Below, in pieces: positions 1 through 64,000 of a stretch of DNA of 64,000 nt. Where the stretch lies: positions 7,201,001-7,265,000 of the forward strand of contig NZ_JAVDYC010000001.1 in the NCBI RefSeq assembly GCF_031458255.1, given 5' to 3'. The notes below the pieces were generated by a model, which ran no database searches, was not told the DNA's origin, and saw only the letters and a list, made by a program, of their open reading frames with translations. The stretch's first letter is position 1. Every line of letters starts with the position of its first letter. The translations under genes and the position numbers were made by a program. This DNA is from Catenuloplanes niger (GTDB lineage: Bacteria > Actinomycetota > Actinomycetes > Mycobacteriales > Micromonosporaceae).

Positions 1-1539
1 GTGATCTACCAGGTGTATCCGCGCAGCTTCGCGGACGCCGACGGCGACGGCATCGGTGACCTGCCCGGCGTGCTCTCCCGCCTGCCGTACCTGGCCGGGC
101 TGGGCGTGGACGCGATCTGGCTGAACCCGTTCTACCCGTCCCCGCAGGCCGACGCCGGCTACGACGTCGCCGACCACCGCGACGTGGACCCGCTGTTCGG
201 CACGCTGGCCGACGCGGACGCGCTGATCGCCGGTGCGCACGCGGCCGGCCTGCGGATCATCGTGGACGTCGTCCCGAACCACACCTCGTCGGCGCACGCC
301 TGGTTCCGGGCCGCGCTCGCCGGTGACCGGGCCGCCCGGGCCCGCTACATCTTCCGGCCCGGCCGCGGCGACGCGCCGCCGAACGGGTGGCGGTCCGTGT
401 TCGGCGGCCCGGCCTGGACCCGGGTCGAGGACGGCAGCTGGTACCTGCACCTGTTCGACACCGCGCAGCCGGACCTGGACTGGACGAACCCGGAGGTGGT
501 CGCGGAGTTCGAGGACGTGCTGCGGTTCTGGCTGAACCGGGGCGTCGACGGGTTCCGCATCGACGTCGCGCACGGCCTGCGCAAGGACCCGGCGCTCCCG
601 GAGCTGCCGGACACGCTCGACCCGGCGGTGCCGGTGCACATCGCGCAGCCGGGGCACCCGTTCTGGGACCGGGACGAGGTGCACGAGATCTGGCGCGGCT
701 GGCGGCGGGTCGTGGACGCGTACCCGGGCGACCGGACCATGGTCGCGGAGGCCTGGGTGCTCGACTTCGCGCGCCTCGGCCGGTATCTCGCCGCGGACGA
801 GCTGCACACCGCGTTCAACTTCGCGTTCCTGGTCGCGCCGTGGGACGCGGCCGCGTTCCGGACCGCGATCGACGACACGCTGGCCGGTCTCGCCCCGGTC
901 GGCGCGCCCGCGACCTGGGTGCTCTCCAACCACGACGTGATCCGGCACGCGACCCGCTACGGCGGCGGCGCGACCGGCCGGGCCCGGGCCCGCGCGGCCG
1001 CGCTGCTGATGCTCGCGCTGCCCGGCGGCGTCTACCTCTACCAGGGCGAGGAACTGGGCCTGGAGGAGGCGACCGACATCCCGGACGAGCTCCGTCAGGA
1101 CCCGAACTTCATCCGTACGAACGGCGCCGACCGCGGCCGGGACGGCTGCCGGGTGCCGATCCCGTGGTCCGGCGCGGCGCCGCCGTTCGGGTTCTCCCCG
1201 GACCCGGCGGCGGGCACGCCGTGGCTGCCCCAGCCGCCGGCCTGGGCCGAGCTGACCGTGGAGGCGCAGCAGTCCGACCCGGACTCGACGCTCACGCTCT
1301 ACCGGGCCGCGCTGGAGATCCGTCGCGAGCGGCTGGGCGAGGGCGAGCTGGAGTGGCTGTCCGAGCCGGGCGATCCGGTGCTCTGCTTCCGCCGTACCCC
1401 CGGGGAACTGATCTGTGTGGTCAACATGGGCGACGAACCGGCCGAGGTCGACCCGCGCGCGACCCCGCTGCTGGCCAGCGCGCCGCTCGGCGCCGGTGGG
1501 CTGCTCCCGCCCGGCGCCGCGGCGTGGTTCGCGGACTGA
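1..1539 (+). CDS. GH13 alpha-glucosidase-type glycoside hydrolase (5' end outside window)
   Basis: Cytoplasmic GH13 enzyme acting on short alpha-glucans, most like the oligo-1,6-glucosidase/alpha-glucosidase group. The window opens inside the gene: the first codon GTG reads as the Val of the conserved [10 protein letters not shown] strand, and relatives carry some extra residues before it. Catalytic residues are visible, numbered from the window edge: nucleophile D188 in DGFRIDVAH, acid/base E250 in MVAEAW and D312 in LSNHDV. The TIM barrel fills about residues 1-400 and a beta domain follows. No signal peptide is seen in the part present. Exact substrate (maltose, isomaltose, trehalose-related) cannot be told from sequence alone. 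Confidence 0.9.
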
Positions 1540-1567
1540 TCACCGGTTCGCCGGCGCCACCCGGTCC

Positions 1568-2035
1568 TCAGTCGTCGGCGAGGCGGGGCGGGAAGCCGCC
1601 GGTCGCGATCGGGCCCCAGGAGTCGATCGTGACGCGGATCAGCGACTTGCCCTGGGCGACCATGGCCGCGCGGTACTCGTCCCAGTCCGGGTGCTCGCCG
1701 GAGATGCAACGGAAGTAGTCGACCAGCGGCTCCAGCGCGTCCGGCAGGTCCAGCACCTCCGCGGTGCCGTCGACCTGCACCCACGCGCCGTTGAACTCGT
1801 CCGACAGGACGCACACCGAGACCAGCGGGTTCCGCCGGGCGTTGGTGGACTTGGCGCGCTCGGGATAGGTGGAGATCACGATGCGGCCCTCGGTGTCGAC
1901 GCCCATGGTCACCGGCGACGCCTGCGGGCGGCCGTCGGCGCGCGTGGTCATCAGGATCCCGTGGTGCCGCGGCCGGACGAAGTCGAGCAACCCGTCCCGG
2001 CCGACCCGGGTGTTCGTGGCGATCGTGCGTGGCAT
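1568..2035 (-). CDS. PPOX-class (F420- or flavin-dependent) oxidoreductase
   Basis: A 155-residue split-barrel protein of the pyridoxamine-phosphate-oxidase-like superfamily. The stretch RPQASPVTMGVD followed by a Lys/Ser/Thr-rich segment (KSTNARRNPLVSV) is typical of the small F420- or FMN-binding actinobacterial members. They reduce or oxidise varied small substrates, and the substrate here is unknown. The frame stays open further upstream, but the ATG at 2035 has a GAGGGG ribosome site about 8 nt before it and gives the family length. It converges on the glucosidase gene and is divergent from rpe. Confidence 0.8.
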   Translation of the reverse strand: MPRTIATNTRVGRDGLLDFVRPRHHGILMTTRADGRPQASPVTMGVDTEGRIVISTYPERAKSTNARRNPLVSVCVLSDEFNGAWVQVDGTAEVLDLPDALEPLVDYFRCISGEHPDWDEYRAAMVAQGKSLIRVTIDSWGPIATGGFPPRLADD

Positions 2036-2110
2036 GCAGACATTTCCCCTCGGTACGTGGCTTCGCCGCAACCCTATGCGGCACTGGTGATCGAAAAGCC
2101 CGGCGATCGG

Positions 2111-2124
2111 TAGACTCACTGTCG
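2111..2124 (+). promoter_or_regulatory. -10 box of a probable leaderless rpe promoter
   Basis: TAGACT at 2111-2116 matches the actinobacterial -10 pattern TANNNT. It ends 7 nt before the GTG start at 2124, so transcription would begin at or next to the start codon. No Shine-Dalgarno sequence is present, which fits a leaderless mRNA. No clear -35 box is seen. Confidence 0.5.
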
Positions 2125-2789
2125 TGGACGCGCCGTCGATCGTCATCGCCCCCAGCATCCTGGCCGCCGACTTCGCCCGCCTCGCCGATGCGGCGCGCGC
2201 GGTCGAGGGAGCGGCGGACTGGTTGCACGTCGACGTGATGGACAACCACTTCGTACCGAACCTGACGATCGGCCTGCCGGTCGTGCAGAGCCTGCGCAAG
2301 GCCACGCCGATCCCGTTCGACGTGCACCTCATGATCACCGATCCGGAGCGCTGGGCGCCCGGCTACGCCGAGGCCGGGGCGTACAACGTGACGTTCCACG
2401 CCGAGGCCACGGACGACCCGGTGGCGCTGGCCAAGACGCTGCGCGCGGCCGGGTCCAGGGCCGGCCTGGCGATCGACCGGGACACCGACGTCACGCCGTA
2501 CCTGGAGCTGTTGCCGCACTTCGACACGCTGCTGGTCATGACGATCAAGGCGGGCTTCGGCGGCCAGAAGTTCTTACCGGAGACCCTCGACAAGGTCCGT
2601 GCCGTGCGCCGCCACATCGACGCCGGCCACCTGGAGGTCCGCCTCGAGGTGGACGGCGGCATCGCGGCCGACACCGTCGCGGCCGCGGCCGAGGCCGGCG
2701 CGGACGCGTTCGTGGCCGGCACCGCCGTCTACGGCGCCGACGACCCCGCCGAGGCGATCCGCAAACTCCGCGCGCTGGCCTCCGCATGA
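2124..2789 (+). CDS. rpe: Ribulose-phosphate 3-epimerase
   Basis: Interconverts ribulose 5-phosphate and xylulose 5-phosphate in the pentose phosphate pathway (cytoplasmic TIM barrel, 221 residues, normal length). Family signatures are all present: [10 protein letters not shown] at the N terminus, [12 protein letters not shown] with a metal-binding His and Asp, DVHLMI, the GFGGQKF phosphate loop and LEVDGG near the C terminus. The start is a GTG without a ribosome site, placed 7 nt after a TAGACT box, so translation is probably leaderless. It feeds ribulose 5-phosphate into the same pool used by RibBA in the nearby riboflavin operon. Confidence 0.95.
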
Positions 2790-2847
2790 GCGGACCATCG
2801 GCTCGGCGCCGGCCGCCCCGCGGCCGCGGCGTGAAGGGCGACCCGGC

Positions 2848-3831
2848 ATGAGCAGCAGCGAGCGCGACGAGTTCGGGCCGGAACCCGGCCGGGACCTGAT
2901 ACTCGTCGTCGACGACGACCGGGACATAGCGCACTTCGTGGCGCTCAACCTGAAGCTCGACGGCTTCGACGTGGTCGTGGCCAACGACGGCAAGCAGGCG
3001 CTGGAGGAGATCGACAAGCAGCGCCCGTCGCTGGCCGTGCTCGACCTGATGATGCCGGAGATCGACGGTCTGGAGCTGACCCGCCGGCTGCGGGCGAACC
3101 CGATCACCTCGACCCTGCCGATCATCATGCTCACCGCGAAGAGCATGACCATCGACAAGGTCAACGGTCTCAAGGCCGGCGCCGACGACTACATGGTCAA
3201 GCCGTTCGACACGTCCGAACTGGTCGCGCGGGTCCGCAACACGCTCAACCGCAACCAGGAGTCCCGCGAGGTCTCGCCGCTGACCGGCCTGCCCGGCAAC
3301 AGCCGCGTCAAGCGCGAGATCAGCGACCGCATGCGCAGCGGCGCCGACTACGCCGTCGGCTACATCGACATCGACCGGTTCAAGGCCGTCAACGACGTGT
3401 ACGGCTTCGACCGCGGCGACGCGTTCATCCAGGCCCTGGCGCGCAGCCTGCACCGCGCCGTGGTCCAGGTCGGCCTGCCGCCGGTCTTCCTCGGCCACAT
3501 CGGCGGCGACGACTTCATCTTCATCTGCCACCCGGAGCAGATCCGCCCGCTCACCCAGGCCATGGTCGTCGACTTCGAGCGCGCGGCCGACGAGCTCTAC
3601 GACCCGGAGCACGCCCGGCGCGGCTACATCGAGGTCCCGGACCGCCGGGGCGGCAAGCAGCGCGCGGCGCTGGTGACGCTCTCGATCGGCGTCGCCACCA
3701 CGGGGGAGGGCCGTCGTTTCGACGACCCCCGCATCGTGATGGCGATCGCGTCGGACATGAAGAAGACGGCGAAGAACCAGCCGGGGTCGTACGTCGCCAT
3801 CGACAAACGGGGCAACGTCCAGGGCGCGTAG
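2848..3831 (+). CDS. Response regulator with C-terminal GGDEF-type domain
   Basis: 327 residues. The receiver domain (about 15-135) has the acidic pair DDD near residue 22, phospho-acceptor D66 in LDLMMPEIDG and the KPF lysine. The GGDEF domain (about 145-325) has the entry motif LTGLPGN and the metal-binding DIDRFKAVND. Its active-site loop reads GGDDF (219-223) instead of GGDEF or GGEEF, and no RxxD inhibitory site precedes it. It could make cyclic di-GMP under control of a sensor kinase not in this window, or act as a signalling receptor if the Glu-to-Asp change is inactivating. It lies 58 nt after rpe. Confidence 0.88.
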   Translation: MSSSERDEFGPEPGRDLILVVDDDRDIAHFVALNLKLDGFDVVVANDGKQALEEIDKQRPSLAVLDLMMPEIDGLELTRRLRANPITSTLPIIMLTAKSMTIDKVNGLKAGADDYMVKPFDTSELVARVRNTLNRNQESREVSPLTGLPGNSRVKREISDRMRSGADYAVGYIDIDRFKAVNDVYGFDRGDAFIQALARSLHRAVVQVGLPPVFLGHIGGDDFIFICHPEQIRPLTQAMVVDFERAADELYDPEHARRGYIEVPDRRGGKQRAALVTLSIGVATTGEGRRFDDPRIVMAIASDMKKTAKNQPGSYVAIDKRGNVQGA

Positions 3832-4164
3832 CCGGGTCCCGCGCATGCGCGGCGCTGCTGGTCTCCCGGATGACGCGGGTGCCGGGCGACATGTGTGTGC
3901 CCCGGGGGGAGGATCGGGCCGGGACTCGATCCACACCGAGGGCGCGGCTCGCCCACGGTGCGCGGCCGCTCCGCGAGTCGGATGCGCCGCCGGCCGCGAT
4001 CGCGCGGCGGCGCGGGTATTCGGTCGAGTTCGCGTTCAGTGGCGCATTACGCCGCGAATACGGCATATCGCCCGGACGGTTCCGCCGGCCGCTGCGTTGT
4101 GACGTCGATCGCCCGGTGGCAGACGTTCGCGCGGCAACGTGTAAGACTCAGGGGTAGCCCACCA
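3832..4164. other. Gene-free stretch before the riboflavin riboswitch
   Basis: No convincing gene on either strand. It must hold the terminator of the response regulator gene and the promoter of the rib operon. TAAGAC at 4142-4147, about 20 nt before the riboswitch P1 stem, is a possible -10 box. Nothing else stands out. Confidence 0.4.
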
Positions 4165-4344
4165 CGCGCTGGCGGGACTCGGTGAAATTCCGAACCGGCG
4201 GTGATCCGCTCCACCCGGAGCGGTCAGCCCGCGACCCGGACGAGCTCTGACGAGCCCGGCCGGTGGACCTGGTGCGAATCCGGGGCCGACGGTTGACCCG
4301 GCCGGTCACGGCCCGGTCAGACAGTCCGGATGGGAGACAGCGCG
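4165..4344 (+). promoter_or_regulatory. FMN riboswitch (RFN element)
   Basis: Conserved RFN blocks occur in the right order: GGTGAAATTCCGAACCGGCG, AGCCCGCGACCC, TGGTGCGAATCCGGGGCCGA and AGTCCGGATGGGAGA. The closing P1 helix is a perfect 7-bp pairing of 4165-4171 (CGCGCTG) with 4338-4344 (CAGCGCG). It sits about 120 nt upstream of ribD. In this family, FMN binding turns off synthesis or transport genes. I see no strong terminator with a U-tract after it, so translational control or a GC-rich terminator is likely. Confidence 0.97.
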
Positions 4345-4464
4345 CGGACGATCGACGCTGCCCTGAGCGGGGCGTGCGTCGAGGGGTGCGGCTTGCCGTA
4401 CCCGGACGTCCTCGTGTAACCCCGCTGCGCGTGACATGACCGCGAGCGAGGGGAGATGGCCGCC

Positions 4465-5685
4465 ATGGCTAGCCGGGCCGAGGACGAGGCGATGCGGCAT
4501 GCGATCGCGCTCGCCGCGTTCGGTCTCGGGACCACCAGCCCCAACCCGGTGATGGGCTGCGTCATCCTGGACTCGCAGGAGCGGGTGGTCGGCGAGGGCT
4601 TCCACGCGTACGCCGGCGGGCCGCACGCGGAGATTGTGGCGCTGGCGCACGCGGGGGAGCGGGCCAAGAACGGCACGGCCGTGGTGACGCTGGAGTCCTG
4701 TGACAGCGTGGGGCGGACCGGGCCGTGCACCCGCGCGCTCATCCAGGCCGGCATCCGCCGGGTGGTGATCGCGGTCTCCGATCCGAACCCGCTGGCCGGT
4801 CACGGCGCCACGACGCTGCGCGCCGCGGGGATCGAGGTCGAGCAGGGGGTACGCGAGGAGGAGGCCGCCGCCGGGAACGTGGCCTGGCTGACCGCGGTGC
4901 GCCGGGGCTGGCCGTACGTGACCTGGCGGGTCGCCTCCACGCTGGACGGCCGGACCGCCGCGGTGGACAACTCCTCGGAGTGGATCACCTCGGAGGCCGC
5001 GCGGATAGACGTGCACCAGCTCCGCGGTGAGGCCGATGCGATCATCATCGGTGTCGGTACCGTGCTGGCCGACAACCCGCGGCTGACCGTCCGTAACGTC
5101 CGCGACGGCAGCCTGGCGATCCGCCAGTCGCTGCGCGTGGTGGTGGACGGCGACGGCGAGACCCCGGACGACGCACGCGTGCGCGACGGGCTGGCCGAGA
5201 CCTGGATCGCGACCGCGGCCGAGGTCGGCACCGGCCCGGACGGGCTGGTCGACCTGCGGGCGCTGCTGCGCGGCCTGTACCAGCGCGGGGTGCGTGCGGC
5301 GCTGCTGGAGGGCGGCCCGACGCTGGCCGCCGGTTTCCTCTCCGCCGGGCTGGTCGACCGGGTGATCGGCTACATGGCGCCGAAGCTGCTCGGCGCGGGC
5401 CGCCCGTCGCTGTCCGGCAAGGAGCTGAGCAACGGCGTCGGCGTCGGCATCCTGCGTGAGCCGATCGACCTGGAGTTCACCGAGATCACGCTGGTCGGAC
5501 CGGACATCCGGTACACGGCGGTGCCGCGGTACCCGGCCCGGAAGCCGGAGCCGAGCCTCACCGCCCAGCTGACGCCACGGGTACCGAAGAAGGCCGACAT
5601 CTCGGCGGAGGAGCGCGCCAGCTCGGACATCATGCGCGGCGTGCCGATCCGTAGCGGGTCCACCAAGGAGAAGGGGGAAGACTAG
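4465..5685 (+). CDS. ribD: RibD: diaminohydroxyphosphoribosylaminopyrimidine deaminase / uracil reductase
   Basis: Bifunctional enzyme for the second and third steps of riboflavin synthesis: zinc-dependent deamination, then NADPH-dependent reduction of the ribosyl chain. The deaminase domain (about 1-150) has HAE and a Cys-x8-Cys pair. The usual PC of the zinc motif reads SC ([12 protein letters not shown]), and the His pair seen in some relatives is absent. The reductase domain (about 155-355) shows STLDGRTA and EGGPTLA. A charged tail of about 50 residues extends past the usual end. ATG 4456 directly abuts the GAGGGGAG ribosome site, so ATG 4465 (9 nt spacing) is preferred. First gene after the FMN riboswitch. 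Confidence 0.93.
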
Positions 5686-5687
5686 CG

Positions 5688-6284
5688 ATGTTCACCGGCA
5701 TCGTGGAGGAACTCGGCGAGGTCGTCGACCTGGCCCCGACCGGCGCGGACTCCGCTCTGCTGACCGTGCGCGGGCCGCTGGTCAGCGACGACGCGAAGCA
5801 CGGCGACTCGATCTCGGTCAACGGCGTGTGTCTCACCGTGGTCGAGTTCGGCGACGGCGTGTTCACCGCGGACGTGATGGGCGAGACGCTGCGCCGCTCC
5901 AGCCTGGGCGGCCTGGCCCCGGGCCACCCGGTCAACCTGGAACGCGCCGCGCAGCTCGGCAGCCGGCTCGGCGGTCACCTGGTGCAGGGACACGTCGACG
6001 GCGTCGGGCACATCGAGAACCGCGAGCCCGCGGCGAAGTGGGAGACGGTCACGTTCAGCCTGCCGGCGGAGCTCAGCCGGTACGTCGTGGAGAAGGGCTC
6101 GATCACCATCGACGGTGTCTCGCTGACCGTGACGAACGTGACCGAGAAGTCGTTTTCCGTCGGTTTGATCCCGACCACCCTGACCCTGACCACGCTCGGG
6201 CACAAGCAGATCGGCGATCCCGTGAACCTGGAGGTCGACGTGATCGCAAAATATGTCGAGAAGATGCTGAGGGACCCGCGATGA
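5688..6284 (+). CDS. ribE: Riboflavin synthase, alpha subunit type
   Basis: Dismutates two 6,7-dimethyl-8-ribityllumazine molecules to riboflavin, the last step of the pathway. The 198-residue protein begins with the diagnostic [10 protein letters not shown] and has the internal duplication of the family: SVNGVCLTV in the first barrel (about 1-95) and [10 protein letters not shown] in the second (about 96-190). Both have the GH..QGHVDG/GDxVNLE elements. The start is 2 nt after the ribD stop and its end overlaps ribBA by 4 nt, so the three are translationally coupled under the FMN riboswitch. The symbol ribC is used for the same gene in some genomes. Confidence 0.95.
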
Positions 6285-7519
6285 CCAGTGGCTTTGGCAC
6301 GGTGGAGGCGGCGGTGGCGGCGATCGCCGAGGGCCGCCCGGTCATCGTGGTGGACGACGAGGACCGGGAGAACGAGGGCGACCTGATCTTCGCGGCCGAG
6401 AAGGCGACGCCGGAGCTGGTCGCGTTCATGCGCCGCTGGACGTCCGGCTACATCTGCGCGCCGATCACCGAGGCGGACGCGGACCGGCTCGACCTGCCCC
6501 CGATGTACCACACCAACCAGGACCGGCGCGGTACCGCGTACACGGTCACGGTCGACGCCCGGGAGGGCGTCGACACCGGCATCTCGGCCGCGGACCGCGC
6601 GCACACGCTGCGGCTGCTCGCCGACCCCGCGACCGGCCCGACCGACCTCTCCCGGCCCGGCCACGTGGTGCCGCTGCGCGCCCGCGCCGGCGGCGTGCTG
6701 CGCCGGCCCGGCCACACCGAGGCCGCGATCGACCTGGCCGAGCTGGCCGGCCTGCGCCCGGCCGGGGTGCTCTGCGAGATGGTCAACGACGACGGCACGA
6801 TGATGCGGATGCCGGACCTGGAGGCGTTCGCGACCGAGCACGGGGTGGTGCTGATCAGCATCGCCGAGCTGATCGCGTACCGGCGCCGGCACGAGAAGCA
6901 GGTGGAGCGGGTCGTGGAGGCGCGCATCCCGACGCCGCACGGCGTGTTCCGCGCGTTCGGCTACCGGGTCGCGCACGACAGCGCGGAGCACGTGGCGATG
7001 GTCTACGGCGAGATCGGCGACGGCCAGGACGTGCTGGTCCGGGTGCACTCCGAGTGCCTGACCGGCGACGTCTTCGGCTCGCAGCGCTGCGACTGCGGCC
7101 CGCAGCTGGACGCGTCGTTCGCCCGGGTCGCGCGCGAGGGCCGGGGCGTGGTGCTCTACGTGCGCGGCCACGAGGGGCGGGGCATCGGGCTGCTGCACAA
7201 GCTTCAGGCGTACCAGCTGCAGGATCGTGGCCTGGACACGGTCGACGCGAACCTGGAGCTGGGCCTGCCCGCGGACGCCCGCGACTACGGCACCGGCGCG
7301 CAGATCCTCTACGACCTGGGCGTGCGCACCATGACGCTGCTGACCAACAACCCGGCGAAGCGGGCCGGGCTGGAGGGGTACGGGCTGCAGATCGTCGGGC
7401 GCGAGGGCCTGCCGGTCCGCCCGCACCCGGAGAACGTCCGCTACCTGCGCACCAAGCGCGACCGGATGGGCCACACCTACGACGAGGCCGACGAGCAGGT
7501 CCTCAACGGACTCGCCTGA
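6281..7519 (+). CDS. ribBA: RibBA: 3,4-dihydroxy-2-butanone 4-phosphate synthase / GTP cyclohydrolase II
   Basis: 412-residue fusion supplying both precursors of riboflavin. The N-terminal DHBP synthase (about 1-200) has [16 protein letters not shown], the [10 protein letters not shown] strand and GHTEAA. The C-terminal GTP cyclohydrolase II (about 205-405) has the zinc ligands in [27 protein letters not shown] and the TNNPAK segment. Key residues of both halves appear intact, so both activities are expected. ATG overlaps the ribE stop (ATGA), and the stop lies 20 nt before ribH. Confidence 0.95.
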
Positions 7520-7539
7520 CCAGGAGAGAGAGCACTGAC

Positions 7540-8016
7540 ATGGCTGGATTCGGAGACCCGCAGCTGAGCACGGTCGAGGCGGGTGGCCTGAAGCTCGGCA
7601 TCGTCGCCGCCCGCTGGCACCACGAGCTGGTCGACCACATGGTCGGCCGGGCCCAGGCGGCGGCGGAGGCGTGCGGCGTGAGCGACGTCATCGTCTCCCG
7701 GGTCGCCGGCTCGGTCGAGATCCCGGTGGTCGCGCAGGCGCTCGCCGAGGTCTGCGACGCGGTGGTCGCGCTCGGTGTCGTCATCCGCGGCGAGACCTCC
7801 CACTACGAGTACGTCTGCGACTCGGTCACCAGCGGCCTGACCCGGGTCGCGCTGGACGCCCGGACCCCGGTCGGGCAGGGCGTGCTCACCGTCGAGTCGC
7901 TCGGCCAGGCCCGCGACCGGGCCGGCCTGGAGGACTCGATCGAGGACAAGGGCTGGGCCTCCACCGTCGCCGCGCTCGGTGCGGCGCTCGCGATCCGCGA
8001 GATCCAGAAGGCCTAG
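7540..8016 (+). CDS. ribH: 6,7-dimethyl-8-ribityllumazine synthase
   Basis: Joins the RibD product (after dephosphorylation) with dihydroxybutanone phosphate to make the lumazine used by RibE. It normally assembles as pentamers or icosahedral shells in the cytoplasm. The 158-residue sequence has the GIVAARWH N-terminal strand, the GSVEIPV segment, VVIRGETSHYEYVC with the catalytic His, and a C-terminal helix. ATG is preceded by GGAGAGAG at 7523-7530. It is the last gene of the rib operon, followed at once by a strong hairpin. Confidence 0.95.
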   Translation: MAGFGDPQLSTVEAGGLKLGIVAARWHHELVDHMVGRAQAAAEACGVSDVIVSRVAGSVEIPVVAQALAEVCDAVVALGVVIRGETSHYEYVCDSVTSGLTRVALDARTPVGQGVLTVESLGQARDRAGLEDSIEDKGWASTVAALGAALAIREIQKA

Positions 8017-8024
8017 GTTCGTCC

Positions 8025-8064
8025 CGAAAGGGGTGCGGCCGCGTTCGCGGCCGCACCCCTTTCG
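8025..8064 (+). terminator. Hairpin terminator of the rib operon
   Basis: Perfect inverted repeat: 8025-8043 is the exact reverse complement of 8046-8064. It can form an 18-bp stem with a 4-nt loop, starting 8 nt after the ribH stop. There is no long U-tract, as is common for GC-rich actinobacterial terminators. Confidence 0.85.
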
Positions 8065-8107
8065 CGTACCGCCGGAAAGATTTTCGACCCGGGTCTTGAC
8101 CGCACGC

Positions 8108-8132
8108 ATAGTGCTACGTTCCTATAGTGCTA
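8108..8132 (+). promoter_or_regulatory. Direct-repeat operator of the GntR/ABC operon
   Basis: ATAGTGCTA occurs twice, at 8108-8116 and 8124-8132, 16 nt apart start to start. The second copy overlaps a good -10 box, TATAGT (8123-8128). TTGACC at 8096-8101 may be the -35, though the spacing of 21 is long. Autorepression by the downstream GntR protein is the likely use (inference). Confidence 0.5.
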
Positions 8133-8156
8133 TCAACCTAGTGGAATGGAGTGCTC

Positions 8157-8564
8157 GTGATCGAGTTCCATCTGAGCGCGCGGTCGGGTGTCTCGCCGTA
8201 CCTGCAGCTGGTGCACCAGGTGCGGCAGTCGCTCCGGCTGGGGCGGCTGAGCGTCGGCGACCAGCTGCCGACCGTGAAGGACGTGGTGGCCCGGCTGGCC
8301 ATCAACCCGAACACGGTGCTCAAGGCCTATCGTGAGCTGGAGCGGGAGGGGCTGGTCGCGCCGCGGCCGGGCGTCGGCACGTTCATCACCGGGCTGCCGG
8401 CCGGCGAGTCGCTCACCGCGCACGAGCCGCTGCGCCGCGACCTGCGGGACTGGATCGAGCGGGCCCGCGCGGCCGGCCTGGACCCGGAAGCGGTGGAGGC
8501 GCTGTTCGCGGCCACGATCCGCGAGGTTTTTCCGGCGGCCTCGACGAGTGAGGCCACCCGATGA
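8157..8564 (+). CDS. GntR-family repressor, YtrA subfamily
   Basis: 135-residue DNA-binding protein. The winged helix (about 1-75) has the classic [32 protein letters not shown]-type order, in which LPTVKDV and [13 protein letters not shown] are visible. A short helical tail follows, as in YtrA-type regulators that control neighbouring ABC transporter genes. GTG 8157 is preferred to GTG 8151 because GGAATGGA at 8142-8149 is then 7 nt upstream. The stop overlaps the next gene by 4 nt. It probably binds the ATAGTGCTA repeats in its own promoter. Confidence 0.88.
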
Positions 8565-9047
8565 TCTCCGCGCTGACCGCGACCGGCCTGGGCAAGCGGT
8601 ACGGCCGGCGGACCGCGCTGGCCGGCGTCGACCTGGACGTCCCGGCCGGGCGCATCGTCGGCCTGGTCGGGCCGAACGGCGCCGGCAAGACCACGCTGCT
8701 CGGCCTGGCCGCCGGCCTGCTCACGCCGACCGAGGGCGAGCTGCCTGATCGCGGACCTGGAACGCGTCTGCGACCACCTGATCGTGCTCGCCGGCGGGCG
8801 CGTCCAGGTCGTCGGCGACGTCGACGACCTGCTGACCCAGCACGCCCGGATGGTCGCCGACCGCGGTGACTTCGGCGCGCTGCCCACGGACGCGGAGGTC
8901 ATCGCGGCCGAGCACGGCAGCCGGCAGAGCAGCCTGGTGGTCCGCTCGCCGGGCGGCGTCACCGGCGCGGACCGGCTCGACCTGGAGGACATGGTGCTCG
9001 CCTACCTGGGCCGCGCCGACGAACGACCGCTGGAGGCGGCACGATGA
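8561..9047 (+). pseudogene. ABC transporter ATPase gene with internal deletion and frameshift
   Basis: The first 61 codons encode a normal ABC ATPase start: Walker [10 protein letters not shown], then [10 protein letters not shown] at about 8741. From about 8745 the matching sequence continues in another frame ([20 protein letters not shown]), which is the region just after the H-loop in full-length relatives, and runs to the stop at 9047. Roughly 120-130 residues holding the Q-loop, LSGGQ signature, Walker B and H-loop are missing, by comparison with usual family layout. The original-frame product would be a short non-functional peptide. Both gene boundaries still overlap the neighbours by 4 nt. 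Real decay or an assembly collapse are both possible. Confidence 0.8.
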
Positions 9048-10030
9048 TCTGGCTGACCTGGCGGCAGGCCCGCGCGCGGATCCTGTTCTCGTCCGCCGCG
9101 CTGGCCGTGGTCGCGATCGCGCTGGTCGCACTCGGGCTGGCGCTGCGCGGCACGATCGCGACCCGGCACGGCGGCTGCCTGTCCTGCGTGGGCACGACGA
9201 CGCGGCTGCTCCTGGAGAACCGGTTCGGGGCGCCGCTGCTGATCGCCGGCGTCGCGTTGCTGGCCGTGCCGGTGCTGATCGGCGTGTTCTGGGGAGCGCC
9301 GCTGGTCGCCCGCGAGCTGGCGGCCGGCACGCACCGTCTGGCGTGGAGCCAGAGCGTGACCCGGGGCCGCTGGCTCGCCGTCAAGCTGGGCCTGCTCGGA
9401 CTGCTCACGCTCGTGCTGACCGGCGTGTTCTCCGCGCTGCTCACCTGGGTTGCGCATCCGTGGGACGCGGTGTTCGGCGACCGGTTCGGCGCGATCGAGT
9501 TCGCCAGCCGGGGCGTGGCACCGCTCGGGCACGCGCTCTTCGCGTTCGTGCTCGGCGGCACGGCCGGTCTGCTGCTCCGCCGGACCGTACCGGCGATGGT
9601 GGTCACGCTCGTGATCTTCGCGGCCGTGCAGATCGCGGTGCCGCTCGCGGTCCGCCCCTACCTGCGCAGCCCGGTCACCGAGACGGTCGTGCTGGACGCC
9701 GCCGCGAGGCAGAACCACACGAGTTTCGACCTGCCCAGGAACGATGAGGTCTGGCTGGTGGGCTACGCGCGGCCCGGCCGGTGGATGGTCCGTGACACCG
9801 CGCCGCTGCTGCACCCGGACGGTTCCGCGCCCGCGCCCGCGACCGTGGACGCCTGCTTCCGGATGGCCTGGGACCCGGCCTGCGTCGACGCGGCCGGCCT
9901 GGTGTTCACCGTCACCTATCATCCGTACGAGCGGTACTGGTCGATCCAGTGGCTGGAGCTGGCCGCGTACACCGCGCTCGCGGCGCTCACCGCCGGTGTC
10001 GCTTTCTGGCGGTTGCGCCGGGTTTCGTGA
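9044..10030 (+). CDS. ABC-2-like transporter permease, multi-pass membrane protein
   Basis: 328 residues with about five to six hydrophobic segments (near 15-35, 65-85, 120-140, 165-185, 190-210 and 300-320) and a polar extracellular stretch of about 80 residues before the last helix. It starts with MIWLTWRQARARIL, common in permeases paired with YtrA-regulated ATPases. Its ATG overlaps the end of the damaged ATPase gene (ATGA). With that ATPase broken, it would need a partner from elsewhere or be inactive. Substrate unknown. Confidence 0.75.
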   Translation: MIWLTWRQARARILFSSAALAVVAIALVALGLALRGTIATRHGGCLSCVGTTTRLLLENRFGAPLLIAGVALLAVPVLIGVFWGAPLVARELAAGTHRLAWSQSVTRGRWLAVKLGLLGLLTLVLTGVFSALLTWVAHPWDAVFGDRFGAIEFASRGVAPLGHALFAFVLGGTAGLLLRRTVPAMVVTLVIFAAVQIAVPLAVRPYLRSPVTETVVLDAAARQNHTSFDLPRNDEVWLVGYARPGRWMVRDTAPLLHPDGSAPAPATVDACFRMAWDPACVDAAGLVFTVTYHPYERYWSIQWLELAAYTALAALTAGVAFWRLRRVS

Positions 10031-10057
10031 GCGCCCCTCACGGGGACACAGAAGACC

Positions 10058-10630
10058 ATGAGGAGCTTGCGGGTACGGGTGGCGATGGTCTCCGCGGCGG
10101 CGCCGGCGCTGTTGCTGGCCGGGTGCGGCGGCGGTGCCGCCGGGACGGCGGAGGCGTCCGGGTCCGCGTCGGCGGTGCCGGAGGTGTCGGCCGCCACCGC
10201 GGCGGCGAACCCGTCCGAGCCGGGCCGGTGCCACACCGCGGACCTGACCGTGACGATCAACGAGACGCGGGGCGGCGGCGCGGCCGGCCACCACGGCGAG
10301 ACGCTCACGTTCACGAACGTGTCGGCGCAGGCCTGCACGATCCAGGGCTACCCGGGCGTGTCGTTCGTGACCGGTGACGAGGGCACCCAGGTCGGCGCGG
10401 ACTTCGCCCGCGAGGGCGACCCGAAGAAGGTCACGCTGAAGCCGGGCGACTCGGCCCGCAGCGACCTGCTGCTGGCCGACCCGGGCGCGGCGAGGTGCAA
10501 GGCGACCGAGACGCGCGGTTTCCGCGTCTTCCCGCCGGACGAGACCGCGGCCATCTTCGTCAGCTCGCCGCAGCAGGCGTGCACGGAGAAGGACAAGGGC
10601 GTCGGCAAGGTGCGCCCGCTCGCGGCGTGA
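10058..10630 (+). CDS. DUF4232 secreted lipoprotein
   Basis: 190-residue exported protein. A Sec signal ends in the lipobox LLAGC, with Cys at residue 23, followed by a Gly/Ala/Ser linker. The globular part (about 57-185) matches DUF4232: an initial CHTADL, then LTFTNVSAQACTIQGYPGVSF, and a later Cys pair (ARCKATE / QQACTEKD), suggesting two disulfides. Function of the family is unknown. It lies 27 nt after the permease gene and may be read from the same transcript. Confidence 0.82.
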   Translation: MRSLRVRVAMVSAAAPALLLAGCGGGAAGTAEASGSASAVPEVSAATAAANPSEPGRCHTADLTVTINETRGGGAAGHHGETLTFTNVSAQACTIQGYPGVSFVTGDEGTQVGADFAREGDPKKVTLKPGDSARSDLLLADPGAARCKATETRGFRVFPPDETAAIFVSSPQQACTEKDKGVGKVRPLAA

Positions 10631-10638
10631 CCACCGGC

Positions 10639-10670
10639 GTCGCCGGCGCCGGGACCCCGGCGCCGGCGAC
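10639..10670. terminator. Bidirectional terminator hairpin
   Basis: A 14-bp perfect inverted repeat (10639-10652 with 10657-10670, loop GACC) lies between the convergent ends of the DUF4232 gene and the phytase-like gene. Confidence 0.75.
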
Positions 10671-10679
10671 CCGGGTGGG

Positions 10680-11783
10680 TCAGCGGTTGGCGACCCGCAG
10701 CAGGTGGAACTGGGTGAAGCTGTTGAAGTTGTCGTCCGCGACCAGAACCAGCGACCGGTCGCCGTTCGGCAGGCGCGGTCCCCAGGTGATGCCCTCGACG
10801 TTGTCGACCTGCGTGCCGGTCGCGTTCAGGTCCAGCAGCAGCCGCTTCGGCATGACCCGCTCACGGCCGGTCAGCGCGTCCCGGCCGGCCGCGTTCGTGG
10901 CGCCGCGCGTGGTGGTCCAGAAGACCTGGACGGTGAAGCCGACGCCGCCGGCGAAGCTGCGCTCGACCGCCAGGTAGTCGGTGTCGTTCAGCGCGAGCAG
11001 TTCGGTCAGGCCACGGTCGGCGTACGGGTTCGCCGGGTCGGTGGGCGCGGCCGGGATCGCCTCGGTGCGGTAGACGTACTCCGCCCGGGTGCGGCCGGAC
11101 GACCGGTCCAGCACCAGCACCCGCGCGCCGGTGCCCGCGTCCAGCGTGGCGATCGGGCCGTCCTGGGCCAGCGCGGCCTCGGTCGCCGCGACGATCGACC
11201 GGCCGTCCGCGGAGAGCGTCAGCGCCTCGAACGCCAGGTTGTTGCGCACGCCCCGGTTCGCGGCCGGCAGATAGGCGGCCGGCAGCCGGTAGTCACGGCG
11301 GAACGCGCCGTCCCCCGACGCCTCCCGGATCGTCGGCGCGAGGCCGGTCGACGCCGCGCCCTCACTGGTCCAGAGCAGCCGGTCCCGTCCGGCCAGCCGG
11401 ATCGACTCCGGGTCGACCGTGCCGTTGGCGAACGGCGCGCCGTCCGCGCCGCGCAGCGTGGTGACGCCGGTGACCCGCGGCGCCGTCGCGGCGAAACCGG
11501 TCCGGTCGAGCGGCAGGCGCAGCGAGTACCAGCGGGCCGGGGCGAGCGCGGACCGGTCGTCGCTGATCGCCGTGTACGTCCCGGTGCGCGCGTCGTAGTC
11601 GATGCCGGACAGGCCGCCGAACGGCGTGCCCAGCTGCGTGCCGCCGGCCGGGACGGAGATCGTGTCGACGAGCGACAGCCGGGGGAGACCGGCGCCGTGC
11701 CCGTGTGCCTGCGCGGCCGACGGCGCGGCGAGCAGCGCCACGCTCGCGACCGCGGCCACGGTGGTGAGCCTTCTGTGGTTCAT
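10680..11783 (-). CDS. Secreted esterase-like/phytase-like beta-propeller protein
   Basis: 367 residues. An N-terminal Sec signal of about 28 residues ends in AAQAHGHG. The mature part reads like the 'esterase-like activity of phytase' family: FGGLSGIDYDARTGTYTAISDDRS early, then DPESIR, NLAFEALTLSADGRS and NVEGITWGPRLPNGDRSLV. These repeated blades suggest a propeller with acidic metal- or phosphate-binding sites. ATG 11783 is chosen because it opens the signal peptide; the frame extends 21 codons upstream without a plausible leader. Substrate unknown. Confidence 0.78.
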   Translation of the reverse strand: MNHRRLTTVAAVASVALLAAPSAAQAHGHGAGLPRLSLVDTISVPAGGTQLGTPFGGLSGIDYDARTGTYTAISDDRSALAPARWYSLRLPLDRTGFAATAPRVTGVTTLRGADGAPFANGTVDPESIRLAGRDRLLWTSEGAASTGLAPTIREASGDGAFRRDYRLPAAYLPAANRGVRNNLAFEALTLSADGRSIVAATEAALAQDGPIATLDAGTGARVLVLDRSSGRTRAEYVYRTEAIPAAPTDPANPYADRGLTELLALNDTDYLAVERSFAGGVGFTVQVFWTTTRGATNAAGRDALTGRERVMPKRLLLDLNATGTQVDNVEGITWGPRLPNGDRSLVLVADDNFNSFTQFHLLRVANR

Positions 11784-11911
11784 GACGACCAGTTCTGCCA
11801 GCCGGACATGAACTGAGGGTGTACACGGCGGACAATCGGTGTGCACCGGCGCTTCACGTACCGCCGCTAGGTTGCTGTTGATCTTTACTGCCGCGGTGTG
11901 GGGAGTGCGTC

Positions 11912-13546
11912 ATGACGTTGCCGGAGTGGGCCGACCCGGCCGTGCCGGAGTCCGAACTGGACGCGCAGGGTGTCTCCCGCCGCGGTCTGCTGCGGCGTGC
12001 CGGCCTGTTCGGAGCCGGCCTCGCCGGGCTGTCCGCCGTGGGCCTCGCGGCGCCGGCCGCCGCGCACGACGGCCCGGCCGGCGACCCGGACCCGGACCTC
12101 GCCTGGCTGGTCGGCGACCACCACGTGCACACGGTCTTCAGCCACGACGCGAAGTACCGGCCGGCCGACCTGGCCCGGCGCGCGGCCCAGTTCGGCCTGG
12201 ATTGGATGGTGTTCACCGAGCACAGCAACGTCGGGCACGCGGACGCGGGCGGCGCGCTGCGCGAGCGGGAGCTGATCCGCCGGGCGCGGGTGGAGAACCC
12301 GCGACTGCTGATCTTCCAGGGCCTGGAGTGGTACATCCCCGGCGCGGAGCACTGCACGGTCTTCACCGCGCCCGGCGACCACGAGGCGGAGGTGCTGCGC
12401 GAGTTCGAGAAGGCGTTCGACGGCAAGCTGCTCGGGCGCACCGACTCGTCGCCGGCGAACGAGGCACTCGCGGCGGAGGCGATCGCGTGGCTGGCCGCGC
12501 GGAAGCGGGCCGGTGCGATCCCGGACGTGCTGGTCCTGGCGAACCACCCGTCCCGGCTCGGCATCGACTCCCCGCACGAGCTGCGCGCCTGGCGGGACGC
12601 GGCGCCGGACATCATGATCGGCATGGAGGGCGCGCCCGGTGCCCAGGGCGCGGCCGTCCCCGGCCTGCGCGGCGCGGCGAGTATCCGCGGCGAGTACGAG
12701 AACAGGCCGTCCGCGCAGTCCTGGGGCGGATACCCGCCGGAGGCCTACGTGACCTACGGCGGCTTCGACTGGATGACCGCCACGGTCGGCGGCCTCTGGG
12801 ACGCGATGCTCTCCGAGGGCAAGCCGTTCACGATCACCAGCAACTCGGACAACCACCGGACCGTGTACGACACGCTGCGCAACGGTGACTGGCCGGCCGG
12901 GCAGAACTTCGACAACACCGGCCAGCTGCCCGACCCGGTCGAGACCGGCACGGCCCAGCCCGGCAGCGACCTGTGGCCCGGCCAGTTCAGCCGCACCCAC
13001 GTCGGCGTCACCGGGTACGGGCACCGGCAGGTCATGGACGCGCTCCGGGCCGGCCGCGTCTGGGTCGACCACGGCCAGCTCGTCGACGGCCTGGACGTGC
13101 GCCTCGAGGCCGGCGGCCGCCGGGCCACGCTCGGCGGGCGGCTGCGCGTCCGCCGCGGCACCCCGCTGACGCTGACCGTCACCGTCACCGCGTCGTCCCG
13201 GCCGAACTACCACGGCATCCTGCCCCGCCTCGCGCACCTCGACGTGATCCGCGGTGTGGTCCGCCCCGGCATCGGCCGCGACGACTGGCGGGCCCCGGAC
13301 ACCCGGGTCGTGCACACCGCGGACACCACCCGCAGGCGCGGCACGTACACGCTGCGGATCCCGCTCGGCGCGGCGCGGGAGTCCGGGTACGTCCGCCTGC
13401 GCGGCAGCGACGGCAACCACCACGGCCCCGGTCTGCTCGGCCGCACGATCGACCCGCACGGGCCGGTCGCGCACACCCCCGGCGACGGCGACCCGTGGAC
13501 CGACACCTGGCTCTACACCAACCCGGTCTTCGTCGACGTGCGCTGA
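11912..13546 (+). CDS. Tat-exported PHP-domain metal-dependent phosphoesterase
   Basis: 544 residues. A twin-arginine signal (SRRGLLRRAGLFGAG, about residues 22-48) predicts export in folded form, fitting a metalloenzyme. The PHP domain (about 65-330) shows metal ligands in GDHHVHTVFSHD and FTEHSN, later LANHPSR, and NSDNHR near residue 313. The C-terminal third (about 390-540) is a beta-rich domain ending in TWLYTNPVFV, seen in PHP proteins annotated as metallophosphoesterases. A GGGGAG ribosome site lies 7 nt before ATG. Substrate unknown. Confidence 0.82.
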   Translation: MTLPEWADPAVPESELDAQGVSRRGLLRRAGLFGAGLAGLSAVGLAAPAAAHDGPAGDPDPDLAWLVGDHHVHTVFSHDAKYRPADLARRAAQFGLDWMVFTEHSNVGHADAGGALRERELIRRARVENPRLLIFQGLEWYIPGAEHCTVFTAPGDHEAEVLREFEKAFDGKLLGRTDSSPANEALAAEAIAWLAARKRAGAIPDVLVLANHPSRLGIDSPHELRAWRDAAPDIMIGMEGAPGAQGAAVPGLRGAASIRGEYENRPSAQSWGGYPPEAYVTYGGFDWMTATVGGLWDAMLSEGKPFTITSNSDNHRTVYDTLRNGDWPAGQNFDNTGQLPDPVETGTAQPGSDLWPGQFSRTHVGVTGYGHRQVMDALRAGRVWVDHGQLVDGLDVRLEAGGRRATLGGRLRVRRGTPLTLTVTVTASSRPNYHGILPRLAHLDVIRGVVRPGIGRDDWRAPDTRVVHTADTTRRRGTYTLRIPLGAARESGYVRLRGSDGNHHGPGLLGRTIDPHGPVAHTPGDGDPWTDTWLYTNPVFVDVR

Positions 13547-13552
13547 GACCCC

Positions 13553-13583
13553 CGCGGGTCGCCGTGCCCGGCGGCGGCCCGCG
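13553..13583. terminator. Convergent terminator hairpin
   Basis: 12-bp stem (13553-13564 with 13572-13583, one G-T pair, 7-nt loop) between the PHP gene and the convergent ABC exporter gene. Confidence 0.65.
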
Positions 13584-13586
13584 ACC

Positions 13587-15479
13587 TCAGTCCGCGTAGC
13601 CGGCGGCCTGCAACGTGAAGAGCTCGGCGTAGCGGCCGCCGAGGCGCATCAGGTCGCCGTGCGTGCCGGCCTCGACGAGCCTGCCGTCGTCGAGCACGAA
13701 GATGCGGTCGGCGTGGCGGACGTTGGCCAGCCGGTGGGTGATCAGGATGGTGGTGGCGTGGCCTTGGCGGTCGCGGATCGCCTGGAAGAGCGCGTCCTCG
13801 GCGCGGGGGTCCAGCGCGGACGACGGCTCGTCCATGATGAGCAGCTCGGCGTCGCGGAGGAAGCCGCGGGCCGCGGTGATCCGCTGCCACTGGCCGCCGG
13901 ACAGGTCCTGGCCGCTGGCGAACGTGCGGTCGAGCAGCGTCTCGTAGCCGTGCGGCAGTTCGGAGATCATCTGGTGGGCCGCGGCGCGGCGGGCCGCGGA
14001 CTCGATGCGCGGCTGGGACGGCTCCGCCTCCGGGTCGCCGACCGCGATGTTCGTGGCCGCGGTGAACGGCCACTTGTGGTAGTCCTGCGTGACGACCGCG
14101 ACCCGGGCGCGCAGCGCGGCGGCGTCCCACTCCGGTAGCGGGCGGCCGTTCCACCGGATCGTGCCGGAGGTCGGCTCGCGCAGCGCGGCGATCATCGCGG
14201 CCAGCGTGGACTTGCCGGAGCCGTTCTCGCCGACGAACGCGACGGTCTGGCCGGCGCGCACGGTGAGCGTCACGTCGTCGACGGCCGGCGTGTCCCGGTC
14301 GGGGTAGCGCAGCGTCACACCGCGGACCTCCAGCTCCTCCAGCGGTCCCGGGGCCGGCCGGTCCGACTCGGGCGGCATGTGCGCGGCGGCCCGGGTCATG
14401 AAGCCGGTGTAGTCGCCGAAGTGCTGGCCCTCGGTGTAGACCCGGTCGATCTGGAACGTCATCGTGGTCAGCGCGCGCTGCGCGGCCTGCACCGCGATCA
14501 CGCAGGTGGCGGCCGCGGAGAGCGGGATGTGCCCGCGCAGCAGCAGCGCGCCGAGCAGCACGTAGACCGCGCCGGTCGCGACGCCGCCGATCGCCGAGCC
14601 CACGCTGGTCGACGTGGTCACCCGCCGGGCCAGCGCCAGCTGGATCGCGGTCTCCACGGACATCACCCGGTCGTACTGGTCGAGCAGGAACCGGCGCAGC
14701 CCGTAGGAGCGCAGCTCGTGCGCGGAGACCCGCTCGGCCATCAGGCGGTGCAGGATCCAGAGCCGCCGGCGGCGGACCGAGCCGGCGATGTACGTCCGGT
14801 AGCGCTGATGCCCGGCGCGCAGCGAACCCCAGGCGTTCGGCACGGTGGCGACCAGCAACGCCAGCAGCAGCAGCGGGTGGATGAGCACCACCGCGACCGC
14901 GACGGACAGCATCGACACGACGCCGGCCAGCAGGTTCATCACGCCCTGCACCAGGCCGATCGCGGACTCGGTGCCGCGGGACGCGCGCTCCATGTCGTCC
15001 GCGAACGCGTCCTGGTCGAACGCGTCCAGCCGCACCGACGTGGTCACCTCGAACAGGCCACGCTCGATCTCCCGGCTGACCCGCGGCGTGAGCCCGTTCT
15101 GCGCGTACCCGGTGGCGATGCCGAGCCCGGCCCGGATCGCGGTGGCCAGCGCGAGCGCGCCGAGCGCGGGCAGCGCGGCCGTCACCCGGTCGGGCGTGGG
15201 CCCACCGGCGAACAGCTCCACCAGCACCCGCTGAGTCGCCAGCAGCCCGAACGTGGCCATCACCCCTCCGCCGACGGTGGCGGCCCCGACGACGGAGGTC
15301 CGCAGCCGGTCCGCCCGCCAGCTGATCGCGATCGCCCGCCGGACCAGCGCCGGCAGCTCCGCGAACACCCCGAACAGTCCCGCGTCCGCCCGCCGCCGCA
15401 GCCCGGTCTCCCACCACATCGTGCGCAGCTCGGGCAGCACCGACTCCGTGTTCGCCGTCACCGACCCAGCATGCCTCAC
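13587..15479 (-). CDS. ABC exporter, fused membrane and ATPase domains
   Basis: 630-residue half-transporter. A membrane domain with about six helices (about 45-345) precedes an ATPase (about 375-615) with Walker A GENGSGKST, Q-loop VVTQDYHKWPF, signature DLSGGQWQR, Walker B LLIMDEPSSALD and H-loop ILITHR. All catalytic motifs are intact. It should work as a homodimer or with a second half-transporter, and no partner gene is adjacent. ATG 15479 is used; a GTG six codons later is an alternative. Exported substrate unknown (lipid, peptide or drug). Confidence 0.88.
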   Translation of the reverse strand: MRHAGSVTANTESVLPELRTMWWETGLRRRADAGLFGVFAELPALVRRAIAISWRADRLRTSVVGAATVGGGVMATFGLLATQRVLVELFAGGPTPDRVTAALPALGALALATAIRAGLGIATGYAQNGLTPRVSREIERGLFEVTTSVRLDAFDQDAFADDMERASRGTESAIGLVQGVMNLLAGVVSMLSVAVAVVLIHPLLLLALLVATVPNAWGSLRAGHQRYRTYIAGSVRRRRLWILHRLMAERVSAHELRSYGLRRFLLDQYDRVMSVETAIQLALARRVTTSTSVGSAIGGVATGAVYVLLGALLLRGHIPLSAAATCVIAVQAAQRALTTMTFQIDRVYTEGQHFGDYTGFMTRAAAHMPPESDRPAPGPLEELEVRGVTLRYPDRDTPAVDDVTLTVRAGQTVAFVGENGSGKSTLAAMIAALREPTSGTIRWNGRPLPEWDAAALRARVAVVTQDYHKWPFTAATNIAVGDPEAEPSQPRIESAARRAAAHQMISELPHGYETLLDRTFASGQDLSGGQWQRITAARGFLRDAELLIMDEPSSALDPRAEDALFQAIRDRQGHATTILITHRLANVRHADRIFVLDDGRLVEAGTHGDLMRLGGRYAELFTLQAAGYAD

Positions 15480-15646
15480 CGGGGGTGATCAATTCACTTC
15501 GATACGTGAGTGAACGGCGAGTGTGGACCCGGCCCTCGGGGGCGGCGCGGCCGGGGCGCCGGATCGATGAGCGGCGAAATCCGTCGGGTGTCGGGAGACC
15601 CGGGGCCGGGCGCCGGTGGGCCGAATAGGAAAGGGGGAGTGCGGGC

Positions 15647-16615
15647 ATGGAGAAGCGCATGGTGCTCGGGGAGAACGCGACCGAAGAGGCCCTGTCCGCG
15701 CGGCTGCGGGATGAGGTGGCCGTGATGGAACGGGCCGCCGCTGACGGCCGTTACCGGGATGCGCTGGCGGCCGGCGAGACCGCGGGCGGGACGATCCGGC
15801 GGCTGCGGGAGATCGCGCCGGAGAATGCGAGCCACATCCTGGCCGCGGCCGGGCTGTTGCACAACCGATCGCATTTCCTGCAGCGTGTCGGAGAAAGCGA
15901 CACCGCGGTGGCCGCGGCGGCGGAGTCGGCGGCGCTCTTCCGTGAGCTGGTGCCGGCCGATCCGGCGTTTTACCGGCCATATCTGGCGGATGCGCTGGTG
16001 CGCCTGGGTGCGGCCATTGAGGCGACCGGCCGCGCCGACGAGGCGCGCGAGCCGGTCGCGGAGGCGGTCCGTCAGTATCGGGAAACCATCTTCGACGCGC
16101 CCCGGCATCGGACCGGGCTGGCGCGCACACTCGTCCGGTTCGGGGAAATGTTGGCGGAGGCGGGCGAGCGGGATCGTGCCACCGAGGTGATGGCGGAGGC
16201 GGCGGACCTGTTCCGGGCCGCGGACGAAAGTGGCGAGGTGCTCTTCACGCCGTCGAATGCCGGGCCGATTCCCGCAGGCTGGGAGTTGCTGGTGGACGGC
16301 CCGGCCTTTGTCACGGCGCTGCGCAACCTGGCGGCCGCGAACAGCCTGGCCGGTCGGTCCGGTGCGGCGGTGACGGACTCCCGGGAGGCGGTCGACATCG
16401 CCCGGCAGGTGGCCCGGGCGCGGCCGATTTCCGCCGGTGATCTAGCAGATCTGCTGGTCGAGCACGCGCAGATCCTGGCGGAGGCCGGTTATCTCATCGA
16501 AGCTCGTAACAATGTCGAAGAGGCGATCGCCTGGTACGAGTCGGCGCCGGCCGGTGCGTATGAACCGCGATTGAGCTGGGCTTACGATGTTCGCGAAAGG
16601 ATCGCGAGGCAATAG
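15647..16615 (+). CDS. Orphan helical-repeat (TPR-like) protein
   Basis: 322 residues, almost wholly alpha-helical, with Ala-rich paired helices repeated about every 34-42 residues (for example ALAAGETAGGTIRRLREIAPE, DALVRLGAAIEATGRADEA and ILAEAGYLIEARNNVEEAI in part). This resembles the tetratricopeptide repeats of actinobacterial signalling or scaffold proteins. No signal peptide or membrane segment. GGGGGAG lies about 8 nt before ATG. Codon third positions are visibly less GC-biased than in neighbours, and the flanks are more AT-rich, hinting at recent acquisition. Function unknown. Confidence 0.65.
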   Translation: MEKRMVLGENATEEALSARLRDEVAVMERAAADGRYRDALAAGETAGGTIRRLREIAPENASHILAAAGLLHNRSHFLQRVGESDTAVAAAAESAALFRELVPADPAFYRPYLADALVRLGAAIEATGRADEAREPVAEAVRQYRETIFDAPRHRTGLARTLVRFGEMLAEAGERDRATEVMAEAADLFRAADESGEVLFTPSNAGPIPAGWELLVDGPAFVTALRNLAAANSLAGRSGAAVTDSREAVDIARQVARARPISAGDLADLLVEHAQILAEAGYLIEARNNVEEAIAWYESAPAGAYEPRLSWAYDVRERIARQ

Positions 16616-16726
16616 TCACGACACATCAATTTCCGGGCAGGTTGCGGGATATTGTGCGCTTCAGGCAGACTGCATTTCGGTACCCCATCCGTTTGCATTG
16701 TTCTTCCTGACCGGGAGTGAGCCGAC

Positions 16727-17074
16727 GTGGCTAAGCAAGTCATCACGCTGTTGACCGACGACCTCGACGGCAGCGAGGCTGACCGCACCGTGGAGTTCGC
16801 GCTGGACGACGTGACCTACACCATTGACCTTTCCGAGAAGAACGCCGGCAAGCTGCGCAAGCTTCTCGACCCGTACATCGCGGCCGGCACCCGCGTGGGC
16901 CGCAGCGGAGCGGTGGCCGCGCAGCGCGGTGGCCGTCGCGTCGCCGGTGGCACCGTCCGGTCCAATCGCGATCAGAACAAGGCGATTCGCGAGTGGGCCG
17001 CGGAGAACGGTTGGGACGTTTCCGAGCGCGGCCGCATCCCGGCCAACGTGGTCGAGGCCTTCAACAAGCGGTAA
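16727..17074 (+). CDS. lsr2: Lsr2-family nucleoid-associated protein
   Basis: 115-residue H-NS-like protein that bridges DNA and silences AT-rich, often horizontally acquired genes in actinobacteria. The N-terminal dimerisation domain begins MAKQVITLLTDDLDGSEAD and contains the VEFALDDVTYTIDL strand. The C-terminal DNA-binding domain (about 78-115) has IREWAAENGWDVSERGRIP with the RGR minor-groove hook. It starts at GTG. The upstream 110 nt are AT-richer than average, and Lsr2 is often autoregulated through such DNA. Its stop is 1 nt from the convergent kdpE stop. Confidence 0.93.
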   Translation: MAKQVITLLTDDLDGSEADRTVEFALDDVTYTIDLSEKNAGKLRKLLDPYIAAGTRVGRSGAVAAQRGGRRVAGGTVRSNRDQNKAIREWAAENGWDVSERGRIPANVVEAFNKR

Positions 17075-17075
17075 C

Positions 17076-17756
17076 TCAAGGGCGGAACCGATAGCCCATC
17101 CCCGGCTCGGTGATCAGATGCCGGGGGCGGGCGGGGTCGTCCTCCAGCTTGCGGCGCAGTTGCGCCAGATACTGGCGCAGGTAGTTGGTCTCCGTCCGGA
17201 ATTGCGGGCCCCACACCTCCTGCAGCAGTTGCCGCTGGCTGATCAGCTTCCCCGGATTGCGCAGCATGATTTCCAGAATGTGCCACTGGGTCGGCGTCAG
17301 GCGCAGCTGTTCACCGTCGTCCCCGCGTACCGTGCGGTCCGCGAGGTCGACGGTCCACCGCCCGATCCGGGCCACCGGCGCGGTCTCGCCGGTGGTGTTG
17401 ATCCGCCGGGTCACGGCACGGATCCGGGCGAGCAGCTCCTCCACGCCGAACGGCTTGGTGATGTAGTCGTCCGCGCCCGCGTCCAGCGCGGCCACCTTCT
17501 CCTCGCTGCTCGCGCGCCCGGACAGCACGATCACCGGGACCGCGGTCCAGCCGCGCACGCCGCGGATCACCTCGACGCCGTCCATGTCCGGCAGACCCAG
17601 GTCGAGCACGATCAGGTCGGGGTGGTGCTGCGCGACCGCGCGCAGCGCCGAGCCGCCGTCCGGCGCGACCTCCACGGCGTACCCGCGCGCCTTGAGGTTG
17701 ATCCTCAGCGCGCGGAGGATCTGGGGCTCGTCGTCGACGACGAGGATGCGGGTCAT
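17076..17756 (-). CDS. kdpE: KdpE response regulator
   Basis: 226-residue OmpR-type transcription factor that activates kdp genes when phosphorylated by KdpD under potassium limitation or osmotic stress. The receiver domain (about 1-120) has DDE at 8-10, phospho-acceptor Asp in LIVLDLGLPDMDG and KPF. The C-terminal winged helix (about 130-225) has LTPTQWHILEIMLRNPGK and TNYLRQYLAQLRRKL. The start codon overlaps the kdpD stop (ATGA). Last gene of the kdp operon. Confidence 0.95.
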   Translation of the reverse strand: MTRILVVDDEPQILRALRINLKARGYAVEVAPDGGSALRAVAQHHPDLIVLDLGLPDMDGVEVIRGVRGWTAVPVIVLSGRASSEEKVAALDAGADDYITKPFGVEELLARIRAVTRRINTTGETAPVARIGRWTVDLADRTVRGDDGEQLRLTPTQWHILEIMLRNPGKLISQRQLLQEVWGPQFRTETNYLRQYLAQLRRKLEDDPARPRHLITEPGMGYRFRP

Positions 17757-20332
17757 TCGTCCTCCAGATCGAGATCGAACTGCTGCGGGGGTACGGCCGG
17801 GAGCGCCAGCACCATGGTCAGGCCGCCCCCGGGCGTGGCCGACGGGGTCAGCGTGCCGCCCATCGCCTCGGCCAGGCCGCGGGAGAGCGCCAGCCCGAGC
17901 CCCACGCCGGTGTGGTTGTCCCGGTCGCCGAGCCGCTGGAACGGCAGGAACACGGTGTCCCAGTCCTCCTCCGGGATGCCCGGCCCGGTGTCGATCACGC
18001 GCAGTTCCACCTCGCCGCCGTGCGTGCTGGCCGACAGCATCGGCGGCGCGTCCGGCGGGCTGTGCCGCAGCGCGTTCGCCACCAGGTTGACCAGCACCCG
18101 TTCGAGCAGGCCGGGGTCCGCGGTGACCTCGGGCAGGTCCGGCGGGATGTTGACCCGCACCGCGTGCGCGGCCGGCCCGATCTCGTCGAGCGCGCGCGGC
18201 ACCGCGTCCTCCAGCCCGATGTCGATCAGCGACAGCCCGAGCACGCCCGCCTGCAGCCGGCTCATGTCCAGCAGGTTCGCCACCAACCGGCCGAGCTGGT
18301 CGAGCGACTCGTCCGCGGTGGCCAGCAGCTCGTCGCGGTCCTCGTCGTCGAACGCGATCTCCGCGTCCGCGCCGGACGCGCTGCGCAGGCTGGTGACGGC
18401 GGCCTTCGCGGAGGCCAGCGGCGTGCGCAGGTCGTGGCTGACCGCGGCCAGCAGCGCGGTGCGCATCCGGTCCGCGGCCGCCAGCGGCTTGACCGTGGCC
18501 GCCTCGGCCTTGAGCCGCTCCTGGCGCAGCGCGACCGCGGCCTGCGCGGCGAACGCCTCCACGATCCGCCGGTCGTCCGCGGCCAGCGGCGCGCCGCGCA
18601 GCGCCAGGCTGAGCGCGTCGTCGATCGGCACATCCACCTCGGCCTCGCCGGGCGCGGCGCACGGCGGCCCGCCGACACCGGCGACCACCTTCCAGGCCAG
18701 CGGGTCGCGGTGCACGTCCGGCCGGGTGCCCGCGTCGGGGTCGCGTTCCAGCAGCGTGACCGAGGTGAAGCCGAACGTCTCGCGGAGCCGTTCGAGCAGC
18801 GCGGGCAGCGGCCGGGCGCCACCGAGCACGCTGCCCGCGACCGCCGCGAGCGTGGTCGCCTCCGCGGCGGCCCGGGCCGCCTCCCGGGTGCGCCGCGCGG
18901 CCAGGTCCACGACCGCGCTCACCGACGCGGCGACCAGCACGAAGATGACCAGGGCGAGCAGGTTGTCCGGCTCCGCGATGGTGAACCGGCCGGTCGGCGA
19001 CGTGAAGAACCAGTTCAGCAGCAGCGAGCCGCCGACGGCCGCGAGCAGCGCGGGCCAGAGGCCGCCGACCAGCGCCACGCCGACCGACGCGGCCAGGAAG
19101 AGCAGGATGTCCAGGGTCAGCGACAGCTCGCCGGGCAGCACGTGGACCAGCAGCGTGAGCAGCGGCATGCCGGCCAGCGCGAGCACGAACCCGGCGATCC
19201 GCCGCCCCCGGGACAGCGCGGTGCTGCCGTCGAACGACCGCCGCCGCCCGGTCCCGGCCCGTTCGTGGGTGACCAGGTGCACGTCGATGCTGCCGGAACG
19301 GGCCGTGGTGGTGACGCCGACGCCGGGGGAGAGCAGCTGCGCCAGCCGGCCGCGCCGGCTGGCGCCGAGCACCAGCTGGGTGGCGTTGACGCCGCGCGCG
19401 AACGTGAGCAGCGCGGCCGGGACGTCACCGCCGACCACCTGGTGGTACGTGCCGCCGACGCTCTCCACCAGGACGCGCTGCCGGGCGAGCAGCGCCGGGT
19501 CGACGCCGGCCAGCCCGTCGTTGCGGGACACGTGCACGGCCAGCAGCTCCGCGCCCTTGGTACGGTCCGCGATCCGGGCGGCGCGGCGGATCAGCGTCTC
19601 GCCCTCCGGGCCGCCGGTCAGCGCGACCAGCACCCGCTCCCGCGTCTCCCAGGTGTCGGCGATCTCGTGCTCCGCGCGGTACCGGCCGAGCTGGTCGTCC
19701 ACCTTGTCCGCGAGCCAGAGCAGCGCCAGCTCGCGCAGCGCGGTCAGGTTGCCCAGCCGGAAGTAGTTGCCGAGCGCCGCGTCGATCCTCTCCGGCCGGT
19801 AGACGTTGCCGTGCGCCATCCGGCGGCGCAACGCCTCCGGCGTCAGGTCGGCCAGCTCCACCTGCTCGGCCGCGCGCACGATCTCGTCCGGCACGGTCTC
19901 CCGCTGCGGTACGCCGGTGATCTCCTCGACCACGTCGTTGAGCGACTCGAGGTGCTGCACGTTCACGGTGGAGAGCACGTCGATGCCGGCGTCCAGCAGC
20001 TCCTGGACGTCCTGCCAGCGCTTCTCGTGTTGTCCACCGGGCACGTTCGTGTGGGCCAGCTCGTCGACCAGCGCCACCTCGGGCCGGCGGGCCAGCACCG
20101 CGTCGGTGTCCATCTCGGTGAACTCGGCGCCGCGGTAGGTCACGGCCCGGCGCGGCACCACCTCCAGGTCGCCGATCATCGCCGCGGTCATCGGCCGGCC
20201 GTGCGTCTCGACGAAGCCGATCACCACGTCGGTGCCGCGCGCGGCCCGGCGAGCCGCCTCCTCGAGCATGGCGTAGGTCTTGCCCACGCCCGGGGCCGCC
20301 CCCAGGTAGATCCGTAGTTGTCCGCGTGCCAC
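17753..20332 (-). CDS. kdpD: KdpD sensor histidine kinase
   Basis: 859-residue membrane kinase/phosphatase partner of KdpE. In order: the KdpD N-terminal domain starting ARGQLRIYLGAAPGVGKTYAM (Walker A-like), a universal-stress-like domain (about 210-350), four close membrane helices (about 375-480), a GAF-like segment, HisKA with the phospho-His in SHDLRTPLA, and HATPase motifs DTGPGIPEED and GVGLGLALSRG. GTG 20332 is preferred: GGAGAGG sits 9 nt upstream and the protein then begins at the conserved N terminus. A longer frame to 20473 would overlap kdpC. Confidence 0.93.
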   Translation of the reverse strand: MARGQLRIYLGAAPGVGKTYAMLEEAARRAARGTDVVIGFVETHGRPMTAAMIGDLEVVPRRAVTYRGAEFTEMDTDAVLARRPEVALVDELAHTNVPGGQHEKRWQDVQELLDAGIDVLSTVNVQHLESLNDVVEEITGVPQRETVPDEIVRAAEQVELADLTPEALRRRMAHGNVYRPERIDAALGNYFRLGNLTALRELALLWLADKVDDQLGRYRAEHEIADTWETRERVLVALTGGPEGETLIRRAARIADRTKGAELLAVHVSRNDGLAGVDPALLARQRVLVESVGGTYHQVVGGDVPAALLTFARGVNATQLVLGASRRGRLAQLLSPGVGVTTTARSGSIDVHLVTHERAGTGRRRSFDGSTALSRGRRIAGFVLALAGMPLLTLLVHVLPGELSLTLDILLFLAASVGVALVGGLWPALLAAVGGSLLLNWFFTSPTGRFTIAEPDNLLALVIFVLVAASVSAVVDLAARRTREAARAAAEATTLAAVAGSVLGGARPLPALLERLRETFGFTSVTLLERDPDAGTRPDVHRDPLAWKVVAGVGGPPCAAPGEAEVDVPIDDALSLALRGAPLAADDRRIVEAFAAQAAVALRQERLKAEAATVKPLAAADRMRTALLAAVSHDLRTPLASAKAAVTSLRSASGADAEIAFDDEDRDELLATADESLDQLGRLVANLLDMSRLQAGVLGLSLIDIGLEDAVPRALDEIGPAAHAVRVNIPPDLPEVTADPGLLERVLVNLVANALRHSPPDAPPMLSASTHGGEVELRVIDTGPGIPEEDWDTVFLPFQRLGDRDNHTGVGLGLALSRGLAEAMGGTLTPSATPGGGLTMVLALPAVPPQQFDLDLEDE

Positions 20333-20417
20333 GCCCCTGATCCTCTCCCGCGCCCGCTCGCCGTGATCCAGGCGTCCCCCATGTCGTTCTAGCAGCATGC
20401 GGGACGCCTGGACCGGG

Positions 20418-21266
20418 TCAGGCGCGCGCGTCCAGCGCCAGGTTGAGTGCCAGCACGTCGACCGCGGGCTCACCGAGGAAGCCGAGCGCGCGGCCGGTGG
20501 TGTGCGCGCGGACCAGCGCGGTCACGTCGGTCTCGGCGAGGCCGCGCTCCCGGGCCACCCGCGGCGCCTGCAGCTCGGCATAGGCCACGCTGATGTGCGG
20601 GTCCAGGCCGCTGGCGGACGCCGTGACCGCGTCGGCCGGCACCGGCGACCGGTCCGGGGAGTCGCCGCGGACCGGCGTGACCACGCCGCCGGAGTAGTCC
20701 TCGCCCGGGTTCGCGCACTCCACGGCCGTACCCTCGAAGGTGGTCGTGAAGGGGGTGGCCGGGCAGGCCTGGTTGACGCTGACCGCGCGGGTGACGGCGC
20801 CGGTCAGACCGTCCGCGCGGAAGACGCTCAGCACCGCGCCGACACCGTCCGGAGTGCAGTAGGGACGCCGGCCGTCCACGCCCTCCAGCGTGCCGACCGC
20901 CAGACTGCGCGCGCAGACCTGGGTCAGCAGGCCGGGCGAGTCCGGGCCGTCCACCACGCTCTCCGGGCCGAGGTTGGACGCGCCGGTGGCCAGCGGGTCG
21001 TAGCCCGCGCCGCCGGCCGAGGGACGGGACTGGAAGTACCGGCGGATCGGGTTGCCGTCCGCGTCGGTGAAGTGCTGGCCGATCAGCGCGCTGCCGATTA
21101 CGGTGCCGTCGCGGGTGACGAGCGAGCCCCCGGCCTTGCCGCTGAGCCCGGGCACCAGACCGACACCCACCATGACCAGGGGGTACGCGAGTCCGAGCGC
21201 GACGGTGAGGACGAGCAGCGCGCGGAGCGCCGCGAGGTGCTGGGAGATCCAGGAAGGAAGCCGCAT
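20418..21266 (-). CDS. kdpC: KdpC subunit of the potassium-transporting ATPase
   Basis: 282 residues, longer than the roughly 190 of Escherichia coli KdpC because of an insertion in the middle (about 105-195, with Cys-containing PYCTPDG and NQACPATP). One N-terminal membrane helix (about 12-38) anchors it. Conserved KdpC blocks include GSALIGQHF, YFQSRPSA, GASNLGPES and, at the end, SGLDPHISVAYAELQAPRVARERG. It stabilises ATP binding by KdpB in the Kdp complex. It follows kdpB by 5 nt. Confidence 0.93.
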   Translation of the reverse strand: MRLPSWISQHLAALRALLVLTVALGLAYPLVMVGVGLVPGLSGKAGGSLVTRDGTVIGSALIGQHFTDADGNPIRRYFQSRPSAGGAGYDPLATGASNLGPESVVDGPDSPGLLTQVCARSLAVGTLEGVDGRRPYCTPDGVGAVLSVFRADGLTGAVTRAVSVNQACPATPFTTTFEGTAVECANPGEDYSGGVVTPVRGDSPDRSPVPADAVTASASGLDPHISVAYAELQAPRVARERGLAETDVTALVRAHTTGRALGFLGEPAVDVLALNLALDARA

Positions 21267-21271
21267 GCGAA

Positions 21272-23464
21272 TCAGAGCCCCGGGATGAGCGAGAGGAACA
21301 GGTCGATGAGCTTGATGCCGAGGAACGGCGCGACGACGCCGCCCAGGCCGTAGATCCAGAGGTTGCGGCTCAGCAGGGCGGCGGCGCTGCTCGGGCGGTA
21401 GCGGACGCCGCGCAGCGCGAGCGGGATCAGCGCGACGATGACCAGCGCGTTGAAGACGACCGCGGCCAGGATCGCGGTGGTCGGACTGGCCAGGCGCATG
21501 ACGTTGAGCGCGTCCAGGCTCGGGTGGACGCCGGCGAACATGGCCGGGATGATCGCGAAGTACTTGGCGACGTCGTTCGCGACGGAGAACGTGGTCAGCG
21601 CGCCGCGGGTGATCAGCAACTGTTTGCCGATCTCCACGATCTCGATCAGCTTGGTCGGGTCGGAGTCGAGGTCGACCATGTTGCCGGCCTCCTTCGCGGC
21701 CGACGTGCCGGTGTTCATCGCCACGCCGACGTCGGCCTGGGCGAGCGCGGGCGCGTCGTTGGTGCCGTCGCCGGTCATCGCGACCAGCCGGCCGCCCTCC
21801 TGCTCCTTCCGGATCAGCGCGAGCTTGTCCTCCGGCGTCGCCTCCGCGAGCACGTCGTCCACGCCCGCCTCGGCCGCGATCGCCTTCGCGGTCACCGGGT
21901 TGTCGCCGGTGATCATGACGGTCCGGATGCCCATCCGCCGCATCTCGGCGAAACGCTCCCGCATGCCGGGCTTGACCACGTCCTTCAGGTGGATCACGCC
22001 GAGCGCCCGGGCCGGCGCGCCGTCGGTGTGCACGGCGACCACCAGCGGCGTGCCGCCGGACGCGCTGACCCGCTCGACCAGGTCCGCGATCGCGGGCGCG
22101 GGCGTGCCGCCGTTCTCCCGAACCCAGGACAGCACGGCACCGGCCGCGCCCTTGCGGATCCGCCGCACGCCACCGGCGGTGCCGGTCTTCTCGGCCGGGC
22201 CGGTCTCCTCGGCGGGAAGGTCGACGCCGCTCATCCGGGTCTGTGCGGTGAACTCGACGAACGTGGCCCGCTCCACCGCACGCTCGCGGAACCCGAAGTC
22301 CTTGGCGAGCACCACGACCGAGCGGCCCTCCGGCGTGCCGTCCGCGAGGCTGGAGAGCTGCGCCGCGTCCGCCAGCTCCACGTCGCCGACGCCGGGCGCG
22401 GGCAGGAACTCGGCCGCCTGCCGGTTGCCCAACGTGATCGTGCCGGTCTTGTCCAGCAGCAGCGTGCTGACGTCACCGGCCGCCTCGACCGCGCGGCCGC
22501 TCATCGCCAGCACGTTGCGCTGCACCAGCCGGTCCATGCCGGCGATGCCGATCGCGGAGAGCAGCGCGCCGATCGTGGTCGGGATCAGGCAGACCAGCAG
22601 CGAGACCAGCACGATGCCGGTGATGCCGTCACCGTCCAGCGCGAGCGTGTCCGGCGCCGCCGCCTGGTATCCCTTCGCGAAGATCGCCAGCGGCTGCAGC
22701 GTGACCACCGCGAGCAGGAAGATCACGGTGAGCGCGGCGAGCAGGATGTTGAGCGCCACCTCGTTCGGTGTCTTCTGCCGGTTCGAGCCCTCGACCAGCG
22801 AGATCATCCGGTCGATGAAGCTCTCGCCCGGCTTCTGCGTGATCCGCACGACGATCCGGTCGGAGAGCACCCGGGTGCCGCCGGTGACCGCGCTGCGGTC
22901 GCCGCCGGACTCGCGGATCACCGGCGCGGACTCACCGGTGATCGCGGACTCGTCCACGCTGGCGATGCCCTCGACCACGTCGCCGTCGCCCGGGATGATC
23001 TGCCCGGCCGTGACCTCGACGACGTCGCCCTGCCCGAGCTGGCCGGCGGCCACGTCCTCCGCGGTCCAGCCGCCCGGCCGGGCACCGGGTTCCCAGCCGG
23101 TGAGCCGGGTCGCGACGGTGTCCTTCTTGGCGGCGCGCAGCGTGGCCGCCTGCGCCTTGCCGCGGCCCTCGGCGACCGCCTCGGCCAGGTTCGCGAAGAT
23201 CACGGTGAGCCAGAGCCAGACCGTGATCGCGACGGCGAACCCGGACGGCTCGGCGACCGAGAGCACCGTGGTGAACACGGCGCCGATCTCGACGATCAGC
23301 ATGACCGGATTCCGCCACATGACGCGCGGGTCGAGCTTCGCCATCGCGTCCGGCAGCGAACGGATCAGCTGCGCCGGGTCGAGCAACCCGCCGCCGACCG
23401 CCCGCGCCGGCCGGTCCTGCCGCGGCGCCGGCGTCTCCGGCGCGTCGAGAGTACTGATGGTCAT
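21272..23464 (-). CDS. kdpB: KdpB, P-type ATPase subunit
   Basis: 730-residue P-type ATPase that energises potassium uptake by KdpA. The phosphorylation motif [13 protein letters not shown], actuator TGESAPV, hinge [16 protein letters not shown] and nucleotide-domain residues are intact, and about seven membrane helices are present. A Lys/Arg-poor insertion near residue 430 ([13 protein letters not shown]) looks like a loop expansion. The ATG overlaps the stop of the Ala/Thr-rich upstream frame by 4 nt rather than following kdpA directly, which is unusual. Confidence 0.96.
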
Positions 23465-24084
23465 GATCGTTCACAGGCCTTCTGGGAGAGACGAAGATCA
23501 AGATCCGCATCGCGGTACGAGCCCACCGCGCCCGACACCCCGGCACACCCGGCCACCGCGGCCGGTACCTCGGTGCGAACCGCTGCCACCACCGCGCCCG
23601 CGGCACACCCGGCCACCGCGGCCGCAACCACGCCGGTAGCGGTTGTCGCGGCCGCTTCCGGCCGCACAGCTGTTGTGGCCTCGTTCGTGGCGTGCCCGGC
23701 CACCGCTTTCGGCCGGACAGCTGTCGCGGCCTTGTTCGTGGCGCGGCCGGCCGCCCCGGCCGGAACCACGCCGGGAGTGGCTGTTGCCGCCGTCGCAGTC
23801 CGAAGGGCTGTGTTCGCGCCGCGAACGGCTGCCGTGGCCGTGGTTACGCCACGAGTGGCCGTCGTGGCCGGTGCCGCGCCGTGAGCGGCCGTGGTGGCCG
23901 GTGGCACGGTGTGGGTGGCCGTGGTGGCCGGTGCCGCGGTGTGCAGGGGTGCTGCCGTGCGGGCGGGGACGCGCGCCGCGGACGGGGCCGTGCCGGTGGG
24001 CCGGCCCGCGTTCGGGGTGGGTGTGCGGGTCGCGGGCCGTTCGTGTGCGGGTCCGGTGCGCGGGTACGGGACTGGCGTGCGCAT
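23461..24084 (-). CDS. Unrecognised Ala/Thr/Val-rich repetitive ORF between kdpA and kdpB
   Basis: 207 codons filling what is usually a few bases between kdpA and kdpB. The ATG overlaps the kdpA stop by 1 nt and has GGAAGG 6 nt before it. The TGA overlaps the kdpB ATG (ATGA). Composition is extreme: Ala, Thr, Val and Pro dominate, with degenerate repeats such as [10 protein letters not shown] / [10 protein letters not shown] / [10 protein letters not shown] (30-nt period) and [11 protein letters not shown] / [11 protein letters not shown] (51-nt period). No signal peptide, domain or clear membrane helix is seen, though [18 protein letters not shown] is mildly hydrophobic. It may be a real coupled gene or a repeat expansion that happens to stay open. 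Function unknown. Confidence 0.5.
23541..23944. repeat. Degenerate tandem repeats inside the kdpA-kdpB insert
   Basis: Three repeat families: a perfect 24-mer at 23541-23564 and 23601-23624; a 51-nt repeat beginning near 23659 and 23710 (CGGCCGCACAGCTG / CGGCCGGACAGCTG); and a 30-nt repeat starting at 23855, 23885 and 23915 around the core GGCCGTGGTGGCCGGTG. The pattern suggests growth by slippage or recombination. Confidence 0.75.
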
Positions 24085-25739
24085 CAGAGGCCTTCCGCGA
24101 GCGGGCCGAGCGCGAGCGCGGGCAGGAAGGTGAGCGCGACCAGCACGACCGTCACGCCGGCGACCATGCCGACGAACAGCGGCCGGTGGGTGGGGAGCGT
24201 GCCCTCGGAGTCGGGCACCGGGGTCTGCCGGGCGAGCGACCCGGCCAGCCCGAGCACGAAGATGATCGGCAGGAAGCGGCCGAGCAGCATCGCCAGGCCG
24301 GTCGCGACGTCCCACCACAGTGTGTTGACCGTGATGCCGGCGAACGCGGAACCGTTGTTGTTGGACGCGGAGGTGAACGCGTAGAGCACCTCGGACAGGG
24401 CGTGCGGGCCCACGTTCAGCGCGGTGGACGCGTTGCCGGTGGCGAACGCGAGCGCAGTCCCGGTCAGCACCAGGACCGGCGTGATCAGGAAGTACAGCGA
24501 GGCAAACTTGATCTCCCGCGCGCCGATCTTCTTGCCGAGGTACTCCGGGGTGCGGCCGACCATGAGCCCGGCCACGAACACGGTGATCGTCGCGAGCACC
24601 AGCATGCCGTAGAGGCCGGAGCCGGTGCCGCCGGGCGCGACCTCGCCGAGCATCATGTTGATCATCGGCAGCATGCCGCCGAGCGCGGTGTACGAGTCGT
24701 GGAACGAGTTGACCGCGCCGGTCGAGGTGAGCGTGGTGATCGCGGCGAAGACCGCCGAGCCGAAGACGCCGAACCGGACGTCCTTGCCCTCCATGGCCGC
24801 GCCCGCCGCGGTCGGCACGGTGCCGCCGGCCCGCATCTCGAAGACCGTGGCCAGCACGATGCCGGCCAGCGCGAGCAGCGCCATCACGGAGAGGATCGCG
24901 TACCCCTGCCGCTTCTGGCCGACCATCCGGCCGAACACGCGCGGCATGCTGAACGGGATCAGCAGGATCAGGAAGAGCTGGACCCAGTTCGTCCAGGTCG
25001 CCGGGTTGGAGAACGGGTGCGCGCTGTTCGCGTTGTAGAAGCCGCCGCCGTTGGTGCCCAGCAGCTTGATGGCCTCCTGCGACGCGACCGGGCCGCCGGT
25101 GATCGACTGCGTCGCGCCGGCGAGCGTGGTCGCGTCGGTGCCGGTGCTGAGGTTCTGCACGACGCCGCCGAGCATCAGTACGAGCGCGCCGAGCACCGAG
25201 ACCGGCAGCAGGACGCGGAGCGTGACCCGGGTCAGGTCGATCCAGAAGTTGCCGAGCTGGTCGGTCCGGGACCGGGCGAAGCCGCGGACGACCGCGACCG
25301 CGACCGCGATGCCGACGGCCGCGGAGACGAAGTTCTGCACGGCCAGCCCGGCCATCTGGACCAGGTGGCCCAGTGCGGACTCACCGGCGTACGCCTGCCA
25401 GTTGGTGTTCGTCACGAAACTGACCGCGGTGTTCCAGGCGACGTGGTCGGTGACCGGCGGCATGCCCAGGCTCAGCGGCAGGTGGTGCTGCAGGCGCAGC
25501 AGCCCGTAGAGGAACAGGACCGAGACGGCGGAGAACGCCAGCACGCTGCGGCCGTAGACGGCCCAGCTCTGCTCCGCCTCCGGGTCGACCCCGATGAGCC
25601 GGTAGATGCCGCGCTCCACCCGGGAGTGCCCGCGCCCGGAGACCACGCGGAACAGGTAGTCGCCGAACGGCCGGTGGACCGCGGCGATCGCGGCGACGAG
25701 CGAGACCAGGAAGATCACGCCCGCGACTGTGGTGTTCAT
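24084..25739 (-). CDS. kdpA: KdpA, potassium-translocating subunit
   Basis: 551-residue membrane channel-like subunit of the Kdp pump, with ten predicted helices arranged as four pore units. Typical blocks include the N-terminal [23 protein letters not shown] with the selectivity loop, [30 protein letters not shown] and [15 protein letters not shown]. The end, GPLAEGL, is normal. It starts 13 nt after kdpF. Its stop overlaps the Ala/Thr-rich frame instead of leading straight to kdpB. Confidence 0.96.
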
Positions 25740-25752
25740 GTCAGCGGCTCTC

Positions 25753-25842
25753 TCAGAACTTCTCGGGGAACAGCAGCGCGACGAGCAGGTAGCCGGTCAG
25801 GCCGACGGCGAGGACCAGGCCGATCAGGTTGACCGCGGTCAC
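25753..25842 (-). CDS. kdpF: KdpF, small stabilising subunit of the Kdp pump
   Basis: 29-residue single-helix membrane peptide with the family pattern [15 protein letters not shown] and the C-terminal ending LLFPEKF. KdpF stabilises the KdpABC complex. GTG start overlaps the stop of the preceding 27-codon ORF (GTGA), and kdpA follows 13 nt after its stop. Confidence 0.9.
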
Positions 25843-25922
25843 AGCCGGGTCACCGCCCGCAGCAGCAGGGTGAGCGTCGCGAACAGCGCCGCCGTTCCCA
25901 GCACGAATGCCACGTCAAGCAT
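25839..25922 (-). CDS. 27-residue predicted membrane peptide, first gene of the kdp operon
   Basis: MLDVAFVLGTAALFATLTLL begins a single hydrophobic helix ending in a basic RAVTRL tail. A textbook ribosome site (GAAGGAG) lies 7 nt before ATG, and its TGA overlaps the GTG of kdpF, so the two are translationally coupled. The start signal is stronger than that of kdpF, which supports real translation. I do not recognise a named family. It may be an extra small Kdp subunit or a leader whose translation sets kdpF output. Confidence 0.65.
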   Translation of the reverse strand: MLDVAFVLGTAALFATLTLLLRAVTRL

Positions 25923-26241
25923 CGTGCGACTCCTTCGTCTCAGGTGCGTCCGACCGGCGGGTGCGCCGGTCGCCTGGGCAATGGAACGCCTGGTCGCGGC
26001 CGGATCGGGGAAACCTGACGCGTTGCATACGGGTCGCCGCGGTTTCTTGACGCGTTTTTCACGGCCGACCCTTTTGTCGGATTCCCGGGCGTGGGCGAGG
26101 TAGCGGTGTCACGCATCGTGATGTGACAATTCGTCATGTGCTCGTTTGTTGCGTGACCCGGCCCTGACTCCAGTCGCGTCGTGACGCGCGTGGCGGAAGC
26201 GGCCGGTGGGGGATTCGTCACTCAGCCGAAAGGGGAAAATG
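25923..26241. other. Divergent regulatory region between kdp and the XRE gene
   Basis: No gene supported. It must carry the KdpE-controlled kdp promoter (leftwards) and the XRE gene promoter (rightwards). The notable element is a perfect inverted repeat TGTCAC-N10-GTGACA at 26107-26128. An AT-richer patch near 26045-26075 is a candidate for KdpE binding. A 94-codon reverse frame here looks incidental. Confidence 0.45.
26107..26128. promoter_or_regulatory. Inverted repeat TGTCAC-N10-GTGACA
   Basis: Perfect 6-bp arms one helical turn apart, 110 nt before the XRE start and 185 nt before the kdp operon. Possible dimer-binding operator; the protein is unknown. Confidence 0.35.
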
Positions 26242-27141
26242 ATGCCCCGGAACCAGAGCGCCGCCGTCAGTCGCCGCCGCCTCAGAACCGCGCTCCGCCG
26301 TCTCCGCGTCGCCCGCGACATGACCCAGCGCGAGGTCGCGGACGCCCTGCGCTGGTCCAGCGCGAAACTGATGCGCATCGAGGCCGGAAAGGTCAGCGTC
26401 TCGTTCACCGACCTGCAGGCGCTGCTGAAGCACTACGGTGTCACGGATCCGGCGCGGATCGACACGTTGAACGAGTTGTCGGTCGCGGCGCGCGCGGGCT
26501 CCGAGATCGGGGTGCGGTACCGGGACGTCCTGTCCTCGGGAATGATGGAACTCCTCGAACACGAGGAAAGCGCCGGTGCCATTCGGAACTTCGAGCCGCA
26601 ACTCGTTCCCGGTCTGTTGCAGACGCCGGAGTACGCCTATTCCACTCTGCGTTTCCTGCCCGACGAGGAGCTTTCCGCCGAGGTTGTCGAGCGGCGGGTG
26701 CGGGCGCGCATGGAGCGTGCGGAACTGCTGACCCGTGACGATTCGCCGGACGCGTTCTTCGTCCTCGACGAATCGGTGCTGTGCCGGAAGGTCGGCGCCG
26801 AGTCGGGGGCGGACGGTGTGATGGCCGCGCAGCTGGAGCACCTGCGCGAGATGGCCGCACGGCCGCACGTCTCGATCCGGGTCCTGCCGTTCGGCGCGGG
26901 TCTCTACGGCGCGCTCCGCTCGCCGTTCGTGATCCTCGAATTCGACGACGAGCTGGACGACGGCCTGGTCTACGTCGAGTCACCGCAGGACGAGCTGATC
27001 ATCCGGGAGGACGTCGAGTCGATCGTCCGCTACGCCGACCGGTTCCGCGCGCTGGAGAAGCGGGCCACGTCCCGGGAAATGCTCCCGGTGGTAATCGAGG
27101 CGGCACTGAATCGATTGGAGTCGCACTCCGTACTCGAGTGA
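26242..27141 (+). CDS. XRE-family regulator with DUF5753 domain
   Basis: 299-residue protein with an N-terminal Cro-type helix-turn-helix (about 10-70; RVARDMTQREVADALRWSSAKLMRIE) and a long C-terminal DUF5753 domain (about 95-285) with VPGLLQTPEYA and DESVLCRKVG. These proteins are abundant in actinomycetes and typically act with a small DUF397 partner, as here. AGGGGAAA lies just before two ATGs, at 26239 and 26242, and the second has the better spacing. Target genes unknown. Confidence 0.88.
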   Translation: MPRNQSAAVSRRRLRTALRRLRVARDMTQREVADALRWSSAKLMRIEAGKVSVSFTDLQALLKHYGVTDPARIDTLNELSVAARAGSEIGVRYRDVLSSGMMELLEHEESAGAIRNFEPQLVPGLLQTPEYAYSTLRFLPDEELSAEVVERRVRARMERAELLTRDDSPDAFFVLDESVLCRKVGAESGADGVMAAQLEHLREMAARPHVSIRVLPFGAGLYGALRSPFVILEFDDELDDGLVYVESPQDELIIREDVESIVRYADRFRALEKRATSREMLPVVIEAALNRLESHSVLE

Positions 27142-27245
27142 TTACGCAATGAATTGTTGTGGTTCGTGGCCTGGAGGAACGCCATGTTCCGGGCGTATGC
27201 TCCGGCCGTCGGGGGCGACGATTCCGGCGTTATGCGGGAGGGCTC

Positions 27246-27431
27246 ATGTCCATTCGAGTTCGGACCGATGGCACATGGCGAAAAAGCACGCGGAGCGCAC
27301 AGGGTAATTGCGTCGAGTGCGCGGCGAATGACACCCGGGTCCTGGTCCGCGACTCGAAGAATCCGGGCGGTCCGGCGCTGTCCTTCGGCCATGCGTGCTG
27401 GGGCGCGTTCCTCCGCTTCGTGGCACGCTGA
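27246..27431 (+). CDS. DUF397 protein
   Basis: 61-residue member of DUF397: TWRKSTRSAQGNCVECA, then VLVRDSKNPGGPALSF and the terminal WGAFLRFV. Such proteins are usually encoded next to XRE/DUF5753 regulators and are thought to act with them, with mechanism not generally settled. ATG 27246 follows GGGAGGG and removes 29 non-conserved codons of a longer open frame. It lies about 100 nt after its partner. Confidence 0.88.
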   Translation: MSIRVRTDGTWRKSTRSAQGNCVECAANDTRVLVRDSKNPGGPALSFGHACWGAFLRFVAR

Positions 27432-27516
27432 CCCGATCGCCGGGTGACGAGCGCCGGCGGCCGGTGGTCGGCTGTCGGGCGGCGGCCGACGGTCGCCGCC
27501 CGCCGAGTGCGGCCGG

Positions 27517-27849
27517 CTAGCGGTCCCGGTGCGGGACCGGGCTCCGCTCGTGGTGCGGGCGCCGGTGTGCGGCGACCCAGAGGCCGCCCGCGGTCAGTGC
27601 GCCGGCGCCGGCGCAGCACAGCAGCGTCAGCGTGCCGTCCACGCCCGCGACCACGCAGACGATCAGGCACATCGTGGTCGGCAGCAGCGCCGTGACCATC
27701 GTGATGAACCGGCCGATCGGCCGGGTGGCCTGGTGCCCGGTGCCGGTGACGGACACCCGGACGGCGAGCAGGTCGCGAATCGAGACGTCCGTGCTGGCCT
27801 CGAGGTTCGCCTGGTCGATGTGATCGTTTGTTCGTGCCCTTTTCGCCAT
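27517..27849 (-). CDS. Small membrane protein, unknown family
   Basis: 110 residues. A polar N-terminal half (MAKRARTNDHIDQANLEAST...) is followed by two hydrophobic segments (about 45-65 and 70-92) and a basic tail. The N-terminal segment with RDLLAVRVSVTG resembles holin-X/DUF1469-type proteins only loosely. ATG 27849 is the best internal start, with a weak ribosome site. It is convergent with the DUF397 gene. Function unknown. Confidence 0.55.
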   Translation of the reverse strand: MAKRARTNDHIDQANLEASTDVSIRDLLAVRVSVTGTGHQATRPIGRFITMVTALLPTTMCLIVCVVAGVDGTLTLLCCAGAGALTAGGLWVAAHRRPHHERSPVPHRDR

Positions 27850-27885
27850 GGTGGAAACACCGCCCGACAGGGATCTTGTAAGGTG

Positions 27886-27910
27886 ACTGATCGTCGGCTT
27901 ACTGATCGTC
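27886..27910. promoter_or_regulatory. Direct repeats ACTGATCGTC upstream of the small membrane gene
   Basis: Exact 10-mers at 27886-27895 and 27901-27910 (15 nt period), with a weaker third copy ACGAATCGTC at 27931-27940. They lie 40-90 nt before the start at 27849, where a regulator could act. Regulator unknown. Confidence 0.35.
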
Positions 27911-28036
27911 AAGTGGCACTCGGTTAGCCGACGAATCGTCTTGTCGCAAAGAGTAACCCATCAATCCGGCGCACGCATCGACGATGAACTTACGGTTATT
28001 GTCGGGAATTGCCGATCGCGGGATTCACGATACGGG

Positions 28037-28369
28037 TCAGGGATGAATGATCGCGGCGCCGGCGAAGAAGAGGACCACGCCGAGCCCGGTGCCCTGCGCC
28101 ATGCCGATGCCCATCCGCCGGGAACGGGTGAAGATCGTGGCCAGGCCGCCGGTGAAGGCGGTGAGCACGCCCGCGCCGATCGCGAGGAACGAGAAGAACG
28201 GCGCGATCTCCGCCGAGCCGAACTCGCCGCGCTGGTTGAGCGCGAGCAGCGCCAGCAGCACCACCTGAGGGAGCAGGCCGCCGGCCAGGCCGCTCCACCA
28301 CGGCCCGGCCACCGCCAGGCCGCCGTCCGGCACACGCCTGGTCCCCGCCGCTCGCCTGGTCCCCGCCAT
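28037..28369 (-). CDS. Small integral membrane protein, unknown family
   Basis: 110 residues with three hydrophobic segments (about 22-43, 55-78 and 88-108) and a basic N terminus (AGTRRAAGTRRVPDG). No family recognised. Sits 29 nt after the end of the phosphotransferase gene on the same strand, so they may be co-transcribed. Confidence 0.6.
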   Translation of the reverse strand: MAGTRRAAGTRRVPDGGLAVAGPWWSGLAGGLLPQVVLLALLALNQRGEFGSAEIAPFFSFLAIGAGVLTAFTGGLATIFTRSRRMGIGMAQGTGLGVVLFFAGAAIIHP

Positions 28370-28398
28370 GCCGTCATTGTCCCAGCTCGGGCCGGGTC

Positions 28399-29355
28399 TC
28401 ACGGCAGCTTTGGCGCCAGCAGCCGGGCCACGTCCAGCTCGCGGCCGTGATAGTCCCGGCCGTCCTCGACGTGCCACACCCAGGACAGCACGGACAGCAC
28501 GAAACCCCAGGCCAGCACGCGATCGTACGGCAGCGCGAGCCCGTCGGCGACCTGCTCGACCCGGGCCGGGGCGAGCCGGGCGAGCGCGTCGTCGCGTACC
28601 CATGGATCGGGGTTGTAGAGGAACGCGCCCACCTCGGCCGCCGGGTCGCCGGTGCGGCCGTGCGGATCGATCGCCAGCCAGGGCTCGCGGGTGGCGGCGA
28701 GAATGTTGTCGTGGTGCAGGTCGCCGTGCAGCACCACGCGGGTGGTGGTGGACGCGCACAGCTCCCGCAGCAACCCGAGCGCCCGCACCACCGGGGCGTC
28801 CCCCGGATTCCGGGCCAGATGCGCCACGAAGTCGGCCGCGTGCCGCTCGACCGGCTCCAACGCGGCGTCCGGTTCCCACGCGGCGTCCGGTTCCCACGCG
28901 GCGTCCGGCTCCCGCGCGGCGTCCGGCTCCGCCGGGGCGGCCGGCGGTGGGGTGGGGTGGTGCAGGCGGCGCACGACGTCGATGAAGACGGCGGTCGCGG
29001 CCTCGTCGTCGTGTGCGGCCCGGGTGCGCAGCGTGCCTCCGGGCACGGCGCGCTCCAGCAGCAGCGCGCCCTCCGCGTCGTCGTGGGCGAGCAGCCGCAC
29101 CGCGCCCCGGCCGCGGTAGTGGGTGAGCGCGGCCCGTTCCGCGCGCAGGTGCGCGGCCGACGGCACGCCGAGCTTGAGCACCGCGTCCGCGCCGGCCGGC
29201 GCGACCCAGTTGACGGTCGGCGGGAAGGGCGCGCCGACGGTCAGCCCCCACCGCGCCGCGACCGTCGCGACGCGGGCCGGAAGCGTGTCCAGCCAGCGGG
29301 CGCCGTCGTCGCCCCAGGTCTCGATCACGGTGCGGCGGAACGTGTCGGTGACCAC
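28399..29355 (-). CDS. APH-type (aminoglycoside/hydroxyurea phosphotransferase-like) kinase
   Basis: 318-residue small-molecule kinase fold. Catalytic loop VVLHGDLHHDNIL holds the Asp base, and AIDPHGRTGDPAAE holds the metal-binding Asp. The N-terminal lobe has the nucleotide-site Lys in VLKLGVP and ERA. This arrangement matches the APH(6)/hydroxyurea kinase group, some members of which inactivate streptomycin. Chromosomal homologues often have unknown substrates, so resistance should not be assumed. A linker near residues 142-165 is made of four EPDAA(R/W/W/L) repeats encoded by an 18-bp tandem repeat. Confidence 0.82.
   Translation of the reverse strand: MVTDTFRRTVIETWGDDGARWLDTLPARVATVAARWGLTVGAPFPPTVNWVAPAGADAVLKLGVPSAAHLRAERAALTHYRGRGAVRLLAHDDAEGALLLERAVPGGTLRTRAAHDDEAATAVFIDVVRRLHHPTPPPAAPAEPDAAREPDAAWEPDAAWEPDAALEPVERHAADFVAHLARNPGDAPVVRALGLLRELCASTTTRVVLHGDLHHDNILAATREPWLAIDPHGRTGDPAAEVGAFLYNPDPWVRDDALARLAPARVEQVADGLALPYDRVLAWGFVLSVLSWVWHVEDGRDYHGRELDVARLLAPKLP
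28861..28932. repeat. 18-bp tandem repeat, four copies, in the APH-type gene
   Basis: Units start at 28861, 28879, 28897 and 28915. The first two are identical and the others differ by a few bases. The period is a multiple of three, so copy-number change keeps frame and lengthens an EPDAAx linker. Confidence 0.9.
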
Positions 29356-29870
29356 GTCGGGGAGCCTAGACCCGCTGAGTAGGCACGCTCAGGTCGTTCG
29401 CAGCGTGGCGAGGCAGGATTCCGGGCATGGAGAACATTCTGCAGTGGACGGTGGCAGCCGGCGTCGGGATCCCGGACGGAGCGGGGACGGAAGGAATCCC
29501 GGACGGGGCGGAATGACCCCAGAAATCACGCCACGGTACGGCGTGAACGCACGGAACAGCGGGGAACTGTAGGGGGTGCGGCGGCCACCGTTCGTCGGTG
29601 GCCGCGCGCGGCACGGCACGCCGTCCCACGTCCTCGACGAGGCGGGCGTGCGACGGCGTAGCCGTGCTCAGGACGTCCGGCCGCGCGGCGGCACCGCTCT
29701 CCGGCCGCGGGGCGGAACCGTTGTCCAGCCGCGCGGCGGCGCCGTTCTCCGGCCCGCGGGGGAACCGTTTTCCGGTGCCCGCGGCGGGAACGGCGGTGCC
29801 GGCCGGGAGGAGGCGCCGGCGCGGTGTGGCCGGGCCGGGAGCGGACGGATCGCCGGGCAGGGCTGCCGGG
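29356..29870. other. Intergenic stretch with low-complexity repeats
   Basis: No gene is convincing. From about 29681 to 29800 there is an imperfect 24-nt repeat around CCGCGCGGCGGCACCG-type units (four copies), reading RPRGGTAL / RPRGGTVV / QPRGGAVL in one forward frame. This frame lacks a ribosome site and any conserved feature. A short repeated CCCGGACGG also occurs near 29470-29510. The left end carries the promoter of the APH-type gene. Confidence 0.5.
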
Positions 29871-30266
29871 TCAGGACGCGTTGACCGGCCGGCGGGTGAT
29901 CGTGCCGCCCGGCTCCGGCCCGGCCGGTGGGTCGGCCGGCGGGCGGTGCAGCATGAAGAGCAGTTCGGCGCCGAGCGTCAGCGTGCTCACGAACGTGAGC
30001 CCGGCGCTGGTCGCCGCGGCCACCATCACGAGCCACAGCGCCTCGCCGGCCGCGGCCGGGACGGTGCCGCCGACCGCGGCGATCGGTCCGGCCGCGGCCA
30101 GCACGGCCGGGACGGTGAGGACGGTCAGCGCGAGGCCGGCCGACCAGTACACGGCGACGGCGTGCTCCGCGGGCGTGCGGCGGGTGAGCCGGTTGCCCGC
30201 GATCGCGAGCGCCACCGGCGGGGTGAGCGCGGCCAGCCAGAGCAGGAACACGGAGAGCCCGTCCAT
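29871..30266 (-). CDS. Multi-pass membrane protein, unknown family
   Basis: 131 residues with four hydrophobic helices (about 3-22, 40-62, 72-92 and 95-112) and a Pro-rich cytoplasmic tail. No recognised family or motif. It starts 33 nt after the stop of the dehydratase gene on the same strand, so co-transcription is likely. Confidence 0.65.
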   Translation of the reverse strand: MDGLSVFLLWLAALTPPVALAIAGNRLTRRTPAEHAVAVYWSAGLALTVLTVPAVLAAAGPIAAVGGTVPAAAGEALWLVMVAAATSAGLTFVSTLTLGAELLFMLHRPPADPPAGPEPGGTITRRPVNAS

Positions 30267-30299
30267 CTCCTCAGCCTAGGGTGCCCGCGCAAACGTCGC

Positions 30300-31223
30300 T
30301 CAGCCGAGGCTCGACGGATCCGTGTTCGCACCGCAGAGGATCACCGCGACCCGCTCGCCCTCGGCCGGCGTGTAGGCGCCGGAGGTGAGCGCGGCCAGCG
30401 CGGCCGCCGCGCTGTGCTCGACCACGATCCGGTAGCGGTCCCACAGGTGCTGCCGGGCCGCGATCAGGTCCTCGTCCTCGACGATCAGCGACCGCACGCC
30501 GGTGCGCCGGGCCATCTCGAACGCGATCTGGCCGATCCGGCGGGCGCCGAGCGCGTCCGCGGCGATGCCGGAGACCGGCACGTCGACCGGCTGGCCGGCG
30601 GCGAGCGCGTCGTGCAGCGAACGGGCGCCGGTCGGCTCCACCGCGACCGCGCGGGCCCGGCCGTCGAGCGCCGCCACGACGCCGGCCAGCAGCCCGCCGC
30701 CGCCGACCGCGACCATGACGGTGTCGAAGCCGCCGGTCTGTTCCCACATCTCCAGCACCAGCGTGCCGGCGCCCGCGGCCATGTCAGGGTGGTCGTAGGG
30801 GTGGCAGAACGTGGCGCCGGTGTCGGCCACCCGCTTCTGCGCCGCGTCGTACGCCTCCGCGAACTCGTTGCCGGTCTGCACCACGACCGCGCCGAGCTCG
30901 TGCAGCCGGCGCACCTTCGCGGGGGAGGAGATCACCGGCACGTAGATCTCGGCCGGTACCCCCAGTTGCGCGGCCGCGTGCGCCACCGCGATGCCCGCGT
31001 TCCCGCCGGACGCCGCGACCACGCCCGCGCCGGACAGCTCGCCGGACTCCGCCGCGGCCAGGATCCGGTTGAACGCGCCGCGTGCCTTGAACGTGCCGGT
31101 GTGCTGCAGGTGCTCCAGTTTGAACACGGTGGCGCCGGCGTCCGCCACCGGCAGCACCGGGGTGTGCCGCACCCGGTCGCCGATCCGCGCCGCCGCCGCG
31201 TCCACATCAGCTTTCGAGATCAT
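30300..31223 (-). CDS. PLP-dependent threonine/serine dehydratase-like enzyme
   Basis: 307-residue fold-type II PLP enzyme. The Schiff-base Lys is in TGTFKARGAFN, the substrate loop is ASGGNAG, and the phosphate cup is VAVGGGGLLAG. Length and lack of an ACT regulatory domain fit a catabolic threonine/serine dehydratase or serine racemase rather than biosynthetic IlvA. It would convert L-Thr or L-Ser to the 2-oxo acid and ammonia, or racemise Ser. ATG 31223 starts right at the conserved N-terminal helix; an extra 61 codons upstream look non-coding. Confidence 0.85.
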   Translation of the reverse strand: MISKADVDAAAARIGDRVRHTPVLPVADAGATVFKLEHLQHTGTFKARGAFNRILAAAESGELSGAGVVAASGGNAGIAVAHAAAQLGVPAEIYVPVISSPAKVRRLHELGAVVVQTGNEFAEAYDAAQKRVADTGATFCHPYDHPDMAAGAGTLVLEMWEQTGGFDTVMVAVGGGGLLAGVVAALDGRARAVAVEPTGARSLHDALAAGQPVDVPVSGIAADALGARRIGQIAFEMARRTGVRSLIVEDEDLIAARQHLWDRYRIVVEHSAAAALAALTSGAYTPAEGERVAVILCGANTDPSSLG

Positions 31224-31455
31224 GGGATCAGCGTATGCCCGGCGGGGTCCGTCGATCCGTACCGGTGTGGGTCGTTGGCCGGATATCGACGCTTGTCGGC
31301 CCGTTTCGGGGAGCATGTCAGTCACCCGGTCCGATGACCGACAGTCATGCGACCGTTCGTCTGAGTGAGATTCGGTGAACGCGGGGCCACGATTCGGCAA
31401 GGGCACGCCTGACGCTCGTCGGAACAGCGGCCCGCACGATCATCGGGAGGTCTCC

Positions 31456-34140
31456 ATGTGGTCGGCTCGGCGCATCCTGTCCTTTGCCATGGCGGCAATC
31501 ACCGCGGCCGGTCCGATCGCGGTGCACGACCATACCGATCATCACGAGCCGGGCCGGGCGCTGGCCGCCGGGGCCGCCGCCGCGCTGCCCGGCGGATTCC
31601 GCGAGCAGATCGTGTTCAGCGGGCTCAACCAGCCGATGAACATCGAGTTCGCGCCGGACGGCCGGGTGTTCGTGGCGGAGAAGGCCGGCCTGGTCAAGGT
31701 GTTCGACAGCCTCGCGGATCCGACGCCGGCCGTCTTCGCCGACCTCACCGCGAACGTCCACAACCTGCACGACCGCGGGCTGCTCGGCCTGGCGCTGCAC
31801 CCGCAGTTCCCGGCCGTGCCGGACGTCTACGTGCTCTACGCGTACGACGCGCCGCCCGGCCGGACCGCGCCCTACTGGCACGACAGCTGCGCGAACGTCG
31901 GCGGCAACGTCGGCGGGCGGTGCGTGGTCACCAGCCGGCTGTCCAGGCTGAACGCATCCGGCGCGGAGACCGTGCTGATCCAGGACTGGTGCCAGCAGTA
32001 CCCGAGCCACTCCATCGGTGACCTGCACTTCGGCGCGGACGGCATGCTCTACGCCAGCGCCGGGGACGGCGCCAACTACAGCGTGACCGACTACGGGCAG
32101 CTCGGTAACCCGGTCAACCCGTGCGCGGACCCGCCGGGCGGCGCGATGGCACCACCGGGTGCGGAGGGTGGCGCGCTGCGCTCGCAGGACGTGCGCACGC
32201 TCGGCGACGCCACCGGTCTGGACGGCACCGTGATCCGGCTGAACCCGGCGACCGGCGCGGGTGCGGGCGGCAACCCGCTGTCCGCCAGCCCGGACGCGAA
32301 CGCGCGCCGGATCGTGGCGTACGGGCTGCGCAACCCGTTCCGGTTCGCGATCCGCCCGGGGACCAGCGAGGTCTGGCTCGGCGACGTCGGCTGGAACACC
32401 TGGGAGGAGGTCAACCGGGTGACCAACCCCGGCTCCGGCCCGGTCAACTTCGGCTGGCCCTGCTTCGAGGGCGGCGCCCGGCAGGGCGGGTACGACGGCG
32501 CGAACCTGACGCTGTGCGAGAACCTGTACACCGCGGGCGGGCAGACCGCACCGTTCTACGCCTACGCCCACACCGGCTCCGTGGTCTCCGGCGACACCTG
32601 CCCGACCGGCGGCTCGTCCGTCTCCGGCGCCGCGTTCTACCCGCCGGGCGGCGGCGACTACCCGGCCGCGTACAACGGCGCGTTCTTCTTCGCCGACTAC
32701 AGCCGGGACTGCATCTGGGTGATGCCGCCGGCCACGCCCGGCGGTGCCCCGGACCCGGCGGGCCGGCGAATATTCGTCTCCCAGGCGGCGAACCCGGTGG
32801 ACCTGGCGATCGGCCCGGGCGGCGACCTGTACTACGCGGACGCGGGCGGCACGGTGCGCCGGATCCGGTACTTCGGCGGCAACCAGCCGCCGTCCGCGGT
32901 CGCGTTCGCGTCGCCGACGTCCGGGGCCGCGCCGCTGACGGTGGCGTTCGACGCGACCGGCTCGTCCGACCCCGACCCGTCCGACCACGGCCTGCTGCGC
33001 TACGCCTGGGACTTCACGGACGACGGTACGGTCGACGCGACCACGCCGACCGCGTCGTACACGTACCCGGACGGCCGGCCGTACACCGCGCGGCTGACCG
33101 TCACCGACTCGCTCGACGCCGTGGACACCGTGACCGTGGCGATCTCCAGCGGCAACGCGCCACCGGCGCCGGTGATCGACACACCGGGTGGGCAGCCGGA
33201 CTTCGCGGTCGGCGACAGCGTCTCGTTCACCGGGCACGCCACGGACCCGCAGCAGGGCACGCTGCCCGCGTCCGCGCTGCGCTGGCGGCTGCTCCAGCAC
33301 CACTGCTACACGGTGGACAGTTGCCACGTGCACGTGGCGCAGGAGTGGAACGGCGTGAGCGGCGCGACGTTCCCGGCGCCGGACCACGACTACCCGTCGT
33401 ACCTCGAGCTGGAACTGACCGCCACCGACGCGGGCGGGCTCAGCGTGAGCACCACCCGCCGGCTGAACCCGCGGACCGTCGAGCTGACGTTCGCCACCGG
33501 CCCGCCCGGCCTGCAGCTGACCGTGGGCTCGACCGTGCGGACCACGCCGTTCACCGTCACCGTGATCCAGGGCTCGGCGAACACGGTCAGCGCGGTCACG
33601 CCGCAGGCCGGCTACGGCTTCGCCGCCTGGTCGGACGGTGGCGCGCAGACCCACGTGATCACCGCGCCGGCGGCGCCGGCCACGTACACCGCCACCTACG
33701 TCAAGCAGCGGCTGCCGCGGACCAACTTCAAGATCAAGTACTTCAGCTCGCAGGAGGTGGTGTCCGAGGTCGCGCTGGCCACCCGGGTGCTGGACGGCCA
33801 CACGCACACCTACTGGCACACCAACTGGTTCAACGTCGTCCACCCGCACGAGATCCAGATCGACCTGGGCGGCTCCTACCGGGTGACGGACCTCTACTAC
33901 CTGCCCCGGCAGAACAAGGCGGACGGCCGGATCAAGAACTACGAGATCTACGTCTCCGCCGACGGTACGAACTGGGGCACCCCGGTCGCGACCGGTGCCT
34001 GGCCGAACACCACCGCGGAGCAGACCGTCACCTTCCCCGCGAAGACCGGCCGGTACGTGCGACTGCGCGCGCTCAGCGAGGTCAACGGCAACCGCTGGGC
34101 CGCCGTGGCGGAACTCAACATCAGCGGGGTGCCCGTGTAG
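31456..34140 (+). CDS. Secreted glucose/sorbosone dehydrogenase with PKD and F5/8-type C domains
   Basis: 894 residues. The signal-like N terminus (1-40) is followed by a PQQ-type sugar dehydrogenase beta-propeller (about 45-475; NQPMNIEFAPDGRVFVAEK, DRGLLGLALHPQF, GLRNPFRF and NFGWPCFEG). Next are a PKD domain (476-568; DATGSSDPD, YAWDF), a second Ig-like module (569-671), an InlB-like repeat domain (672-755; GYGFAAWSDGG) and a C-terminal F5/8 discoidin-type carbohydrate-binding module (756-894; IQIDLGGSYRVTDLYYLPRQ). It likely oxidises sugars at the cell surface or in polysaccharide. GGGAGG lies 5 nt before ATG. First of three coupled genes. Confidence 0.88.
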   Translation: MWSARRILSFAMAAITAAGPIAVHDHTDHHEPGRALAAGAAAALPGGFREQIVFSGLNQPMNIEFAPDGRVFVAEKAGLVKVFDSLADPTPAVFADLTANVHNLHDRGLLGLALHPQFPAVPDVYVLYAYDAPPGRTAPYWHDSCANVGGNVGGRCVVTSRLSRLNASGAETVLIQDWCQQYPSHSIGDLHFGADGMLYASAGDGANYSVTDYGQLGNPVNPCADPPGGAMAPPGAEGGALRSQDVRTLGDATGLDGTVIRLNPATGAGAGGNPLSASPDANARRIVAYGLRNPFRFAIRPGTSEVWLGDVGWNTWEEVNRVTNPGSGPVNFGWPCFEGGARQGGYDGANLTLCENLYTAGGQTAPFYAYAHTGSVVSGDTCPTGGSSVSGAAFYPPGGGDYPAAYNGAFFFADYSRDCIWVMPPATPGGAPDPAGRRIFVSQAANPVDLAIGPGGDLYYADAGGTVRRIRYFGGNQPPSAVAFASPTSGAAPLTVAFDATGSSDPDPSDHGLLRYAWDFTDDGTVDATTPTASYTYPDGRPYTARLTVTDSLDAVDTVTVAISSGNAPPAPVIDTPGGQPDFAVGDSVSFTGHATDPQQGTLPASALRWRLLQHHCYTVDSCHVHVAQEWNGVSGATFPAPDHDYPSYLELELTATDAGGLSVSTTRRLNPRTVELTFATGPPGLQLTVGSTVRTTPFTVTVIQGSANTVSAVTPQAGYGFAAWSDGGAQTHVITAPAAPATYTATYVKQRLPRTNFKIKYFSSQEVVSEVALATRVLDGHTHTYWHTNWFNVVHPHEIQIDLGGSYRVTDLYYLPRQNKADGRIKNYEIYVSADGTNWGTPVATGAWPNTTAEQTVTFPAKTGRYVRLRALSEVNGNRWAAVAELNISGVPV

Positions 34141-34151
34141 GGTGGCGCTCC

Positions 34152-35720
34152 ATGACGGAGCCCCTCCGCCCCGGAGACCCGCGTGAACTCGGCGGCTACC
34201 GGCTGCTCGGCCGGCTCGGCGAGGGCGGCATGGGCGCGGTCTACCTCGGACGGTCAGCGGACGGCCGGAACGTCGCGGTCAAGGCGATCCGGCCGGACCT
34301 GGCGAGCGAGCCGGAGTACCGCGGCCGCTTCCGCAGCGAGGTCAGCCGCGCCCGGCAGGTGCCGCCGTTCTGCACCGCCGCGGTGCTCGACGCGGACCCG
34401 GAGCACACCACGCCGTACCTGGTCGTCGAGTACGTGGACGGGCCCAGCCTGGCCGAGGTGGTCGCGGACCGTGGCCCGCTGTCCGGCGGCGACCTGCACA
34501 GCGTCGCGATCGGCGTGGCCACGGCGCTGACCGCGATCCACGGCGCCGGCGTCATTCACCGCGACCTGAAGCCGCGCAACGTGCTCTTCGCGCTCGGCGC
34601 GCCCAAGGTGATCGACTTCGGCATCGCGCAGCCGTTCGAGGCGACCAGCCATCACACGCGTACCGACCAGATGGTGGGCACGCTGGCCTACATGGCACCG
34701 GAGCGCTTCGACGCCGCCCCGATCGGCCCGGCCTCGGACGTCTTCGCCTGGGGCGCCGTGGTCACCTACGCCGGGACCGGTCGGACGCCGTTCGCCGCGG
34801 ACTCGGCCGCCGCCACCGCGGGCCGGATCCTCACCCGGCCGCCGGACCTGGGCGGGCTCCAGTCGCCGCTGCGCGAGATCGTGGAGCGCACGCTCGCCAA
34901 GGACCCGGCGGACCGGCCGACCGCGTCCGAGCTGCTCGAACTGCTGCTGGACACCGGCTCGCACAGCCGGCCGGACCTGACCGCGCGGCCCGAGGTGCAG
35001 CGCGCGGCGCAGGCGGCCCGCGCGTTGCGGCACCGCGGCCGGCGCCCCCGCCGGCCGGCGACCGCGGCGATCGCCGGTGTGCTGGCCGCGGCCGTGCTCG
35101 GCGCGGCGGGCGCGTGGGCGTACCGCGCGCGGACCGAACCGGTCACGGCACCGGCACCGTCCACCGTGCCCAGCGACCCGCCGCTGATCGGGAGCGGACC
35201 GGTGATCATCGACCCGCTGTCCCGGCCCGGTCAGTGGCCGGCCGGTGCCGGCTGCGCGTACACCGGCGGGCGTCTGGTCATCAGCGGCACCGAGCCGGTC
35301 TGGCAGGCCTGCGACGGACCGCGGGACATGTTCGCCGGCGACCAGTCGATCACGGTCGGCGTGGCGCTGCTGGAGCCGGGCAGCTGCGCGTTCGTCGCCT
35401 TCCGGAAGACCGACGACCTCACCGGGTACGCGCTGTCGCTCTGCGCGGACACGATCGGCTTCGAACGGCACGCCGACGACCGCGCGGACGAGCTGGTCCG
35501 GGTACCGTCGACCGCGCTGGCCGGCGGTGCCGAACACCGGGTCCGGCTGGTCATCCGGGACGACGTGGCCACGGTCGCGGTGGACGGCACCGACGTCACG
35601 TCCGCCCCGGTCGACGACCGCCGCCTGGTCACCGGCTGGATCCGCCTCGGCGTGGAGGCCGGGTCCGACCACCGGCACGGCAGCGCGGCCTTCAAGGACC
35701 TGGAGATCCGTACGCTGTGA
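34152..35720 (+). CDS. Membrane Ser/Thr protein kinase with extracellular sensor domain
   Basis: 522-residue PASTA-less Hanks-type kinase. The kinase domain (about 14-265) has GEGGMGAVY, VAVKAI, HRDLKPRNVL, DFGIAQ and GTLAYMAPE, so it should be active. One membrane helix (about 303-325) leads to an extracellular domain of about 190 residues with three or four Cys (GCAYTGG, WQACDG, CAFVAF, LSLCADT), resembling a laminin-G/concanavalin-like fold. It starts 11 nt after the dehydrogenase gene and overlaps the next by 4 nt. It probably senses an extracellular ligand linked to these secreted proteins (inference). Confidence 0.87.
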   Translation: MTEPLRPGDPRELGGYRLLGRLGEGGMGAVYLGRSADGRNVAVKAIRPDLASEPEYRGRFRSEVSRARQVPPFCTAAVLDADPEHTTPYLVVEYVDGPSLAEVVADRGPLSGGDLHSVAIGVATALTAIHGAGVIHRDLKPRNVLFALGAPKVIDFGIAQPFEATSHHTRTDQMVGTLAYMAPERFDAAPIGPASDVFAWGAVVTYAGTGRTPFAADSAAATAGRILTRPPDLGGLQSPLREIVERTLAKDPADRPTASELLELLLDTGSHSRPDLTARPEVQRAAQAARALRHRGRRPRRPATAAIAGVLAAAVLGAAGAWAYRARTEPVTAPAPSTVPSDPPLIGSGPVIIDPLSRPGQWPAGAGCAYTGGRLVISGTEPVWQACDGPRDMFAGDQSITVGVALLEPGSCAFVAFRKTDDLTGYALSLCADTIGFERHADDRADELVRVPSTALAGGAEHRVRLVIRDDVATVAVDGTDVTSAPVDDRRLVTGWIRLGVEAGSDHRHGSAAFKDLEIRTL

Positions 35721-36238
35721 AGAAGCTCTTGATCTCGATGCCGGCGCTGCTGCTCCTGGCGGCCTGCGGTTCCGCGCCGGACGACACCACCGCCGCGCCG
35801 TCGCCGTCCGCCGTGCCGTCCGCCACCCCGTCGGTGCCGGCGTTCACCGACGTCTCCCGGGGCGACACCGACTCGATCGTGAAGCTGCTGCGGTTCACGC
35901 CGGGGAACGGCCAGGCCGTCGTGGTCGAGCCGGTGATCTTCCTGACCAACCCGGAGTTCTGCGAGACGTTCCACATCCCGGCCGACGACAAGCGCTGCCT
36001 CTCCGCCTGGAACACCGCCGACAGCGAGGCGAAGATAACGTTGCCGTGCGCCGACGCCGCGGTCTTCGCGCTGGTCGACCAGTCCGACCCGGGCACCTGC
36101 ATGGACGACCGGGGCGCCGGTTCGTGCGAGACGTCCGCCACCGACTTCGCCGACCGTCTCGGCGACGGCACGCCGCTGATCCGCCTCACCACCGAGAACG
36201 GCGTCGCGGTCCGCCTCGCCGAGCTCTACGTGCCGTGA
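35717..36238 (+). CDS. Secreted lipoprotein coupled to the kinase gene
   Basis: 173 residues. Signal peptide with lipobox LLAAC, Cys at residue 17, then a Thr/Ser/Pro linker and a globular domain (about 45-173) with four Cys (EFCETF, KRCLSAW, LPCADA, TCMDDRGAGSC) suggesting disulfides. No recognised family. GTG start overlaps the kinase stop (GTGA), which strongly ties the two together; it may present or bind the ligand of the kinase. Confidence 0.75.
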   Translation: MKKLLISMPALLLLAACGSAPDDTTAAPSPSAVPSATPSVPAFTDVSRGDTDSIVKLLRFTPGNGQAVVVEPVIFLTNPEFCETFHIPADDKRCLSAWNTADSEAKITLPCADAAVFALVDQSDPGTCMDDRGAGSCETSATDFADRLGDGTPLIRLTTENGVAVRLAELYVP

Positions 36239-36280
36239 CCGGTCCGTCCGGTTGCCGCCGGACCGCTCCGGGCGGACCGG
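36239..36280. terminator. Possible convergent terminator
   Basis: CCGGTCCG at 36239-36246 pairs with CGGACCGG at 36273-36280, with further internal pairing of CCGG segments. It lies directly after the lipoprotein stop and 20 nt before the convergent hisG stop. Confidence 0.45.
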
Positions 36281-36299
36281 TCCGGCGGCACCGCCGAGG

Positions 36300-37172
36300 T
36301 CAGAGGCGGGTGGCGGCGATGTCGGTGACCAGGATGGCGCGGGCACCGATCTCGTAGAGCTCGTCCATGATGCGGTGCATCTCGGCGCGCTTCACCATGG
36401 CCTGGACCGCGACCCAGCCCTCGCGGTGCAGCGGCGAGACGGTCGGCGACTCGATGCCGGGGGTCAGCGCGGTGGCCTGGTCGAGGAGGTCGGCGCGGAC
36501 GTCGTAGGCGAGCATGACGTAGCGGCGGGCGACCAGGACGCCCTGGAGGCGGCGGAGCAACTGCGCGGTGCCGGGCTTGTCGCCGGCCGCGTCGCCGGCC
36601 GTGGCGGACTCGGCTGCTGAGCGGCTGATCAGGATCGCGGAGGACTTGAGCAGCGGCTCGCCGACCGTGACCAGGCCGGCCTGGCGGAGCGTGGCGCCGG
36701 TCTCGACGACGTCGGCGATGACGTCCGCCACGCCGAGACGGATGGCGTTCTCGACGGCGCCGTCCAGGCGTACCACGGTCGCGGAGAGGGAGTTGGCGGC
36801 CAGGTAGTGGGCGACCACGCCGGGGAAGGCGGTGGCCACCCGGCGGCCGTCGATCTGGGCGACGGACTGCAGCGTCTCCGGGCGCGCGGCGAAGCGGAAC
36901 TGGGCGCCGCCGAACGACAGGTCCATGATCTCCGAGGCCGGTGCGCCGGAGTCGAGGAGCAGGTCGCGGCCGGTGATGCCGAGGTCCAGGTCGCCGCTGC
37001 CGACGTAGACCGCGATGTCGCGCGGGCGCAGGTAGAAGAACTCGACGTCGTTGGCCGGGTCCTGGCAGACCAGGTCGCGGTCGTCACCGCGCTGGCGGTA
37101 GCCCGCCTCGCGCAGCATCTCGATGGCGGGACGGGACAGGGCGCCCTTGTTGGGCACGGCGATGCGCAGCAT
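36300..37172 (-). CDS. hisG: ATP phosphoribosyltransferase, long form
   Basis: First step of histidine synthesis: PRPP plus ATP gives phosphoribosyl-ATP. 290 residues, with the catalytic part (MLRIAVPNKGALS, VGSGDLDLGITG, DVVETGATLRQAGL as the PRPP loop) and the C-terminal regulatory ACT-like domain of the long form (about 215-290), so it should not need HisZ and should be inhibited by histidine. Ala/Asp/Gly-rich insertion near 200-212 is unremarkable. It follows hisE by 49 nt on the same strand. Confidence 0.95.
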   Translation of the reverse strand: MLRIAVPNKGALSRPAIEMLREAGYRQRGDDRDLVCQDPANDVEFFYLRPRDIAVYVGSGDLDLGITGRDLLLDSGAPASEIMDLSFGGAQFRFAARPETLQSVAQIDGRRVATAFPGVVAHYLAANSLSATVVRLDGAVENAIRLGVADVIADVVETGATLRQAGLVTVGEPLLKSSAILISRSAAESATAGDAAGDKPGTAQLLRRLQGVLVARRYVMLAYDVRADLLDQATALTPGIESPTVSPLHREGWVAVQAMVKRAEMHRIMDELYEIGARAILVTDIAATRL

Positions 37173-37221
37173 CAGGACAGACTCCAGGCAGGGAACGAAC
37201 GGGAAGGGGGCGCGACCACCA

Positions 37222-37485
37222 TCAGAGATGTCGGTAGACGTCCTTCAGCTCCAGCCCGCTGGCCAGCATCAGGACCTGTGCCTGGTAGAGCAGCTGGGAG
37301 ATCTCCTCCGCGGCGCGCTCCGGACCCTCGTGCTCGGCGGCCATCCACGCCTCGGCCGCCTCCTCGACGACCTTCTTGCCGATGGCATGGACGCCGCGCT
37401 CGACCGCCGCCACGGTGTGCGAACCCGGGGTCCCGGCCGCCACCTTTGCCTGCAGTTCCGCGAACAGCTCGTCGAAGGTCTTCAC
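37222..37485 (-). CDS. hisE: Phosphoribosyl-ATP pyrophosphohydrolase
   Basis: 87-residue MazG-like all-helical enzyme for the second step of histidine synthesis. It matches the actinobacterial family from [13 protein letters not shown] through [17 protein letters not shown] (metal-binding EExxE) to LLYQAQVLM and the terminal KDVYRHL. GTG start at 37485 gives the family N terminus; the frame stays open upstream. hisE-hisG form an operon divergent from the amino acid transporter. Confidence 0.93.
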
Positions 37486-37536
37486 GGGAGACGATTCTCG
37501 CAGCCCCCTTCGGCCCCACCGCATCCGGGCAGCCAA

Positions 37537-37549
37537 TATGCTTCGGACC
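37537..37549 (+). promoter_or_regulatory. -10 box of a probable leaderless promoter
   Basis: TATGCT at 37537-37542 ends 7 nt before the ATG at 37550, with no ribosome site between. This suggests leaderless transcription of the transporter operon. No clear -35 box. Confidence 0.45.
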
Positions 37550-38416
37550 ATGCGTAGAACCTCCGTGCCCGCCGTCGCCCTGCTGCTCGCCACGGTCGCC
37601 GGGGTGGCCGCGTGCGCGCCGGAGGAGTCCGGTGGCGACGCGACACCCGCGGCCTCGGCGGGCCAGAGCTGTGACCCGGCGAGCCTGAAGACGCTGACGG
37701 CCGGGAAGCTGACGATCGGCACCGACCAGCCGGCGTACGAGCCGTGGTTCTCCGACGACAAGCCGGAGAGCGGCGAGGGCTTCGAGTCCGCGGTCGCCTA
37801 CGCGGTCGCCACCGAGCTCGGCTACACCAAGGAGAACGTGGTGTGGACCCGGGTCCGGTTCGACAGCGCGATCGCGCCGGGGCCGAAGACGTTCGACATC
37901 GACATCAACCAGTTCTCGATCACCGAGGAGCGGCGCAAGGCGGTCGACTTCTCCTCGCCGTACTACCTGGTCCGGCAGGCGATCGTGGCGAAGAACTCGT
38001 CGCCGATCGCGGGCGTGACCGACCTGGCCGGGCTGAAGGACGCGAAGCTGGGCGCGCAGGTCGGCACGACCAGCTACCAGGCGATCACCGACCTGGTGAA
38101 GCCGAGCCAGCAGGCGCAGGTGTTCAACAGCAACGACGACGCGAAGCAGGCGCTGGAGAACGGCACGATCGACGGGCTCGTGGTGGACCTGCCGACCGCG
38201 TTCTACATGACCGCGGCCGAGCTCACCGACGCGAAGATCGTCGGCCAGTTCCCGCAGGTGGGCACGCCGGAGGGCTTCGGCATCGTGCTCGACAAGGGTT
38301 CGTCGCTGACCGGCTGCGTGACCCAGGCCGTCGACGCGCTGCGCACCGACGGCACGCTGACCGCGCTGGAGAAGCAGTGGCTCGCCCAGGTGGCGGGCGC
38401 GCCCGAGCTGTCATGA
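37550..38416 (+). CDS. Polar amino acid ABC transporter, substrate-binding lipoprotein
   Basis: 288 residues. The lipoprotein signal ends in GVAAC (Cys 22). The mature part is a family 3 solute-binding protein: [52 protein letters not shown] and QVGTTSY. This resembles glutamate/glutamine/polar amino acid binding proteins, and the ligand cannot be fixed by sight. Its stop overlaps the permease start (ATGA). First gene of a three-gene operon, divergent from hisE. Confidence 0.88.
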
Positions 38417-39264
38417 CGGCGGAGGTCCACACGCCGAGCGAGATACAGCGGGCGCGCGTCGCCTACCGCCGGAAGCAGTCGATCCGGTCGGTGATCATCA
38501 GTGCGGTCTCCACCGCGGTCGTGGGTGTGCTGGTCGTGGTGCTGGTGACCGGCTCACCGGGCTGGCCGCGCGTGCAGGCGTCGTTCCTCGACCCGGGGGT
38601 GGCGATCGACTCGCTGCCGGCGATCCTGCGCGGGCTGTGGCTGAACGTCCGGTTGCTGGTCGCCTGCGCGATCGGCGCGCTGCTGCTCGGCCTGCTGATC
38701 GCGGTGCTGCGGACCACCAAGGGCGCGGTGCTGTTCCCGCTGCGCGCGCTGGCCACCGCGTACACGTACACGCTGCGCGGCATGCCTTTGATCATCGGGT
38801 TGTACCTGCTGACCTTCGGCGTGCCGGGACTGCGCCTGCAGGGCACGCCGAGCGTGCTGGTGCTGGGCGCGATCGCGCTGATCATCACGTACGCGGGTTA
38901 CCTCGCCGAGGTGTTCCGGGCCGGCATCGAGAGCATCCACCCGAGCCAGTGGTCGGCGGCCCGGTCGCTCGGGCTGACCTACCGGCAGACGATGCGGCAC
39001 GTGGTGCTGCCGCAGGCGGTGCGGCGGGTGGCGCCGCCGCTGCTCAACGACATGGTGGCACTGCAGAAGGACGTGGGTCTGGTGTCGGTGGCCGGGCTGG
39101 TCGACGCGGTGCGGGCCGCGCAGATCGAGACCGCGAACGCGTTCAACTTCACGCCGTACGTGGTCGCGGCCGTGCTGTTCGTGCTGCTGGCGATCCCGCT
39201 GATCGCGGTGACGGACCTGGTGACGCTGCGCGCGGCGCGGCGGCAGAACGCGGGCGGGCGGTGA
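38413..39264 (+). CDS. Polar amino acid ABC transporter, permease
   Basis: 283-residue HisM/GlnP-type permease with about five or six helices. The family signature with the EAA-like loop is AGYLAEVFRAGIESIHPSQWSAARSLGL, here described in parts: GYLAEVFRAGIESI and QWSAARSLGLT. Also TYTLRGMPLIIGLY and NDMVALQKDVGLVSV. A single permease gene implies a homodimeric pore. It overlaps both neighbours by 4 nt. Confidence 0.9.
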   Translation: MTAEVHTPSEIQRARVAYRRKQSIRSVIISAVSTAVVGVLVVVLVTGSPGWPRVQASFLDPGVAIDSLPAILRGLWLNVRLLVACAIGALLLGLLIAVLRTTKGAVLFPLRALATAYTYTLRGMPLIIGLYLLTFGVPGLRLQGTPSVLVLGAIALIITYAGYLAEVFRAGIESIHPSQWSAARSLGLTYRQTMRHVVLPQAVRRVAPPLLNDMVALQKDVGLVSVAGLVDAVRAAQIETANAFNFTPYVVAAVLFVLLAIPLIAVTDLVTLRAARRQNAGGR

Positions 39265-39266
39265 CG

Positions 39267-40598
39267 ATGGCACGCGACGACGGCGACGAGCTGAGCTTCG
39301 GCGAGCAGCTGGAGCGGGACCGGCTCGACCAGACCCCGGAGCGCACCGACGAGACCCGGGTGGCGGACTTCGACGCGGCCCGGCAGCGACGCGAGCGGGC
39401 CCGGGAGCGGGCGTTGCGCCGATCGACCGGCGCGTTCCCGGCCGTGCCGGACAACCCGCCGGAGCCGTCCGAGGGTACGGACGGGAGCCTCTACGACGCG
39501 CCCACGCCGAACAGCCGGGGCCGGCGCCGCAGCGAGCGCCAGGGTGACGAGACGGAGTCCCCGTCCGGCGGGTACGCCCGGTTCGCGACGCGCGACGAGG
39601 GTTCATCGGTTGCCTCCGGCCAGGACGGTGCCGACCCGTACCGTCGCATGCCCGTCGAGGAGAGCACCGCGGAACGGGACACGCGGCTGGTGGACGAGCG
39701 GCCGCGCCGGTCGCGGCATGCGGCGGAGCCGGGTGACGAGCCGTCGGCGCGGCGCGGCCGGCGCGTGCGGGACGACGTGAGCGACACCGCGGCCGGGCTG
39801 GTCCAGGCGATCCGGACGGCGGGCCAGGAGGCGGACTACGTGCCGGTGCCGACACAGCCGGCGCTGTCCTGCTCGGGACTGCGCAAGTCGTTCCGCGGCG
39901 GCCTGGTGTTGCAGGACCTCGACCTGGACGTGGCCGAGCACGAGGTGGTGGTGCTGATCGGCGCGTCCGGCTCCGGCAAGTCGACGCTGCTGCGCTGCAT
40001 CAACCTGCTCGAGGAGATCGACGACGGCACGATCCTGCTGGACGGCGAGCACATCACCGATCCCCGGACCAACCCGGACACCGTACGCCGGAAGATCGGC
40101 ATGGTGTTCCAGTCCTACAACCTGTTCCCGCACATGACCGTGCTGCAGAACATCACGCTCGCGCCGGAACGCGTGCACCGGCGCCGCCGCGCCGAGGTGG
40201 AGGCGGAGGCGCGCACCTGGCTGGAGCGCGTCGGCCTGGGCGACAAGGCGCGGGAGTACCCGGACCGGCTCTCCGGCGGTCAGCAGCAACGCGTCGCGAT
40301 CGTCCGCGCGCTGGTCAACTCGCCGCGGCTGCTGCTGCTCGACGAGGTCACGTCCGCGCTCGACCCGGAGCTGGTCGGCGAGGTCCTCACGATGATCAAG
40401 GACCTGAAGACCGAGGGCATGACGATGATCCTGGCCACGCACGAGATGGCGTTCGCCCGGCAGGTCGCGGACCGGGTGTGCTTCCTGGACGGCGGCCGGA
40501 TCCTCGAACAGGGCCCGCCGGAGCAGGTCTTCGGCGCCCCCCAGCACCCCCGCACCCGCCAGTTCCTCCGCCGGATCATCGAGGCCGGACGCCTCTAG
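39267..40598 (+). CDS. Polar amino acid ABC transporter ATPase with long disordered N-terminal extension
   Basis: 443 residues. The C-terminal ~245 residues (198-443) are a complete GlnQ-type ATPase: GASGSGKST, FQSYNLFPHMTVLQN, LSGGQQQR, LLLLDEVTSALDPE and ATHEMAFARQVAD. Residues 1-195 are polar, charged and low-complexity (many Arg, Glu, Asp, Ser, Pro; for example RQRRERARERALRRS), predicted disordered, with no domain I recognise. Usual family length is about 240-260. The GTG at 39261 overlapping the permease stop, or ATG 39267, both sit at the coupled junction, so the extension is probably translated. A start at M128 is possible but leaves a long untranslated gap. Confidence 0.88.
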   Translation: MARDDGDELSFGEQLERDRLDQTPERTDETRVADFDAARQRRERARERALRRSTGAFPAVPDNPPEPSEGTDGSLYDAPTPNSRGRRRSERQGDETESPSGGYARFATRDEGSSVASGQDGADPYRRMPVEESTAERDTRLVDERPRRSRHAAEPGDEPSARRGRRVRDDVSDTAAGLVQAIRTAGQEADYVPVPTQPALSCSGLRKSFRGGLVLQDLDLDVAEHEVVVLIGASGSGKSTLLRCINLLEEIDDGTILLDGEHITDPRTNPDTVRRKIGMVFQSYNLFPHMTVLQNITLAPERVHRRRRAEVEAEARTWLERVGLGDKAREYPDRLSGGQQQRVAIVRALVNSPRLLLLDEVTSALDPELVGEVLTMIKDLKTEGMTMILATHEMAFARQVADRVCFLDGGRILEQGPPEQVFGAPQHPRTRQFLRRIIEAGRL

Positions 40599-40626
40599 GG
40601 ACCGGCGGAGCCGGCAGGCCCCGGGA

Positions 40627-40669
40627 CCGGTCCGCGCGCGACGGCCGGTGACCGCCGCACGCGGACCGG
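40627..40669. terminator. Convergent terminator hairpin
   Basis: Perfect 10-bp arms CCGGTCCGCG (40627-40636) and CGCGGACCGG (40660-40669) around a GC-rich loop, between the ABC ATPase gene and the convergent lipoprotein gene. Confidence 0.6.
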
Positions 40670-40670
40670 C

Positions 40671-41561
40671 TCAGCGGGGCTCGGCGTACGAGCCGTTGCA
40701 GAACGTCGACGGGCCCGGGCCGTTGTTCCTCTTCTCCTCCTCGCCGTCGATGGTGATGTCGCACGTCACGATCGGCAGTGTGGTGAAGGAGGCGGGGGCG
40801 GAGGCGGAGGCGTCCAGGGTGATCGACATCGGCTGGCCGAACGCGGGGAACAGGATCTTTCTCGTCCAGGGCAGGTCGACCTTCTCCTCCACCACCTCGA
40901 CGGCGATCGGGTCGACGTAGCCGATGGTCGCCTGCTCGGTGTTCGTGCCGTTGACGGACAGCACCATCTCGTGCGGCTTGCCGGTCGCGACCCGGCCGAC
41001 GTCGGGCATCCGCTCCAGCGCCCGGCCGGCCAGCGTGGCCGTCGCCGCGCGCGGGTCGAAGCCGGTGTCGTCGTGCATGCGGCCGACGCGCATGCCGAAG
41101 ATCAGCGAGCCCCGGCGGACGAACAGCTGCGGGTCGGTGCCGCTGACGGTGAACCAGCTCTGGTCCGCGCCCGGGACGTGGTTCTCGGCGATCGGGGCGG
41201 TGTCCTGCTGGTGCAGCAGCCACTGGAAGTACAGGTCCGCCGACACCGGGTCCGGCTGCAGGTTGAGCCAGAAGAAGTGGCTGCCCAGCGCGTGGCACCG
41301 GACGGCGTTCGGGCTGACGTCCGGAGCCTTCTCACGCGTCTCCCAGCGCAGCACGTCGACGCCCTCGGCCAGGAAGTCGTCCGGCGTCAGCACGTCGCAC
41401 ATCGCCTCGGTGAGCGTGCCGTCGACGGGCTGCGGCCAGGCCGTCGGAGTGGTCCCCGCCGCGCCGCCGCCGTCGCCGCCACCGGTGCCGCCGCAGGCGG
41501 TCAGGCACAGCGCCGCGGCGAGCGCGGCGATCAGCCGCCGTGGTCGATCGGACGTGCTCAT
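40671..41561 (-). CDS. Putative secreted lipoprotein, unknown family
   Basis: 296 residues with a signal peptide and lipobox LCLTAC (Cys 22), a Gly/Thr linker, then a domain starting MCDVLTPDDFL with a Cys paired to VRCHALG. This opening loosely recalls DUF3558-type lipoproteins of actinomycetes, and I would not assign it firmly. Later Cys residues occur in VTCDITID and TFCNGSYAEP near the end. GGGAGAA lies just before ATG 41561; the frame is open 46 codons further but without features. Confidence 0.65.
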   Translation of the reverse strand: MSTSDRPRRLIAALAAALCLTACGGTGGGDGGGAAGTTPTAWPQPVDGTLTEAMCDVLTPDDFLAEGVDVLRWETREKAPDVSPNAVRCHALGSHFFWLNLQPDPVSADLYFQWLLHQQDTAPIAENHVPGADQSWFTVSGTDPQLFVRRGSLIFGMRVGRMHDDTGFDPRAATATLAGRALERMPDVGRVATGKPHEMVLSVNGTNTEQATIGYVDPIAVEVVEEKVDLPWTRKILFPAFGQPMSITLDASASAPASFTTLPIVTCDITIDGEEEKRNNGPGPSTFCNGSYAEPR

Positions 41562-41709
41562 GGTTCTCCCTCGCCGGTCGTGCGGAACGGTCCCGACAAG
41601 CAAAGGCCATCGTGGACCCGGACCGGCGCGTTCCCGGACCAGATCGGACGACCCGGCACGTTCCGCCTGCTCAGCGCGCGTCGTGCCGGAGCCCGGCACC
41701 GGAGCGGCC

Positions 41710-41747
41710 CGGACGGTCCGGACGGTCCGGACGGTCCGGAGGGTCCT
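41710..41747. repeat. 9-bp tandem repeat, four copies
   Basis: CGGACGGTC is repeated three times and then CGGAGGGTC, within the intergenic region between the lipoprotein promoter and the TetR 3' end. Confidence 0.85.
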
Positions 41748-41756
41748 TGCGGAGGA

Positions 41757-42332
41757 TCAGTGCGGAGCGAAGCGGTCGATCAGCAGGGCCAGCCGCCGGG
41801 CGTGGCGGTCCCGGGGCAGCCGGCCGCCGCGGGTCAGCGCCACCAGCCCGTGCAGTCCGGCCCAGAGCACCTCGGTCCGGACGTCGAGGTCGTCGTCGTC
41901 GCCGGCCGCCCGCACGGCCTCGCGCAGCTCGCCGAACGCGTCCCGGAGCGCGGCCGGCGCGTCCGGCCCGCCGAACGTCAGCTCGGCCGTCTCGGTGAAC
42001 ATCGCCTCGTACAGCGTCGGCCGCGTCTCGGCGAACCGTGCGTACGCCTCCGCGGTCGCGGCCAGCGCGGCGCGCGGGCCGGCCGCCGCGGTCCGGGCGG
42101 CCCGCAGCTCGGCGGCCAACTCGGCGAAGCCCTCGACCGCGACCGCCGCCATGATCGCGCCCTTGCCGCGGAAGTGGCTGTAGAGGACCGGCTGGCTGTA
42201 CTCGATCCGGTCGGCGAGCCGGCGCGTGGTGACGGCGTCCCAGCCCTCGGCCTCGGCGAGTTCCCGGGCGACGCCGATGATCAGTCGCTCCCGGTCCACG
42301 CGTTCGCGTTCCCGGCGCTCTCGGATTGACAT
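41757..42332 (-). CDS. TetR-family repressor
   Basis: 191 residues. N-terminal helix-turn-helix (about 12-58: RERLIIGVARELAEAEGW, TTRRLADRI, QPVLYSHFRGKGAI) and an all-helical ligand domain with Trp in LWAGLHGLVAL. Divergent from the DUF4267 gene across an 86-nt gap holding two copies of the same palindrome in opposite orientation, so it almost certainly represses both itself and that gene. Ligand unknown. Confidence 0.9.
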   Translation of the reverse strand: MSIRERRERERVDRERLIIGVARELAEAEGWDAVTTRRLADRIEYSQPVLYSHFRGKGAIMAAVAVEGFAELAAELRAARTAAAGPRAALAATAEAYARFAETRPTLYEAMFTETAELTFGGPDAPAALRDAFGELREAVRAAGDDDDLDVRTEVLWAGLHGLVALTRGGRLPRDRHARRLALLIDRFAPH

Positions 42333-42342
42333 GACAGAAATC

Positions 42343-42355
42343 CTAGCAGCGCTAG
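42343..42355. promoter_or_regulatory. TetR operator, copy 1
   Basis: CTAGCAGCGCTAG: palindrome CTAGC-N3-GCTAG, 11 nt upstream of the TetR start. Copy 2 at 42394 is its exact reverse complement. Confidence 0.75.
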
Positions 42356-42393
42356 CCGTTCGGTGGCGCGAGGTGTTAGCGTCGCTCTCACAT

Positions 42394-42406
42394 CTAGCGC
42401 TGCTAG
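42394..42406. promoter_or_regulatory. TetR operator, copy 2
   Basis: CTAGCGCTGCTAG, exact reverse complement of copy 1 and itself CTAGC-N3-GCTAG. It ends just before the AAGGAG ribosome site of the DUF4267 gene, so binding would block transcription or early elongation. Confidence 0.75.
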
Positions 42407-42418
42407 CAAGGAGTCGTC

Positions 42419-42790
42419 ATGCTCACCGTGGTCGCCTACGGCCTCGCCGTCCTGCTCAACGTCTTCATCATCGTGATCGGCGTCCGGTTCCTGGCCGCGC
42501 CGGTGGCGGCCGCGGCCGGCTACGGCGTGCCCGCGGACCCGCGGGCGGCCGGCGCCTACCTGTCGGTCAAGGGCGTCCGCGACATCACCGTCGGCCTGAT
42601 CGGCCTGGCCCTCCTGACGTTCGCGGGCGCGCCGGCCGCGGCCTGGTTCATGCTGGTCGTCGTGCTGGTGCCGCTCGGCGACACGCTCATCGTCCTGCGT
42701 CACGGCGGCACCCGCGCCACCGCCTTCGGCGTCCACCTCAGCACCGCGGTCATCGTGGCGATCAGCGCGTCACTGCTGTTCACCCAGTGA
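42419..42790 (+). CDS. DUF4267-like four-helix membrane protein
   Basis: 123 residues, four hydrophobic helices (about 5-25, 45-65, 68-88 and 98-118). The loop ADPRAAGAYLSVKGVRDI is typical of DUF4267 small membrane proteins, often next to TetR regulators. Function unknown. AAGGAG lies 5 nt before ATG. Controlled by the divergent TetR through two palindromic sites. Confidence 0.78.
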   Translation: MLTVVAYGLAVLLNVFIIVIGVRFLAAPVAAAAGYGVPADPRAAGAYLSVKGVRDITVGLIGLALLTFAGAPAAAWFMLVVVLVPLGDTLIVLRHGGTRATAFGVHLSTAVIVAISASLLFTQ

Positions 42791-42890
42791 CGCGGCGCGT
42801 GCGCCTCACACGCGGCGCGTGCGCCTCACACGCGGCGCGTGCGCCTCACACGCGGCGCGTGCGCCTCACACTCGGCGCGTGCGCCTCACC
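42791..42890. repeat. 20-bp tandem repeat, five copies
   Basis: Units CGCGGCGCGTGCGCCTCACA start at 42791, 42811, 42831 and 42851 (identical); the fifth, at 42871, differs at two positions. The array begins at the base after the DUF4267 stop. Each unit contains the hyphenated palindrome GGCGC-GT-GCGCC, so it could form serial hairpins between two convergent genes. The TCA in the last unit provides the stop codon of the reverse DUF4262 gene. Confidence 0.95.
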
Positions 42891-43401
42891 GGTACGGCGC
42901 GTCCGCCCCGGGGAGCCACAGGCTCGGCTGGGAGTCGCGGCAGCCCGCGCCCGCGCCCGGCTCCCATGGGAAGCGGCCCGCGCCGTCCGGCCAGACGATC
43001 TGCGTGATCGGCACCGGCGTTCCCCGGTAGAAGCCGAGGCCCGCGTCGAAGAGGCCGCGGCACCGGTCCGGCCGGGCCGCGCGGACGACCACGTCGTACC
43101 CGGTCAGGACGTCGTCCCGGCGTTCGCCGTCGAGCAGGGTGTCGCCGTCGCGGAGCAGGTTGCCGACCAGGTCGGCGATCCGCGTCCCGAGCCGGGCGGG
43201 CAGCCCGAACACGCAGATCTCGGTGGCGCGGAACGTGTGCCACAGCCCGGTGGAGTAGGCCGGGCCCCCGGTGACGGCGGTGACCGTCCAGCCGTACCGG
43301 CGGATCCTGGCGGCCGTCGTGCGGTCCCGGGTGTCCCAGGCGTCCTCGGGATATCCGGGCGGGGCGGCGCACAGCAGGCAGCGACAGGATTGATCATCCA
43401 C
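42886..43401 (-). CDS. DUF4262 protein
   Basis: 171 residues matching DUF4262: an N-terminal Cys cluster (CRCLLCAAPPG), TVTAVTGGPAYSTGLWHTF and EICVFGLPARLG, then GFYRGTPVPITQIVWPD. Function of the family is unknown. Its 3' end runs into the 20-bp repeat array, and the stop codon lies in the last repeat unit, so the C terminus (GADAPYR) may be recently altered. Confidence 0.85.
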   Translation of the reverse strand: MDDQSCRCLLCAAPPGYPEDAWDTRDRTTAARIRRYGWTVTAVTGGPAYSTGLWHTFRATEICVFGLPARLGTRIADLVGNLLRDGDTLLDGERRDDVLTGYDVVVRAARPDRCRGLFDAGLGFYRGTPVPITQIVWPDGAGRFPWEPGAGAGCRDSQPSLWLPGADAPYR

Positions 43402-43468
43402 GCGGTGAGGGTAGCGGCGGCGTACCCCTGACAGGTTCGTGGCTCTGGGCTTTTGTCACACTCGGGGC

Positions 43469-43924
43469 ATGAGCGAGACCGAGGTCGTGCGGCTGCGTCC
43501 GCAGCGGGTGCGTGTCGTCTGCTATGTGACGGCGGTGGCGGTGGTGGTCGTGTTCACGCTGGTCGGGCTCGGCCTGTCCGGGCGGCTCAACGACGAGACG
43601 GACGCGGTCTTCCAGCTCGGCGACCAGATCGCGATGATCGGGCTCGGCGTGCTGGCGGCGGCCGGCGTGCTGCTGTTCACCCGGCCGCGGGTCGAGGCGG
43701 ACGCGAAGGGCATCCGGGTGCGGAACCTGCTCGGCGGCTACGAGCTGCCGTGGGACGTGGTCCGGCGGATCCGGTTCGACCAGCACTCGCCGTGGGCGTT
43801 CCTGGAGCTGGCGGACGACGAGTCGGTGGCGGTGCTGGCGCTGCAGGCGGCCGACCGGGAGTACGCGGTGCAGGGCGTCCGGGCGCTGCGCGCGCTGCAC
43901 GCGAAGGCCACCACCCCGGCCTGA
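43469..43924 (+). CDS. Membrane-anchored PH-like domain protein
   Basis: 151 residues: two membrane helices (about 17-37 and 53-72) followed by a cytosolic PH-like domain (about 73-148; RPRVEADAKGIRVRNLLGGYELPWDVVRRIRF), the layout of actinobacterial bPH_6-type proteins. Function unknown. ATG 43469 is chosen as the family-like start; ribosome site is weak. Confidence 0.78.
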   Translation: MSETEVVRLRPQRVRVVCYVTAVAVVVVFTLVGLGLSGRLNDETDAVFQLGDQIAMIGLGVLAAAGVLLFTRPRVEADAKGIRVRNLLGGYELPWDVVRRIRFDQHSPWAFLELADDESVAVLALQAADREYAVQGVRALRALHAKATTPA

Positions 43925-44004
43925 CCTTTTTCAGGTACCCGCTTCCGGCGTGGTCGCGGTCCGCACGCTCCCGCGGGCACCGGTCGGCCGCGGGCGGCCT
44001 CCCT

Positions 44005-44060
44005 GTCTGTTCCGCGGGTGGTCACCAGAAGAGTCTGTTCCGCGGGTGGTCACCAGAAGA
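44005..44060. repeat. Perfect 28-bp tandem duplication
   Basis: 44005-44032 and 44033-44060 are identical (core GGGTGGTCACCAGAAGA). Located between the PH-domain gene and the convergent terminator. Confidence 0.95.
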
Positions 44061-44067
44061 TCAAAGG

Positions 44068-44098
44068 CCGTGGGCCCGGTCCGGGACCGGGCCCACGG
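44068..44098. terminator. Bidirectional terminator hairpin
   Basis: 14-15 bp perfect stem (44068-44082 with 44084-44098). Read on the reverse strand it is followed by a short T-rich run, so it suits the subtilase gene ending at 44103 best. Confidence 0.8.
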
Positions 44099-44102
44099 GT
44101 GA

Positions 44103-47100
44103 TCAGCGGATCTCGTACGCGCGGATCACGGTCTGGGTGACCGTGTTACCCGCCCGGTCGGCCGCGACCGCGCGCAGCGACACGAAACCGGCCGTGCCCG
44201 GGTGCCGCAGCTGCACGGCGCCGTTGCGGACGGTCGCCCGCGTCCAGGTGGCGCCGTCGTCGTACGACACCTCCACGGTCAGCGACCGGTTCGGTGCCGC
44301 GGCCGAGTTCGCCTGGCCGGCCACCCGCACCGGCACGCTGAACGCACGGCCCTTCGGCGCGACGCCGGACGCGTCGGTCCGCGGCGTGAAGACCACCGTG
44401 GACAGCGGCAGCGGCTCGGTGCCGTGCGCGGACGTGAACGTCCAGCTCGCGTCGACCCGGGTGGAGAGCCGGTGCGGCGCGCCCCGCTCGGCGGTCACGT
44501 CGAGCCGGTAGGCCGCGGCCTCGGCCGGCACCTCCCACTCGCCGTACGTGCCCTGGAACCGGCGGATCACCTGGCCGTCCCGGGACAGCGTGCTGGTCGC
44601 CGACGTGACGACCGAGGTGCCCTCGCGCCCCTCGCCGTCACCGAACAGCGGCGTGCGCGCGTAGACGAGATCGCCGTCACGGGCGATCGCGGTGAACCGG
44701 GTGTCCGGCAGCGCCGGCCCGAAGACCGGGCGGTTCCACACCTCGGTGACGGTCCGGCCCGGCCGGTACCCGACCTGCGGCGCCCACTGCTCCGAGTAGT
44801 ACTGCTCCCAGCCCTCCTCGTTGATCCGCGCGTCCATGAAGTACGGCGCCCAGCGCACCCCGTGGTCCGCGTTGTAGTACTCGGTGCGGCGGAACCCGGC
44901 CGGGTACAGCCAGTTCCACGAGGAGCCGCCGGTGAGCGCGTCGTGCATCGGGAAGCTGCCCTTCGCGGCCAGGTCGACCGCGGCCTGCGTGCCGTGCGTG
45001 GCCTCCACGGTGGCGAACTCGGACTGCGTCGCCGCGCGCGTGAAACCGGTCGTCATCTTTCCGGGCGTCAGGTAGAACGCCGAGTACAGGTACGGCGTGC
45101 CGTTGTACGTGCCGTCCGCGGCCCGCTGCCCGAACCGCGCGATGACGTACGAGTTGTAGTCCGGCGTGGTGACGTCCGGTCCCAGCCGTCCGATGTAGAC
45201 GCGCTGGTCACCGGCCGCGCCGACGCCGGTGCTGTACCACGTCGATCCGGCCCCGGCCCACAGCGACTCGAGCGAGGCACCCCGGCGCGGCACGGTCACC
45301 GTGACCGGCGCGGCGATCCGGGCGTCCAGCGTCAGCGAGCCGGTGCCGGCGTCGACGGTCAGGCTGCCCTGGGCGAGGTGGGTGTCCTCGCCCACGCTCG
45401 CGCCGAGCGCGTACTCGCCCTTCGGCAGCCGGATCGTCTCCCCGCTGCCCGGCCAGGCACCGTATCCGGCGCGCCGCGCCTTGTCGATCAGCTGCACCCG
45501 GTAGTCGCCGGCCGGTGCGCCGTCCCGGCCGAGCACGGTCAGGCCGACGTCGTAGCTCTCCAGTTCGCGCTGCACGCCGAGCGGCGTGCGCACCACCCGG
45601 TCGCCCGCGGTCGCGGTGACCGCGCCGCCCAGGAACCCGTCCGGCAGCTCACCGCGGGTGTCGACGGCGACCCGCACCGAGGCCTCGCCGCCCGCGGGCA
45701 CGGTCACCGTCGGCGCGGAGAACGAGACCAGCCCGTCCGGGAGGCCGCTGACGCCGAGCGTGAGCGTCACCGCGGCCGCACCGTCGTTGCGGTACGTGAG
45801 CGTGGTCGAGCGCACCTCGTCGTCCGCGTGCGGCCACTTCTGGAAGCCGGCGTTGATCACGGCCGGTGCCACGGTGACGTCCTGGGTGATCGCGCGGGCC
45901 ACGTCGACCCGGCCCGCACCCTGCGCGCTCGCCGGCGTCGACGCGTGCGGCGCGGCGGAGCCGACCAGCACGGACTTCAGCCGGTCGCCCGGCCAGTCCG
46001 GGTGCCGCTGGGCCAGCAGCGCGGCGGCGCCGGCCACGTGCGGCGTCGCCATCGAGGTGCCGGACGCGGTGGTGTAGCCCGCGGCCGGCCCCGGGTCGGT
46101 CATCTCGACCGCGTCGGTGCTGCGCGCGGCCGCGATGTCCACGCCCGGCGCGGTGATCTCCGGCTTGATCGCGAAGTCGCCGGTGCGCGGCCCGCGGCTG
46201 GAGAAACCGGCCAGGTTGCCGGACCTGTCCACCGCGCCGACGGTCAGCGCCGCGTCCGCGGTCCCGGGGCTCTCCACGCTGCCCTCGCCGAACGCGCCGG
46301 AGTTGCCGGCCGCGACCACGAACAGCGTGCCGTGCTCCTCGCTGAGCGTCCGGACGGCCGCCTCGATCGGGTCCTCCTCGGGCGTGTCGAATCCGCCGAG
46401 GCTCATGTTGACCACGTCCGCGCCCTGCTCCGCGGCCCACTGCATGCCGGCCAGGATCGACGACTCGGGGCAGCCGGCGGCCAGTGCGCAGACCTTGCCG
46501 TCGAGCAGCTTCGCGCCGGGGGCCACGCCCCGGAACCGGTCGCCGGTCCCGGCGATCGTGGACGCGACGTGCGTGCCGTGGCCGACCAGGTCGCGGTCGT
46601 CCTCCTCGTCCGCGACGAAGTTCCGCGCGGCGCGTACCTGCCCGGTCAGGTCGGGGTGGGTCTCGTCGATGCCGGTGTCCAGCACCGCGACCGTGGTGCC
46701 GGTGCCGGTCAGGCCCGCCTGCCAGGCCGCGGGCGCGCCGATCTGCGGCACGCTGACGTCCAGCGACGGGCGCATGACGCCGTCCAGCCAGATCTTGCTG
46801 ACACCGCCGCGGGCCTGGGCGGACACGCCGGTCAGCGCCGTCCAGGTCGCGCCGCTCGGCGAGGCCTCCATGCGGCTCAGGCCGCCGGGCAGCGAGCCGG
46901 CCGCGCGGGCGCCGGGCAGGGCGCCGGCGACCAGCAGCGGCAGTGCCCGGTCGTGGTAGCCGAACTCGACCAGCCGGGTCACGTCGAACAGCCGCGGGTC
47001 GACGCGGCCGGCGTGCAGCGGCCCGCGCACGTCGGACGGGATCACCGACACGCGCCCGTGCAGGCGCTCGATGCCGAACCGGACGTGCTCGCGCCCGGCG

Positions 47101-47321
47101 CCGCGCGCGAGCGCGACGTTCCCGCCCGGGAACAGCGTGACCCGGTCGCCGGTGATCAGCGTGACGGTACGGGCGTCACCGCCGGGCGACGGGGGAGCGG
47201 GGGACGGGGGAGCGAGGGACGGGTCGGCCGTCGCCGTGCCGGGGAGCACGGCGACGAACGCGGTGGACACGGTCAGCGCGGCTATCAGACGCCGCAGACG
47301 TGATGCACTGTAGACAGTCAC
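44103..47321 (-). CDS. Secreted subtilisin-like serine peptidase (S8), large multidomain
   Basis: 1072 residues. Sec signal (about 1-32), a propeptide, then the S8 domain with catalytic D215 (VLDTGIDETHPDL), H248 (GHGTHVAST) and S423 (GTSMATPHVAG); the oxyanion Asn is in AAGNSG. After about 470 come several beta domains (a CARDB-like segment near 490-580, then propeller- or Ig-like modules) and a C-terminal bacterial Ig-like region. Large S8 enzymes of this sort are exported by many actinomycetes for protein degradation. GTG start at 47321 opens the signal peptide. Confidence 0.9.
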   Translation of the reverse strand: MTVYSASRLRRLIAALTVSTAFVAVLPGTATADPSLAPPSPAPPSPGGDARTVTLITGDRVTLFPGGNVALARGAGREHVRFGIERLHGRVSVIPSDVRGPLHAGRVDPRLFDVTRLVEFGYHDRALPLLVAGALPGARAAGSLPGGLSRMEASPSGATWTALTGVSAQARGGVSKIWLDGVMRPSLDVSVPQIGAPAAWQAGLTGTGTTVAVLDTGIDETHPDLTGQVRAARNFVADEEDDRDLVGHGTHVASTIAGTGDRFRGVAPGAKLLDGKVCALAAGCPESSILAGMQWAAEQGADVVNMSLGGFDTPEEDPIEAAVRTLSEEHGTLFVVAAGNSGAFGEGSVESPGTADAALTVGAVDRSGNLAGFSSRGPRTGDFAIKPEITAPGVDIAAARSTDAVEMTDPGPAAGYTTASGTSMATPHVAGAAALLAQRHPDWPGDRLKSVLVGSAAPHASTPASAQGAGRVDVARAITQDVTVAPAVINAGFQKWPHADDEVRSTTLTYRNDGAAAVTLTLGVSGLPDGLVSFSAPTVTVPAGGEASVRVAVDTRGELPDGFLGGAVTATAGDRVVRTPLGVQRELESYDVGLTVLGRDGAPAGDYRVQLIDKARRAGYGAWPGSGETIRLPKGEYALGASVGEDTHLAQGSLTVDAGTGSLTLDARIAAPVTVTVPRRGASLESLWAGAGSTWYSTGVGAAGDQRVYIGRLGPDVTTPDYNSYVIARFGQRAADGTYNGTPYLYSAFYLTPGKMTTGFTRAATQSEFATVEATHGTQAAVDLAAKGSFPMHDALTGGSSWNWLYPAGFRRTEYYNADHGVRWAPYFMDARINEEGWEQYYSEQWAPQVGYRPGRTVTEVWNRPVFGPALPDTRFTAIARDGDLVYARTPLFGDGEGREGTSVVTSATSTLSRDGQVIRRFQGTYGEWEVPAEAAAYRLDVTAERGAPHRLSTRVDASWTFTSAHGTEPLPLSTVVFTPRTDASGVAPKGRAFSVPVRVAGQANSAAAPNRSLTVEVSYDDGATWTRATVRNGAVQLRHPGTAGFVSLRAVAADRAGNTVTQTVIRAYEIR

Positions 47322-47358
47322 ACCCCTATGACCCGAGAAGCCGCGAAATGGTTGTTGG

Positions 47359-48507
47359 TTATGCGCGACCGAATGCGCCGCCGTCCCCGAAGGCCCGGTC
47401 GGCGAACCGCGTGCCGATCAGCCGGTGCGTCTCCGCGTCCGGGTGCAGCGCGTCCGGCAGCGGCAGTGCCTCGGCGTCCGCCTCGCCGTACAGCTCCAGG
47501 CCGTCGAGGTACCGCAGGTGCGGGTCGGACGCGGCACGGTCCGCGACGATCCGGGCGAGCTCGGCCCGGATGACCCGCAGCGTCAGCTTCCCGGCCGCGA
47601 CCTCGTCCGGTGAGCCGGTCGCCCGGAAGCTCATCCGTCCCTCGGCCAGCGCCGCCGGGTCGAAGTCGCCGGGGCCGGGCGTCTCCTCGTGGATCGGGCA
47701 GAGGATCGGCGACACCACGAGCAGCGGCACCGCCGGGTGGCCCTCGCGGATCGTGTCCAGGAAGCCGTGCACGGCCGGGCCGAACGCGCGCAACCGCATC
47801 AGGTCCGCGTTCACCACGTTGATGCCGATCTTGACGCTGATCAGGTCGGCCGGTGTGTCCCGGATGACGCGCGCGGTGAACGGGTCGAGCAGCGCGTTGC
47901 CGCCCAGCCCCAGATTGATCAGCTCGACGCCGCCGGCGCGCGCGGCCAGCGCCGGCCAGGTGGCGGACGGCCCGTCGGTGTTGGAGCCGTGGCTGATCGA
48001 GCTGCCGTGGTGCAGCCAGACCCGGCGCCCGGACTCCGCGGCCGGCGCGATCGGCGCGTCCGCGCGCAGGTCGCGAAGCTCGGTCCGCTCCCGGTACGGC
48101 AACCAGATCTCCACGTCCTTCTCGCCGGCCGGCAGCCCGTCGAAGCGCAGCGTGGCGACCTCGCCCGGCCGGTGGGTCATCGCGCCGGTGGCCATGTCGA
48201 TCGCCACGGTGTCGCCGCCGTCCGCGGTGCGCCGCGCCACCAGGGCGCCGTCGATCAGCAGGTCGTAGGCGCCGTCCGGCGCGGCCGGCGCACCGGTGAA
48301 GGCGACCCGGGTGGGCAGCGTGTCCAGCTCGATGAGGGTGGCGGTGGTGCGGAACGCCAGCCGGACGCCGGAGGGCTGCGCCTCGACCATGGCGAGGTGT
48401 GGCGCGGCCGCCTGTGCGAGGGCCCAGGAGGGGAGGCGGTGGGGGAGGAGACCGTGCGGGGTGTGCTCGATCTCGAGTGCACCCCGCAGCAGATTGGCGT
48501 CGATCAT
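47359..48507 (-). CDS. SGNH/GDSL hydrolase with N-terminal beta domain
   Basis: 382 residues. The N-terminal jelly-roll (about 1-165) resembles that of two-domain SGNH esterases. The hydrolase domain has an atypical block I, WLHHGSSISHGS, with the Ser nucleophile candidate in GSSIS, then INLGLGGNAL (block II), KIGINVVN (block III) and the C-terminal DALHPD with Asp/His. Such enzymes deacylate sugars or polysaccharides. Its gene follows the GH51 arabinofuranosidase after 32 nt, so it may remove acetyl or feruloyl groups from arabinoxylan-type substrates (inference). Confidence 0.8.
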   Translation of the reverse strand: MIDANLLRGALEIEHTPHGLLPHRLPSWALAQAAAPHLAMVEAQPSGVRLAFRTTATLIELDTLPTRVAFTGAPAAPDGAYDLLIDGALVARRTADGGDTVAIDMATGAMTHRPGEVATLRFDGLPAGEKDVEIWLPYRERTELRDLRADAPIAPAAESGRRVWLHHGSSISHGSNTDGPSATWPALAARAGGVELINLGLGGNALLDPFTARVIRDTPADLISVKIGINVVNADLMRLRAFGPAVHGFLDTIREGHPAVPLLVVSPILCPIHEETPGPGDFDPAALAEGRMSFRATGSPDEVAAGKLTLRVIRAELARIVADRAASDPHLRYLDGLELYGEADAEALPLPDALHPDAETHRLIGTRFADRAFGDGGAFGRA

Positions 48508-48535
48508 ACCTAAACCATATCGCGCCAAACCTAAA
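48508..48535. promoter_or_regulatory. Direct repeat ACCTAAA, 21 bp apart
   Basis: ACCTAAA at 48508-48514 and 48529-48535 fills the 32-nt gap between the GH51 and SGNH genes. The spacing of two helical turns suits a DNA-binding dimer. On the coding strand it reads TTTAGGT and may also supply the weak ribosome site of the SGNH gene. Confidence 0.4.
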
Positions 48536-48539
48536 AGTC

Positions 48540-50033
48540 TTAGGAAAGCGGGATCACGCTCCACGACACCGGCGGCAGCACCACGTCGAGCGAGCCGGGC
48601 GTGACGCCGGGGTGCGGGCGCGGCGCCACCCGGTCCGGCGCGTCCGCGGTGTTCGTGGCGTAGACGTCGTCGTCCGCCAGCACGGTGGCGTCGCCGATCC
48701 GCAGCTCCCGGTCGAACGCGCGGGTGTTCACGGTCAGCCGCACCGGGTCGTCGATCGACCGGTTCACCACGAACAGCGCGACCGCGCCGGTCTCCTCGTC
48801 GCGCGTGGCGACCGCGTCGACCAGCGGCGCGTCGCCGTACCTCGGGGTCTCGTAGACCGGCGAGTCGACCGCGGTGCGCAGCACCTCGCCGCGGGCCAGC
48901 GCGGACGCCTGCGCGAACGGGTGGAAGATCGTCTGTCGCCAGGCGCGCCCGCCGGGCTCGGTGAAGATCGGCCCGATCACGTTGACCAGCTGCGCCTGCG
49001 CGGCCGCCTCGACCCGGTCGCTGTGCCGCAGCAGCGAGATCAGCAGGCTGCCGACCACCACCGCGTCCGCCACGTGGTAGACGTCCTCCAGCTGGCGCGG
49101 CGCGATCTCCCAGGTGGCCGGCGGCGGCGCGCTCTGGAAACGGCTGAGGTACCAGACGTTCCACTCGTCGAACGAGATGCCGATCTTCTTCGACGACTTG
49201 CGCCGCGCGCCGACGTGGTCCGCGGTCGCGGTGACCGCGCGGATCACGTGCTCCATGTCCAGGTTGGACGCCAGGAACGAGCCGAGGTCGCCGTCCACCT
49301 CCTCGTAGTACGCGTGCGCGGAGATCAGGTCGACCTCGTCGTACGTCTCGGCCAGCACCTCCGCCTCCCACGCGCCGAACTCGGGCATGCCGGAGCCGGA
49401 GCTGCCCACGGCCACGAACGTCAGGTTCGGGTCGAGCATCCGCATCGCGCGCGCGGTCTGGGCGGCGAGCCGGCCGTACTCCCGCGCGGTCTTGAACCCG
49501 ACCTGCCAGGGGCCGTCCAGCTCGTTGCCGAGGCACCAGAGCCGCACGTCGTACGGCTTCGGGTTGCCGTTCGCCACGCGCAGGTCGGAGAAGTGCGTAC
49601 CGCCCGGGTGGTTGGTGTACTCGAGCAGGTCCACGGCCTCGGCCACGCCGCGGGTGCCGAGGTTGACCGCCATCATCGGTTCGACGCCGGCCCGCGCGCA
49701 CCAGCGCAGGAACTCGTCCGTGCCGAACTCGTTGGTCTCGATGGTGTGCCAGGCGAGGTCGGGGCGCCGGACCCGGGTGGGCCCGACCCCGTCCTCCCAG
49801 CGGTACCCGGAGACGAAGTTGCCGCCCGGGTAGCGGACCATCGACACGCCCAGCTCGCGGACCAGCGCGAGCACGTCCTGGCGGAGCCCGTCCGCGTCCG
49901 CGGTGGGATGGCCGGGCTCGTAGACGCCGGTGTAGACACAGCGGCCGAGGTGCTCGACGAACGAGCCGAACGTGCGCCGGCGCACCGGGGCGACGGTGAA
50001 GGCGGGGTCGAGCGTGACTGTCGCGTGCTGCAC
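48540..50033 (-). CDS. abfA: GH51 alpha-L-arabinofuranosidase
   Basis: 497-residue intracellular retaining glycosidase that removes terminal arabinofuranose from arabino-oligosaccharides. Acid/base E171 lies in CLGNELDGPW and nucleophile E290 in GISFDEWNVWY, on a TIM barrel followed by a C-terminal beta domain (about 385-497). No signal peptide, so it works on oligosaccharides brought in by the neighbouring ABC transporter. GTG start has AGGAG 9 nt upstream, and that ribosome site overlaps the stop of the upstream permease gene. Confidence 0.95.
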   Translation of the reverse strand: MQHATVTLDPAFTVAPVRRRTFGSFVEHLGRCVYTGVYEPGHPTADADGLRQDVLALVRELGVSMVRYPGGNFVSGYRWEDGVGPTRVRRPDLAWHTIETNEFGTDEFLRWCARAGVEPMMAVNLGTRGVAEAVDLLEYTNHPGGTHFSDLRVANGNPKPYDVRLWCLGNELDGPWQVGFKTAREYGRLAAQTARAMRMLDPNLTFVAVGSSGSGMPEFGAWEAEVLAETYDEVDLISAHAYYEEVDGDLGSFLASNLDMEHVIRAVTATADHVGARRKSSKKIGISFDEWNVWYLSRFQSAPPPATWEIAPRQLEDVYHVADAVVVGSLLISLLRHSDRVEAAAQAQLVNVIGPIFTEPGGRAWRQTIFHPFAQASALARGEVLRTAVDSPVYETPRYGDAPLVDAVATRDEETGAVALFVVNRSIDDPVRLTVNTRAFDRELRIGDATVLADDDVYATNTADAPDRVAPRPHPGVTPGSLDVVLPPVSWSVIPLS

Positions 50034-50045
50034 GTGGATGAACTC

Positions 50046-50858
50046 CTAACCCTTGAGCCCGGCATCGCCGACGCCGCGGATGACGTGGCGCTGCAGGAAC
50101 GCGTACACGACCACCAGGGGCAGCCCACCGATGACGGCGGACGCCATGATCTCGGCGTAGCGCAGGCCGTACGAGCTCTGCACGGTGCCGAGCCCGACCG
50201 GCACGGTCATCAGGTCCGGGTCGCTGACCACGATGAACGGCCAGAGGAAGTTGTTCCACGCGGTGACGAACGTGAACACGCCGACCGCGGCCAGGACCGG
50301 GCGGGACATCGGCAGCACCACGCTCCAGAACATCCGCAGCCGGCTCGCGCCGTCCAGCGCGGCGGCCTGCTCGTACTCGCGCGGGATGCCGTCGAAGAAC
50401 TTCTTCAGGATGAAGACCATCACCGGCGCGGCCAGCTGCGGCAGGATCATGCCCCAGTACGTGTCGACCAGCCCGAGCGACTGCATCTGGTGGAACAGCG
50501 GCACGATCAGCGCCTGCGGCGGCACCATGATCCCGGCCAGGACCAGCGCGAACAGCCAGTTCTTGGCCGGGAAGTCGAGCCGGGAGAAGCCGTAGGCGGC
50601 GAGACTGGCCGCGGCCAGCGTCAGCACGGTCACGCCGGCCGCCACGACCAGGCTGTTGAACAGCCAGAGCGGCACGTCGCCGGCGGTGAACACGCCGCGG
50701 TAGGCGTCCAGCGTGAACACGTCCGGGACCCAGGTGACCGGGACCCGCGTGGTCTCCGCCTCCGGCTTGATCGACGTGTCGATCGCCCAGGCCAGCGGGA
50801 TCAGCCAGAGGAGTGCCAGTGCGACACCCAGCAGCGACAACGGCACACGGGTACGCAT
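50046..50858 (-). CDS. Carbohydrate ABC transporter permease (MalG type)
   Basis: 270 residues, six helices, with the family 1 sugar-permease EAA loop near 185-205 (IPREYEQAAALDGASRLRMF). Typical start LSLLGVALALLWLIPLAW and YGFSRLDFPAKNW. Pairs with the upstream MalF-type subunit to form the channel. The start overlaps its stop by 1 nt. No ATPase gene is present, so a shared MsiK-like ATPase from elsewhere in the genome is probable, as is common in actinomycetes. Confidence 0.9.
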   Translation of the reverse strand: MRTRVPLSLLGVALALLWLIPLAWAIDTSIKPEAETTRVPVTWVPDVFTLDAYRGVFTAGDVPLWLFNSLVVAAGVTVLTLAAASLAAYGFSRLDFPAKNWLFALVLAGIMVPPQALIVPLFHQMQSLGLVDTYWGMILPQLAAPVMVFILKKFFDGIPREYEQAAALDGASRLRMFWSVVLPMSRPVLAAVGVFTFVTAWNNFLWPFIVVSDPDLMTVPVGLGTVQSSYGLRYAEIMASAVIGGLPLVVVYAFLQRHVIRGVGDAGLKG

Positions 50859-51778
50859 CAGTCGTCCCTCCCGGCCGGGAAGATCTTGAACTGGGCGAAG
50901 GCCACCACGATGATGATCAGGAAGAGCAGGTAGGAGATCGCGCTCGCGTAGCCGATCCGGTACGACGTGAAGCCCTGCTCGTACACGTACTGGATGAGCG
51001 GCCGGGTGATCGGCCCGGCGTTGCCCTCGTTCAGCAGGTACACCTGGTCGAAGATCTTCAGTGACGCGATCAGTTGCAGCACCAGGACCAGCCCGGTCGT
51101 GCGGCGCAGCAGCGGCAGCGTGATCCGCCGCAGCCGCTGGCCCGGCGTCGCGCCGTCCACCGCCGCGGACTCGTGCAGCTCCCGTGGGATGCCCTGCAAC
51201 GCAGCCAGGTAGAGCAGGAAGTTGAAACCGACCGTCCACCACAGCGTGCAGAGCACCACCGCCCACATCGCGGTGCGCTCATCGTTGATCCAGGCGACCG
51301 GATCGCCGCCGAACCACCCGACCGCCGCGTTGAGCAGACCGAAGTCGGACTGGTAGATCCACAACCAGATCAGCGCGACCACGGTCACCGGCAGCAGGAA
51401 GGGCATGAAGAACGCGAACCTGAGGAACCAGCCGGTACGCCGGGCGCGGTGCGCCAGCAGTGCCATGCCCAGCCCGGTCAGCACCAGCGGCGGCGTGCTG
51501 AGCAGCGTGAACCAGACGGTGTTCCACAGCGAGTCCCAGACCGCGCCGTCCCGGGCCAGCTCCGCGTAGTTCGACAGCCCGAGGAACTCGACGTCGCCGC
51601 CGGCCAGGCTGGTGTTGAACAGGCTGCTCCACAGCCCGGACAGGATCGGCCAGATCATGAAGAGCGCGTAGATCAGCAGGAACGGGAGCGCGAACCAGAG
51701 CCCGGTCAGCGATCTCTCGGTGCGCGCCGGCGCGGGGCTGGTGTCGTGCACCGGCGCGGGGACTGTGTCGACGGCCAT
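50858..51778 (-). CDS. Carbohydrate ABC transporter permease (MalF type)
   Basis: 306 residues with six helices. Opens with a polar segment then TGLWFALPFLLIYALFMIWP. EAA loop at IPRELHESAAVDGATPGQ (about 205-222), with later FDQVYLLNEGNAG. Partner of the MalG-type gene. GGAGGG-like ribosome site (rc of 51782-51787) lies just before ATG. Confidence 0.9.
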   Translation of the reverse strand: MAVDTVPAPVHDTSPAPARTERSLTGLWFALPFLLIYALFMIWPILSGLWSSLFNTSLAGGDVEFLGLSNYAELARDGAVWDSLWNTVWFTLLSTPPLVLTGLGMALLAHRARRTGWFLRFAFFMPFLLPVTVVALIWLWIYQSDFGLLNAAVGWFGGDPVAWINDERTAMWAVVLCTLWWTVGFNFLLYLAALQGIPRELHESAAVDGATPGQRLRRITLPLLRRTTGLVLVLQLIASLKIFDQVYLLNEGNAGPITRPLIQYVYEQGFTSYRIGYASAISYLLFLIIIVVAFAQFKIFPAGRDD

Positions 51779-51789
51779 CGGAGCCCTCC

Positions 51790-53082
51790 CTAGACCGGTG
51801 CCGGTGTGTCGATGAGGCGTTGCATGTCCGCCTTGAACCGGGCCAGCCCCGCCTCCGGCGTGAGCGTGCCGGACTGCACCGCGCCGAACGCGGCGCCGGC
51901 CGGGTTCTCCATGTTGGACGCGGAGCCGCTGAACCAGGCGGGCGGATCGAGCTGCGCGGTCGTGGCCGCGTCCCGGTAACGCGACTGCGGGTCCAGCGCC
52001 AGGTAGTCCGGGCTGCGGGTGGCCGGGAGCCAGGCCGGCACGTGCCCGCCGGCCGCCCAGTCCACGCTGTGCTCCAGCATGAACCGCACGTAGTCGACCG
52101 CGGGGCGGGTGCCGGCCACCGTGCGGTCCCGCTGGTGCGGCAGCACGAACGTGTGGCAGTCGGCCTGCGTGCGGGCGATCCCGGCCGGGCTCGCGGTGCC
52201 CGGGAAGACCTCCGGGAACGGCACCATGGAGAACGGCGTCCGCTGCGTTTGGAACGTGGTGACCTCCCACTCGCCGTTGAACAGGAACGCGGCCCGGCCG
52301 CTGCCGAACAGCGCAACCGCGCCGGAGAGCAGCATCTGGCCGGGCGCGACCGCGTCGGTGACGGAGAGACGGCGCATGAAGTCCAGCGCCTGCAACGCCT
52401 TCGCGTCGTCGATCACGAGCGCGGTGGCGTCCGCGGTCAGTAGGTCGCCGTCGAGCTGGCGGTAGAGCGTCCACCACAGCCGCCAGGGGGAGATGCCGAA
52501 GTTGTCCAGGACCAGCCCGTACCCGCCGGTCAGCTTCTTCGCCTCGGACCACGCGGCGACCAGGTCGTCCGCGCCGCGCAGCGGGACCAGCGTGCCGTTC
52601 GCGTCGGTCAGCCCGAGTCGCCGGCACAGGTCGGTGTTGTAGTACATCACGAACGGGTGGGTGTCCAGCGGGATCGCGTAGACCTGGCCGTCGACCACGC
52701 AGCGGTCCCAGATCTCCGGCAGCACGTTCTCCGGCGTGATCCCGGCCTCGGCCAGCAGCTCCGGTGGGAACGGGTCGAGCAGCCGGCCGGGCGCGAAGCT
52801 GGGCAGCCGGGCCAGGTGCAGGATCGCCACGTCCGGCGCCCGGCCGCCGGCCGCGGCCATCGACAGCTTCGTGTAGTACGGCGGGCCCCAGGCCAGCGTG
52901 GAGGCCTGGACGTCGAGGTCCGGACGGCTCGCGGCGAACGCGTCGACCAGCTCGACCATGCGCACGCCGTCGCCGCCGCCGAAGAGGTTCCAGTACCGCA
53001 GCCGGTCGGCCCCGGACGGGGCACCGCACGCGGCCGCGCCCAGCACCGCGGCCGTGCCGGCCAGCAGCTGACGACGCTTCAT
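51790..53082 (-). CDS. Sugar ABC transporter substrate-binding lipoprotein
   Basis: 430 residues. Signal with twin Arg (KRRQLLAGTAAVLGAAAC) and a lipobox whose Cys is near residue 19, then a family 1 solute-binding fold: LRYWNLFGGGDG, VDAFAASRPDLDV, YAIPLDTHPFVMYYN and FLFNGEWEV. With GH51 downstream, arabino-oligosaccharides are the likely ligand (inference). ATG 53091 directly abuts GAAGGG; ATG 53082 has 9 nt spacing and is preferred. First gene of the arabinoside operon, behind a LacI-type operator. Confidence 0.9.
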   Translation of the reverse strand: MKRRQLLAGTAAVLGAAACGAPSGADRLRYWNLFGGGDGVRMVELVDAFAASRPDLDVQASTLAWGPPYYTKLSMAAAGGRAPDVAILHLARLPSFAPGRLLDPFPPELLAEAGITPENVLPEIWDRCVVDGQVYAIPLDTHPFVMYYNTDLCRRLGLTDANGTLVPLRGADDLVAAWSEAKKLTGGYGLVLDNFGISPWRLWWTLYRQLDGDLLTADATALVIDDAKALQALDFMRRLSVTDAVAPGQMLLSGAVALFGSGRAAFLFNGEWEVTTFQTQRTPFSMVPFPEVFPGTASPAGIARTQADCHTFVLPHQRDRTVAGTRPAVDYVRFMLEHSVDWAAGGHVPAWLPATRSPDYLALDPQSRYRDAATTAQLDPPAWFSGSASNMENPAGAAFGAVQSGTLTPEAGLARFKADMQRLIDTPAPV

Positions 53083-53126
53083 CTCGCGCATCCCTTCATA
53101 TGTCGGGTGCGTTACTTAGGGAGAGA

Positions 53127-53154
53127 GTGTTAGCGCTCACATGGACAAAGTCAA
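53127..53154 (-). promoter_or_regulatory. Promoter of the arabinoside operon with overlapping LacI-type operator
   Basis: On the reverse strand TTGACT (-35, 53149-53154) is followed after 16 nt by TAACAC (-10, 53127-53132). The near-palindrome TGTTAGCGCTCACA at 53128-53141 has the central AGCGCT of LacI/GalR-family operators and overlaps the -10 box. A LacI-type repressor released by sugar is expected; none is encoded in this window. Confidence 0.75.
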
Positions 53155-53193
53155 TGGGACCTGTCGATGTATGCCAGCGATGTGCGTTAATGC

Positions 53194-53309
53194 GGCGGGG
53201 GCCGCCGCCCGATCGGCGACCCCCGCCTGCCCTCGATCCCCGCCCCGTGGTCGAGGGCCCCCGCCCCACAGCGGGGCGAGGTTGCGCGCGCGTGGCGGCC
53301 GCCACGCGC
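53194..53309 (-). terminator. Cluster of hairpins after the sigma factor gene
   Basis: A perfect 22-nt palindrome (53288-53309, centred on GGCGGCCGCC) lies 23 nt after the sigma factor stop. A second hairpin pairs 53194-53207 with 53214-53227 (13 of 14 positions). A third pairs CCTCGA and TCGAGG near 53230-53257. They also separate this gene from the arabinoside promoter. Confidence 0.7.
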
Positions 53310-53331
53310 CGTAACCATTCGGGGTAGGTGG

Positions 53332-53943
53332 TCAGCGGGCGGCCCGATACGTCCGCTCCGACATGAACGCGCGGAACCGCGGGTTGCGCCGCAGCCGTTC
53401 CAGGCAGCGCGCCCGGTTCGGCCCGATGCCGCCGCACGGCACACCCAGCCGGGCGCTGATCTCCCCGTACGGCGTGGGCGGGTCCTGGAGCAGCAGCTCC
53501 AGCAGTTGCCGGCAGTGCGGCGGCAACTCGTCGAACGCGGCCCGCACCGCCGCGCCGCGCTCCCGGCGCAGCAGCCCGTCGTCCACCGAGGCGGCGGTGG
53601 CGTCCGCCTGGCCCTCCAGCCGTGCCGTGGTCGCGCCGGGCAGCTCGCGTTTCGCGGCGCGGTGCAGGTGATGGCACTCGCGCCGGGTGGTGGTCAGCAG
53701 CCACGCCGGCAGCGCCCGCGGATCGCGCAACCGGTCCAGCTGCTCGAACAGGCGCAGCCAGACGGTCTGGCTGACGTCCGCGGCGTCGGCGTCGTTCAGC
53801 CGCCACTGCCGGCACACGGCCGACACCAGCCGGCCGTACCGGTCCACGATCGTGCGCCAGGCCCGCGTGTCCCCCCGGGACGCGGCCGTGACGAGGCCCG
53901 CGATGTCCCCGTTCTCCGTTACCGGACTGTCCAGCATGGTCAC
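53332..53943 (-). CDS. ECF-like sigma-70 family factor
   Basis: 203 residues. Region 2 (about 20-90; RTIVDRYGRLVSAVCRQWRL, DAADVSQTVWLRLFEQL, RDPRALPAWLLTTTRREC) and region 4 (about 135-185; LPPHCRQLLELLLQDPP, YGEISARLGVPCGGIGPNRARCLERLRR). The region-2 TRREC step resembles the SigE-like group. No anti-sigma gene is adjacent. GTG 53943 has GGAGAG 7 nt upstream; ATG 53937 is the alternative. Target genes unknown, and the neighbouring envelope operon is a candidate. Confidence 0.85.
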   Translation of the reverse strand: MTMLDSPVTENGDIAGLVTAASRGDTRAWRTIVDRYGRLVSAVCRQWRLNDADAADVSQTVWLRLFEQLDRLRDPRALPAWLLTTTRRECHHLHRAAKRELPGATTARLEGQADATAASVDDGLLRRERGAAVRAAFDELPPHCRQLLELLLQDPPTPYGEISARLGVPCGGIGPNRARCLERLRRNPRFRAFMSERTYRAAR

Positions 53944-54336
53944 TGCACGTCTCTCCATCCCCCTGGGAGACGCACGCGACCCGCCCGTCACCCGTGCGGG
54001 ACGCGTGCGGTGTCTGGTGCCGTGCCGCCCCCCGGCGGCTTCCGGCCCGTCATGCGGAAAGCCTCGCACATTCGGCCCGTCCCGGGTCCGCCCCTCGGTG
54101 TCGGTTCCGTGACCGCCCGGCTGACGGATTCCGGCGTGCGCGACCCGGACGCGCGCGTCCCGCCGGGCCGCGCGAACGCCTCGGGGATGTCTCGATCCGT
54201 GACCCGCCCGGTTGCCGGCGGCCCGTCCCGGGCACGCGACAGCGCCGGTCCCGTCGAGCGGAACCGGCGCTGCGTCGAGCTCTCGTCCGTCGGGCCGGTC
54301 CGGCGCGACGCGCGGGACGCCCGGCCACGCGGGCGG
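53944..54336. other. Gene-free stretch between the sigma factor and DUF3618 genes
   Basis: No supported gene. It carries the sigma factor promoter and the terminator of the DUF3618 operon (hairpin at 54241-54271). Reading frames here lack start signals and conserved features. Confidence 0.5.
54241..54271. terminator. Terminator hairpin after the DUF3618 operon
   Basis: AGCGCCGGT (54241-54249) pairs perfectly with ACCGGCGCT (54263-54271), 13-nt loop, 66 nt downstream of the DUF3618 stop on the reverse strand. Confidence 0.6.
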
Positions 54337-55020
54337 CTAGGAGACCTTCTCGCGGGCCTCGGAGGCGCGGCCCTTGACGTCCTCGGCCGCGGAGCGGCCC
54401 TCGTCGCGCACGGTCGCGGCCGCGTCGGTCGCGGTGTCCCGCACCCGGCCGGCCGCCTCCTCGGCGGGACCGCGCAGGTTGTCCTGGAGCTCGCCGGCCA
54501 GCTGCTTCGCCTCCTGCACCAGCGTTTCCTTGTTCTCCTGCACCGCGGTCCGCGCGCTCGCGGCCAGCTCGCGCTCCTTCTGCGTCGCCGGCAGCAGCGA
54601 CGAGATCAGCCAGCCCGCGCCGAACGCGATCAGGCCGGCCGCGAGCGGGTTGCCCTCGGCCTTGGTCTTCACCACGGACGGTGCCTGCCGGACCGCGTCC
54701 GCGGCGTCCGAGGCCTTGTCCGACACCGCGTGCGCGGCACCGGAGGCCTTGTCGGAGACCGCCTGCGCGGCGCCGGAGGCCTTGTCCGAGACCGCGTGCG
54801 CGGCGCCGGAGGTCTTGCCGGCCACGGTCGAGCCGGCGTCGGAGGCGGTTCCCATGATCTTCTCCCGGGTGTTGCGGAGCGCGTCGCGGACGCGCTGTTT
54901 CCGGTCCTCGACGATGCGCGTCGGGCTGGCCTTGTACGCGAGCGCGTCCACGTCGGAGCTGAGGCCCGCGCGGGTACGTTCGATCTCGGCGCGGATCTGG
55001 TCGGGATCGCTGCTGGTCAT
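54337..55020 (-). CDS. DUF3618 membrane-associated protein with LEA-like 11-residue repeats
   Basis: 227 residues. The DUF3618 start (DPDQIRAEIERTRAGLSSDVDAL) is followed by four 11-residue amphipathic repeats (KASGAAHAVSD type, about 68-111), a hydrophobic segment (about 122-145; GLIAFGAGWLISSLLP) and a long charged helix. The 11-mers resemble group 3 LEA proteins, which protect membranes in desiccation. Last gene of a three-gene operon; ATG overlaps the holin-X stop (ATGA). Role is inferred only. Confidence 0.82.
   Translation of the reverse strand: MTSSDPDQIRAEIERTRAGLSSDVDALAYKASPTRIVEDRKQRVRDALRNTREKIMGTASDAGSTVAGKTSGAAHAVSDKASGAAQAVSDKASGAAHAVSDKASDAADAVRQAPSVVKTKAEGNPLAAGLIAFGAGWLISSLLPATQKERELAASARTAVQENKETLVQEAKQLAGELQDNLRGPAEEAAGRVRDTATDAAATVRDEGRSAAEDVKGRASEAREKVS
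54712..54810. repeat. 33-bp tandem repeat in the DUF3618 gene
   Basis: Three near-identical units start at 54712, 54745 and 54778, plus diverged flanking units. Each encodes one 11-residue LEA-like repeat. Confidence 0.9.
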
Positions 55021-55421
55021 GACAGGCCTCCACGATTCGGCTTGAGGGCTTGGGGGATCTCCTTCGCGGTCTCCGCGGTCTGCGGCATCCCGCGCATCTC
55101 ACGGGCCTTGCCGCGGGCCATGGTGAACAGCACGCCGCCGACGATCGCCCAGAGCACGGCCACGATCAGCGCGGCCCAGCTCTGGTCCATCACGTTGGCG
55201 AGGCCCCACCACAGCGCGAACGACAGGAACAGCAGGACCAGGAAGCCGGCCACGCCGGCGCCGCCGAACAGACCGGCGGCCTTGCCGGCCTTCGCCGCCT
55301 CCTGGCGCATCTCCGCCTTGGCCAGCTCGACCTCCTGGCGGACCAGTGTGGAGAGGTCCTGGGTGACCTCGCCCAGCAGCTCCCCGAAGGAGCGCTGTGA
55401 CACGTCCGGACCCTGGGTCAT
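55017..55421 (-). CDS. Holin-X/DUF1469-type membrane protein
   Basis: 134 residues. The N-terminal amphipathic helix (SFGELLGEVTQDLSTLVRQEVELAKAEM) is the family signature, followed by two membrane helices (about 52-75 and 83-105). Despite the name 'phage holin superfamily', these chromosomal genes are not lytic and usually accompany DUF3618 genes, as here. It overlaps both neighbours by 4 nt. Confidence 0.88.
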   Translation of the reverse strand: MTQGPDVSQRSFGELLGEVTQDLSTLVRQEVELAKAEMRQEAAKAGKAAGLFGGAGVAGFLVLLFLSFALWWGLANVMDQSWAALIVAVLWAIVGGVLFTMARGKAREMRGMPQTAETAKEIPQALKPNRGGLS

Positions 55422-56209
55422 GGCCGTGCCTCACCCGGGTACGTGCGCGGCTCGGTCGCCGGCGGGGCCAGCGGGTCGGTCACCGGCGGCAGCAGCGGGT
55501 CGGGCTCGACCGGCAGCACCGTGGTGGCGGGCGTGACCACCGCGGTGGTCGCCGGGGTGGCCGGGACCGGCACGGCCGTGACCGGCTCGGTGTAGGTGGC
55601 CGGGACCGGCGTGGCCGGGACCGTGGCGGTCCCGGTGGCGGTGACCCCGCCGGTGGTGGTCCCGGACGGGGCGGTGGACGGTGCCGCGCCGGAGTCGTCG
55701 GAGATCTCCGCGGCGACGCTGCGGGTCACCCGGCCGGCGATCAGGCCGAGCACCGCGGCACCGGCCAGGAACGTGCCGGGGTGCCGGCGCGCGTACTCCT
55801 TGACCTCGGTGATCAGCGCGCCCGGCTCGCGGGCCTCCAGCCAGTCCGCGACCTGGTCGATCTTCGCGGCGGCCTGCCGGGCGTAGTCGCCGACCGGTCC
55901 GGACTGCTCGCTCGACTCGGCCATCGAGCGCAGCTCGCCGCCGACCGACCGGATGCCGCCGACCGCGCGCTGCTGCTGCGCGCCGGCCTGGCTGCGCAGC
56001 TCGTCGCGGGTGGCGTGGTAGAGGTGGCGTGCCTGACGGCCGGTCTCCTCGGCGACCCGGCGGCCCTCGTCCTTCGCGGTGCCGGCGACGCTTCCGCCGG
56101 CTTCCACCGCGGTGTGCCCGAGCTCGCGGGCCTCCTGCTTCGCGGTGTCGGTGGCGGACGTCTGGCCGTCGGTCGCGGACGCTGAACGCGACGTGGCGAT
56201 ATCCGTCAT
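55418..56209 (-). CDS. LEA-like helical protein with Pro/Thr-rich tail, first gene of the envelope operon
   Basis: 263 residues: a polar helical part (about 15-140; AKQEARELGHTAVEAGG, VADWLEAREPGALITEV), one hydrophobic helix (about 145-162) and a long low-complexity tail rich in Pro, Thr, Val and Ala (about 172-263; repeats of VPATPVPAT type). No named family beyond similarity to actinobacterial proteins found upstream of holin-X/DUF3618. ATG 56209 has GGAGGG about 8 nt upstream. The tail may span the wall or interact with envelope polymers (inference). Confidence 0.72.
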   Translation of the reverse strand: MTDIATSRSASATDGQTSATDTAKQEARELGHTAVEAGGSVAGTAKDEGRRVAEETGRQARHLYHATRDELRSQAGAQQQRAVGGIRSVGGELRSMAESSEQSGPVGDYARQAAAKIDQVADWLEAREPGALITEVKEYARRHPGTFLAGAAVLGLIAGRVTRSVAAEISDDSGAAPSTAPSGTTTGGVTATGTATVPATPVPATYTEPVTAVPVPATPATTAVVTPATTVLPVEPDPLLPPVTDPLAPPATEPRTYPGEARP

Positions 56210-56365
56210 CTCAGTGCCCTCCAATCGGGTTTTCCAGGGGGTGAAGTCGGCCATCTCAATCGGCCGTGCGAGGTCCCGGCTACCCGGGATCCCGGTGGTC
56301 ATGCGGGAGGCGCACGCCATTTTTTGTGCCCGTTTGATCGGATCGGGGCGGGGTACCCGATCGGT

Positions 56366-56623
56366 ATGACTGATCAAGCGACTACCGAGGCAGCCCTGGT
56401 CGGAGGGCCTTACGACGGTGAGACCCGCAGCGCGGGCGACACCGGTCTGATCGAGATCGAGAATGACGGGCTCGTGCACCGCTACATTCGTACGAGTAAA
56501 TCTCAGAATTCGTCCATCGTGTACAACTACGACGGAGTCGTGAATCCGGCCGGCGCCGAGGACGGCGCCGAGCACTCCGCCGAACGTGTCGCCACGAACG
56601 TGGACCCGGACGGCAATTCCTGA
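56366..56623 (+). CDS. Small acidic hypothetical protein
   Basis: 85 residues, acidic, soluble, no signal: ALVGGPYDGETRSAGDTGLIEIEND then HRYIRTSK and a Glu/Asp-rich tail. The GGPYDG opening recalls short phage-type or actinobacterial proteins of unknown function. Ribosome site is not evident. It is divergent from the envelope operon and is followed by a strong hairpin, which supports it as a unit. Confidence 0.6.
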   Translation: MTDQATTEAALVGGPYDGETRSAGDTGLIEIENDGLVHRYIRTSKSQNSSIVYNYDGVVNPAGAEDGAEHSAERVATNVDPDGNS

Positions 56624-56627
56624 TCTT

Positions 56628-56673
56628 CGCGGGTGGCCGCCCACCGGGGTTTCCGGGTGGGCGGCCACCCGCG
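56628..56673 (+). terminator. Terminator hairpin of the small acidic gene
   Basis: 18-nt perfect arms (56628-56645 with 56656-56673) around a 10-nt loop, starting 5 nt after the stop codon. Confidence 0.85.
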
Positions 56674-56807
56674 GGTCCGGCCGCCCGTTCCGGGTGTGCG
56701 GGCGGCGCCGGGCCGGGCGCGGGAATATCAAGGTCATTTTCCGTGGTTGTCATGATCGGGTCACAGCAGAACCGCGCGGCCCGGGTGCCGGGGCAGGTTC
56801 GGGGCCG

Positions 56808-56837
56808 TTAGCGACGGCGTTCCGGGCCTGTTAGACT
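56808..56837 (+). promoter_or_regulatory. Probable infC operon promoter
   Basis: TTAGCG (56808-56813), an 18-nt spacer and TAGACT (56832-56837), the same -10 box seen at rpe and pheS. Predicted transcription start near 56844, giving a leader of about 380 nt before infC. Confidence 0.6.
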
Positions 56838-57072
56838 TCCGGGGTCGACCTGACCATCACGCATGTTCATGATCAAGTTTGATCCTGCATCGGCTTCGAT
56901 CCTGCATCTGCGTGGTGGTGATGAAGCGGAGCGCCTGCTCCCACCCGCGTCGCGTCGAGCGTCCGGGTCCGGTCAGACCGCCTCGGGTGCTCCGCATCCG
57001 CAGTGCGGTGGCTCAGTGCCACGCGTGACAGCGTGGCCGTGCGCGAGAGCGTGAGCCGTGACCGGTCGAGCG

Positions 57073-57110
57073 GGCCCTGGCATGCACGTTGCCGGGGCCT
57101 TTCTGCTTGT
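57073..57110 (+). terminator. Putative attenuator hairpin in the infC leader
   Basis: GGCCCTGGCA (57073-57082) pairs with TGCCGGGGCC (57090-57099) as a 10-bp stem (one G-T pair) with a 7-nt loop, followed by TTTCTGCTTGT. It sits about 115 nt before infC, inside the predicted leader, where an intrinsic terminator would act as an attenuator. Confidence 0.6.
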
Positions 57111-57223
57111 GGCCGACAGCGCACGCCGTGCGCAGGCTCGACCCGCCGGGGCAGGTGGGTGAGTCGTCGCCAGACCCGCGCCGGCCGGCCGGTGGGTGCG
57201 GGAAGCAGTTATGAGGAGGCCCC

Positions 57224-57883
57224 ATCAGCGCCGAACCACGCGTGAACGATCAGATCCGGGCGCGAGAGGTCCGACTGGTCGGCCCTGAGGGTGAGCAGGT
57301 GGGCATCGTCCCGCTGGAGCGCGCCCTGCAGCTGGCCGCGGATGTCGATCTGGACCTGGTCGAGGTGGCGCCGATGGCCCGTCCGCCGGTGTGCAAGCTC
57401 ATGGACTTCGGAAAGTTCAAGTATGAGTCTGCACTCAAGGCGCGCGAGGCCCGGCGCAACCAGCAGCAGACCGTCATCAAGGAGATGAAGCTCCGCCCGA
57501 AGATCGATCCGCACGACTACGAGACCAAGAAGGGTCACGTGGTGCGGTTCCTGAAGGCGGGCGACAAGGTCAAGGTCACGATCATGTTCCGTGGTCGCGA
57601 GCAGAGCCGTCCGGAGCTGGGTTACCGCCTGCTGCGCCGGCTCGAGTCGGAGATCACGGAGCTGGGTTACGTGGAGGCCGCCCCGAAGCAGGACGGCCGA
57701 AACATGACCATGGTGTTGGCCCCGCACCGGGCCACCAAGGCGGCAGCGGCGGAGCGCGTCGCGGCCAGCGCCAAGGCGCCTCGCCCGCCCCGGGACGAGG
57801 ACGTCGTGGACGCACCCGAGAGCGAGGCTCCCGCGACGGAGTCCGCTGACGCGGGTGCGCCGGCCGGAACTCCCGGCCAGTAA
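57224..57883 (+). CDS. infC: Translation initiation factor IF-3 (probable ATC start)
   Basis: 219 residues if started at ATC 57224, giving [18 protein letters not shown], the usual actinobacterial IF-3 opening; AGGAGG at 57214-57219 is 4 nt upstream. The next candidate, GTG 57242, has no ribosome site and lacks the conserved first residues. N- and C-domains are complete ([44 protein letters not shown]). A Pro/Ala/Glu-rich tail of about 40 residues follows. IF-3 keeps 30S subunits free and rejects non-AUG starts, so its own rare start permits self-repression, as in Escherichia coli. Confidence 0.93.
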
Positions 57884-57891
57884 CGGCCGGC

Positions 57892-57915
57892 TTCCCGGCC
57901 ACAACCGGCCGGGAA
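57892..57915 (+). promoter_or_regulatory. Hairpin between infC and rpmI
   Basis: TTCCCGGCC (57892-57900) pairs with GGCCGGGAA (57907-57915), 6-nt loop, directly after infC and about 30 nt before the rpmI start. Candidate control or processing element of the ribosomal protein genes; no proof of function. Confidence 0.4.
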
Positions 57916-57948
57916 CCCCCGGCCTGTATCAGGAAGAAGAGGCGTTCA

Positions 57949-58143
57949 ATGCCGAAGATGAAGAGCCACACCGGCATGGGCAAGCGGGTGAAGGTCACCG
58001 GCAAGGGAAAGCTCGTCACCGAGCAGGCCGGTAAGCGTCACCTGCTGGAGGGCAAGTCCTCCCAGCGCACCCGCCGGCTGACCGGCACGGTCGAGGTGGC
58101 CAAGTCCGACGTGAAGCGTATTAAGAAGCTGCTGGGCCGCTGA
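57949..58143 (+). CDS. rpmI: Ribosomal protein bL35
   Basis: 64 residues, highly basic, with the full family sequence from [18 protein letters not shown] through [16 protein letters not shown] to [10 protein letters not shown]. Component of the large subunit. A GGAAGAAGAGG ribosome site precedes ATG. Encoded between infC and rplT in the usual order. Confidence 0.98.
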
Positions 58144-58182
58144 CGCGCCCGCCACTGACTTTTTTCAATTAGGAGTAGTTCA

Positions 58183-58575
58183 ATGGCACGCGTCAAGCGG
58201 GCGGTCAACGCCCAGAAGAAGCGTCGTACCCTGCTCGAGACGGCGAGCGGCTACCGGGGCCAGCGGTCCCGGCTGTACCGCAAGGCCAAGGAGCAGGTGC
58301 TGCACTCGATGCAGTACTCGTACCGGGACCGTCGGGACCGCAAGGGCGACTTCCGCCAGCTGTGGATCACCCGCATCAACGCGGCCGCCCGGTCCAACGG
58401 CATGACCTACAACCGGCTGATCCAGGGCCTGCGCCTGGCCGGTCTCGAGGTCGACCGCAAGATCCTCGCGGACCTCGCGGTCAACGACGCCACGGCGTTC
58501 GCCGGGCTCGTCGAGGTCGCCAAGGCCGCGGTCGCGGCCGAGGGCACCGGCGGCGCGTCCGCTCAGGCCGCCTGA
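58183..58575 (+). CDS. rplT: Ribosomal protein bL20
   Basis: 130 residues, starting [19 protein letters not shown] and containing [20 protein letters not shown] and [12 protein letters not shown]; binds 23S rRNA early in assembly and represses this operon in several bacteria. The 39-nt gap before it contains GACTTTTTTC and AGGAG. A short Ala/Gly-rich tail is normal for actinobacteria. Confidence 0.98.
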
Positions 58576-58710
58576 GTCCCACCGGCTTCACCCAGCTTCA
58601 TCTCCGAAAGCGAGGCGTCCCGCGTTTTCCGCGGGGCGCCTCCGCTTTTCTCGCCGCCCGGCTCGTGATCGGGGACGCCCGGCCACCACCGAGAGATCAA
58701 GGACGAGACC

Positions 58711-59517
58711 CTGTTCACGCCGCGTACGCCCAGGATCGCCGCCGCCCGGAAGCTGCACCGCCGCCGGGACCGGGACGCGGCGCGCCGCTTCCTCGCGGAG
58801 GGGCCGCAGGCGGTGTCGGCGGCGCTGGCCACTCCCGGCACCGTGATCGAGCTGTTCGGCACACCCGAGACCCTGCACCGCTACGCGACGCTCAGCCGCA
58901 CCGCGTCGGACGCGGGCATCGAGGTGTCGGAGGTCGACGAGGACGCGCTGGCGGCGCTGACCGAGACGGTGCAGCCGCAGGGGATCGTGGCGCTGTGCCA
59001 CCAGGCGGACGTGTCGCTGCCCGACGCTCTCGCGCGCGGCCCGAAGCTGGTCGCGGCGCTGGCCGAGATCCGGGACCCGGGGAACGCCGGGACCGTGCTG
59101 CGGACCGCGGACGCGGCGGGCGCCGGGGCGGTGGTGTTCGCCGGTGACGCGGTCGACCCCTACAACGGCAAGTGCGTGCGGTCGACGGCCGGCAGTCTGT
59201 TCCACGTGGACGTGGTGCGCGGGCCGGATCCGGTCTCGGTGGTGACGTCGGCGCGGGCCGCCGGGCTGACCGTGCTGGCGGCGACCGGCTACGGCGACGC
59301 GGACCTCGACGGATTGGCGGACAGCGGGGCGCTCGCCACCCGTACCATGTGGGTCTTCGGATCTGAGGCCCATGGCCTCTCCGACGCGGTGCTCGCGGCG
59401 GCTGATCATCGGGTGAGGGTGCCGATGTACGGGCGGGCCGAGAGCCTTAATCTGGCGGCGGCCGCGGCGGTGTGTCTGTATGCTTCGGCGAGAGCCTTAC
59501 GCGATTTCGAGGAGTGA
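58711..59517 (+). CDS. SpoU/TrmH-type RNA 2'-O-methyltransferase (probable CTG start)
   Basis: 268 residues from CTG 58711. The N-terminal L30-like domain (ARKLHRRRDRDAARRFLAEG) and the SpoU methyltransferase knot (AEIRDPGNAGTVLRTADAAG, FGSEAHGLSD, RVPMYGRAESLNLAAAAAV) are complete. The frame is closed by TGA at 58666 and has no ATG, GTG or TTG before GTG 58813, which would remove the L30 domain. CTG 58711 has AAGGA 7 nt upstream and yields the family N terminus. It methylates rRNA or tRNA ribose; the exact target is unknown. Between rplT and pheS as in many actinomycetes. Confidence 0.88.
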   Translation: MFTPRTPRIAAARKLHRRRDRDAARRFLAEGPQAVSAALATPGTVIELFGTPETLHRYATLSRTASDAGIEVSEVDEDALAALTETVQPQGIVALCHQADVSLPDALARGPKLVAALAEIRDPGNAGTVLRTADAAGAGAVVFAGDAVDPYNGKCVRSTAGSLFHVDVVRGPDPVSVVTSARAAGLTVLAATGYGDADLDGLADSGALATRTMWVFGSEAHGLSDAVLAAADHRVRVPMYGRAESLNLAAAAAVCLYASARALRDFEE

Positions 59518-59527
59518 CTTACAGTGA

Positions 59528-60736
<1,209 letters not shown>

Positions 60737-60763
60737 GACTTTTTTCTTTAAAGCGGAGGAATT

Positions 60764-63262
60764 GTGCGCATCGGAGTTTCCTGGCTGCGCGAACACGTCG
60801 ACCTGCCGGTGGGTATCACCGGCGTCGACGTCGAGCAGGCATTGGTGTCCCTCGGGATCGAGGTGGACTCGGTCGTCGACCAGGCGGCGACCGTCACCGG
60901 CTCGCTGGTGGTGGGCCGCGTGCTCACCATCGAGGAGCTGACCGGCTTCAAGAAGCCGATCCGGTTCTGCACGGTCGACGTCGGCAACGAGGCGCCGCAG
61001 GAGATCGTCTGCGGCGCGCGGAACTTCGCCGTCGGTGACCTCGTCGTCGTGATCCTGCCGGGCGGCGAACTGCCGGGCGGCTTCAAGATCGGCGCCCGGA
61101 AGACCTACGGGCGGATGTCCGCCGGCATGATCTGCTCCGCCGCCGAGCTGGGGCTGAGCGACGACCACGACGGCATCATCGTGCTGTCCGGCGAGCACGT
61201 GCCGGGCACCGACGCGCGCCCGCTGGTCGGCCTGGACGACATCATCCTGGAGCTGGAGATCACCCCGGACCGGGGGTACGCGTTGAGCGTGCGCGGTCTC
61301 GCCCGGGAACTGTCGCACGCGCTGAAGGTGCCGTTCCGCGACGCCGGCCTGGCCGACGCCCCGGCCGGCACCGCCGACGCGCCGTGGGCCGTCACGGTCG
61401 ACGACCAGGCCGGCTGCGACCGGTTCTCGGCGCGGCTGGTCAACGGCATCGACCCGGCCGCGCCGTCGCCGGACTTCATCACGCGCCGGCTGGCGGTCGC
61501 GGGCGTACGGTCGATCGGCCTGGCCGTGGACATCACCAACTACGTGATGCTCGAGCTGGGCCAGCCGATGCACGCGTTCGACGCGGACCGGCTCGCCGGG
61601 CCGCTGGTGGTGCGCCGCGCCGTTCCCGGCGAGAAGATCACCACGCTGGACGGGGTCGCGCGCGTGCTCGACGCCGAGGACATGGTCATCTGCGACACCG
61701 GCCTGCCCGGCGCGGGCGCGGGCGGCGTGCCGATCTCGCTGGCCGCGGTGATGGGCGGCGAGACCTCCGAGGTGCAGCCGACCACGACGAACGTGCTGTT
61801 CGAGGCCGCGCACTGGGACGCGGTCATGGTCGGCCGGACCGCACGGCGGCACAAGCTGTTCAGCGAGGCCGCGAAGCGCTGGGAGCGGGGCGTCGACCCG
61901 GCACTCACGCTCGTCGCGCTGCAGCGGGCCGTGTCGTTGCTCCTCGAGCACGGCGGCGGCACCGCGTCCGCCTCGATCCTCGACCTCGACCACCGCCGGC
62001 CCGCCGCGTCCATCTCGCTGGACGCGACGCTGCCGGCCCGCCGGATCGGCGTGGACTACTCGCGCGAGCAGGTCGTCGACCTGCTCCAGCAGGTCGGCTG
62101 CGCGGTCGAGGGCGCCGAGGTGCTCACGGTGACGCCGCCGTCCTGGCGTCCCGACCTGACCGACCCGGCCGACCTGATCGAGGAGGTCGTCCGCCTCGAC
62201 GGGTACGACGTGGTGCCGAGCCGTCTCCCGGTCGCGCCGGCCGGCAACGGCCTCACCGCGTCGCAGACCCGCCGCCGGTCGGTCGCCCGCGCGCTCGCCG
62301 AGAACGGGTACGTGGAGGTGCTCAACTACCCGTTCATGTCACCGTCGGTGTTCGACGCGTTCGGCATGCCGTCCTCGGACAACCGCCGGTCCACCGTGCG
62401 CCTGGCGAACCCGCTCTCCGAGGAGGAGCCGCTGCTGCGCAGCACGCTGCTGCCGCCGCTGCTCACCACGCTGCGCCGCAACATCGGGCGGGGCACCCGC
62501 GACCTCGCGCTCTACGAGATCGGCGCGGTCTTCCACCCGCGCCCCGGCGCCGGCAGCCCGCCGGTCATGGGCGTCGACGAGCGCCCCGGCGACGACGACC
62601 TGTTCGCCGCGGACGCCACGCTGCCCAAGCAGCCGTGGCACGTCGCCGTCGTGCTGGCCGGCGAGATCTCGCCGTCCGGCTGGTGGGGCGCCGGCCGCGC
62701 CGCGAGTTGGGCGGACGCGGTCGAGGCGGCCCGCACCGTGCTCTCCGCCGCCGGCATCCCGGCCGCGTCGATCACGGTCGCGGCCGGCGACGAGGCACCG
62801 TGGCACCCGGGCCGCTGCGCCGCGATCTCGGTCGACGGCACCATCGTCGGCTTCGCGGGCGAGCTGCACCCGGCCGCCGTCTCCGCGCTGGAGCTGCCGC
62901 GCCGCACGTGCGCGATGGAGCTGAACCTGACCGCACTCCCGGACGCCCCGGTGGTCCAGGACAAGCCGCTGTCGACGTACCCGCCGGCGCTGATCGACGT
63001 GGCCCTGGTCGTCCCGTCCGACGTCCCGGCCGCCGCGGTCGAGGCGACGCTGGCCGGCGCCGCGGGCCCGCTGCTGGAGGCGGTCCGCCTGTTCGACGTG
63101 TACGAGTCGGAGTCGCTGGGTTCCGGCAAGAAGTCCCTGGCCTTCAAGCTGACGTTCCGGGCCCCGGACCGCACGCTGACGGTCGAGGAGGCGGTCACGG
63201 CCCGCGACACCGCGGTCGCCGCGGCGGCATCGGAGTTCGGCGCCACACTCCGCGGCGCGTAA
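60764..63262 (+). CDS. pheT: Phenylalanyl-tRNA synthetase beta subunit
   Basis: 832 residues, full length. Domains in order: N-terminal RIGVSWLREHVDLP, tRNA-binding OB fold (about 40-150; FKIGARKTYGRMSAGMICS), B3/B4 editing domain (about 210-385), B5, the catalytic-like core (RRRSVARALAENGYVEVLNYPF) and the C-terminal FDX-ACB anticodon-binding domain (about 735-832; FKLTFRAPDRTLTVEE). GTG start has GCGGAGGA just upstream. The 27-nt gap to pheS contains the T-tract GACTTTTTTC. Confidence 0.97.
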   Translation: MRIGVSWLREHVDLPVGITGVDVEQALVSLGIEVDSVVDQAATVTGSLVVGRVLTIEELTGFKKPIRFCTVDVGNEAPQEIVCGARNFAVGDLVVVILPGGELPGGFKIGARKTYGRMSAGMICSAAELGLSDDHDGIIVLSGEHVPGTDARPLVGLDDIILELEITPDRGYALSVRGLARELSHALKVPFRDAGLADAPAGTADAPWAVTVDDQAGCDRFSARLVNGIDPAAPSPDFITRRLAVAGVRSIGLAVDITNYVMLELGQPMHAFDADRLAGPLVVRRAVPGEKITTLDGVARVLDAEDMVICDTGLPGAGAGGVPISLAAVMGGETSEVQPTTTNVLFEAAHWDAVMVGRTARRHKLFSEAAKRWERGVDPALTLVALQRAVSLLLEHGGGTASASILDLDHRRPAASISLDATLPARRIGVDYSREQVVDLLQQVGCAVEGAEVLTVTPPSWRPDLTDPADLIEEVVRLDGYDVVPSRLPVAPAGNGLTASQTRRRSVARALAENGYVEVLNYPFMSPSVFDAFGMPSSDNRRSTVRLANPLSEEEPLLRSTLLPPLLTTLRRNIGRGTRDLALYEIGAVFHPRPGAGSPPVMGVDERPGDDDLFAADATLPKQPWHVAVVLAGEISPSGWWGAGRAASWADAVEAARTVLSAAGIPAASITVAAGDEAPWHPGRCAAISVDGTIVGFAGELHPAAVSALELPRRTCAMELNLTALPDAPVVQDKPLSTYPPALIDVALVVPSDVPAAAVEATLAGAAGPLLEAVRLFDVYESESLGSGKKSLAFKLTFRAPDRTLTVEEAVTARDTAVAAAASEFGATLRGA

Positions 63263-63280
63263 CGCCGCTCATCCGCGGAC

Positions 63281-63315
63281 GGAACCCCGTCGGTCCTTCG
63301 GGCCGGCGGGGTTCC
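63281..63315 (+). terminator. Terminator hairpin of pheST
   Basis: GGAACCCCG (63281-63289) pairs with CGGGGTTCC (63307-63315), with further pairing around a TTCG loop; starts 18 nt after the pheT stop. Confidence 0.8.
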
Positions 63316-63526
63316 TCGCGTTCACCGGCCGGCCGCACGCCACCGGCGGCCTCGACCTGGCCCGCTGCCTGCGCACCCGTCCGGGGCCGAACATCCGTCG
63401 TGCCGATCGATGCGGTCCGCCGGAGCGTCCCGGGTCCGGGCGCGGCCGCCCGTCTCGTCGACGGTTCGCGCTGACAGCACCTCGCCGTCGTCGTGGACCA
63501 CCTCACGTCATGATCTACTGGCCGGT

Positions 63527-64000
63527 GTGGGTGGCGCGCAGAGTGTGTTTGCGACCTGGCAGCGGGGCTGGGGCAGGGCGCGGCGGGTCGAGCCGGGCGT
63601 CGAGGTGGCCGGCGGGCTGCGGGTGCACTGCCGGATGAACTCGCGCGAGATCGAGTTCTTCGCATTCGACGACCGGGCCGAGACGTTGGCCGGGCTCGCC
63701 GCGGCGGCGCTCCGGGAGGAGGGCATCACCTGGCTGACCGTGGCGACCACGGAGCCGCAGCCGGCGGTGAGCGCGCTGGAGGCGGCCGGGCTGACCATGT
63801 TGCGGCAGTCCGAGCGGCTGATGAGCGTCGACCTGCGTGCGCATCCCCGGAGCCGGGTGCCCGCCGGGTACCGGGCCGAGACCACGGTCGACGACGGGGT
63901 GGTCTCCGTCCAGGTCGTCGCCGGCGACGGCTCGGACGCCGCGCGGGGCTGCGCGGGAGTCGTCGGCGGGTACGCCTCGGCCGACCGGATCCTCACCTGG
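63527..64000 (+). CDS. GNAT-like acetyltransferase fragment (3' end outside window)
   Basis: 158 codons from GTG 63527, open to the window edge. The beginning (VFATWQRGWGRARRVEPGVEVAGGLRVHC) and the two-part alpha/beta pattern (ITWLTVATTEPQPAVSALEAAGL) resemble actinobacterial GNAT-superfamily N-acetyltransferases with an N-terminal GNAT-like half. The conserved acetyl-CoA loop would lie downstream of the edge, so assignment is tentative. Frames on the other strand show no family features. Confidence 0.55.
   Translation, partial: MGGAQSVFATWQRGWGRARRVEPGVEVAGGLRVHCRMNSREIEFFAFDDRAETLAGLAAAALREEGITWLTVATTEPQPAVSALEAAGLTMLRQSERLMSVDLRAHPRSRVPAGYRAETTVDDGVVSVQVVAGDGSDAARGCAGVVGGYASADRILTW

Follow-up and report, generated by a model that had tools for sequence, protein, structure and literature searches.

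A repeat-built open reading frame of probable kdpA-tail origin between kdpA and kdpB of Catenuloplanes: ribosome relay or tolerated spacer

Introduction

Mycobacterial interspersed repetitive units (MIRUs) are mobile and occur as many dispersed copies in their genomes. According to the review PMC12548453, such an element comprises a repetitive stretch with an internal open reading frame (ORF) that is coupled to the gene which follows by a −4 nt (ATGA) overlap, and its insertion likely costs little expression. The same review describes short upstream ORFs which deliver ribosomes to the gene downstream, the act of translating being what matters and not the product (PMC12548453). Gene overlaps of −1 and −4 nt are by far the commonest and are needed for coupling, and reporter measurements on six gene pairs from E. 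coli and Haloferax revealed that a spacing of about 20 nt almost abolishes coupling and reinitiation, both as reported in PMC10666635.

Here we describe an ORF lodged between the potassium-pump genes kdpA and kdpB of Catenuloplanes niger within a window of 64,000 nt (contig NZ_JAVDYC010000001.1, positions 7,201,001 to 7,265,000). In layout this spacer resembles MIRUs, as its ORF also overlaps the downstream start by 4 nt, but among the matches listed for five genomes of the genus it appears as a single locus without evident mobility, it carries 30-nt and 51-nt repeats, has a probable tail-duplication origin and resides in a non-mycobacterial host. As in termination-reinitiation between subunits of a complex (TGATG/ATGA), both spacer junctions show short overlaps of −1 and −4 nt; the kdp case differs in that a non-conserved ORF lies between the subunit genes, which would require two successive hand-overs and not one. 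With short upstream ORFs it would share that translation rather than the product matters, but it is located inside an operon between two structural genes, comprises 207 codons and is built of repeats. No insertion between kdpA and kdpB is named in the titles or abstract openings of the literature that we found.

Results

The minus-strand operon in the window reads, in order, kdpF-like frame, kdpA, ORF, kdpB, kdpC and kdpD (Table 1). The best named matches of kdpA were found in Micromonospora with 79–81% identity. An initial annotation, made from the sequence alone, had claimed a 207-codon ORF between kdpA and kdpB overlapping the former by 1 nt and the latter by 4 nt; coordinates, start, stop and both overlaps were confirmed, and the degenerate 10- and 17-residue repeats that it described were recovered as tandem repeats. 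Alanine (61 residues), threonine (35), proline (20) and valine (20) dominate the 207-residue peptide. The SD-like GGAAGG noted 6 nt before the ATG of the ORF is indeed present, but it belongs to the coding end of kdpA (Ala-Glu-Gly codons) and is no signal brought by the ORF.

Table 1. Features at the kdpA-kdpB junction and neighbouring parts of the kdp operon (window positions).
Feature	Position	Strand	Remark
Small frame with GTG start, which we take to be kdpF-like	25753..25842	-	spotted by eye in the sequence
kdpA, 551 codons	24084..25739	-	82–92% identity matches in 4 other genomes of the genus
GGAAGG within final kdpA codons, 6 nt before ORF ATG	24091..24096	-	putative upstream copy of the SD-like site of the kdpA tail, from sequence
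TGATG, kdpA stop/ORF start overlap of 1 nt	24082..24086	-	TGATG also in G003 and G004
Bridging ORF, 207 codons, Ala/Thr-rich, flat GC1–3	23461..24084	-	ATG 24084..24082, TGA 23463..23461
30-nt (10-codon) tandem repeat, 3 copies, 83% matches	23853..23943	-	
51-nt (17-codon) tandem repeat, 2 copies, 84% identical	23652..23753	-	
CTCCCAGAAGGCCTGTGA, probably copied from the 3' end of kdpA	23471..23488	-	17 of 18 bases shared with G002 kdpA
AGAAGG inside the CTCCCAGAAGGCCTGTGA copy, 13 nt before kdpB ATG	23478..23483	-	equal spacing in G002
ATGA, ORF stop/kdpB start overlap of 4 nt	23461..23464	-	likewise in G003
kdpB, 730 codons	21272..23464	-	
Presumed kdpC	20418..21266	-	
Presumed kdpD	17753..20473	-	

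The genome of the window (G000) was compared with four other genomes of the genus (G001 to G004; five in total), all five of which contain kdpA. Between the kdpA stop and the kdpB ATG lie 619 nt in G000, 304 nt in G003, 77 nt in G004, 6 nt in G002 and 5 nt in G001. Looking for the same frame in relatives, as the initial annotation had proposed, yielded bridging frames of 102 codons in G003 and 24 codons in G004 and none in G001 and G002. The frame of each of the three spacer-bearing genomes opens at the kdpA stop and closes in a narrow range around the kdpB ATG, from 4 nt inside to 3 nt ahead of it: G000 and G003 show −1 and −4 nt overlaps at the two junctions, and G004 combines TGATG at the first junction with a 3-nt gap at the second, its TAG ending 3 nt before the kdpB ATG.

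On a wider scale, 111 kdpA loci were measured (L031 repeats L001, and L017 and L038 are apparently the same contig), the gap being counted from the kdpA stop up to the codon that aligns with residue 33 of KdpB, which is a rough measure where KdpB N-termini differ. This distance amounts to 715 nt at the window locus (L001/L031) and 400 nt in G003 (L002), and no other locus exceeds 180 nt; kdpA and kdpB are normally almost adjacent, as the initial annotation had stated, and the wide gap is rare. The next-largest values are 180 nt (L060 and L075, whose kdpA matches end prematurely), 170 nt (L003) and 161 nt; the value of −383 nt for L021 results from a kdpA frame that runs on. In many relatives from the family an in-frame ATG of kdpB follows the kdpA stop after only 20–41 nt. 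A search of 61 genomes with the ORF protein, in most of which about 51 candidates were scored, returned the self-match only; it also misses the G003 frame, which is recognisable by its position, end sequence and repeat period. Judging from these sequence comparisons, the bridging ORF is young and lineage-specific.

Among the matches listed for the spacer in the five genomes of the genus, no dispersed copy was found beyond the spacer itself and the orthologous G003 site, in a search where low-complexity copies could be missed. The many further matches are short or compositional, and the best of those listed (E 6.7e-8, 73% over 124 nt) is a Pro/Ala/Arg-rich repeat in G004. Eighteen of the 20 listed match loci were inspected as candidate spacer copies, leaving aside L112, which is the site itself, and L127, which overlaps L124, and none was accepted as a copy elsewhere: L113 and L117 are the G003 kdp site, 12 lie in frames with GC3 exceeding GC2 by 0.26–0.45, and L114, L115, L124 and L129 lie in other GC-rich repeats that lack such a frame.

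The origin of the spacer can be read most easily in G004. The final residues of its 24-codon frame, ALGPLAEGL, repeat the end of KdpA, and alignment of the spacer with the last 60 nt of kdpA from the five genomes gave scores of 38–62, none of which was reached by any of 1000 shuffles. By sequence, the G004 spacer clearly derives from a copied 3' end of kdpA. The 18 bases of CTCCCAGAAGGCCTGTGA in G000 are identical to the G002 kdpA tail at 17 positions (1 of 1000 shuffles was as good), and the spacer end of G003, CTCGCAGAAGGCTCGTGA, is identical at 16 of 18 (20 of 1000 shuffles); both sit a few bases upstream of kdpB, as does the tail copy in G004. Only this comparison with the G002 tail is clear. 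With the other tails the match is weaker or at chance level: the G000 score was equalled in 489 (own tail, chance level), 577 (G003), 34 (G004) and 60 (G001) of 1000 shuffles and the G003 score in 953 (own tail, chance level), 540 (G000), 897 (G004) and 307 (G001). The best G000 match falls, whole or in part, on these same 18 bases with 4 of the 5 reference tails. The tail copy comprises 18 aligned bases in G000 and G003 and 28 and more in G004, where it is read in a different frame, and no second site of the spacer was found.

We read the tail copies in the spacers as duplication, and the G000 and G003 spacers probably keep the same tail copy before kdpB, stemming from the same event as that of G004. 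The kdpA tail carries AGAAGG in G002 or GGAAGG in G001, which is the SD-like site nearest kdpB in these spacer-less genomes. Duplication of the tail together with this site would place one copy near kdpB and the other 6 nt before the new ORF, which would explain the GGAAGG found there. The AGAAGG before kdpB is a possible ribosome site of this gene. A copied kdpB head inside the spacers was rejected as another origin, its alignment staying at chance level. A mosaic G004 operon with kdpA and kdpB from different lineages was left as a weak candidate by the windowed distances, taken with kdpD rows excluded.

The larger spacers are repetitive with a common period. Autocorrelation of the G000 and G003 spacers peaks at a lag of 30 nt, and the ten strongest lags of each are multiples of three. 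A similar 30-nt unit is common to both (27 of 30 bases at one place), as is an 84-nt spacer end with 13 different bases, and their length difference of 315 nt is a multiple of three. Minisatellite arrays are frequent: a total of 400 kb of G000 contained 40 of them, and samples of 100 kb contained 13 in G004, 4 in G003 and 6 each in G039 and G050, which belong to other genera. At 80 named loci centred on kdp, 745 kb held 7 arrays, including 3 in 95 kb of ten Micromonosporaceae loci; as this density lies below that of random stretches, kdp loci are a biased yardstick. Elsewhere in the window, near-perfect tandem repeats which look recent occur at 42790–42889 (20 nt, 5 copies, 98%) and 44005–44060 (28 nt, 2 copies, 100%). 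An 18-nt tandem repeat encoding AWEPDA units (28851–28945) lies inside a minus-strand ORF at 28399–29355, named by eye as presumably phosphotransferase-like, with normal codon-position GC.

The nucleotide composition of the ORF is unlike that of its neighbours. GC1/GC2/GC3 values are 0.74/0.764/0.764 for the ORF and 0.748/0.738/0.796 for the G003 frame, compared with 0.654/0.482/0.98 for kdpA and 0.702/0.492/0.971 for kdpB, and 49 of 208 codons of the ORF end in A or T versus 32 of 1283 in kdpA and kdpB together. A useful control is the in-frame low-complexity insert of kdpB between VDLPA and RR(I/V)RKG, with 14, 20, 70, 59 and 5 residues in G000, G003, G004, G002 and G001 and GC3 values of 0.929, 1.0, 0.929, 0.915 and 1.0, respectively. 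As these inserts keep a GC3 of at least 0.915, such growth in a surely translated frame of this operon has high GC3, unlike the spacer. The insert is located at about 22184–22222 of the window, at 6600–6761 of L133 and at 6604–6714 of L134, and contains SAETGTA repeats in G004.

Sequence differences likewise lack the pattern of a protein gene. Counted over the alignable end and pairs of adjacent repeat copies, the 31 differences are spread over the three codon positions as 12/9/10, deviating from the 30/14/75 of kdpA (P 0.001) and compatible with uniformity (P 0.77), these comparisons being few and partly non-independent with only 28 codons alignable between species. For this 28-codon end alone, P was 0.066 against the kdpA pattern, dN and dS were 0.16 and 0.24 (kdpA 0.041 and 0.175), and 8 of 11 changed codons alter the residue. 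The check by codon-position bias that the initial annotation had suggested did not support a protein gene. A 3-nt periodicity is present in the ORF frame of G000 (power at 1/3 of 13.1, whereas the maximum of 300 shuffles was 3.4 and the other harmonics of 30 reached 3.5) and also in G003 (6.8 versus 3.2 in shuffles and 4.0 at other harmonics), but it is missing from the initial 150 nt of the G000 spacer (1.0 versus up to 2.9 in shuffles). It is carried by Ala, Thr and Val codons and could reflect selection for these codons or a triplet-like founder unit. No Pfam match above cut-off was obtained for the G000 or G003 peptide and no PDB match for that of G000. On this sequence evidence the ORF peptide does not look selected.

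Is the frame nevertheless held open? The initial annotation had stressed that the intervening DNA stays open for 207 codons; this is correct, but weak evidence alone, as the ORF frame also stays open in 22.5% (G000 spacer) and 62.5% (G003 spacer) of dinucleotide shuffles, 2000 for each. Over these two larger spacers the ORF frame contains no stop, versus 3 and 4 stops in the other sense frames. In the G004 spacer all three sense frames are free of stops. Bridging in three of three spacers and the stop counts are only suggestive of a frame held open. A crude scan for ORFs of at least 40 codons, with a GC-contrast gene caller that misses genes and 20-kb pieces that cut some genes, covered 464 kb of G000, made up of 400 kb and the window, and found one other flat-GC, doubly coupled ORF there (48 codons). 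Samples of 100 kb each gave none in G003, G004 and G039 and one in G050. The scanned stretches thus lend little weight to a general habit of forming such ORFs. Flat-GC ORFs overlapping called genes at both ends are located at 8392–8647 of L170 (84 codons) and 18331–18478 of L151 (48 codons; 0-based starts); these are possible bridging spacers in other operons.

Discussion

The history that we consider likely begins in an ancestor of G000, G003 and G004, where the kdpA 3' end was duplicated or a recombination event left it behind as a scar. As the kdpA stop reads TGATG there, the spacer would have formed a frame that begins with this stop. In G000 and G003 the DNA between the two tails would then have grown by 30- and 51-nt repeats and, because the repeat units are multiples of three, the frame would still end on the kdpB start. 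The Ala/Thr-rich peptide would be a by-product. A further step would be that ribosomes which finish kdpA reinitiate at TGATG, translate through the spacer and reinitiate once more at the ATGA of kdpB; whether they pass from kdpA to kdpB in this manner appears evenly balanced. Given that coupling is nearly lost at a spacing of about 20 nt in the gene pairs mentioned above, an unbridged 620-nt spacer should cut it, so that bridging would matter if kdpB depends on kdpA translation. The in-frame kdpB ATG 20–41 nt past the kdpA stop in many family relatives indicates that tight coupling may not be needed. Other points that speak against this history are the 3-nt periodicity of the frame, the tail copy of G000 and G003 being clear only with the G002 tail, and the different frame in which the tail copy is read in G004.

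The initial annotation had offered three readings of the ORF: a new Kdp accessory, a translational spacer setting the A:B ratio, and neutral repeat growth. The last of these is supported. A purely neutral scar would have the same origin and growth, with the open frame and the overlaps as left-overs of its birth or chance and with kdpB using its own ribosome site, and we regard it as a serious possibility that falls somewhat short of probable. It agrees with the proportion of shuffles that stay open, with the G004 spacer being stop-free in all three sense frames, with the AGAAGG kept 13 nt before the kdpB ATG and with minisatellites being common in G000 and G004. It fits less well with all three spacers being bridged end to end, with stops being confined to the other sense frames of the two larger spacers and with the single further flat, doubly coupled ORF in the scanned part of G000. 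The translational spacer holds as far as its layout goes, the kdpA stop being bridged to the kdpB start in all three spacer-bearing genomes.

The remaining readings assign a function to the product or to the transcript. A disordered or membrane-associated accessory protein, made in step with KdpA and KdpB, would suit the operon position with start and stop overlaps, the 3-nt periodicity and a 19-residue stretch of mean hydropathy 2.25 (residues 151–169) in G000. This stretch is absent in G003 (maximum 0.89), the length varies from 207 to 102, 24, 0 and 0 codons across the five species, with no frame in 2 of the 4 relatives, and flat GC3, even codon-position differences, altered residues and missing domain or structure matches all oppose a protein gene, so that we consider an accessory role very improbable. 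Hardly better placed is a structured RNA spacer controlling mRNA processing or kdpB translation. Fold z-scores of −5.1 in G000 (20 shuffles) and −1.8 in G003 (100 shuffles), inverted repeats of 27–40 nt and a GC skew that changes sign halfway along 23461–24084 spoke for it. However, 60 shuffles gave −3.1 for G000 and −2.2 for G003; a special fold of the sense strand was rejected, as −3.1 lies inside the range of 13 neighbouring minus-strand windows (−4.0 to 0.2, 25 shuffles each). Moreover, the antisense (plus) strand folds better (z −5.9), the G003 stretch has no inverted repeat and an Rfam search found no match up to E 1. A promoter within the spacer was likewise rejected, as no sigma-70-type match occurs in 23300–26300.

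Taken together, we deal with a young, lineage-specific bridging spacer ORF of probable kdpA-tail origin which acts as a ribosome relay or is merely tolerated. We put forward only tentatively that it is a non-mobile relay, in which, after the duplication, selection for the hand-over from kdpA to kdpB kept an otherwise meaningless repeat tract open and in frame during its growth to 102 and 207 codons. If the relay reading is true, a long ORF would have arisen de novo and been retained for its translation as such. The five genomes form a natural series of 0, 0, 24, 102 and 207 codons in which it can be tested whether coupling alone keeps a long ORF open. The locus also suggests a route for the birth of orphan ORFs, in which a gene end carrying the ribosome site of the next gene is duplicated and then extended by repeats in multiples of three. 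Finally, the locus warns against taking every overlap-coupled, in-frame ORF of GC-rich DNA for a protein gene.
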